Position numbers and translations under genes: made by a program
Notes under the pieces: model-generated
Seen by the model: only the letters and a program-made list of their open reading frames with translations
Databases searched by the model: none
What the model was told of the DNA's origin: nothing
IMG/VR virus record: IMGVR_UViG_3300044641_005617
Coordinates: 1 to 31,890 of that record
Source: a virus
Strand: one strand, 5' to 3'
Length of the DNA: 31,890 bases
Part shown: positions 1 to 31,890 of the stretch, in pieces
How positions within the stretch are numbered: the first letter of the stretch is position 1
How the letters are laid out: every line of letters starts with the position of its first letter

Positions 1-207
1 CCATGGTTAAAGACCGGCATTGAATACGAAGGTATTATGGTAAAGTCAGAAGAGAAGTCTGGACATACCTCAATGGCAGGATATTCTTCTAATTGTGAAA
101 AATACAACCTTGCTCAAATACTAGGATACAGAGTATTGCGTTACACAGCATTAAACCATAAGACTCTCGGAACTGATTTACAAACCCTTTTAGATAACCA
201 TAAATGA
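1..207 (+). CDS. C-terminal part of a phage nuclease (VRR-NUC/resolvase-like), truncated by window start
   Basis: The frame is open from base 1 to a TGA at 205-207, giving about 68 residues with no start in the window. The segment reads G-H-T-S-M-A-G, then a C-E-K-Y-N-L-A-Q-I-L-G-Y-R-V-L-R-Y block. This matches the end of small phage endonucleases of the VRR-NUC / endonuclease-like type, in which an EKYN-A-GW-VLR block closes the nuclease fold. It overlaps the next gene by ATGA, so it probably opens or belongs to the recombination operon. The catalytic N-terminal part lies outside the window, so the family call is tentative and rests on the tail motif alone. Confidence 0.5.
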   Translation, partial: PWLKTGIEYEGIMVKSEEKSGHTSMAGYSSNCEKYNLAQILGYRVLRYTALNHKTLGTDLQTLLDNHK

Positions 208-401
208 CAGTACTTACACTAGCCCTCATAAACGCTGAATTAAAGCGAAGAGGAATAACCAACAAGGATATTGCTGATAGGCTATGCAAGTCTCCAGGAA
301 CCATCACGAATTGGCTATCTAAAGGCAATATAACAATCAAACAGTTAGACGAGCTTATGATCGCATACGGAATACAAATTGAAAGAATTGTGTTTAAATG
401 A
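204..401 (+). CDS. Small helix-turn-helix protein (Cro/CI-like)
   Basis: This 65-residue protein consists almost entirely of a helix-turn-helix. A segment around residues 8-45 has the pattern 'L-K-R-R-G-I-T-N-K-D-I-A-D-R-L ... S-P-G-T-I-T-N-W-L-S-K-G-N-I', typical of XRE/Cro-type DNA-binding domains. The ATG overlaps the stop of the previous gene as ATGA, and its own stop overlaps the next start in the same way, so translation is probably coupled. It could regulate the recombination block or be a small DNA-binding accessory. No target site can be assigned from the sequence. Confidence 0.6.
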   Translation: MTVLTLALINAELKRRGITNKDIADRLCKSPGTITNWLSKGNITIKQLDELMIAYGIQIERIVFK

Positions 402-805
402 TCGTACAGAACTACTTCGTAATAGCTCAGTTAGTAGATGAATACCTTAAAGGAGGTGGAACCATAAGCCGATTAACCCACATCCTTGGAGTGAAGAACG
501 ATAAATACACCCTTGAAAGAATTGAAAAGCAGGATTGGACCAAAAAACACGTAAAGAAAATGACTAAAGCCGGAATCATATCTCCCAAAAAGCGCAGGGG
601 AAGAAGAAAACTCATCAAAGACGCAGAGGCTATCTCCGAAGAAGTCATCAAGTGGTTGGATGAATTGGGGGATCCTGTTAAGTTCTGCAGGTGCATTGGT
701 ATTAGAAGCCCAAAGACACTAAAATCGCGTCTCATATCCCACACATGGACTGAACAAGAAAAAAGTATATTAATCTCAAAACGAATATTAGATGATAGTT
801 TTTAA
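398..805 (+). CDS. Hypothetical basic protein, possible DNA-binding
   Basis: This 135-residue protein of unknown function starts in an ATGA overlap with the HTH gene. Its middle is strongly basic (S-P-K-K-R-R-G-R-R-K-L around residues 66-76). On both sides lie helical stretches that could form HTH-like units: I-S-R-L-T-H-I-L-G-V near residue 24, and V-K-F-C-R-C-I-G-I-R-S-P-K-T-L near 94. DNA binding is inferred from charge and position between a regulator-like gene and recombination genes; I recognise no family. Confidence 0.45.
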   Translation: MIVQNYFVIAQLVDEYLKGGGTISRLTHILGVKNDKYTLERIEKQDWTKKHVKKMTKAGIISPKKRRGRRKLIKDAEAISEEVIKWLDELGDPVKFCRCIGIRSPKTLKSRLISHTWTEQEKSILISKRILDDSF

Positions 806-1130
806 CCCTAGCAACCTAAACCTCACCCCAAACGAGGAGAGTAAATTTATAGAGATGAGAACCATCTTTGGTAAAGTCATATACCGAATAGAACGTGACA
901 AGAATAACCTTAATATGGAACGACAAGAGGACAGAGTAGGTTACCGCTTCCAAGGTCATTATGACTACCTAAAAATCCACCGTAACACGGATATACTCAG
1001 CGAAACCTTTAAAGTAGAATTAGTATGCCCAAACTGTAAAGACAAGGCTTATAACCTTACTGGAAAACTACCATTTGTATTCATTCTTAAAACCGATTTT
1101 GATGTTACAAAAGATACCAGTAAAGGTTAA
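792..1130 (+). CDS. Hypothetical small protein with a CPNC motif
   Basis: This 112-residue protein starts 14 bases inside the previous gene and its end overlaps the exonuclease start. It contains a single C-P-N-C motif near residue 79, which could bind metal in a dimer or be a remnant of a zinc ribbon; no second CxxC is present. The body is charged and has no membrane segment. No family is recognised. Its conserved place beside an exonuclease suggests a helper in recombination, but that is inference only. Confidence 0.45.
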   Translation: MIVFNPSNLNLTPNEESKFIEMRTIFGKVIYRIERDKNNLNMERQEDRVGYRFQGHYDYLKIHRNTDILSETFKVELVCPNCKDKAYNLTGKLPFVFILKTDFDVTKDTSKG

Positions 1131-2151
1131 TACACCAGAATGGTTGGAGTTGCGACGCAGTTATATAGGCTGTAGCGATATCCCCATCCTTACAGGGTCA
1201 AATAGAAATTATGGATCCCCACTCGATATTTTCTATGACAAAATAGGACTTGAAATAAAGAAGTTTAAGATGTCAGAGAGACCTTTAATGGGACACATCC
1301 AGGAACCTACCATACTTAACCTATGGAGGTATTCAGACGGCAAAGAATGGGTAGATAACTACACCAACGGCAGAGTTCTACGTGAGTTTAAACAAAACAC
1401 CGGCTATATTGTAGTTAACCCAGAGATACCATTTATGTCAGATACCCCCGACGGTACCATAGAGAAAGGTACCTTAAACCTATTCGGGGAAAAGTTAGAT
1501 AAAGACGCACCACTACAAGCAAAGAATATTGACTCCCTTAAATGGGCTTCTTCCGACGGTTGGATCCCAGAACATAAAGAACAGGTTACAGGTGAGATGT
1601 TAGTATTCGGAACGCAATATTCTGAAACAGTATCTTTAATCGGAGGTAACCAACTCGTAGTAGCACAGGTAGAATATAACGAAGACGTTGCAGCCGCCAT
1701 ATATAATATCTGTAAAAACTTCTGGATTAACTGCGTTCAACCAGCCAAACCACTTGCTAAACAATTTCTATTAGCTTACTCTAAAGCAGAGAAAGAAGCT
1801 ATTATGAAAGATATCATGGCACTAGAACCTCTACCGGACGACAGTGACGCTTACAGGGACTTTTTATCAACAAGATTCAAAAATCAAGATAACCCAGAGA
1901 AAAAAGTAAAAGCTTCCCCTGATATGGAGGTCCTTATGAACTATTATCAGTTTTATAATGATATTGGAAAAGAAGTAGATTTAATAAAGCGTAAAATAAA
2001 AAACACTTTATTGCGTTATCACGAACACAACGCAGTTACACTCATACAAGGGGAAGGATGTAAAAGCACAATGAATAAAAATCACCTTGTAAAAGGCAGG
2101 GAGATTTCAACAAAACATATTAAAGATCAATTAAACAAACTAAAACCGTAA
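1102..2151 (+). CDS. YqaJ-type viral recombinase / exonuclease
   Basis: This 349-residue protein probably resects double-stranded ends for phage recombination with the annealing protein downstream. Features follow the YqaJ/lambda-exo order: W-L-E-L-R-R with Y-I-G-C-S-D-I at about 14-27, G-H-I-Q-E-P at 64-69, P-F-M-S-D-T-P-D-G at 110-118, Q-A-K at 139-141 and a later E-Q-V-T-G-E-M helix at 160-166. The canonical active site is D...ExK, but here the glutamate position appears to be glutamine. I chose the ATG at 1102; a TTG at 1075 would overlap the previous gene much more. Its stop is followed within 3 bases by the SSB-like gene. Confidence 0.75.
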   Translation: MLQKIPVKVNTPEWLELRRSYIGCSDIPILTGSNRNYGSPLDIFYDKIGLEIKKFKMSERPLMGHIQEPTILNLWRYSDGKEWVDNYTNGRVLREFKQNTGYIVVNPEIPFMSDTPDGTIEKGTLNLFGEKLDKDAPLQAKNIDSLKWASSDGWIPEHKEQVTGEMLVFGTQYSETVSLIGGNQLVVAQVEYNEDVAAAIYNICKNFWINCVQPAKPLAKQFLLAYSKAEKEAIMKDIMALEPLPDDSDAYRDFLSTRFKNQDNPEKKVKASPDMEVLMNYYQFYNDIGKEVDLIKRKIKNTLLRYHEHNAVTLIQGEGCKSTMNKNHLVKGREISTKHIKDQLNKLKP

Positions 2152-2153
2152 AA

Positions 2154-2852
2154 ATGGCACAAGGAACATCAGAACAAGGAGGTACGTTTTTCTACGTCAA
2201 ACCAAAACATCTTAAACCAGGAGAGAACGAATACCCCTGCATGGAGCTTATCCAAAAAAAAGGAGAGAACTATGAAGTAGTAAATACAGTAAACTTCTTA
2301 ACCGGACACATCACCGAAATATCTAAGGTGGATAAAATGATAGAGAAGTACGGAAGATTCAGAGGAGTTAAGTTTACTCTTTCCGACCTTGAGTTAAATG
2401 AAAAATACGTATTTGATCTACCATATAGCGGCCCATCCAGAGAAATGCTTAACCGATTAGCCACCTTATCCTCATTCAAGGACATGCTTAAAATATCTTT
2501 TTATCGTGGTGATAAAGGGTACGCTGGAACTTCAGTTAAAGTATTTACATCCAGTGGTGAGCAGAAACTTGAAATTAAGTACGGGTACAAAGAGCATATA
2601 GAGCCACGTATGAAAAAAGTAATGTTTCAGGGAAAAGAACTTAACGACTACACTAAAGTAGACGATATGTTTGACGCTTTAATTGACACAGTTCTTTCTA
2701 AATTCGAAGTAGCTACGTCAAAACAACCATCAAACACACCTGCAGGAACAGTGTATAAAGACCTTAATGTTATCGAGCCAGAAGCAGATAACTACGTACA
2801 ACCATCATTCTCCCCTACTGTAGATGATAACGACTTAGGATTGCCATTTTAA
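2154..2852 (+). CDS. ssb: Single-stranded DNA-binding protein (phage SSB-like)
   Basis: This 232-residue protein begins 2 bases after the exonuclease stop. Residues 1-175 are mixed beta/charged, as expected for a diverged OB-fold. The last about 45 residues are low-complexity and end in D-D-N-D-L-G-L-P-F. That matches the acidic, phenylalanine-terminated tip through which SSB proteins recruit partners. Its place between an exonuclease and an annealing protein fits the usual exo-SSB-annealase set. The OB fold itself is inferred, because the core sequence has no signature I can read by eye. Confidence 0.6.
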   Translation: MAQGTSEQGGTFFYVKPKHLKPGENEYPCMELIQKKGENYEVVNTVNFLTGHITEISKVDKMIEKYGRFRGVKFTLSDLELNEKYVFDLPYSGPSREMLNRLATLSSFKDMLKISFYRGDKGYAGTSVKVFTSSGEQKLEIKYGYKEHIEPRMKKVMFQGKELNDYTKVDDMFDALIDTVLSKFEVATSKQPSNTPAGTVYKDLNVIEPEADNYVQPSFSPTVDDNDLGLPF

Positions 2853-2874
2853 TAACTAATTGATAATAAAGTAT

Positions 2875-4188
2875 ATGAGTATTAGAAAGAAAATAGTAGC
2901 AATCTCTCAAGCAGTAGGGCAGCTAGAATTCAAAAAGACAGACTTTCAGGGAGTAGACATCTACACCTCTGAATACATCAACAGTATGATTAAGCCCATC
3001 TTCGATGAACATGGAGTGGTCCCAATTGTAAACGTGCAATACGGCCAGGATAAGGTAGCAATTACCATTCAATACATCCATGACGGAGAGGATGAATTAA
3101 TTCAAACCGTAGAGCATCCAATCAATACAGCCCTTTGGGGAGGTGGGAATATTACCTTGACCAACAAATATGCGTATATCCTAATGTTCCAAATAGGAAC
3201 CAAGGATGATGTTAGTTTAAAGGCTACCAGAGATACTGCCTTCGGGCCTAAAAATGAAGATTTAAAGGCAAATATAGAGTATAGGGAAGTTGATCTTAAT
3301 GGCCGAACAACATCTACAAAAACAATTAAACTACAAGATACTGCAGTATATAACATTGGAACACACTCTAATTCTACATTAAATATACAAAAAGCAGAAG
3401 ACATCCATCCTCCAGAAGGTATGATGTTACGTAAAACAGATGAGCTACAAGCCGGAGATGAGGATAAACCGGTAGACCAAGTATTAGCCGCCATTAATAA
3501 CGTAGTTAAAGACGAGGATCTTGAAATCATAGTAGACAAGCCCGAAAAACAAGAACCACAACCAGACCAAGCACTATTCGAAAGGCTAAATGAAGGAGAA
3601 TGGAAGATAAAGGTAGCCATAACTGACTGTATGAGTGAAGTATCAGCAGTAAAATCATTGGACGAGCAGTACAAAATGATTGGCACGGATATATATGGAT
3701 ATAAAGACTTAGCCTTATGCCCTATCCCTATCGAGAGCATTATTGACTTATTTCCGCGCAGGTCCAACAGTAAAATACGTCTACCCTTAATTCAATACAG
3801 AGTATTCGGAGAAGAAGCAGCCTGGAAGATGTTAGAGGTTCAAACAAGTAGAACAAGAGCCGACCTTGAGGTGATGCTTACCAATAAGAAATCCGAGCAG
3901 CCAGAAGAAACCTTAAAGCCAGTTATCCACAAACTAAGCCTACCTTTTGAAATATCCGAACATATTGGTATTGACAGGAATATTGAAGTAACCCACAAGC
4001 TGTTTGCCGATATAAAAGGAATGGGATTATCTGCGTTTATGATAATATATGCACTAGGCAAAATGAAGGACAAACCAGAGATTGACACTACAGGAGGGGA
4101 CGATGGTATCATAACCAACTTCCTATCAAAAGCCTCAAGGTTACAGATTGAAGAAATGATTAAATTAGCTATGAGTGTAGCAGCGTAA
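2875..4188 (+). CDS. ERF-like single-strand annealing protein
   Basis: This 437-residue protein likely anneals complementary single strands. The N-terminal half resembles the ERF family: a helix with Y-I-N-S-M-I-K-P-I-F-D-E-H-G-V-V-P near 34-50, then G-G-G-N-I-T-L-T-N-K-Y-A-Y at 89-101 followed by an F-Q-I-G-T-K-D-D segment, equivalent to the ERF G-x-A-x-T-Y-x-x-R-Y-x-x-DD block. The C-terminal half is longer than in a minimal ERF and is unassigned. I chose ATG 2875 over an in-frame TTG 15 bases upstream. It follows the SSB-like gene and shortly precedes an unknown gene, consistent with one recombination operon. Confidence 0.6.
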   Translation: MSIRKKIVAISQAVGQLEFKKTDFQGVDIYTSEYINSMIKPIFDEHGVVPIVNVQYGQDKVAITIQYIHDGEDELIQTVEHPINTALWGGGNITLTNKYAYILMFQIGTKDDVSLKATRDTAFGPKNEDLKANIEYREVDLNGRTTSTKTIKLQDTAVYNIGTHSNSTLNIQKAEDIHPPEGMMLRKTDELQAGDEDKPVDQVLAAINNVVKDEDLEIIVDKPEKQEPQPDQALFERLNEGEWKIKVAITDCMSEVSAVKSLDEQYKMIGTDIYGYKDLALCPIPIESIIDLFPRRSNSKIRLPLIQYRVFGEEAAWKMLEVQTSRTRADLEVMLTNKKSEQPEETLKPVIHKLSLPFEISEHIGIDRNIEVTHKLFADIKGMGLSAFMIIYALGKMKDKPEIDTTGGDDGIITNFLSKASRLQIEEMIKLAMSVAA

Positions 4189-4189
4189 C

Positions 4190-4900
4190 ATGGAATATAC
4201 CCCAGAAGACCTTAATAAAGTAAGAATAAAAACTCGTGATGGGAAGGGAATACATGAACTTCCCATCACAGTTGATATTTTAGAAGTGGTTCCGGAACTT
4301 AAAGCCCTAGACCAATTCGATACCGTATTCTTTGCCTGGGGCCATACCGATGATGGACGCATTATAGCCAGAAATAAAATTATTAGGTTCATTAATTTCA
4401 TGTACTCAAGAGAGTTAACCTGCATTAAAGAGCAACACAAGTCATACAGAGCCCAAAAAGTAGAATGTGCCTTGTTAGCAGGGTTTGAATATGACCCCGT
4501 TACTGGTAAATTCACCGAAGAGGTAGAAAGGATGCTTATGTGTTTAAATCCTATAGCAAATAGGATGATAATAGCCTTTTGTAGGCATAACTATTATGAC
4601 GATGAAGTTACTTTAGTAGCTATGAGAGAGGTTTTTTATAGAAGCATGGCTGACCTTTTAGATAATAGAGATGCAAAGCCAGATGATATTACAGAATGGA
4701 AAAAAACGTCTAAAAGCATAACAGACCTTAAAGTGGAAATTCTTAACGGTGACGAAAACAGAATCCTTTCAGCAGCATTAGTTAAAAAGATTGAAGAAGA
4801 AAGCCTTGGCTTCCGACCAGAAGACGTTGCATATAGAATTAAAAGAGGTGAAGACCCCTTAGACGGGTATGATTTTTACAGAGATGACGTCCTCGGTTAA
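4190..4900 (+). CDS. Hypothetical phage protein
   Basis: This 236-residue protein starts 1 base after the annealing-protein stop. It is soluble, charged and mostly helical, with a central helical segment around 105-155 that includes a C-R-H-N-Y-Y-D-D-E-V stretch. No catalytic signature is evident. The following gene overlaps its end. Co-expression with the recombination genes is likely from spacing. I do not recognise the family. Confidence 0.5.
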   Translation: MEYTPEDLNKVRIKTRDGKGIHELPITVDILEVVPELKALDQFDTVFFAWGHTDDGRIIARNKIIRFINFMYSRELTCIKEQHKSYRAQKVECALLAGFEYDPVTGKFTEEVERMLMCLNPIANRMIIAFCRHNYYDDEVTLVAMREVFYRSMADLLDNRDAKPDDITEWKKTSKSITDLKVEILNGDENRILSAALVKKIEEESLGFRPEDVAYRIKRGEDPLDGYDFYRDDVLG

Positions 4901-5186
4901 AAAGAAATATTACTCTAAGGCATACCTCGTTAAGTTTATCGACGGTACCTATAAACTCATTGGTAATAACATCCAAACAGTATCTTATCAACAAGTAAGA
5001 GGCCCAGAAGGGGAAATTGAAAAGATACCATTTACCACAGATCATTACGTCTACTCATCTAAGGAAACAAAATACGGTACCATGCCATGTACCTCTGTCA
5101 TGTGGTTAGAAGAAGTAAAGACCCAAAAACAAAAAGATGGCATCCATGTATTTAATAATTTAGGCAAAGAATTAATGGTAATGTAA
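4884..5186 (+). CDS. Hypothetical small basic protein
   Basis: This 100-residue protein starts inside the end of the previous gene; ATG 4884 gives a 17-base overlap and ATG 4869 a longer one. It is beta-rich with basic patches (S-S-V-K-K-K-Y-Y-S-K near the N-terminus) and contains a V-M-W-L-E-E segment near residue 70. It is the last gene before a new promoter at 5194, so it probably closes the recombination operon. Function unknown. Confidence 0.45.
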   Translation: MTSSVKKKYYSKAYLVKFIDGTYKLIGNNIQTVSYQQVRGPEGEIEKIPFTTDHYVYSSKETKYGTMPCTSVMWLEEVKTQKQKDGIHVFNNLGKELMVM

Positions 5187-5193
5187 ATTTTTC

Positions 5194-5201
5194 TATATTT
5201 G
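5194..5201 (+). promoter_or_regulatory. Predicted Bacteroidota-type -7 box for the virion-surface genes
   Basis: TATATTTG matches the TAnnTTTG -7 element and ends 15 bases before the ATG at 5217. No clear TTG is seen 19-21 bases upstream, so it may be weak or activator-dependent. It separates the recombination genes from the virion genes. Confidence 0.5.
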
Positions 5202-5216
5202 AACAAAATATAGACC

Positions 5217-5873
5217 ATGGCATTTATACAAAAAGCTAAAGCCTCTTTAGGCGACGTAATAATGAAAGGAGTCCTTACTCCAACAACTTCAACAGCCTTT
5301 GATACAACTCAAAATGAACTTTGGACCGGTGCTGTAACAGCAGTGGCCTCACAAATAACCTCCATTGGTGTTACGTGCTTTACCACTAATCAAGCATTAG
5401 ACTTCCCAAGACAACCAGGAGCCCCCGTTATATTTAATCAGGATTGGGTATCAACTCAAATTGATACATGTACTGCTCTAGTTGCTCAGATTAACGCAGC
5501 AGCCTTAGATGTAGATAGTCCTCTTTATGGATTAGTTTCAGCAGCATCTACCGGAGGTGGGGGTTATACAATTACTACTACGGATCCTTCATTGGTTCTG
5601 CAGTTCGATAACTTGGTAAGAACTACCATCACAAAAACTTTATCGGGATTTGACCTATCTACCTTCCAAGGTAATTGTATTGTGGTGGCAACCACCACTA
5701 CTGCCATTAACTATAATGAACTAGGAGTAGCAGCAACAGCCGGAGTAGGAATACTCGTTGGTGCAGGAGCTCCTTTTGATATCATTGGAAACGCAAATAT
5801 CTTGAACTTCCGTTGTATTGAAGCTTCAGGAGCTTCCCCTGCAACCGTTAATTACGAAATCTACGTTGGATAA
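5217..5873 (+). CDS. Probable virion structural protein
   Basis: This 218-residue protein is rich in threonine, alanine and valine and has little charge. That composition is typical of beta-sandwich virion components such as tail or decoration proteins. It has no signal peptide or membrane segment. It is the first gene behind the 5194 promoter. Its end overlaps the next ORF in another frame, raising the question whether the two are also made as one frameshift product. The assignment rests on composition and position, not on a recognised family. Confidence 0.5.
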   Translation: MAFIQKAKASLGDVIMKGVLTPTTSTAFDTTQNELWTGAVTAVASQITSIGVTCFTTNQALDFPRQPGAPVIFNQDWVSTQIDTCTALVAQINAAALDVDSPLYGLVSAASTGGGGYTITTTDPSLVLQFDNLVRTTITKTLSGFDLSTFQGNCIVVATTTTAINYNELGVAATAGVGILVGAGAPFDIIGNANILNFRCIEASGASPATVNYEIYVG

Positions 5874-6642
5874 TATAAAAAATACACGAATAATAAGGGC
5901 AGATAAACCCCTTAAAAGCAGAGATACGTTCAAGTCTGTTAATGGATGCCCTACTATTACAATAGGCGATAATCAAGAAAGTGGGATTGTATTTATTGGT
6001 GACGGTGCCGCATTTACTGCTTTAATTAGTGGAGGTGAACCAGGTTATACAATAGGAACTGTAACAGGGGAAGTTCCACCAGGCTGCATTGCAGATGTTA
6101 CTGAAATAGACGGAGATTATTATGTAATTCTTGATGGAAAGGCTACTACATTTGGTTCTTATACATTTTCATTAACAGTATTAGATGATAATAACTGTGA
6201 AAGTGATCCTAAAACATTTACCATTGAAGTATGGGCAGAGTTTAATAATAAAATTCCACAGGTTGTAACTATATTAGATCCTTTTTTAATAGCTGTATCT
6301 GAACTCCCATTAACTTATGGCTCAGGTGTAGCTTTAGATTCTATAATTTTGAATTATACAAGTGTTGGCGCATCATTTCCTAATATAGAAGATCCAAACG
6401 GTGATTTTACAGCTGATTTATATAATTCTCCTGCAACAGGTGATGTTACTGATGCTGTAATTTATGATATAACTGAGGCATACCCACAGTTTGCAACAGG
6501 GTCAACTCCATACACGGATAATTTTATTTCTGGATCAGATTCATTTACTGAATTTGATGGATCAGCGGCTAATGGAGATTGGAAATTTCGTGGAGTGACC
6601 GGGACTATTAATGTAGTATCGCTTGTATTTAAACCAGTATAA
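5866..6642 (+). CDS. Ig-like plus P-domain-like virion-surface protein, start uncertain
   Basis: This ORF of about 258 residues has no ATG near its beginning. The frame is open from 5806, with candidate TTG starts at 5818 and 5866; 5866 overlaps the upstream stop by 8 bases and is chosen. An Ig/cadherin-like module (G-G-E-P-G-Y-T-I-G-T ... G-E-V-P-P-G-C ... F-G-S-Y-T-F-S-L-T-V-L-D-D) is followed by a segment resembling a proprotein-convertase P domain (F-T-A-D-L-Y ... F-T-E-F-D-G-S-A-A-N-G-D-W-K-F-R). Both are carbohydrate- or surface-binding folds, so a role in adsorption is likely. It could instead be the C-terminal part of a +1 frameshift product of the upstream gene. Confidence 0.55.
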   Translation: MDNIKNTRIIRADKPLKSRDTFKSVNGCPTITIGDNQESGIVFIGDGAAFTALISGGEPGYTIGTVTGEVPPGCIADVTEIDGDYYVILDGKATTFGSYTFSLTVLDDNNCESDPKTFTIEVWAEFNNKIPQVVTILDPFLIAVSELPLTYGSGVALDSIILNYTSVGASFPNIEDPNGDFTADLYNSPATGDVTDAVIYDITEAYPQFATGSTPYTDNFISGSDSFTEFDGSAANGDWKFRGVTGTINVVSLVFKPV

Positions 6643-6643
6643 T

Positions 6644-7198
6644 ATGCAAAAACGTAAACTAATAATACTTATTTCTATAGCACTATTACTGATAGCAATG
6701 ATATTAACCTCATGCTGTACCACTAGACAGCGTGAGGTTATAGTTTACAAAACAAAGGATAGTACAGCAATTCACGTAGATACTACATGGAGGGTATTCA
6801 CTAATCCGGCAGATAGCATATCTATATTTGGTAAGCTTACAGCCTACCAGGATAGCCTTGGCAAGTGCAAAATAAAAGACACAGAAGGAACCACAGAGTC
6901 AGGAAAGATAAAGGTAAAGTATATCATTAAGAACGACAGCATCTTTATCGAATGCAACACCAAGCCTTATGAGATTAAAATAGCAGAGTTAACCACAACC
7001 ATAGAGAAGTTCAAAGAGATTTACGAGTCATACACCAGTGAAACAACGAAGGTTAAAAACACCTCATGGTTCTCGTTCTGGCAGACTTGGGCAGTACTAG
7101 CCTATATCGCACTTACTACAACGTACCTCATTTTAAAGGCATTTAAGTTGAAAATTGCGTTCACCATAACACCACCCTTTATCACCATAACAAAATGA
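6644..7198 (+). CDS. Probable unimolecular spanin (lipoprotein with C-terminal membrane anchor)
   Basis: This 184-residue protein has a hydrophobic N-terminal signal ending in a lipobox L-T-S-C at about residue 25. A periplasmic middle of charged helical and beta sequence follows, then a single membrane helix near 145-165 (W-A-V-L-A-Y-I-A-L-T-T-T-Y-L-I-L). An outer-membrane lipid anchor joined to an inner-membrane anchor in one chain is the hallmark of u-spanins, which fuse the two membranes at lysis. The chosen ATG at 6644 gives a clean signal peptide; an in-frame codon at 6623 would add non-signal sequence. Other explanations are a phage lipoprotein of superinfection exclusion or an Rz1-like variant. 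Confidence 0.5.
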   Translation: MQKRKLIILISIALLLIAMILTSCCTTRQREVIVYKTKDSTAIHVDTTWRVFTNPADSISIFGKLTAYQDSLGKCKIKDTEGTTESGKIKVKYIIKNDSIFIECNTKPYEIKIAELTTTIEKFKEIYESYTSETTKVKNTSWFSFWQTWAVLAYIALTTTYLILKAFKLKIAFTITPPFITITK

Positions 7199-7485
7199 TC
7201 TATACCTACAACATAGATTCTGCCAAAGGCGACGAAACTATTGTTGCAGGGAGAACAGGTAAGATAATTACGTTGACCTCAATCAATATCAACAAACCTA
7301 CAGGAGCTTATTTTGTTTCTCTTATTTTAGTACGTGGATCAGTAGAAAGCACTTTGTGGATTTATAATTTAGATGAGGGAGACATAATATTAGATACCAC
7401 TGATTATAAAATAGATCAATCTTCATCAATTAATATATCAAGTACCCCAGGAATTTCATTAACCGTAATTGGAGTAATAGAATGA
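7195..7485 (+). CDS. Small beta-rich virion-like protein
   Basis: This 96-residue protein starts in an ATGA overlap with the spanin candidate and ends in another ATGA overlap with the collagen-like fibre gene. Its sequence alternates short hydrophobic strands with S/T/G turns, as in small virion beta-sandwich proteins. The tight coupling to the fibre suggests a base or cap partner for it. No family is recognised. Confidence 0.45.
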
Positions 7486-9206
7486 TAATAATAAGAGATA
7501 AAGACGGCAATGAGAAGGTTAAGATAACTGGTGGCTTTACAGGGTACACTGGTTACACTGGATCAGAAGGCCCTACGGGTTATACTGGGGCAACTGGTTA
7601 TACTGGACCTGGTAATTTTACAGGTTACACAGGATATACTGGATATACAGGGGATACCGGATTTACGGGATACACAGGTTATACTGGCCCTGGAAATTTC
7701 ACGGGCTATACAGGTCCTACAGGTTACACTGGAGATACGGGAGCAACGGGTTACACTGGTCCTGGTAATTTTACGGGTTACACTGGTCCTACAGGATACA
7801 CAGGGCCACAAGGTAATATTGGAGCAACTGGTTATACGGGTTTTACAGGTTTCACTGGCTATACAGGACCAGGAGCATTTACGGGTTACACAGGCCCCAC
7901 GGGTTACACTGGTTATACGGGTCCGCTTGGTCCAACAGGTCCTACAGGATACACAGGGCCACAAGGTAATATAGGATCAACTGGTTATACGGGATATACT
8001 GGTTTTACTGGCTATACAGGACCAGGAGCATTTACGGGTTATACAGGACCCACGGGTTACACTGGACCTCAGGGTGCAACAGGTTATACTGGTTACACTG
8101 GTCCTGCTGGACAAGATGGACAATCATCTTCATTCTACGATTACAAAACAGACACAAATACAACTTCTGGTAATCCTGGAACTGGTTTGCTTGCGTGGAA
8201 CAATGCTACACAGACTTCTGCAACACAATTACAAATCAACCACATTGACCAAGATGGTTATGACATTGACTTGTTCCTTGGTATTATTAAAGTTGGCGAC
8301 ACTGTTTATATCCAAGATGCCGCAAACTCTACAAACTATCAAAAATTTACGGTTTCTGGAACAATTACTGACCATGGTAACTCTTGGGTTGATGTTCCTG
8401 TAACTTTATCAGCATCCGCTGGTACTGGATCAAGCGGTTTTGCTGATGACTTAAATGTTCTTCTTGTTATTGCCAATGTTGGTCCAACTGGTCCAACTGG
8501 TCCTTTAGGAGCAACTGGTCCGACAGGTCCAACAGGTCCAACTGGCTACACTGGACCGCAAGGTATTCAAGGTGTTGGTGGTATCGTAGCAAACTGGGGT
8601 TCTTTTTGGTCAACCGTAGACCAAACTGCAGCAAATACAACTACTGCTTATGCAATAACTTATAATAATACTGACCCAGATAGCACTAATGTTAGCGTTG
8701 TTTCAAATAGCCGCATAACAGTTGTTGATGCTGGTACTTATAATATTCAATTTTCTGCTCAAGCAGATAGAGTTTCTGGTAGCGGTACTGACACCATTGA
8801 TATTTGGTTTCGAAAGAATGGAACAGATGTTCCAGAAAGCAATACTGTAGTAACTGTTTCTGGCGGTGCAGCAGCAGCAAAAACAGTTGCAGCTTGGAAT
8901 TATATGGTTGAACTTAACGCAAATGATTATGTTGAATTGATGTGGAGAACATCAGACACTAATCTTCAACTAATTCACGAACCAGCGGCGACAAGTCCTA
9001 CTCGTCCAGCAATACCCAGTGTTATTGCCACGGTTCATCAACTTGCATATAGCGGTCCTACTGGTGCAACAGGGTACACTGGATATACGGGATATACAGG
9101 ACCTACAGGATCGGGTTCTACTGGTTATACCGGATACACCGGATATACAGGAGCAACTCCACCTACAGATTGGACTTATTTAGTAATATTAGGAGGATAC
9201 GTTTAA
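7482..9206 (+). CDS. Collagen-like fibre protein with C1q/TNF-like domain
   Basis: This 574-residue protein begins with a short non-repetitive head. A long Gly-X-Y tract of about 190 residues follows, dominated by GYT, GPT, GFT and GAT triplets. After it come a globular beta segment (about 215-330), a short G-P-T tract, a beta-sandwich resembling C1q/TNF heads (about 365-530, including W-x-x-x-W-S-T-V-D-Q and [20 protein letters not shown]) and a final GYT tract. Such proteins trimerise and form thin virion fibres that bind host surfaces or mucus. Threonine in GXT triplets is a known O-glycosylation site in Bacillus BclA-type collagens, which may matter given the glycosyltransferase downstream. 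Confidence 0.8.
7533..8121 (+). repeat. DNA repeat tract encoding the main collagen-like Gly-X-Y region
   Basis: The tract consists of 9-base units coding Gly-X-Thr with third-position variation (for example GGTTACACT, GGATATACT, GGCTATACA). Longer period units recur, such as [20 protein letters not shown] and G-P-Q-G-N-I-G. It is prone to length change by slippage or recombination. It codes for protein and is not a CRISPR array. Confidence 0.9.
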
Positions 9207-9223
9207 TTTAAAAAATCAATAAT

Positions 9224-9679
9224 ATGGCATCAGTACCTTTATTAGGAGCAATACCCAAGACAAGCTATTGTACTTGGCTTCCAGCAACAACAGCAAATAC
9301 TAAATCAGATGGTTCTGGAACTATAGGAACAGATATTTTACTTGCCTGTACAGCAGGTTCTAATGGAGCATGGATAGACAGAATACGTCTTATGCCTGTA
9401 GGGACAACAGCATTAACATCAACAGCAACAACAGCTACAGTAGCTAGAATATTTGTATCTACTCAAACATCTGGAGCTACCACAAACCTAAATACTCACT
9501 CATGGCAAGAGATGTCGTGCCCTTCTCAAACAGTAAATCAAGCTACAGTATCTATTAGCCCAGTAGATGTTCCTGCCGGTTTTAGATTAGAAGCTGGAGA
9601 AACTATTTTATTTTCTATGTATCATGTAGCGGCAGCTAATACAGCATGGGAATGTACAGTTTTTTCAACAGATTACTAA
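9224..9679 (+). CDS. Small virion-surface protein
   Basis: This 151-residue protein, 17 bases after the fibre gene, is rich in T, A and S with few charges. It ends in an F-S-M-Y-H-V-A-A-A-N-T-A-W-E-C-T-V segment. It has the look of a beta-sandwich decoration or tail protein. No transmembrane segment or signal is seen. Its position between the fibre and the glycine-rich proteins supports a virion-surface role. No family name can be assigned. Confidence 0.5.
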   Translation: MASVPLLGAIPKTSYCTWLPATTANTKSDGSGTIGTDILLACTAGSNGAWIDRIRLMPVGTTALTSTATTATVARIFVSTQTSGATTNLNTHSWQEMSCPSQTVNQATVSISPVDVPAGFRLEAGETILFSMYHVAAANTAWECTVFSTDY

Positions 9680-9689
9680 AATCTAGTCT

Positions 9690-10622
9690 ATGAGTTATAT
9701 AGAAGGAGGAGAAAACGAATTATATAAGAATACTTGTAGAGTAAGCACTTTTAGACCGTTACAACAACGGGGTTCAGGTATTGAAAGATGGCAAACTTGG
9801 CAACCAACACCTCAGGAAACCATGGCCTATTTTTTATGTATAGGTGGTGGTGGTGGTGGAGGAGGAGGATTCTCAGGACTTACACTAACAGCTAGAGGTG
9901 GTGGAGGTGGTGGAGGTTCCGCAGGTCAAACAAGAGGATTAATACCTTTAATGTTCTTACCTAAAATATTATATATCTCAGTAGCAGTAGGTGGTGCAGG
10001 AGGAACCGCAGGAGGAAGTGGTGGAACTGCAAGTAGAAGCTATATATCTGTAGCTCCTAATAGCACTGCGCAAAATCGTGTTATGTCATCTGCTGGAGCT
10101 TCTAATGGAGCTACTGGTGGAGCTGCTGGCACAGCCGCAGGGGCATCTGCTGGTGGTAATGGAGAAGCAGCAGGTGCTTTCACTGACCAGATGGTAGGCC
10201 AATGGGGAATATTACAGTTTTTAGCAGGTAAGAATGGAGCTGCGGCTGGTGCTTTAGGATCAGCAGGAGGATCTAATACATTATATACTACAGGTTGTTC
10301 TAATGGAGGTAGTGGTGGTGGAAGCACTACAGCACTTAATGTTGCAGGAGCAGGAGGTGCCCAAACCGGAGTTGGTATTTGGAATAGCATACCAGGAGGT
10401 GCTGTAGCAGGACCAATAGATGGATCTACAGGATATGATACTAGATTTGAAATGATACTTCCCTATGGAGGAAGCGGAGGAGCATCAGGAACAACAGGAA
10501 TAGGAGGTAATGGTGGTGATGGAGGATTCCCAGGTGGAGGTGGCGGAGGTGGCGGAGGAGGAACTACAGGAGGAGCTGGTGGTAAAGGTGGTGATGGAAT
10601 AGTAATGATTATATCATGGTAA
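9690..10622 (+). CDS. Glycine-rich adhesin-like protein, copy 1
   Basis: This 310-residue protein has an N-terminal W-x-T-W-Q-P-T-P-Q-E-T-M-A-Y segment and many poly-glycine runs (longest about 10 residues near the end). Between them lie conserved blocks such as L-I-P-L-M-F-L-P-K-I-L-Y-I-S, V-G-Q-W-G-I-L-Q-F-L-A-G-K and F-E-M-I-L-P-Y-G-G. The C-terminus is I-I-S-W. Alternating glycine runs and variable loops recall the polyglycine-II sandwich adhesins of T-even phages (gp38 type), which sit at fibre tips and bind receptors. It is paralogous along its whole length to the next gene. An adhesin role is inferred from architecture, not from a recognised family match. Confidence 0.6.
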   Translation: MSYIEGGENELYKNTCRVSTFRPLQQRGSGIERWQTWQPTPQETMAYFLCIGGGGGGGGGFSGLTLTARGGGGGGGSAGQTRGLIPLMFLPKILYISVAVGGAGGTAGGSGGTASRSYISVAPNSTAQNRVMSSAGASNGATGGAAGTAAGASAGGNGEAAGAFTDQMVGQWGILQFLAGKNGAAAGALGSAGGSNTLYTTGCSNGGSGGGSTTALNVAGAGGAQTGVGIWNSIPGGAVAGPIDGSTGYDTRFEMILPYGGSGGASGTTGIGGNGGDGGFPGGGGGGGGGGTTGGAGGKGGDGIVMIISW

Positions 10623-10637
10623 TTAAAATTTTAAGTT

Positions 10638-11573
10638 ATGTATATTGAACCAGGAGATAACAGTAATAATAGAACTAGAAATAGAGTAAGTATGTTTACT
10701 ACTATGGGAGGTGCTGTAGGTACTTCATGGCAAACATGGCAACCTAATCCAGATGAAACTATGGCTTACATTATATGTGTAGGAGGAGGAGGTTCTGGTG
10801 CAGGTGGATTTACAGGTTCAGCAGGTGCTATTAGAGGTGGTGGAGGTGGTGGAGGTGCAGCAGGACAGACTAGATGTATAATCCCTTTAATGTTTTTACC
10901 TAAGATTCTTTATATTTCACCCGGAGCAGGAGGAGCATCAGTAGCCGCTTCTTCAAATGGTACTGCTGGTACTTTATCTTATGTATCAGTTGCACCTAAT
11001 ACTACAGCAGCTAATATTGTTGTTCAATCTGGAGCCGCAAGAGCTTCTAACACAGTAGCAACAGCAGGATCAGGAACAACAGCAGGAGCAGGTGGTAGTG
11101 CTGAAACTATTAGCACTGTATCATTATGTGTAGTGGGACAGTGGGGATTATTACAGTTTTTAGCAGGTAAAGCAGGAGCAGCCGCAGGAGCCGTTACGGG
11201 AGCCGCAGGAGGATCTAATACTCTATTTACAGCAGGTTGTTCTAATGGTGGAGCAGGTGGAGGTAGTACTCCAGCAGCTAATACTAACTTTGCAGGAGGT
11301 GCTCAAACAGGTGCAGGTATATGGCCTACTATGCCAGGTGGTACAGCAGGAGGTAATCCAGGATCAGGGGCTACGGGTTATAATAATATGTTTGAAATGA
11401 TTTTGCCTTATGGAGGTACAGGTGGTGGGACTGGAGGTACAGCACTTACTGTAGCAGGAAATGGTGGTGATGGAGGCTTTCCTGGTGGTGGAGGTGGTGG
11501 CGGTGGTGGTGGTGTTACCGGAGGGAGAGGTGGTAAAGGTGGTAATGGTTGCGTATGGATAATCTCATGGTAA
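10638..11573 (+). CDS. Glycine-rich adhesin-like protein, copy 2
   Basis: This 311-residue paralogue follows copy 1 by 15 bases. It keeps the same order of blocks: W-x-T-W-Q-P-N-P-D-E-T-M-A-Y, R-x-I-I-P-L-M-F-L-P-K-I-L-Y-I-S, V-G-Q-W-G-L-L-Q-F-L-A-G-K, F-E-M-I-L-P-Y-G-G and the terminal I-I-S-W. Segments between blocks differ strongly, for example residues about 100-150 and 215-240. Two diverged copies could broaden host range or form a hetero-oligomeric tip. The stop overlaps the likely start of the glycosyltransferase gene. Confidence 0.6.
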   Translation: MYIEPGDNSNNRTRNRVSMFTTMGGAVGTSWQTWQPNPDETMAYIICVGGGGSGAGGFTGSAGAIRGGGGGGGAAGQTRCIIPLMFLPKILYISPGAGGASVAASSNGTAGTLSYVSVAPNTTAANIVVQSGAARASNTVATAGSGTTAGAGGSAETISTVSLCVVGQWGLLQFLAGKAGAAAGAVTGAAGGSNTLFTAGCSNGGAGGGSTPAANTNFAGGAQTGAGIWPTMPGGTAGGNPGSGATGYNNMFEMILPYGGTGGGTGGTALTVAGNGGDGGFPGGGGGGGGGGVTGGRGGKGGNGCVWIISW

Positions 11574-13267
11574 AATTTGATGTAGTCCTCATAGCTAGAA
11601 ACGAAGATAAAACACTTCCTCGTTTATTAGAATCACTTAATGAGTTTAAATCATTAGGTGGTAAAGTATATATATTAGATACAGGTTCAAAAGATAATAC
11701 AGTCCAAGTGGCTAAACAATGGGGATGCCACGTAGAAGAAGTAGGTGATAAGTTTAGAATCACAATTAATAAAGAACTTGCCGACCAAATAAATGCGTTC
11801 ACCACAACACAAATAGTAAAAGACGGTGATAGTGTATTTGATTACGCATCTGCCCGTAACTACATAGCTAACTTCGCTACCCATGACATGATAGTCACTC
11901 CTGATTGTGATGAAATATGGACAAAATTTGACATAGATAAGATAAATCAAGCCGTAGAACAATCCGATCAATTAGAATATAACTTCGTATTTGCTCACGA
12001 CGAGAACGGCAAAGAACTCGTAAAATTCCTACACTCTAAATTCTACAACAGAAATAAAATGAAATGGGTAGGCATTATCCATGAAGTATTACAAGGAGAA
12101 GGTAAACGATTATTCCTAGATGAGAGTATAATTAAACTCGAACACTGGCAAAATCCAGAAACAAATAGAAGCGGATACCTACCTGGACTTGCTATTGATT
12201 GTTATACAAACCAAGATAATGACAGAAACGCACACTACTTCGGTAGAGAGTTAATGTATCATGGATATTTTGAAGCAGCTATAAAACAGTTAGAACGACA
12301 TATAGCTATGGATAAGTGGCCTACGGAAAGATCACAAAGCATGATATTTATAGGGGACTGTTTGCAATACATGAATAAATTTGATGCGTCATGGTATTTA
12401 AAAGCGTTTGACCTAGAACCAAACCGCAGGGAACCTTTAATGAAACTTGCTGAGTACTACTACCAACAGGGCAAAAAGGATCAAACCAGAGCATACGGAG
12501 AAGCCGCACTAACCATCCAAGGCAATAATTTCTACGCAAATTACCAACCTTATTATGAAGATCGGCCACATGAACTATTGTATTGGGCATGGGATGGCAT
12601 AGATAAAACAAAATCGGATTATCATTGGGATCAAGCATATAAGTTTAACCCACATAACGCTAAAACATTATCCGGAGCCTCATATAGATTTAGGCTACCA
12701 AAAGTTAGTATTATAATACCACAGCTAGGTAGAGAAGAAGGATTAAAAAGATGCCTAGACTCTATAAAAAACCTTGACTACCCAAACGCTTTAATAGAAA
12801 CCATCGTTGTTGAGGGAGAAGAAACAGTGCCTATCAAGGTTCAAAAAGGACTAGAAAAGTCTACCGGAGAATATATATGTTATGCTGCCAACGACGTAGA
12901 ATTTACACCAGATAGCCTTAAAATAGCCATCCAAGACTCTATTAAACTAAACAAAGGACTTGTTTCATTTACAAGTGGATCACTATTGCCGGACAATGGC
13001 AATATTTGTGAGCACTTTATAATTAAGCGAGAACTTATTAATAAGCTAGAAGCTAGACAAATATTCTCTACCGACTTTAACCACGTAGGAGTAGATAATT
13101 GGCTATGGGCACAGGCTACTAAGTTAGACACGTCATATAGATCAGCAGCGTTTATACACCACTACCACTTCTCAACCGGATCAGATATGGACAATGTTTA
13201 TAAAAGGGGATGGGAGAAAGTAATGAGAGATAGAGAAATTTTGCAAAATAAATTAAGTAAATTATAA
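11567..13267 (+). CDS. Two-domain GT-A (family 2) glycosyltransferase
   Basis: This protein of about 566 residues starts at ATG 11567, overlapping the previous stop by 7 bases; an earlier in-frame TTG and ATG exist, but residue M-V-K-F-D-V-V-L is the usual GT2 opening. Domain 1 (about 1-200) has L-I-A-R-N-E-D, L-D-T-G-S-K-D-N-T and the metal-binding-like D-C-D-E near 113-116. The middle (about 220-330) is helical with TPR-like spacing. Domain 2 (from about 377) has V-S-I-I-I-P, then A-A-N-D-V-E-F near 440-446. It likely transfers sugars from nucleotide donors in the cytoplasm. Acceptor candidates are the collagen-like fibre or the adhesins made by the same operon; this is inference. Confidence 0.75.
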   Translation: MVKFDVVLIARNEDKTLPRLLESLNEFKSLGGKVYILDTGSKDNTVQVAKQWGCHVEEVGDKFRITINKELADQINAFTTTQIVKDGDSVFDYASARNYIANFATHDMIVTPDCDEIWTKFDIDKINQAVEQSDQLEYNFVFAHDENGKELVKFLHSKFYNRNKMKWVGIIHEVLQGEGKRLFLDESIIKLEHWQNPETNRSGYLPGLAIDCYTNQDNDRNAHYFGRELMYHGYFEAAIKQLERHIAMDKWPTERSQSMIFIGDCLQYMNKFDASWYLKAFDLEPNRREPLMKLAEYYYQQGKKDQTRAYGEAALTIQGNNFYANYQPYYEDRPHELLYWAWDGIDKTKSDYHWDQAYKFNPHNAKTLSGASYRFRLPKVSIIIPQLGREEGLKRCLDSIKNLDYPNALIETIVVEGEETVPIKVQKGLEKSTGEYICYAANDVEFTPDSLKIAIQDSIKLNKGLVSFTSGSLLPDNGNICEHFIIKRELINKLEARQIFSTDFNHVGVDNWLWAQATKLDTSYRSAAFIHHYHFSTGSDMDNVYKRGWEKVMRDREILQNKLSKL

Positions 13268-13274
13268 TATTCAT

Positions 13275-13282
13275 TATATTTG
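13275..13282 (+). promoter_or_regulatory. Predicted -7 box for the holin-like genes
   Basis: TATATTTG fits the TAnnTTTG pattern and lies 15 bases before ATG 13298. It overlaps the in-frame TTG at 13280, which argues against that codon as the start. No good -33 box is seen at the standard distance. Confidence 0.45.
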
Positions 13283-13297
13283 ACAAACTTATTACTT

Positions 13298-13654
13298 ATG
13301 CTAACCTCTTTTGTTTATCTCTTATTAGGTTTTATCCTTTCAAACCTTGGGTACTACGCTACCAGAAACAGAGAAAGCCACAACTCACCAGTTAAACCAA
13401 GCTTTATTTTCTTTTTTAAAGATAATTACATCCGGTTAATACACTCAGCTTTAATTGCGTCTATTATAAATGTAATACTAATGATGGATATAGCACAGAC
13501 CAATGAAGTATTAGGTATGCCATACATTCCAATATATGCTGTAGGAGTAGGATTATTCCCAGACGCAATTTTAGCGTTCCTAAAGAATAAATTTGGCTTC
13601 ATGCAGCCTAAGAAAGTTCAGGATGAGGATGGATCAATTTATAAAAGGAAATAA
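13298..13654 (+). CDS. Small integral membrane protein, holin-like
   Basis: This 118-residue protein uses ATG 13298. It has three predicted membrane segments at about 1-20, 45-65 and 75-97, and a short charged C-terminal tail ending K-R-K. Size, topology and position after the fibre genes and next to a second membrane protein suggest a holin or holin-associated protein. A membrane protein of other function cannot be excluded, because no endolysin is found in this window. Confidence 0.45.
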   Translation: MLTSFVYLLLGFILSNLGYYATRNRESHNSPVKPSFIFFFKDNYIRLIHSALIASIINVILMMDIAQTNEVLGMPYIPIYAVGVGLFPDAILAFLKNKFGFMQPKKVQDEDGSIYKRK

Positions 13655-13656
13655 CT

Positions 13657-13950
13657 ATGCTTTTTAGCCACGACTCAAGCCCACAGCCAGTACACACCGG
13701 AACCTGGACAGGATTTTTAATCACCATGGGATGTAACCTTGTAGGAGGGGCCATATTAGGAGCCTTACAGATCGTAGAGGATATTGATAAGCTAACCGTC
13801 TTATTCCTACACCTACTCGGAGTTATATCGGTTACCATTGGTATTGTGGTGGGTATAATTACGTTGTTCGATAAAATAGAGGCGAGGGTACAAAGGAAAA
13901 AGAAAAAGTCCGACACTCCCCATGAAAGAGCATCGGACCTGAAACCATAA
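13657..13950 (+). CDS. Holin-like protein with two membrane segments
   Basis: This 97-residue protein starts 2 bases after the previous stop. It has two hydrophobic segments (about 15-40 and 45-71) followed by a strongly basic tail (E-A-R-V-Q-R-K-K-K-K-S). Two helices and a charged cytoplasmic tail are the class II holin layout. It is the last rightward gene before the convergent accessory island. Which of the two neighbouring membrane proteins is the holin is not decided by sequence. Confidence 0.5.
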   Translation: MLFSHDSSPQPVHTGTWTGFLITMGCNLVGGAILGALQIVEDIDKLTVLFLHLLGVISVTIGIVVGIITLFDKIEARVQRKKKKSDTPHERASDLKP

Positions 13951-13962
13951 CCATTATTAGAA

Positions 13963-13988
13963 ACGTAGTTATCTGCAGATTATTGCGT
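13963..13988. repeat. ACGT-N18-GCGT element at the convergent gene end
   Basis: ACGT at 13963-13966 and GCGT at 13985-13988 are separated by 18 bases that include the palindrome ATCTGCAGAT. It straddles the stop of the recombinase gene. It closely matches 15724-15749. See the finding on the dyad family. Confidence 0.55.
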
Positions 13989-14627
13989 CTGCTCAAATTC
14001 TTTTCTTAAATATTTAACTGCCCTATCACCGAAGGGGCGGGTAAAGCTAGGATCAAACTTAGGCATAAGAATAAATATCTCAGCATTAGTTTTTCCTTCT
14101 TTAATAAAGTGTAGTATAAGCTCTCTCATAGGCTTCACTCGGTCCAAGAACTTCTGCCTGTTGGCTTCTTGGCCTGCCTTCTGTCCGGTGAGGTTTTTTG
14201 CGTTGCCCAAAGACTCTCCTCTTGCTCTCTTAGCTGAAAGAGCTTCCTTGATCCTGGTTTGTATTCTTTTTACTTCCCACTCGGCAATGACGGCCATAAT
14301 TTTAATGGTGAGTTCATTAGCTTCTGGGAAGTCGCAAGCCCTAATTGGTACTTCTGAGTCAAGGATAGAGAATAGGAATTTACAGTCACGACTCAAACGA
14401 TCAATTTTAGAAACTAGAAGAGTAGCTTTAAGGTCCTTACAGGCTAATAGGGCTTGTTGTAATTTGGGACGCAGATTATTGCGTCCACTCTCCACCTCTA
14501 TAAAAGAAGCAACTACTTCATCTCCTGGACGTAGGTATTGTTGGACGGCTGCTTCTTGAGCTTCCAATCCTAGTCCGGATATCTCTTGAGACTTCCGGCT
14601 AACTCTCTTATAAACTACGTACCTCAT
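13980..14627 (-). CDS. Small serine recombinase (resolvase/invertase family)
   Basis: This 215-residue protein starts at the ATG at 14627 in an ATGA overlap with the gene before it. The N-terminal catalytic domain shows Y-K-R-V-S-R-K-S-Q with the nucleophile serine at about residue 9. It is followed by G-L-E-A-Q, S-K-I-D-R-L-S-R-D near 75-85, and E-A-N-E-L-T-I-K-I-M-A-V-I-A-E-W-E near 103-119. A short C-terminal helical region with an HTH-like end follows, so it is of the small type rather than a large phage integrase. It could act in dimer resolution, DNA inversion or mobility of this island. It is the last gene of the leftward operon and converges on the lysis genes. Confidence 0.8.
   Translation of the reverse strand: MRYVVYKRVSRKSQEISGLGLEAQEAAVQQYLRPGDEVVASFIEVESGRNNLRPKLQQALLACKDLKATLLVSKIDRLSRDCKFLFSILDSEVPIRACDFPEANELTIKIMAVIAEWEVKRIQTRIKEALSAKRARGESLGNAKNLTGQKAGQEANRQKFLDRVKPMRELILHFIKEGKTNAEIFILMPKFDPSFTRPFGDRAVKYLRKEFEQTQ
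14469..14484. repeat. ACGC-N8-GCGT inverted repeat inside the recombinase gene
   Basis: On the + strand GGACGCA, six bases, TGCGTCC form perfect 7-base arms around GATTAT. The core ACGC/GCGT spacing is 8 bases, as at other copies. It lies in coding sequence, so codon choice may contribute. Confidence 0.5.
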
Positions 14628-14839
14628 GCCCATCCCCTCCATCTCCTTCTTTTTTCTGATTGATAGCAAACATGTTTATGGAGTTTAATAGAATAATATG
14701 GAAACGCAATTATCGTCATTATAAACAACAGCGTCAACCCATTAGCCTGTTTAACTACGGTAATATTTACCCATAACAGAAGTATTGCCAGTGCTACGGT
14801 GAGTATTACAATCAGGATTAAAAACTTAAATTTTGTCAT
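14624..14839 (-). CDS. Small membrane protein, two segments
   Basis: This 71-residue protein starts at ATG 14839; a TTG 30 bases upstream would run back into the neighbouring micro-ORF. Two hydrophobic segments lie at about 4-24 and 33-48, and the C-terminus is basic (K-R-R-R-W-R-G-W-A). Its stop overlaps the recombinase start as ATGA, so the two are translationally coupled. Function unknown. Confidence 0.5.
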   Translation of the reverse strand: MTKFKFLILIVILTVALAILLLWVNITVVKQANGLTLLFIMTIIAFPYYSIKLHKHVCYQSEKRRRWRGWA

Positions 14840-14852
14840 AGAAAATTGCGTT

Positions 14853-14927
14853 TTAAATGAATAAGGCAATCACCATCATCACCAGGAATATGATCCAAAG
14901 TATAGCTTCAATCGTCGTCCTCTTCAT
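14853..14927 (-). CDS. Micro-protein, single membrane helix (24 residues)
   Basis: This ORF reads M-K-R-T-T-I-E-A-I-L-W-I-I-F-L-V-M-M-V-I followed by four more hydrophobic residues. The start lies inside the 3' end of the preceding gene in another frame, and the stop is 13 bases before the next ATG. A positive N-terminus and a single hydrophobic helix fit the pattern of the other tiny membrane proteins in this island. Too short for homology; coding status is likely but unproven. Confidence 0.35.
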   Translation of the reverse strand: MKRTTIEAILWIIFLVMMVIALFI

Positions 14928-15231
14928 CGTTTATCTTTTTAACAGTTAGTATTAATGACTTCTTGTCTATTGGTTTAAGATTGTATTCTATAATGGCAAT
15001 CTTAAAGTGGTTGCTTATATAACGCTGTATTTCAGGTGTTATTGCTACTAATAGCCTACTTTCTTCCGAGTTTATTAGTCTTGTTTTTAAGAACTTTGGC
15101 ATGAGTGGGTCTTTCTGTAGTCTGTAAAGTAGACGTACTGAGTACCCGTGAAGTTTTATTGTGCGGATCTTATTATTTTGTACTTGCTCATCGGGTTGGC
15201 TGCTTCCTCTATCTTCTTCTTCCAGGTACAT
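14908..15231 (-). CDS. Hypothetical accessory protein
   Basis: This protein of about 107 residues has an acidic start and an acidic tail (E-E-D-D-D), with a basic middle containing K-T-R-L-I-N-S-E-E-S-R-L-L-V-A. The ATG at 15231 overlaps the upstream gene by 76 bases; no later in-frame ATG exists before residue 44, so a non-ATG start further in is possible. No family is recognised. Confidence 0.45.
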   Translation of the reverse strand: MYLEEEDRGSSQPDEQVQNNKIRTIKLHGYSVRLLYRLQKDPLMPKFLKTRLINSEESRLLVAITPEIQRYISNHFKIAIIEYNLKPIDKKSLILTVKKINDEEDDD

Positions 15232-15371
15232 AATGCTCTTGGTTTATTGGTTAAAATGATTTGTCCTGTTCTTTCGTGGATTAGGTCCCAAAGGTCCTTT
15301 AGTTTAGGTTTGGGGGCTTCAGGATCAATACCAGTCTTTTTTGCTATTGCTGCTCTTACGTATTGGTTCAT
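15156..15371 (-). CDS. Hypothetical small accessory protein
   Basis: This 71-residue charged protein begins M-N-Q-Y-V-R-A-A-I-A-K-K-T-G-I, has a helical L-K-D-L-W-D-L-I-H-E-R segment, and ends I-I-R-S-A-Q. The ATG is preceded within 20 bases by a CTACGT-type leader sequence. The downstream gene starts inside it. No function can be given. Confidence 0.4.
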   Translation of the reverse strand: MNQYVRAAIAKKTGIDPEAPKPKLKDLWDLIHERTGQIILTNKPRALCTWKKKIEEAANPMSKYKIIRSAQ

Positions 15372-15377
15372 GGGTAG

Positions 15378-15393
15378 ACGTAGTTATTTGCGT
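15378..15393. repeat. ACGT-N8-GCGT element upstream of a small gene
   Basis: ACGT (15378-15381), eight bases, GCGT (15390-15393). It lies just upstream of the leftward ATG at 15371 and overlaps the end of the 27-residue ORF. Same arm order and 8-base spacing as other copies. Confidence 0.5.
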
Positions 15394-15467
15394 TGTTTAA
15401 AATACTTAAACAGGTACCCGAAAGGTGATAGTCCTGCTATATCGAGGATAATGTTTATTAATTTCAT
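15384..15467 (-). CDS. Micro-protein (27 residues), amphipathic
   Basis: This ORF begins M-K-L-I-N-I-I-L-D-I-A-G-L-S and ends Y-F-K-Q-R-K. Its ATG overlaps the stop of the upstream 78-residue gene as ATGA, a strong sign of coupled translation. It has a hydrophobic N-terminal half and a basic end, so membrane association is plausible. Unknown function. Confidence 0.4.
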   Translation of the reverse strand: MKLINIILDIAGLSPFGYLFKYFKQRK

Positions 15468-15700
15468 AGTCCGGCTGCGATTAAATGCGTCTTTTCTAAT
15501 GAATAAAGCTTATCTATAGCAGCACAATACTGTAGTCCTGCTAATTCTTCGTCTTTATCGCATTCAGGTAGTGCCCATTCACAGAAGCCAAACATTTCTA
15601 TTGTTACTTCTATTAGTTGGCCCATTAAAGCTCTCCAAGGGTAAAGCTCGTTAATGAAGTTGAATTTGTCTTGGATGTTTGGTGGGAGTTCGTAGTTCAT
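15464..15700 (-). CDS. Hypothetical accessory protein
   Basis: This 78-residue soluble acidic protein has a helix-rich middle (A-L-M-G-Q-L-I-E-V-T-I-E-M-F) and a C-E-W-A-L-P-E-C-D-K-D-E-E segment. Its stop overlaps the start of the 27-residue micro-ORF. The leader upstream of its ATG is similar to that of the 16143 gene. No family is recognised. Confidence 0.45.
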   Translation of the reverse strand: MNYELPPNIQDKFNFINELYPWRALMGQLIEVTIEMFGFCEWALPECDKDEELAGLQYCAAIDKLYSLEKTHLIAAGL

Positions 15701-15723
15701 GGCTACTTTTGTTTTATGGTTAA

Positions 15724-15749
15724 ACGTAGTTAATTACAGAATATTGCGT
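15724..15749. repeat. ACGT-N18-GCGT element at a gene junction
   Basis: ACGT (15724-15727), 18 bases, GCGT (15746-15749). It spans the end of the 66-residue gene and the leader of the 78-residue gene. The spacer shares AGTTA and ATATTGCGTCT context with the copy at 13963-13988. Confidence 0.55.
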
Positions 15750-15934
15750 CTAATATACTTATTATATGTATTTTCTTCTACTTCAATGAATCCATAGAAG
15801 GGATCTATTACTTCTCCATATGGTAGCCAATACTCTTTACCTTCAATCAGGCAGAGCTTTGAGTTCTTGCCTGTCTTTCGGTTCTTGAATTCTCTTAGGA
15901 TCTTACCTGGGATTTGTATGAAGGTTCTTTCCAT
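15734..15934 (-). CDS. Hypothetical small basic protein
   Basis: This 66-residue protein starts in a TAATG overlap with the upstream gene. Its N-terminus is I-Q-I-P-G-K-I-L-R-E-F-K-N-R-K-T-G-K-N-S-K; then follow E-Y-W-L-P-Y and F-Y-G-F-I-E-V-E-E. A small beta-barrel is possible from the strand-like pattern. Function unknown. Confidence 0.45.
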   Translation of the reverse strand: MERTFIQIPGKILREFKNRKTGKNSKLCLIEGKEYWLPYGEVIDPFYGFIEVEENTYNKYIRRNIL

Positions 15935-16143
15935 TAAAATAATTGTAGCTGTTTATAATAAGCTTCTAAGCTATTGCTTACTCTCGATAGTGTGCAATGA
16001 GTTAGTGGATACTCCTCACCCGTGATGGCCTTGAGGACTTCCTGTCTTCTTATTACGTTTGTTCCTAGGTACATTGCTACCTGGATATCGAGGCTGAACC
16101 TATCGGTACCTCTTTCTTTTAGTTTCTCTAATAGCTCTTTCAT
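15934..16143 (-). CDS. Hypothetical small protein, possibly HTH-like
   Basis: This 69-residue protein begins M-K-E-L-L-E-K-L-K-E-R-G-T-D-R-F-S-L-D-I-Q-V-A-M-Y. Its middle (I-R-R-Q-E-V-L-K-A-I-T-G ... T-L-S-R-V-S-N-S-L-E-A) could be a DNA-binding helix pair. The stop shares one base with the next start. Its leader carries a CTACGTT element. The DNA-binding idea is weak. Confidence 0.4.
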   Translation of the reverse strand: MKELLEKLKERGTDRFSLDIQVAMYLGTNVIRRQEVLKAITGEEYPLTHCTLSRVSNSLEAYYKQLQLF

Positions 16144-16269
16144 GGTGAATTGTGGTTTATATGGGTTAACGTAGATTTCTGTGATTTATTTTAAAGTGTG
16201 TGGTCCGGTTAAAAATAAAAAATTTCTATATATAACTGCGTTTGGTAAAAATTTGCTTCCCTTTCGTGA

Positions 16270-16440
16270 TTAATTCCTGATGGCCAAAATGCTGAGGACC
16301 ATAAACAAGGCTAAAAGAATAGTAAAAGGGATGGTTAAAATTAAGGATTGTATAATAATACTCATGGCAATGGTGATGCCCGTTAATAGGATTAATGATA
16401 ATAGTATTAGGGCTGTGGATATTAGTAAACTTGTTTTCAT
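16270..16440 (-). CDS. Small hydrophobic membrane protein (56 residues)
   Basis: The reverse strand reads M-K-T-S-L-L-I-S-T-A-L-I-L-L-S and remains almost wholly hydrophobic up to a terminal A-I-R-N. Two membrane helices (about 4-29 and 31-54) are separated by a short S/Q/P-containing turn. It is a better gene candidate than the overlapping rightward frame, because it fits the strand and spacing of the island. Function unknown. Confidence 0.45.
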   Translation of the reverse strand: MKTSLLISTALILLSLILLTGITIAMSIIIQSLILTIPFTILLALFMVLSILAIRN

Positions 16441-16494
16441 AGGCTGTGTGTTTATTTTGTTTGTGGGGTTAAATTTGTGCTTTTTATGTATAGT

Positions 16495-16884
16495 TTACCC
16501 TTCGTTTTCTCTTATGAATCTGTTTTCAATCTCTTTTATTTGCAGATATTCAATAATTTGTTTTAACCCAAATAACCTGAATGAAGGATTTAGGCTTCTT
16601 AGCTGATAATTTACTTCTTGTCTCTCCTTTATAGGCTCTCCCTCCATCATGTCAAGGTCGTGGTATGTGTATATGTATGCCTTTGTTTCGTTCCAACTAA
16701 AGGATAGTTCTATGCAAATTTTATCCTTTATAAAAATACTTCTTTCATTATATGTTACTTGGTTGGTGCCAAATAATATTTTAGCTGCGTGTAAAATTGC
16801 ATCATAGGTTTTATCATCAAAAATATTTTGACAATCTCTTTTAAGAGTCTCTAGATGAAAGTTAAAATTAGAATTCATTTGCAT
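16495..16884 (-). CDS. Hypothetical accessory protein
   Basis: This 129-residue soluble protein begins M-Q-M-N-S-N, with ATG codons at 16884 and two codons on. It has mixed charge, a Y-I-Y-T-Y-H-D-L-D-M-M-E-G-E segment near the middle, and a helical basic/acidic end. A terminator lies between it and the gene upstream, so it may need read-through or its own promoter. No family is recognised. Confidence 0.45.
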   Translation of the reverse strand: MQMNSNFNFHLETLKRDCQNIFDDKTYDAILHAAKILFGTNQVTYNERSIFIKDKICIELSFSWNETKAYIYTYHDLDMMEGEPIKERQEVNYQLRSLNPSFRLFGLKQIIEYLQIKEIENRFIRENEG

Positions 16885-16916
16885 ATCTTATAAGTTTTAA
16901 TGGTTTTCACCTAAAA

Positions 16917-16943
16917 AGCCCGCAACGTTTAAGCGTGCGGGCT
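16917..16943 (-). terminator. Leftward intrinsic terminator
   Basis: AGCCCGCA and TGCGGGCT form an 8-bp GC-rich stem around an 11-base loop. On the leftward strand the stem is followed by TTTTTA. It lies between the 52-residue gene and the 129-residue gene and would split the island into promoter-proximal and distal parts. Confidence 0.75.
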
Positions 16944-16961
16944 GTTGTTTGCTTTGGTGGA

Positions 16962-17120
16962 TTAGATAAATTTAACCCCGTGATTATAAGATAGGAATTT
17001 AATAATAGTTTGCTTTTCTGTTATGGTTAGATTTTCAATGGCTTTAAATGGCTCCAGGCCTCCTCTTGTGGCTCTTATCTTGAGGAATTTATAAGCTTTA
17101 TAATACAGTTTTTGGTTCAT
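16962..17120 (-). CDS. Small basic protein (52 residues)
   Basis: The reverse strand gives M-N-Q-K-L-Y-Y-K-A-Y-K-F-L-K-I-R-A-T-R-G and then a shorter helical second half ending H-G-V-K-F-I. It starts 7 bases after the preceding gene and ends just before the terminator. It is rich in lysine, arginine and tyrosine, so nucleic-acid binding is possible. Unknown family. Confidence 0.4.
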   Translation of the reverse strand: MNQKLYYKAYKFLKIRATRGGLEPFKAIENLTITEKQTIIKFLSYNHGVKFI

Positions 17121-17127
17121 GGTTATA

Positions 17128-17388
17128 TTATTGGTTAATATATGCTTTTAACTCGTGAAAATCATAAGGTATCTTGTCATCTTCAAAAATACATCCGTAT
17201 TGGTTCTCGTCAATATAAATGCGTTCTATTAAAGGATTTCCAAAATAAACGTATTTGATAAGGTCGTCTAAGGACTGAAATATTAAATAAGTATCATTTG
17301 TGTGATAAAACCAAGCTCTTTTACCGTTGTCTAAAAATCTACATTCGGCCGTTTCGTCTGTTTTTCTTAAATACTCTATTATGTACAT
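17128..17388 (-). CDS. Hypothetical accessory protein
   Basis: This 86-residue soluble protein is rich in aromatic and acidic residues (Y-G-C-I-F-E-D-D-K-I-P-Y-D-F). It begins M-Y-I-I-E-Y-L-R-K-T. It lies 12 bases after the 42-residue ORF and is followed closely by the 52-residue gene. No function can be assigned. Confidence 0.45.
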   Translation of the reverse strand: MYIIEYLRKTDETAECRFLDNGKRAWFYHTNDTYLIFQSLDDLIKYVYFGNPLIERIYIDENQYGCIFEDDKIPYDFHELKAYINQ

Positions 17389-17400
17389 GTTTGTATAGTT

Positions 17401-17529
17401 TTAAAGTTTACAAAAATTAACTGCGTCTTCTTCTTCTTGGGCTTCTGTTACGTAGTGGCCCGCTTCCGTTATTATATAGACGCGATTAACTGCGTCGTAT
17501 ATAATAATATAGCCGTTTATTTCATTCAT
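17401..17529 (-). CDS. Small beta-rich protein (42 residues)
   Basis: The reverse strand reads M-N-E-I-N-G-Y-I-I-I-Y-D-A-V-N-R-V-Y-I-I and goes on to an acidic E-A-Q-E-E-E-D-A-V-N end. It lies 12 bases after RadC. The I-N-G-Y-I-I-I-Y pattern resembles the I-I-N-G-C-A-I-I-V-Y start of the 31-residue protein at 18595-18690, so the two may be small paralogues. The 8-base dyad at 17480-17495 is within it. Function unknown. Confidence 0.4.
   Translation of the reverse strand: MNEINGYIIIYDAVNRVYIITEAGHYVTEAQEEEDAVNFCKL
17480..17495. repeat. ACGC-N8-GCGT inverted repeat
   Basis: GACGC and GCGTC arms surround GATTAACT, giving the ACGC-N8-GCGT form. It lies inside the 42-residue ORF. Confidence 0.5.
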
Positions 17530-17541
17530 AGCATAGTAGTA

Positions 17542-17979
17542 TTAAATTAATCCTTCATCAGCAAATGAATAGTATCCGCTTTCAGTTAAAATTATATGGT
17601 CTAATAGTTGAAAGTTCATTATTTTACAGGCGGCCTTTATATTGTTGGTTGCGGCCTTATCCGATTCGCTTGGAAATAACTGCCCGCTTGGGTGGTTATG
17701 GCTTAATATAATAGCTGTTGAGTGAGCTAATAGTGCACCCTCAAATAAAATTCTTTGGTCTATTATGGTTTCTGTTATCCCGCCTTCGCTTAACTTCATA
17801 CATCCCACCACTTTATTAGCTCTATTTAAGTATAAAGCAAAAAAACATTCTTTGTGCTCCATTGTACCCGCATAGAACGGTTTTAGGATATTATAAGCGT
17901 CCCTAGATGCGCTTATTTTTTCCCTATCTGCGGCCCTTACTTTAGGTTCATAACTAATTTTTAATTCTGATACTCTCAT
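17542..17979 (-). CDS. radC: RadC-type JAMM (MPN+) domain protein
   Basis: This 145-residue protein has the RadC-like JAB/MPN core. A glutamate at about 44 precedes F-F-A-L-Y-L-N, and the metal-binding H-N-H-P-S-G spans about 94-99, followed by S-E-S-D with the aspartate near 107. The N-terminal helix-hairpin-helix of chromosomal RadC is absent, as is common in copies on Bacteroidota mobile elements. The biochemical role of RadC is unsettled despite its 'DNA repair' label. Its ATG carries the shared TTAAATTAAACGACC leader, and a long stem-loop lies upstream. Confidence 0.85.
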   Translation of the reverse strand: MRVSELKISYEPKVRAADREKISASRDAYNILKPFYAGTMEHKECFFALYLNRANKVVGCMKLSEGGITETIIDQRILFEGALLAHSTAIILSHNHPSGQLFPSESDKAATNNIKAACKIMNFQLLDHIILTESGYYSFADEGLI

Positions 17980-17995
17980 GGTCGTTTAATTTAAG
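17980..17995 (-). promoter_or_regulatory. Shared start-codon leader, copy 1 (RadC gene)
   Basis: On the leftward strand CTTAAATTAAACGACC sits directly before ATG. Nearly identical sequence precedes the genes at 18574 and 18791, with one A fewer before CGACC and one A more before ATG. Confidence 0.55.
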
Positions 17996-18019
17996 TTTGT
18001 GATTAATTGCGTTTCACCA

Positions 18020-18064
18020 CCTTAAGCCCCTACCTACATTTAAGTAGATTAGAGGCTAAGGGGG
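18020..18064 (-). other. Long intercistronic stem-loop
   Basis: On the leftward strand CCTTA, GCCTCTA and CTAC pair with GTAG, TAGGGGC and TAAGG around a 6-base TTAAAT loop. This gives about 16 base pairs with one bulge and one small internal loop. No U-tract follows on either strand, so it looks like an RNA processing, stability or translation-control element between the acidic-protein gene and RadC rather than a plain terminator. Confidence 0.5.
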
Positions 18065-18079
18065 TTGTTTGGGGTTTAG

Positions 18080-18574
18080 TTAGTTGATTCTATAAATGTA
18101 AAATATTTCACCTTCAATGGTTTCTTCATCCTCGTTGCCATCATAGGTGCTCAGGCTGTGTCCTCTTCCATCCATCCTTGCGTCCCGCTTCCATTGTTCC
18201 TCATCAAAGGTTATATAATAAGACAAGTTGCCTGCTCCTTCGCTTAATTTGTCAATCTCGGGAGTAATACACTCCTCAATATAACTATCAAGGCTCTCCT
18301 CCCATTTTTCATCCGCTTCCTCATCAGTCAATACCATATAGTCGTTATTGTAGTCATCAGGATCAAGTTCTTCAATTTCTTCAAGGTTATTTTCGCAAAA
18401 AATAAGGAAATTAGCGTCAATATCCGCTTCTTCAGTTCCTTCAATATCATCATAAAATTGCTCTCTTGCTTCTTCTTCGGTCCCTTTGAAGGCTTTATCT
18501 TCGATGATAAAAAAATCTTCTCCTTGGTGTTGCATCAAGGCTAATGCTCTCAATAAATTTTGTTCTAATTTCAT
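18080..18574 (-). CDS. Highly acidic phage protein with DGRGH-S-YDG motif
   Basis: This 164-residue protein has about 50 D/E against about 13 K/R. The C-terminal part holds Y-M-V-L-T-D-E-E-A-D-E-K-W near 79-91 and then R-D-A-R-M-D-G-R-G-H-S-L-S-T-Y-D-G near 132-148. I recall a similar motif in uncharacterised phage and plasmid proteins, with no known function. Strong acidity is compatible with DNA mimicry (as in anti-restriction proteins), but this is inference. It carries the shared TTAAATTAACGACC leader at its ATG. Confidence 0.6.
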   Translation of the reverse strand: MKLEQNLLRALALMQHQGEDFFIIEDKAFKGTEEEAREQFYDDIEGTEEADIDANFLIFCENNLEEIEELDPDDYNNDYMVLTDEEADEKWEESLDSYIEECITPEIDKLSEGAGNLSYYITFDEEQWKRDARMDGRGHSLSTYDGNEDEETIEGEIFYIYRIN

Positions 18575-18590
18575 TGGTCGTTAATTTAAA
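18575..18590 (-). promoter_or_regulatory. Shared start-codon leader, copy 2 (acidic-protein gene)
   Basis: Leftward TTTAAATTAACGACCA directly precedes ATG at 18574. It matches copy 3 over about 14 bases, although the sequences further upstream differ. Confidence 0.55.
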
Positions 18591-18594
18591 GGGT

Positions 18595-18690
18595 TTAATT
18601 AAATAATTTACTTTTGATTTCTGCTTGTTCGTAGTTACCTGCGTACACTATAATAGCGCACCCATTAATAATAAAGTTATATAGCTTCAT
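18595..18690 (-). CDS. Micro-protein (31 residues)
   Basis: The reverse strand begins M-K-L-Y-N-F-I-I-N-G-C-A-I-I-V-Y-A-G-N-Y and ends I-K-S-K-L-F-N. Its ATG overlaps the stop of the upstream membrane protein as ATGA, supporting real translation. It resembles the small protein at 17401-17529 in its I-N-G core. Unknown function. Confidence 0.4.
   Translation of the reverse strand: MKLYNFIINGCAIIVYAGNYEQAEIKSKLFN
18629..18644. repeat. TCGT-N8-GCGT element (variant arm)
   Basis: TCGT, AGTTACCT, GCGT. It has the same 8-base spacing and AGTTA start as the copy at 15378-15393, with one arm base changed. It lies within the 31-residue ORF. Confidence 0.4.
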
Positions 18691-18791
18691 AGTACATAGG
18701 TTAAAAGGTTAATAATATACACTATACCTGCTAACCATAGTAACCATCCATAAATAAGGAGGTCAATAATAAGATTTTTTAATTGTTTCAT
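18687..18791 (-). CDS. Small single-helix membrane protein (34 residues), first gene of the leftward operon
   Basis: The reverse strand reads M-K-Q-L-K-N-L-I-I-D-L-L-I-Y-G-W-L-L-W-L followed by further hydrophobic residues to V-L. It is a basic start followed by one long hydrophobic helix. It is about 32 bases downstream of the predicted promoter start region, has the shared leader, and its stop overlaps the next ATG as ATGA. Confidence 0.45.
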   Translation of the reverse strand: MKQLKNLIIDLLIYGWLLWLAGIVYIINLLTYVL

Positions 18792-18807
18792 TGGTCGTTA
18801 ATTTAAG
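18792..18807 (-). promoter_or_regulatory. Shared start-codon leader, copy 3
   Basis: Leftward CTTAAATTAACGACCA directly precedes ATG at 18791. Copies 1-3 share TTAAATTAA(A)CGACC and suggest a common translation-control or recognition site. Confidence 0.55.
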
Positions 18808-18829
18808 TGATTTATACTAATAGTTACGG

Positions 18830-18837
18830 CAAAGATA
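18830..18837 (-). promoter_or_regulatory. Predicted leftward promoter of the accessory island
   Basis: On the leftward strand TATCTTTG matches the TAnnTTTG -7 box, with TTGG/TTTG sequence upstream at a slightly short spacing. A start about 7 bases downstream would give a leader of about 30 bases to ATG 18791. No other good leftward box was seen for the first genes. Confidence 0.6.
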
Positions 18838-18947
18838 AAAAAAGGTTTCAAACCAATTTAATATAATTGACATAAATGCCTTAATTAACTCTTTTTTAAC
18901 ACAAAATTTTTGATATTTTGAGCTAAAATAGGCTTATAAAATACTGA

Positions 18948-18963
18948 TAATCAATGCTTTGTA
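18948..18963 (+). repeat. Direct repeat, left copy
   Basis: TAATCAATGCTTTGTA matches 19334-19349 at 15 of 16 positions. The copies are 386 bases apart within the divergent region. Confidence 0.6.
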
Positions 18964-19333
18964 ATTATACAAATATACTGGATTAATAATCAATAAGTTA
19001 TGGATGAGTATTTTGGCTGCTTTTTAGGATGATTAGATAAATGGAATTAAATCCGTATAATATAAACCAATAGGAGAACAAAACAGCAAACAGCCATCCC
19101 GAATAAAGGACCAAGGTAAAAGGATAAGCCAAGATAATTGCGTCTCAAATAATACCCTCACCCATAACATAAGAGAACAACCAAAAAAGTTAAACCTGCA
19201 AGAGGTATTAAAGTAAACATGATAAACCCCAATTGAGATAAAAGAAATCAATCCCAATTTAAAAGAAACAAAAAGAAAAAAAAGAATAAAGTATTTCGTG
19301 ATGAAGAACCAAGATAACAGCCTATTTATTTAT

Positions 19334-19349
19334 TAATCAATACTTTGTA
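19334..19349 (+). repeat. Direct repeat, right copy
   Basis: TAATCAATACTTTGTA is the partner of 18948-18963, differing at one base. Confidence 0.6.
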
Positions 19350-19505
19350 CTTTGTTTTGATCTATTCTCCTACATATAACAGCCTTACACCTTTGCGACT
19401 AATGTTATTGTGATGTAATCAGATTGCTTTTATTGGTTTGCTTTTGCATTTGCCCACAAATTGGACCGCTTTAAGCCTTTGCGCCTTTATTTATGCGACT
19501 TTCAT

Positions 19506-19525
19506 GGGGTGGGGGTGGGTTTCGG
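19506..19525 (+). other. G-rich tract, possible G-quadruplex
   Basis: Runs of 4, 5 and 3 G separated by single T bases, then a GG after TTTC, stand out in an AT-rich region. A two- or three-layer quadruplex is possible; only three strong runs are present. Confidence 0.4.
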
Positions 19526-19671
19526 AATTTTTTCTCCTGCGATTGCATACCCTACCATATTTATATATATACTCTCCAGAAACACCCAAGATATTCTTTT
19601 TAAAACGTGTCATAAAAACGTCCACATCTACTTGATTATCAGCTAACGGTATTTGAGATATATATAAAATC

Positions 19672-19701
19672 TTGTATATTAATAAATTAAGCATATATTT
19701 G
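19672..19701 (+). promoter_or_regulatory. Predicted rightward promoter (TTG-N19-TATATTTG)
   Basis: TTG at 19672-19674, a 19-base spacer and TATATTTG at 19694-19701 fit the Bacteroidota housekeeping promoter closely. The ATG at 19706 is so near that the transcript may be leaderless. It likely starts the early rightward operon. Confidence 0.7.
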
Positions 19702-19705
19702 CCCT

Positions 19706-19969
19706 ATGAATAAGTTTACAAAGAAGAATGGGTTTGGATATGTATGGTTACTGTACTATAGATACCGAGTAGTTTATGTTGGCAGTTGTGTAAGTTTTAA
19801 TGGAGACTTGTTCGATAGTTTAAATGGGAAGAAGTTTGACGGGATGAAATATAAGGAGGTGGTCCTGGGTGATATGTTAAAGTTAAAGCGGGAGTTGGTG
19901 AGGAAGTATGATCCGGTATATAATAGGTATAAACGCTTAACCCATGAAAGAACTAATCCAGATCGGTAG
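19706..19969 (+). CDS. GIY-YIG-like protein, catalytic residues doubtful
   Basis: This 87-residue protein shows G-Y-V-W-L-L-Y-Y followed by V-V-Y-V-G-S, the two-strand core of GIY-YIG nucleases. Then come K-F-D-G-M-K-Y-K and a terminal L-V-R-K-Y-D-P-V-Y-N-R-Y, matching the family's P-x-x-N end. The usual arginine after Y-V-G is not evident, and the expected catalytic glutamate position looks like lysine, with a glutamate two residues further on. It may be an inactive or binding variant. It is the first gene after the divergent region and its promoter. Confidence 0.55.
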   Translation: MNKFTKKNGFGYVWLLYYRYRVVYVGSCVSFNGDLFDSLNGKKFDGMKYKEVVLGDMLKLKRELVRKYDPVYNRYKRLTHERTNPDR

Positions 19970-19989
19970 AATAGTAGCCGTAGTTTTCT

Positions 19990-20253
19990 ATGAAAAGAAT
20001 AAGTGATAAGCGACGCAAACAAAACCAAGAGTACCTTAAAATTAGGGCCGAGATACTTGCGTCCAACCCAATCTGCCCAGTAACAAACCAACCAGCCACC
20101 GAAATCCACCACATGAAAGGGAGAACCGGAACACTCCTCACCGACAGAAAATATATGCTGCCTGTTTCCAGGGAAGGGCACGTATGGATCGAGATGAACC
20201 CCGAAGAGGCAAAGGCTAAAGGGTGGTCATTATCAAGACTTTCCAAAGATTAA
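19990..20253 (+). CDS. HNH-family endonuclease
   Basis: This 87-residue basic protein has C-P-V-T-N-Q-P-A-T-E-I-H-H-M-K-G-R near 29-45, then R-K-Y-M-L-P-V-S-R-E-G-H near 53-64 and a helix N-P-E-E-A-K-A-K-G-W-S. This is the small HNH layout found in Bacteroidota phages, where the H-H pair and the later histidine build the beta-beta-alpha metal site. Only one cysteine remains, so a structural zinc site is incomplete. It could act in homing, recombination or packaging. The ATG at 19990 leaves a 20-base gap to the GIY-YIG-like gene. Confidence 0.65.
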   Translation: MKRISDKRRKQNQEYLKIRAEILASNPICPVTNQPATEIHHMKGRTGTLLTDRKYMLPVSREGHVWIEMNPEEAKAKGWSLSRLSKD

Positions 20254-20284
20254 TTGCTTATATGCAATCAATTCACAATATTTG
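20254..20284 (+). promoter_or_regulatory. Possible promoter before the regulator gene
   Basis: TTG at 20254-20256, a 20-base spacer and AATATTTG at 20277-20284 resemble the TTG-N19/21-TAnnTTTG pattern, with one mismatch in the -7 box. It would give an 80-base leader containing an inverted repeat. Confidence 0.35.
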
Positions 20285-20323
20285 TAATATCTATTCGTTC
20301 TTTATATAAATTCTAACTAGGTC

Positions 20324-20351
20324 AACAAGCTCGTAGAGATATGGGCTTGTT
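20324..20351. promoter_or_regulatory. Inverted repeat in the leader of the regulator gene
   Basis: AACAAGC and GCTTGTT form 7-base arms around a 14-base spacer and end 18 bases before ATG 20370. It could be an operator for the HTH protein it precedes or a leader hairpin. Confidence 0.4.
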
Positions 20352-20369
20352 CCCTTAAAACTTTAACTT

Positions 20370-20948
20370 ATGAATTTTATTGATCTTATTGAATCTAGAC
20401 GCATTAAACTAGGAATTAACATCGAGGAACTCTGCCGGAGAGCTGGTATGACTCACGCTTCTAACTACATTAAATACAGGGATATGGGTGTGATGCCTGG
20501 CTTCCAAAACGTAGTGGATCTTATGAATGCAGTAGGGTATAACCTCGTTGCCATGGATGATAAGCTGCGGAACCCAGATAAAATTATTGAGTGGTGCACA
20601 ATAAGTCTTTATATTCACCGTTATAAAGATCATCTCTGCTACGTGTTTGAGAAGATAACTGGGTTCAGAACACCGGTTAGTAGACATAACTCGGCATTGA
20701 TAAAGACTGTTCTTTTTTATGTTTGGTATCACAAGACAACGCAGAATATCGCGTCCAACATAACTCTCCACGACGTAGTGTACGAACCAGGAGTAGATAT
20801 GGAGGACATGATCCACGACTTATCCGCAATAGGATTAATTACGTTGGAGGGAAACCCATCTAACATAGCCTATCAATTCTTCATGGAAGTAAGCGAAGGT
20901 CTTAAACAATATCTTGAATCGGCTGAATTAGCGGTTCATTTAACTTAA
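20370..20948 (+). CDS. Putative transcriptional regulator with N-terminal HTH
   Basis: This 192-residue protein has an N-terminal helix-turn-helix-like part: E-S-R-R-I-K-L-G-I-N-I-E-E-L-C-R-R-A-G-M followed by N-Y-I-K-Y-R-D-M-G-V-M-P and D-L-M-N-A-V-G-Y-N-L, ordered as in Cro/CI proteins. The rest is a helical domain of unknown type with V-L-F-Y-V-W-Y-H-K near 111-119. The ACGC-N8-GCGT dyad at 20739 is inside it. Its stop touches the terminator stem. Autoregulation through the upstream inverted repeat is a guess. Confidence 0.5.
   Translation: MNFIDLIESRRIKLGINIEELCRRAGMTHASNYIKYRDMGVMPGFQNVVDLMNAVGYNLVAMDDKLRNPDKIIEWCTISLYIHRYKDHLCYVFEKITGFRTPVSRHNSALIKTVLFYVWYHKTTQNIASNITLHDVVYEPGVDMEDMIHDLSAIGLITLEGNPSNIAYQFFMEVSEGLKQYLESAELAVHLT
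20739..20754. repeat. ACGC-N8-GCGT inverted repeat within the regulator gene
   Basis: ACGC, AGAATATC, GCGT repeats the 8-base spacing seen in the leftward island, here in a rightward gene. Confidence 0.45.
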
Positions 20949-21011
20949 TCTGGCCGAGCCCCGATTGCCTTCTTGGTCGTTGGCTACGGGCTCGATCGCC
21001 AGATCTTTTTT
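20948..21011 (+). terminator. Strong intrinsic terminator just before the replisome genes
   Basis: ATCTGGC pairs with GCCAGAT (20998-21004) and CGAGCCC with GGGCTCG, with a 3-base bulge and a 26-base loop; CTTTTTT follows. The next ATG is only about 12 bases after the T-run, leaving no room for a promoter, so it may work as an attenuator or antitermination-controlled element for the replication operon. Confidence 0.75.
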
Positions 21012-21022
21012 AAAGCAAACAA

Positions 21023-21472
21023 ATGATAGAAAAGATTTACGAAGAATTTAATAAATTCAAAACCCCGCTTACCATTGATAGGGATGGTGAAGGCCGTTTA
21101 ATTATTATCGAAAACGGACAACCACTAATCCTGCTTATGGAATTCCTACAGGAAACTACGTCGGACAAATCCGAATTCGGTGAGTTTATGAATATGTATA
21201 ACTCTATCTTCACCAAGAACGGGAAGCCAGGAACTAAGAAAGGTGATAGTAAGTCTAAGCGTCAATTCTCAGCAAGAAGGAAAGAAGGCTTTACCATGGA
21301 CGATTTTCAAAAAGCACTATTAGCCTTACATCAAGATAAGTGGCATATACAAGGAGGGGAAACCAGCACTCCTTATTATTACGCTACACCAGAATACATA
21401 ACTAGGGCCGACAAGTTGAATAAGTTTAAGGACCTATCCCCAGAAACGCCAAAGATTAAAATGGTTTACTAA
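21023..21472 (+). CDS. Replisome-organiser-like protein (phage C-terminal domain)
   Basis: This 149-residue protein has a basic linker (K-K-G-D-S-K-S-K-R-Q) and a C-terminal part F-T-M-D-D-F-Q-K-A-L ... W-H-I-Q-G-G ... T-P-Y-Y-Y-A-T-P-E-Y-I-T-R-A-D-K-L-N-K-F. This resembles the 'W-x-Y-L-R-P-E-T-L-F-x-x-K-F' tail domain of phage replisome organisers. Its stop overlaps the primase-helicase start (TAATG), so it may load the helicase or assist replication start. The N-terminal domain is unassigned. Confidence 0.5.
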   Translation: MIEKIYEEFNKFKTPLTIDRDGEGRLIIIENGQPLILLMEFLQETTSDKSEFGEFMNMYNSIFTKNGKPGTKKGDSKSKRQFSARRKEGFTMDDFQKALLALHQDKWHIQGGETSTPYYYATPEYITRADKLNKFKDLSPETPKIKMVY

Positions 21473-23235
21473 TGATTGTAATTAACCTAGAAGATAAACA
21501 AGAGTATGATATCGAAGTCCAAAGAGACGGAGAGAACCATATGACTTGTCCGGTTTGTTCCCACACAAGGAAGAAGCAGAAAGAGAAATGCTTCTCGTTT
21601 AATTACAACAAGAAGGTAGGCAGGTGCAATCACTGTAACGTAGTGCTCGTTGAAAAGAAAGAATTTAAACCAGAGCCTAAATTTAAAAAGCCAGAGTGGA
21701 ACCCGAAACTTGAAATATTATCAGGGGCCGCAGTAAACTGGTTCAGGGATCGCAAAATATCCGCAAGCACATTAATCCACTTCCGAATTACTGAGGGTAA
21801 GACTTATATGCCACAGGTCCAAAAGGAGAGAAATACCATTCAGTTTAATTACTTCAAAAACGGGGAGCTCATCAACGTCAAATACAGGGACGGCCAGAAA
21901 AACTTTAAAATGGTATCCGAGGCAGAACTTTGCCTTTATAACATCGACGCAGTTATTAACTCCAAACAGGTTATTATTTGCGAAGGAGAAATGGATGCTC
22001 TTTCTTTTCACGAAGCAGGATACAGAAACGTAGTATCAGTACCTAATGGGGCTACTATTGGACGCAATAATCTGTCATACCTCGATAATTGTATTGACCT
22101 TTTTGAAAACGATACGGAGTTTATCCTAGCTACAGATAATGACGTCGCTGGAAATAACCTAAGAGACGAACTCGTAAGAAGACTCGGTGCCGAGAACTGT
22201 TATAAGGTTTCATTCAGGGATTGCAAAGATGCAAACGAATGCCTAGTTAAATACGGACCATCGGCCATCAAGGAAACAATCGACAATAAGAAGCCGTTTC
22301 CAGTATCAGGAATATTCACCGCCCTTGATATATCAGAAGAGATCGACGACTACTTCCATAACGGACTTCCTGTAGGTTGTGAGATAGGCATAGCTGATTT
22401 TGACAAACTACTAAAGTTCCACCCAGGTTATATAACAGTCATCACTGGAATACCTGGTCATGGAAAATCTGAGTTTACGGACTTTATGATGTCGCTACTA
22501 AACATTAAGCACGATTGGCAGTTTGGAGTCTACTCTCCAGAGAATTACCCACTACAACTTCACTTCAGTAAGTTTGCCGAGAAGCTAATAGGGAAGTCCT
22601 TCAGCCGCATGAACGAGTTGGAGTTAAGATTAGCCAAGAACTACTTTAACGAAAACTTCTTTTTTATTAAACCAGAGGAGGACAGCAAACTAGACAACAT
22701 CCTTGAGAAGGCTAAATACCTTGTTAAAAAGAAAGGAATACGAGGACTTGTTATCGACGCTTGGAACAAGATTGAACATAATTGGGTGGGATCAGAAACG
22801 CAGTACATCAGCAAGGAACTTGATAAACTTGCCATGTTTTGCGAAAGATACGGAGTGCATTTATTCCTAGTGGCTCACCCAACAAAGATACAGAAAGATA
22901 AGAACACAGGATTATACGAGGTGCCAAATCTTTATAACATTAACGGATCTGCCAACTTCTTTAATAAAACCCATAACGGTATCAGTGTTTACCGGAATTT
23001 TACTACGAAACGTACAGAAATCTACGTCCAAAAAGTAAAATTCAAACACTGGGGAGAACCTGGACAAGTAGAACTTGAATGGGATTGGACCAACGGCAGG
23101 TATTACCGCTACACACCAGACTCCTCTAATTGGATAACCAACCAAACGCAGCAATCAGAATTACATATACCACAAAAATTAACACCTTTAAACCAATTAA
23201 TAGTCCCAACAGGGGACGAAGATATCCCGTTCTAA
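21472..23235 (+). CDS. Bifunctional primase-helicase (T7 gp4-like)
   Basis: This 587-residue replication protein has a zinc-binding primase N-terminus (C-P-V-C at 26-29 and C-N-H-C at 52-55), a toprim domain with I-C-E-G-E-M-D-A at about 169-176 and T-D-N-D near 221-224, then a RecA/DnaB-type helicase. The Walker A is G-I-P-G-H-G-K-S at about 326-333 and the Walker B G-L-V-I-D-A near 425-430. These are followed by V-A-H-P-T-K and G-S-A-N-F-F-N-K-T. It unwinds DNA and primes lagging-strand synthesis. It is co-translated with the upstream organiser-like gene. Confidence 0.9.
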   Translation: MIVINLEDKQEYDIEVQRDGENHMTCPVCSHTRKKQKEKCFSFNYNKKVGRCNHCNVVLVEKKEFKPEPKFKKPEWNPKLEILSGAAVNWFRDRKISASTLIHFRITEGKTYMPQVQKERNTIQFNYFKNGELINVKYRDGQKNFKMVSEAELCLYNIDAVINSKQVIICEGEMDALSFHEAGYRNVVSVPNGATIGRNNLSYLDNCIDLFENDTEFILATDNDVAGNNLRDELVRRLGAENCYKVSFRDCKDANECLVKYGPSAIKETIDNKKPFPVSGIFTALDISEEIDDYFHNGLPVGCEIGIADFDKLLKFHPGYITVITGIPGHGKSEFTDFMMSLLNIKHDWQFGVYSPENYPLQLHFSKFAEKLIGKSFSRMNELELRLAKNYFNENFFFIKPEEDSKLDNILEKAKYLVKKKGIRGLVIDAWNKIEHNWVGSETQYISKELDKLAMFCERYGVHLFLVAHPTKIQKDKNTGLYEVPNLYNINGSANFFNKTHNGISVYRNFTTKRTEIYVQKVKFKHWGEPGQVELEWDWTNGRYYRYTPDSSNWITNQTQQSELHIPQKLTPLNQLIVPTGDEDIPF

Positions 23236-23238
23236 ATT

Positions 23239-23514
23239 ATGGCAAAACAAAACTTAGCAAAAAAAGTAGTCCTTATGTACGAAGGTAAACCGGTTAAAGC
23301 CCTCATAATTGAGCCCAACCATCAGTACTACAGAATCCACGTACCAACTCATAAAGTGGAACAAATAGAACTCCAATACGATATGACGGCTGTAAACTTT
23401 GATACAGAATATCACTACCTTCAGGCACTATCATCAGAAAAAGCCCTTGAAAAATTTATTAAATTTCAGAAAAATGAAGCCAATAAGCAATCACGTACTA
23501 ATAAAGTTAACTAA
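23239..23514 (+). CDS. Hypothetical small basic protein
   Basis: This 91-residue protein begins 3 bases after the primase-helicase stop (M-A-K-Q-N-L-A-K-K-V-V-L). Its middle is beta-like, and the C-terminus is a charged helix. Its last 41 bases overlap the GroES-like gene in another frame. No family is recognised. Confidence 0.45.
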   Translation: MAKQNLAKKVVLMYEGKPVKALIIEPNHQYYRIHVPTHKVEQIELQYDMTAVNFDTEYHYLQALSSEKALEKFIKFQKNEANKQSRTNKVN

Positions 23515-24214
23515 GAAAACCGACGAGCTCCAACTTCCAGGAGTAGGAACACTTGCCCTTGAGACTATCTTCAATGAGGAGCAGCATCAAAGACTCGTGG
23601 GTGAGGTTATTACGGTCCCAGAGAAATTGACGTTTATTAAAATGGATCACGGTAATATGCCATGGGAAACAGAGATGGAGCTTTTAGTAGGGGACGAAGT
23701 TATCTTGAGAAGAACCGATGTTTCAGTTTCTCGGTTTGAGGGAAAGTCTTTCGAATCAGAAGGCCATTTGTACGTGCACGTTCCTTATCACGCTGTTATT
23801 CTTTCGAAGAGAAGGCTTAAATATAGTAACTTTCCTCATGGTGATATATTAGAACTTGACGGAGAAAACTACGTTGTTACAATGCTAAACGGCTACATGC
23901 TAGTTCAACAGAACGACATAGACTTCCAAACAGAATTCTACATCCCAGGAAACATAAAGAACCCAAAAGCCGAAACCGGAATAATTGCGTTTATAGGAAA
24001 ACCAAACACAGCCTATCACCCTCAATTTATTTCAGCAGGATTTGAATACGGATCACAACTCCCCGACACCCGCTTTGATTTAAAGGTAGGAGATAGAGTA
24101 GCCTTCATTAAACACGCATCCGTAGACTTAGAATACGATATACACAGAACCTTTAACGGACAAGGAAATCACTACGTTAGAATGCAGAGAAATAAGATAT
24201 TGGCAAAACTGTAA
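23474..24214 (+). CDS. Tandem two-domain GroES-like co-chaperonin
   Basis: I start this gene at ATG 23474 (246 residues); an upstream in-frame codon at 23399 would overlap the previous gene by over 100 bases and adds a sequence unlike GroES. Domain 1 begins M-K-P-I-S-N-H-V-L-I-K-L, has a loop at about 20-36, G-E-V at 43-45 and V-G-D-E-V-I-L-R at 72-79. Domain 2 repeats the plan: G-Y-M-L-V-Q-Q at 140-146, a loop at about 150-165, T-G-I-I-A-F-I-G at 168-175, V-G-D-R-V-A-F-I-K-H near 205-214 and R-N-K-I-L-A at 239-244, the GroES D-I-L-A end. It likely works with host GroEL to fold a capsid or other phage protein, as T4 gp31 does. It lies directly before the terminase. Confidence 0.65.
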   Translation: MKPISNHVLIKLTKKTDELQLPGVGTLALETIFNEEQHQRLVGEVITVPEKLTFIKMDHGNMPWETEMELLVGDEVILRRTDVSVSRFEGKSFESEGHLYVHVPYHAVILSKRRLKYSNFPHGDILELDGENYVVTMLNGYMLVQQNDIDFQTEFYIPGNIKNPKAETGIIAFIGKPNTAYHPQFISAGFEYGSQLPDTRFDLKVGDRVAFIKHASVDLEYDIHRTFNGQGNHYVRMQRNKILAKL

Positions 24215-24227
24215 AGTGTTATATTTG
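24200..24227 (+). promoter_or_regulatory. Predicted promoter before the terminase gene
   Basis: TTG at 24200-24202 and TATATTTG at 24220-24227 with 17 bases between them. The ATG follows 7 bases later, so the mRNA may be leaderless. Confidence 0.5.
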
Positions 24228-24233
24228 TAAAAT

Positions 24234-26672
24234 ATGCAGTATAAGTACGAGAAACCAGATACACACTTTTTCATTAACGTAGACGAGGATCTTACCCCAA
24301 TACGCATTGACATAAATAAAACTATAAAGCAGATTTATAAGTTTTGGCATCCGAACGCGAAAGACTGCCCAATATTAAAACCACCTCCAGAGAAGATTGC
24401 CAACTACGGACTAGACCCCAAAGATCAATATTTCGAAAGACGAGAAATACCAGCAAAACTTAAAAAGCTCCAGAAAGAAAAAGATGGAAGAGCAGATGAA
24501 ATCTGGAGAGTACTTACCGCCCACAAAGAAAACTGGGCAGAGGAAATAGAGTTTATCAAAAGAGAATGGTTCCATTGCCTATACGGATACTGGGTATATA
24601 TCAAAGGAAAACCTACCTGGATATCACCATGGCACTACCAATACCTTAACTATTCTACAGGTAGCTATACAGTCACCGACCGGAAGACAGGAAAGAAAGT
24701 TCAAAGTATGTTTGGTGAGTACAGGGATAAGGACAGACGCAAGGATATTGCGTACACCTACCTATACACCACAACAGAAACATTCGCCAACATAAACAAG
24801 GAAGGAAACGCTATCCCAGAAGAAGACGGTAGCTACGAAATGATTGACACAGGACGTCTACTTTTTTTCGGAGTCATTAACCCTAAAACACGACGAGAAG
24901 GGGAAACAGGTAAAAGCCTTTCAAAACTTCACTTCACCTCAATAGTAGTGGCCGGGCCACAAGCATATTCTTCAATGTGCGCAAACCACGAGTCAACAGT
25001 AAAAGGACACTGGAACTCTAAATTTGTACCCATGTGGAGACGTATGGCTTTTTTCTTTAAGCCGATTAATGACGTTACAACAAGACCAAAAACAGAAATT
25101 ACATATAAGTCTCCAGCAGCTAAACAAAACTCTAAAAACTTTAACTCAAACGTATCAGTAGAGTCCACAGAGCTTGACTCCACGGTAGACTTCTCACCAG
25201 TAGTAAGCAGACACTACTATGACCACAATAAAATCACAGGAATAATATTACTTGATGAGGAAGCAAAGACAGACCTTATTGACGTTTACGATGAATGGAA
25301 CCTTGTTAAACCAGCAATGGCACAGGGAGCAGAATCGGAAAGGAACAGATACGCATTCTCCTTGCATCCCTCTACAGTAGAAGATATGGAAGGAGGAGCC
25401 GGAGCAAACTTTAAAAGGATGTGCGACGCATCTAACTTCTACCAACGAGGCTTAAAATCTGGACAGACAAAATCCGGACTAGCATTAATCTACATGCCAT
25501 CATGGGACGGACTTGAAAACTTCATTGGACCATATGGAGAGTCTATTATCGACGACCCAACCCCCGAACAACAGGCATTCACGAAATGGGACATCGGGGC
25601 CAAAGAATATATTAACAGTAAAATTGCCGAGTACGAGGCAAACCCCATAATCGAAAACCTTAGAAAACTTGCTCAGTTCAAAAGACAGAACCCACCATGT
25701 TACGCAGATATCTGGAGATCCATTGCCGGAGAGATAGGATTTAACATTAAAAAGATTGACTTAAGAACCGATCAGTTAAGAAGGATGTTGTCATTGGAAC
25801 AAGACCCACGGGAGCAAGGAGACTTCGTTTGGATCATCGACGGATACCCACCACTCACCGCAGAGAAGTTTTGGAACCTAAGATTACAGGACTACTTCCT
25901 GCCAAAGGCACACGTTGAATGGAAACCGTCCACTTCAGGTAGGTTTTTCCTAAGTAAAAAGTTAGCAGAAGGTTCACACAATCGCGTCCAATATAATAGA
26001 GACCTAGAAACATGGGAGGTAATAGATGACGTCTACCACGCATCTGCCGACCCAGTTACTTACCAAACAAAAAACCAAGCCAAACAAAGAGAGGATAAAG
26101 CAGCAGCCTCCTTCGCATCAGGAGCCGTCCTTTATCCAGCCCAAAACGATGACCTTGAAAAACCCGTAAGCGAATGGCAGAGCCACAAAATAGTTTGCAC
26201 CTACAAAAACAAACCACAGCTTGACGATATCTATATGGAAGAGATGCTTATGATGTGCCGGTACTTTGGTTGCAAAATGTTTCCCGAAACAAACATTAAC
26301 TCAGTAGTTAAGCACTTTGAGAACAGAGGCTACGGAGGCTTATTAAGATACGCATGGTTAGCAGATAAGGGAAAGTACAGAGATACACCAGGCTTCCACA
26401 CAGGAGGACAGCAATCAAAGGATGAACTTATATCCGAAGTGCGCGACTACATCGAATACTACGCATTAAACGAAAACCATATTGAGGTTCTTGACGAATG
26501 TAGAAAGATGAAGTCCAAAGAGGATATGACTAAACTCGACTTATTTGTTTCCGTTGCAGGTGCATTATTGTCTTATAAGTACCGCCCAATGGTTCTTTCA
26601 GAAAAAAGAATGAGCAAGGAAGACGAAGATGAAGAGTTTAATCCTGAAGACTTTTGGGGTAAACAAAGATAA
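24234..26672 (+). CDS. terL: Terminase large subunit (ATPase-nuclease)
   Basis: This 812-residue protein is the motor that packages and cuts phage DNA. A divergent Walker A is proposed at about 219-228 (T-R-R-E-G-E-T-G-K-S) and a Walker B at about 336-343 (G-I-I-L-L-D-E-E). The C-terminal nuclease part shows A-S-A-D-P-V near 603-608 and K-L-D-L-F-V-S-V-A near 767-775, both aspartates expected in the RNase H-like site. It is longer than many terminases, with an N-terminal extension of about 150 residues. It lies upstream of portal and capsid genes as usual. No separate small terminase was recognised. Confidence 0.75.
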   Translation: MQYKYEKPDTHFFINVDEDLTPIRIDINKTIKQIYKFWHPNAKDCPILKPPPEKIANYGLDPKDQYFERREIPAKLKKLQKEKDGRADEIWRVLTAHKENWAEEIEFIKREWFHCLYGYWVYIKGKPTWISPWHYQYLNYSTGSYTVTDRKTGKKVQSMFGEYRDKDRRKDIAYTYLYTTTETFANINKEGNAIPEEDGSYEMIDTGRLLFFGVINPKTRREGETGKSLSKLHFTSIVVAGPQAYSSMCANHESTVKGHWNSKFVPMWRRMAFFFKPINDVTTRPKTEITYKSPAAKQNSKNFNSNVSVESTELDSTVDFSPVVSRHYYDHNKITGIILLDEEAKTDLIDVYDEWNLVKPAMAQGAESERNRYAFSLHPSTVEDMEGGAGANFKRMCDASNFYQRGLKSGQTKSGLALIYMPSWDGLENFIGPYGESIIDDPTPEQQAFTKWDIGAKEYINSKIAEYEANPIIENLRKLAQFKRQNPPCYADIWRSIAGEIGFNIKKIDLRTDQLRRMLSLEQDPREQGDFVWIIDGYPPLTAEKFWNLRLQDYFLPKAHVEWKPSTSGRFFLSKKLAEGSHNRVQYNRDLETWEVIDDVYHASADPVTYQTKNQAKQREDKAAASFASGAVLYPAQNDDLEKPVSEWQSHKIVCTYKNKPQLDDIYMEEMLMMCRYFGCKMFPETNINSVVKHFENRGYGGLLRYAWLADKGKYRDTPGFHTGGQQSKDELISEVRDYIEYYALNENHIEVLDECRKMKSKEDMTKLDLFVSVAGALLSYKYRPMVLSEKRMSKEDEDEEFNPEDFWGKQR

Positions 26673-26685
26673 TTTATTAGTTTTG
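26654..26685 (+). promoter_or_regulatory. Predicted promoter before the portal gene
   Basis: TTG at 26654-26656, a 21-base spacer and TAGTTTTG at 26678-26685 match the Bacteroidota pattern well. The ATG at 26704 follows after 18 bases. Confidence 0.6.
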
Positions 26686-26703
26686 TAGGAAATAGCTTCT
26701 TAC

Positions 26704-29088
26704 ATGGCAACTAAATCAAAACTTTTTGCAGGGGACAAATACGAAAATAAAGGCTCTAACCTATTTCCTTCCGACGATATATCTCCAATGTCCAAAAGAA
26801 AAGGAGACTCTGCAAAACAATTTGCGCTGCAGTTTGCCAAAGCTTTCTACTCTGGATGGGGAACCGGCATATTTGCCTACTCAAGGTTCTCAGAAAGAGA
26901 TCAGCTTATTCAACTAAGAAACTATTCAAGAGGCCGACAAGCAGAGGAAATCTACCAAGAGTTTATATACGGACGCAACGACCAGAACGAGATTATTAAG
27001 AAGGGATACATGAACGTTAACTGGGATATCCTGAAAATTGCGTTGCAATACAAAGATGGGTTCATCAGTAAACTTAACGAATGGGACTACGATCCGGTTA
27101 TTTCCTCTCAAGACCAATACGCAAGGGACGAGAGAAAAGAACGTATGATGGTAGACTACGTTAAGAACAAAATGAAAGGCATCTTCCAGGCAAACCCAGG
27201 CATGGACGAAAACACCATGGCCCCAGACTCTATAGCGGAATTCGAAATCCTTGAGCAAATGGGAGTCTATAAGAACAAAGCAGAATACGCTTGGGAGAAA
27301 TATATAAACAACGTATTTAATGGCTTTAACCGTTGGGACCTTAAATTAAAGAACAAACTCCTTGACGATATCTTTACCCTTGGAAGACTTTGCGTTCGCG
27401 ACTATGTGGATCCAGAAACTCAAACCGTAAAGACACAATACATTGACCCCCTTAACCTTATCATAAGACTCACCACAGACGGAGAGGTAATCGACGGAGG
27501 TTTCATTGACCTTATGACCGTTCAAGATCTGAAGAAAGCATCAGGACTCCCAGAAGAAGAATTATTTGCTATTGCCCAAAACGCTTGCGGGTGGTATGGT
27601 AATCCGGATAAATCGCGTTGGAACTACGGAACATCCTACGAAGCCTACCTACAGCAAAACGCAGTTTCCAGAGGGAGTCTTGGCAATTGCGAGTGGTACG
27701 CATTTAGAGTACCCGTTCTTAAATGTGAATACAGATCAGTAGACACAGAATACTACACCGAACAACAAACCCAAAATGGAACAAAATATTCAAGAGGGAA
27801 ATATGGTAAAACCTTTACCAAATCCCCAACTAGAAAAACAATTAAAAAAGACACAATCAATTATTATACCTGCTCATGGATCGTTGGAACGGACTATTGT
27901 TATGACTACGGTTTACAATACGACATGCCAAGAACCGAGAGAGCAGAAGCAAGATGCTCATTCCACTACTACCAAATGGACGATCCATCCATAGTAGAAA
28001 GATGCAAACCAGTATTCGATAACGTACAATTAGCATGGTTAAATTTCCAAAATGGTATTGCCAAGTCAAGGCCAGACGGAAACCTATATGATCTTTCAGC
28101 CCTCGTAAACGCAAACGTAGGGGATAAGATTAAACCATACGATATAATTAAAGGTATAAACGAAACAGGTTCCGGATTCTGGAACTCAATGAATAAGAGG
28201 AAAGACCGACCTGTACAAGCACCAAACTCAGGACCACCCGTAATCCCAATGAAAGGCGGTTACCAAGGAGCATTAGAAGACTTCGTTGGAGCATGGAACT
28301 CAATGAGTATGATGCTATCGAGTTTGTCAGGAATGAACCCTAGCTTCATAGGATCAAGCACCGGACTACCAGAAGGAGCAAGAGTAAATGAAGGCCAAAT
28401 GGCAGCAAGTGTATCATTGCTTAAACCAAAGATAGACGCATATTTCTTCGTTAAATCAAGTTGTGCACTAAACATCCTATTAAGAGGACAAGTAATATTT
28501 AGACATAACGACAAGATCAGTGAAGAATATAAAAACATCCTTGGCCCAGATATCGTACAAATTTTAAAGACAGCCAGCGAAAAGAACTATTCTCAGTACG
28601 GATTAAAGATGACGTTGAGAATAAGCGGAGCCCTAAAAGAAGATGTAAAAGGAGCCGCAGTAGCAGCATTACAAGCAGGAAGAAATGGACAACCTGGACT
28701 TACATTCATGGAGTACTTCAAAATTCTTGACATGCTAGAAAGCAACGTCGAGATAAAATATATCCAAGGTTTCATGCAAAGGCTAATCGACAAGAGAGAA
28801 GGCCAAATGCAAAAAATGCAACAGGAAAACGCAGACAATCAGAATAAAGGACTTATGCAACTTGAGCAACAAAAGGCAGCAGGTCAAATGGAATTACTGA
28901 AGTTTACTACGGATCTTGAAATACAAAAAGGAGTTATACTAGAAGCCGCAAAAGCCTATTACGCAATAGAACAAATGAAAGAGCAAGGCAACCAAGACAT
29001 CACCGGAAGTTCACTTGATTTGATTATGCAAACGGCAATGCAACAGTATGCTTCGACAATGGCTCCTCAAACACAAGGACAAGCATAA
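26704..29088 (+). CDS. Portal protein
   Basis: This 794-residue protein forms the dodecameric DNA gate of the head. Its size, a helical N-terminal domain with repeated charged segments, a core with Y-I-D-P-L-N-L and R-L-T-T-D-G-E-V-I-D-G-G-F, and a C-terminal Q/E/K-rich coiled part (about 700-760) fit the large portals of Bacteroidota phages. Position between the large terminase and a scaffold-like gene supports the call. The family assignment is by context and general sequence features, since portals share few motifs. Confidence 0.75.
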   Translation: MATKSKLFAGDKYENKGSNLFPSDDISPMSKRKGDSAKQFALQFAKAFYSGWGTGIFAYSRFSERDQLIQLRNYSRGRQAEEIYQEFIYGRNDQNEIIKKGYMNVNWDILKIALQYKDGFISKLNEWDYDPVISSQDQYARDERKERMMVDYVKNKMKGIFQANPGMDENTMAPDSIAEFEILEQMGVYKNKAEYAWEKYINNVFNGFNRWDLKLKNKLLDDIFTLGRLCVRDYVDPETQTVKTQYIDPLNLIIRLTTDGEVIDGGFIDLMTVQDLKKASGLPEEELFAIAQNACGWYGNPDKSRWNYGTSYEAYLQQNAVSRGSLGNCEWYAFRVPVLKCEYRSVDTEYYTEQQTQNGTKYSRGKYGKTFTKSPTRKTIKKDTINYYTCSWIVGTDYCYDYGLQYDMPRTERAEARCSFHYYQMDDPSIVERCKPVFDNVQLAWLNFQNGIAKSRPDGNLYDLSALVNANVGDKIKPYDIIKGINETGSGFWNSMNKRKDRPVQAPNSGPPVIPMKGGYQGALEDFVGAWNSMSMMLSSLSGMNPSFIGSSTGLPEGARVNEGQMAASVSLLKPKIDAYFFVKSSCALNILLRGQVIFRHNDKISEEYKNILGPDIVQILKTASEKNYSQYGLKMTLRISGALKEDVKGAAVAALQAGRNGQPGLTFMEYFKILDMLESNVEIKYIQGFMQRLIDKREGQMQKMQQENADNQNKGLMQLEQQKAAGQMELLKFTTDLEIQKGVILEAAKAYYAIEQMKEQGNQDITGSSLDLIMQTAMQQYASTMAPQTQGQA

Positions 29089-29111
29089 TTTTTTTATTTG
29101 AATATTTCTAT

Positions 29112-29119
29112 TATTTTTG
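29112..29119 (+). promoter_or_regulatory. Predicted -7 box before the scaffold-like gene
   Basis: TATTTTTG fits TAnnTTTG, 17 bases before ATG 29137. Only weak -33 sequence is present. The surrounding bases resemble those before the partial gene at 31812. Confidence 0.5.
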
Positions 29120-29136
29120 CTTAAAACTAAGTAATT

Positions 29137-30207
29137 ATGGCAGAAGAATTAACAGAAGAAGAAGTTATTGCGAAATTTAACGCAGGTGAAAAATTTGAGG
29201 AAGTTATCAACAAAGATGATCCATCAAAAACAACCCCAGCTACTCCAACCGACACATCCGTAGAACCAGAAAAAACATACTGGGAACAGAAGGGTTTTGC
29301 CTCTCAAGAAGAACTTGATACCTATATTGAATCAAGGAGACACGGAGTAGAACCGGAGTATAAAAGCCAATATGCAAAAGAGCTTGATACCTTCGCAAAG
29401 GTTACCGGAAAAGACGATCCAGAAACCTTCCAGTTCTATAAGAATACCGAGGTAAAAGACACCATGGAACCGATGGATTATATTGATCTATTGGTAAAAG
29501 ATCACGTTCTTAAAAACCCTGAGTTTAAAGGGGATGAAGATATTATCAAGGATCGTTTTATTAAACAATATCTAGTAGATATGGACCCTACAGACGAGGC
29601 CCTTACCAAGGAAGATTTGTTTGACAAGAAAATGAAAACCATCGAGCTTAAAAAATCAGCAGAAACGGTTGTCAACGAGATCAAAGAAATTAAAACCAAG
29701 ATTGCAAATAATGGTGTCACCCCAGAAGAAATAGCTGAAAGACAATCTAAGATTGAACAGTCTAAAACTAAATGGAACGACGAACTTAATAAAGCAGCAG
29801 AGAACTTTAAGGTCGATATTTTTGACGAGGCAAAAAATAAAGAAGGCAAATTCGAATTTCTTAAAACAGATAAGGATGAGCCAGTTGTCTTAAAAAGTTT
29901 TACCTTTGGTGACGAGGAAAAAGAATTCTACAAAAGTTCCCTAGGTGGAGTAATTAACCAAATGGGGTATCCTGAACCAGATAGTGAGAACGCGAAAATG
30001 GCTCAGAAAATTGCAGAAATGGCAACGTTCTATGAATTTAGAGGAAGGCTGATTAAAGAAGTGATAGCACAGACAAAATCATCCCTAATCAAAGAAGATA
30101 AGATCGAGGCCGATAACCCCTCAAAATTGAAAATTGCAGCTAGCACTGATAATCCAGAAGGCATATTGTCGGAGGAAGAAGCGGTGAAAAGAGCAATGAA
30201 CGGATAG
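29137..30207 (+). CDS. Scaffold-like acidic coiled protein
   Basis: This 356-residue protein is strongly acidic at its N-terminus (M-A-E-E-L-T-E-E-E-V) and lysine/glutamate-rich with helical coiled segments, including one at about 175-230 (K-K-S-A-E-T-V-V-N-E-I-K-E-I). Low aromatic content, many charges and position between portal and major capsid genes match head scaffold proteins. A maturation-protease role is not supported, since no catalytic motif is seen. Confidence 0.6.
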   Translation: MAEELTEEEVIAKFNAGEKFEEVINKDDPSKTTPATPTDTSVEPEKTYWEQKGFASQEELDTYIESRRHGVEPEYKSQYAKELDTFAKVTGKDDPETFQFYKNTEVKDTMEPMDYIDLLVKDHVLKNPEFKGDEDIIKDRFIKQYLVDMDPTDEALTKEDLFDKKMKTIELKKSAETVVNEIKEIKTKIANNGVTPEEIAERQSKIEQSKTKWNDELNKAAENFKVDIFDEAKNKEGKFEFLKTDKDEPVVLKSFTFGDEEKEFYKSSLGGVINQMGYPEPDSENAKMAQKIAEMATFYEFRGRLIKEVIAQTKSSLIKEDKIEADNPSKLKIAASTDNPEGILSEEEAVKRAMNG

Positions 30208-30226
30208 TGAAAAGCAGTTAAAGGGC

Positions 30227-30253
30227 TATGGGAAATTAAATATAAACCCCATA
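30227..30253 (+). promoter_or_regulatory. Small hairpin in the capsid gene leader
   Basis: TATGGG and CCCATA can pair around a 15-base loop and end 13 bases before the GTG start at 30267. It might affect translation of the capsid gene. No promoter match was found in this 59-base gap. Confidence 0.35.
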
Positions 30254-30266
30254 AAACTTAAAGACA

Positions 30267-31700
30267 GTGAGCAATAATACAGCATCGAGTCTATATACAA
30301 GTTTAATTACTTCGATAGACCCACTTTTGGAAAAATTTGCCATCGGCCGTGAAATATTTGCCGCCTATGGAGATCAGCACTATAACGCAGCAATGCTTAT
30401 CAAGTCGTTGACAAACAGTCAATCGGTTCCAGTGAACCAAGAGACTTATTACCATTTTGAAGATCTTCCAATTAACCAAAACCTTTTAACAGCAGCAGGT
30501 GGTCCATACGTGGCAGCTTCTCCTGGTGCTTCGGTTGTAGTTAACTTGGCATTATCTAACAACTCTACTTTAAACGGACTTTTACCGGTACGTGAAAAGT
30601 GGACAATCGTTGACCCAAACAACAACCAAAGATTGTATCGTATCGAAACTGTAACAAACAGTGGAGTTACCCCTTCTATTACAATTGCACCGCTTGATCC
30701 TACAATCACAATCTCTATCTCTGGTGGAGTGTTATTGAAAATTGGACCTTCGGCTTTTGGTGAAGGAACCGGACAACCAGGTGGAATTGTTACTCCTGTA
30801 TTACGTAGAAACTTTAACCTTTCTATCTTAAAAGAAGGTTTAAATTTCTCTGGTTCAGAAGCTACCAACGAAGCTAGTGTTGACGCAGTATCGTTAGCAG
30901 GTATGTACACCGCAGCTAATATCGAACTTCCTGCAGGTTTAGGTAATACCTACGTAGTAAGAAATGCAAAACAAATGGAGTTCCGTATGATGGAACAACA
31001 TGCCGATCTTTACTATTGGGGTGAGAAGAATACCAACACTTCTGTTGTTGTTGACTCTGGTAGCGACGGTACAGTAAGAGCATCTGAAGGGTTAAAGAGA
31101 ACTACTACTTTATACGGAACTCCAATTCCTTATTCAGTTGGTTCAATGACCATGGGTATCTTCAGCCAGGCTGGTGATGCTTTAGATGCTCAATACGTTT
31201 CTCCTTCCAGAGCAATCCTTTGGTTACAAGGTAGAAAGCAGTACACTGAGGCTGAGTCATTATTGGCTACCAACAACTACTATACCGGTATCCGTTACGA
31301 TAGAGATTCTTCTCTACCATATGTATATGGAGACGCTATGGCTGTTCAAGGTAAGAAATACAACTTCGCATTTATCGGAGTAGAACTTGGTGGATACAAA
31401 TATGTATCTATGAGAGAGCCTTTATTTACCGACCCTAACGGTACAGGTGCATTAGGTTACCCAGTTCCAAACTTAGGATTCATGTTGCCTTTGGCCTCTA
31501 TGACTGATCCTGTTAATAAAGTATCGAGAGATACCGTTACAATGAGATATAAGTCATTGGGTGGTATTAACCGTGCTTACAAAACATGGGTGAGAGGTCA
31601 AGAAATCACTAACGTGGATACTTACGATATCAACATGCAAGCCAACGTTTCTTACGAGTGGTTCGGAGCTAACAGATTTATCCAAGTTCAAGGTACCTAG
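30267..31700 (+). CDS. Major capsid protein (GTG start)
   Basis: This 477-residue protein follows the scaffold-like gene and ends before a terminator. It has the composition of an HK97-fold capsid: an extended N-terminal part, Y-H-F-E-D-L-P near 67-73, a G-L-P-V-R-E-K-W strand, and a long beta-rich C-terminal half with R-A-I-L-W-L-Q-G-R-K and Y-K-T-W-V-R-G-Q-E near the end. The frame has no ATG near its start; GTG 30267 gives M-S-N-N-T-A-S-S. The HK97 fold is inferred from position and size. Confidence 0.75.
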   Translation: MSNNTASSLYTSLITSIDPLLEKFAIGREIFAAYGDQHYNAAMLIKSLTNSQSVPVNQETYYHFEDLPINQNLLTAAGGPYVAASPGASVVVNLALSNNSTLNGLLPVREKWTIVDPNNNQRLYRIETVTNSGVTPSITIAPLDPTITISISGGVLLKIGPSAFGEGTGQPGGIVTPVLRRNFNLSILKEGLNFSGSEATNEASVDAVSLAGMYTAANIELPAGLGNTYVVRNAKQMEFRMMEQHADLYYWGEKNTNTSVVVDSGSDGTVRASEGLKRTTTLYGTPIPYSVGSMTMGIFSQAGDALDAQYVSPSRAILWLQGRKQYTEAESLLATNNYYTGIRYDRDSSLPYVYGDAMAVQGKKYNFAFIGVELGGYKYVSMREPLFTDPNGTGALGYPVPNLGFMLPLASMTDPVNKVSRDTVTMRYKSLGGINRAYKTWVRGQEITNVDTYDINMQANVSYEWFGANRFIQVQGT

Positions 31701-31717
31701 TACTTGATCGAAATATT

Positions 31718-31753
31718 AAAAACCCTGGTAATTAATTTTATCAGGGTTTTTTT
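31718..31753 (+). terminator. Intrinsic terminator after the capsid gene
   Basis: AAAACCCTG pairs with CAGGGTTTT around a 14-base AT-rich loop and runs into a T-tract to 31753. It would end the capsid transcript. Confidence 0.85.
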
Positions 31754-31811
31754 ATTTCAAATATATTACTATTTTTACCGAGAATTAGGTAATAATTAAA
31801 ACAAAACCGTT

Positions 31812-31890
31812 ATGATACTTATTGATAAGAAAAAAGCAGTCTTCGCAAAATCTTACATTACAAAGAAGAAAAATGAAATTGGAGACGGAA
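31812..31890 (+). CDS. Start of a further gene, cut by window end
   Basis: An ATG at 31812 opens a frame of 26 residues to the window end (M-I-L-I-D-K-K-K-A-V-F-A-K-S-Y-I-T-K-K-K and six more). It is basic, in line with the capsid-neighbour genes of phages, but too short for a family. An AT-rich sequence resembling the 29112 promoter region lies upstream (about 31760-31800), without a full TTTG box. Confidence 0.4.
   Translation, partial: MILIDKKKAVFAKSYITKKKNEIGDG

Follow-up and report, generated by a model that had tools for sequence, protein, structure and literature searches.

A phage gene just ahead of the terminase encodes two GroES-type domains in one chain

The window analysed here, a stretch of 31,890 nucleotides (IMG/VR virus record IMGVR_UViG_3300044641_005617, positions 1-31,890), contains on its plus strand a gene (23474..24214) that encodes two GroES-type domains joined in one chain. 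The open reading frame, of 246 amino acids, was found where an earlier note on this DNA had placed it. The V-G-D-x-V strand that the note had seen in both units was also present (V72-G73-D74 and V205-G206-D207), and the C-terminus reads ...KILAKL. Relatives of the gene keep a conserved place ahead of the terminase, and a single-domain GroES and usually a GroEL are encoded in the same genomes.

The whole protein matched Pfam Cpn10 (PF00166) over two stretches with an E-value of 1.4e-6 and a score of 28.6 bits, the curated whole-protein cut-off of this family being 21.1 bits. Cpn10 was also the sole Pfam match of each half searched alone, with scores that were both under the cut-off (16.8 bits for domain 1, residues 1-114, 23474..23815, and 17.6 bits for residues 115-246). 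A profile of GroES, made from single-domain proteins of phages and of solved structures, gave 11.0 bits with the N-terminal half and 11.6 bits with the C-terminal half, scores that were equalled by none of 300 shuffles of either half. With HHalign, the N-terminal half (P=7.9e-6, profile columns 1-87) and the C-terminal half (P=1.3e-4, profile columns 1-86) both aligned with GroES over nearly its full length, and reversed-profile controls gave no match (P=0.18 and 0.59). Domain 2 (residues ~135-246, 23876..24211) is separated from domain 1 by a linker (residues ~115-134, 23816..23875) which, in the alignment, is longer than that of the relatives. Judged by these profile matches, the C-terminal half is the weakest-supported part of the protein.

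The AF2 model of the protein was of modest confidence (pLDDT 67, pTM 0.70). Its ten top PDB matches were all GroES, Cpn10 or T4 gp31, ranks 1-9 having a probability of 0.99-1.00 and T4 gp31 (1g31) one of 0.90, with E-values that were marginal (2.5e-3 at best). A direct PDB sequence search with the window protein returned no GroES. The weak scores of each half alone would fit a resemblance to GroES due to chance or to another beta-barrel fold, but this is extremely improbable, as the curated Pfam cut-off was exceeded by the whole protein, shuffled sequences and reversed profiles were negative, and the fold match is independent of these searches. The observation of the earlier note is thus confirmed.

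The neighbouring genes, all on the same strand, bear out the other half of the original description, which had the protein lying beside the head genes. Upstream are a primase/helicase (21472..23235; phrog_239, 2e-98) and an ORF of 91 amino acids (23239..23514) without family match, which runs 41 bases into the tandem gene. This ORF showed no homology to the small upstream gene of the relatives, so that its membership in that gene family found no support. The large terminase subunit (24234..26672; phrog_6681, 1.7e-40, and tblastn matches to Elemovirus and Cellulophaga phage terminases) starts after a gap of 19 bases. It is followed by a putative portal protein (26704..29088), which had no PHROG match and is assigned on its size and on its position, the one that the portal gene occupies in the annotation of elemo, Panino and phi38:1, by an acidic 356-aa protein placed in the head region by its position (29137..30207), and by a virion structural protein, probably the major capsid protein (30267..31700; phrog_13704, 3.1e-9). 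Elsewhere in the window we noted a collagen-like protein of 574 amino acids that carries long GYTGYTG/GPTG repeats and is probably a tail fibre (7482-9206), a 572-aa protein among tail-type genes that reads like two glycosyltransferase-2 segments flanking a repeat region (11549-13267), and a 236-aa protein (4190-4900) homologous (E=8e-7) to a 272-aa gene located right before the terminase in locus L022.

Because a tblastn search of 50,697 phage records with the window protein gave no match, relatives were reached through the terminase, which shows a distant relationship to the terminases of Flavobacterium phages elemo, Cellulophaga phages phi13:2, phi18:3, phi19:3 and phi46:3, and Maribacter phage Panino. 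A gene of 180-200 amino acids annotated as co-chaperonin GroES or cpn10 was found at the same place in all four terminase relatives examined, and also in phi38:1 and Calle_3, which were reached via the Panino protein. These proteins have two domains. All six two-domain proteins tested, including those of elemo, Panino and phi38:1, matched phrog_13932 ("co-chaperonin GroES"), and Elemovirus, Pachyviridae, Pervagoviridae and Maribacter phage Panino all have the gene shortly before that of the large terminase. An alignment-based scan detected relatives in at least 586 IMG/VR stretches; the same kind of scan, run with the window branch on genome contigs, found nothing. A near-identical gene (99-100%) is present in three other IMG/VR contigs, one of which (G001) is 69 kb long, and L022 represents a second branch that is nearer to the window protein (24% identity by BLAST, E=2e-9).

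The window protein shares with the phrog_13932 family (phi19:3 gp101, phi38:1 gp089, elemo gp30, Panino CDS0088) its two cpn10-type domains and its place before the terminase. It differs in its length of 246 amino acids, against about 180-200, in being only ~20-25% identical and in having kept a longer domain-2 loop. Its direct match to phrog_13932 was weak (E=0.068). When the domains were compared by profile, the N-terminal domain of the window protein paired with the N-terminal domain of the family (P=9.7e-5) and the C-terminal with the C-terminal (P=3.9e-5), and the cross pairs gave a weak match or none (P=0.0018 and 0.94). Because of this pairing, the tandem form is probably ancestral, going back to one ancestral tandem gene.

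The predicted structure of one relative, L029, had a pLDDT of 87.5. Its best PDB match was Chlamydomonas Cpn20 (7ekq chain R; E=1.1e-5, TM 0.54), over 216 columns that cover both domains, followed by GroES chains over one domain. The likeness to plant Cpn20 that had been pointed out earlier is thus borne out in a member of the family. In BFVD, the four best matches covered both domains and included the cpn10 of Cellulophaga phage phi18:3; among the matches listed, nearly all others were single-domain viral GroES. Chloroplast Cpn20/Cpn21/Cpn23 (7ekq chains Q and R) similarly consist of two cpn10 domains head to tail, and they share their compartment with Cpn60 and a single-domain Cpn10. In contrast with the phage family, they are cellular and plastid-targeted, and no close sequence relation was found. 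The match is one of fold, and a separate fusion appears more likely than common descent with plastid Cpn20. T4 gp31 and RB49 CocO are also phage-encoded GroES folds, linked to capsid folding, but they are single-domain proteins that form a homo-heptamer and replace host GroES on host GroEL. Bacterial and phage GroES (Cpn10, PF00166) share the domain fold with the window protein, but have one domain, a conserved GGI(V/L)L loop and a gene that is usually beside GroEL.

The link to the terminase was assessed in 80 loci of the IMG/VR stretches that had been picked by the tandem protein alone. A terminase homolog was found downstream on the same strand in all 80, usually 200-300 bases on. In genome contigs, mostly Bacteroidetes MAGs, this was the case in 26 of 30 loci, three of the other four being contig ends. 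A tandem gene 31% identical to that of Panino was also observed, together with a terminase, in CP070801.1 (L132), a Candidatus Aenigmatarchaeota chromosome (1.05-Mb archaeal MAG); we take it to be a provirus or a mis-assembly. A conserved, apparently all-helical gene of ~93 amino acids (...LKNAAATKKLAIFDAFEILNRIEEE...FAERRSK) is present between the tandem gene and the terminase, directly before the latter, in L035, L043, L048 and others. It is a better candidate for the small terminase than the tandem protein: position ahead of the large terminase would suit a small terminase, but we rejected this identification of the tandem protein as very improbable because many relatives have a separate small helical gene ahead of the terminase.

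A separate single-domain GroES was found in 23 of the 24 tandem-carrying records of at least 27 kb and a phage GroEL in 19 of the 24, several of these records being fragments or close relatives, so that the counts are not independent trials. The sole record without single GroES is a fragment, and both GroES forms, but no GroEL, occur in Baltivirus phi19:3 and phi13:2. Counted among the 24 is the record of 69 kb that comes from the same phage as the window; it contains GroEL (51865-53367) and a canonical single-domain GroES (53502-53762, 76 bits); these are ~34 kb from the tandem gene, which adjoins the terminase instead. The single GroES proteins of these phages have retained mobile loops of the GGLLLT type, and the phage GroEL aligns end to end with solved GroELs. 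In L022 (4187-5364), three cpn10-type genes of 79, 232 (tandem) and 87 amino acids occur in succession shortly upstream of the terminase. The tandem gene there is between two single-domain genes, and four cpn10 domains therefore stand in a row; both small genes keep clear GroEL-binding-type loops (SGIILPDT and SGIILTEES).

In the window protein, the alignment locates the mobile loops at residues ~15-41 in domain 1 (ELQLPGVGTLALETIFNEEQ..., 23516..23596; model confidence low at 31-37) and at residues ~148-168 in domain 2 (DFQTEFYIPGNIKNPKAETG, 23915..23977; mean pLDDT 50 at residues 151-160). Both contain hydrophobic residues (TLAL; FYI) but are not of the GGIVL form, and GTLAL and EFYIP are poor copies of the GroEL-binding motif. 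Among 43 family members, the hydrophobic loop pair of domain 1 is kept in nearly all (100% and 95%) and followed by strongly conserved residues unlike those of GroES. The domain-2 loop was lost in 40 of the 43 and is kept in L022, where it is clear (DGLVLD), L029 and L030. Most members have at most one loop per chain, which distinguishes them from Cpn20. All 43 also have an invariant H-H-N in domain 1, within GDxVIxHHN(V/I)F(R/K) (L029 residues 62-64), at the base of the GroES roof hairpin, without GroES counterpart. This motif is absent from the window protein, another difference from the phrog_13932 family.

The presence of single and tandem GroES in the same phages suggests a mixed-ring solution of the chloroplast type, and the constant proximity of the tandem gene to that of the terminase points to head assembly as the source of the client or as the moment at which the protein is needed. 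From these two features we infer the lid, its binding to GroEL and its client. The tandem chain, which like chloroplast Cpn20 has two consecutive GroES folds, would combine with the single GroES of the phage into a mixed lid of seven domains (2a + b = 7). This lid would sit over phage GroEL, or over host GroEL where the phage has none, and the resulting cage would be reserved for a large protein of the head or of DNA packaging that the adjoining genes encode. We consider the chances of this proposal to be about even. Chloroplast Cpn20 and Cpn10 have been reported to form functional seven-domain mixed rings (PMC5780408). The clear domain-2 loop of L022 and the hydrophobic pair kept in domain 1 also speak for it. 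Against a mixed lid speak the attachment of the tandem gene to the terminase rather than to the distant GroEL and GroES genes, the loss of the domain-2 loop in most members, the HHN motif and the strongly conserved residues after the domain-1 loop, neither of them like GroES, the poor loops of the window protein and its modest model.

The same observations would fit a different role, in which the cpn10 domains were recruited for head assembly or packaging, for example as a ring or clamp on terminase, portal or capsid, and lost the capping of GroEL. The terminase is the constant neighbour, a canonical GroES with intact loops is already present in the same genomes, and the loss of the domain-2 loop, together with the conserved domain-1 loop and HHN, could mean a new partner. 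Chloroplast Cpn11/20/23 have been reported bound to the ClpP core (7ekq, as cited in PMC8889267), and tandem cpn10 rings can therefore serve partners other than GroEL. However, domain 1 has kept its hydrophobic loop, three members have kept that of domain 2, the co-presence of GroES and GroEL would be a coincidence, and the window protein itself lacks HHN. We regard this role as rather unlikely, though to be taken seriously.

The earlier note had suggested that 3-4 tandem chains might take the place of seven GroES chains. Such a lone homo-oligomeric lid would replace host GroES as T4 gp31 does, leaving the single GroES for another purpose. Arabidopsis Cpn20 does function as a homo-oligomer, GroES concatemers of six or eight domains are functional with GroEL (PMC5780408), and the fold match to T4 gp31 points the same way. 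Yet nearly every tandem-carrying genome also has a single-domain GroES, which weakens this simple stoichiometry and makes the lone lid improbable. Assemblies of 3-4 tandem chains are no more likely than a mixed ring with seven domains.

As to novelty, public records already name the gene GroES or cpn10, PHROG has the family as phrog_13932, 'chaperonin cpn10' is listed as a core protein of Pervagoviridae (PMC8776804), and GroEL and GroES are mentioned for Panino (PMC11590407). A phage two-domain version had been called unusual; this holds among characterised proteins, where the form is rare, but not within one clade of aquatic phages, in which it is common. In the open-access literature we found no description of the phage two-domain form, its strict link to the terminase or the three-part set; this does not prove that there is none. 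Proteins with tandem cpn10 domains have been presented as peculiar to chloroplasts (PMC5780408). We tentatively propose, with more doubt than confidence, that the GroEL, single GroES and tandem GroES of a widespread Bacteroidetes-type phage clade independently reproduce the seven-fold-lid solution of chloroplast Cpn60/Cpn10/Cpn20, with a tandem subunit reserved for building the head or the packaging motor and mostly one GroEL-docking loop per two domains, which would make the lid deliberately asymmetric.

How a lid with an even number of domains can fit a chaperonin of seven-fold symmetry is a question posed by tandem cpn10 proteins. It could be tested in phages whose hosts are in culture (Flavobacterium, Cellulophaga, Maribacter), where a single small genome would supply every component. 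Such phages would also connect a chaperonin lid with one particular step of phage head assembly.
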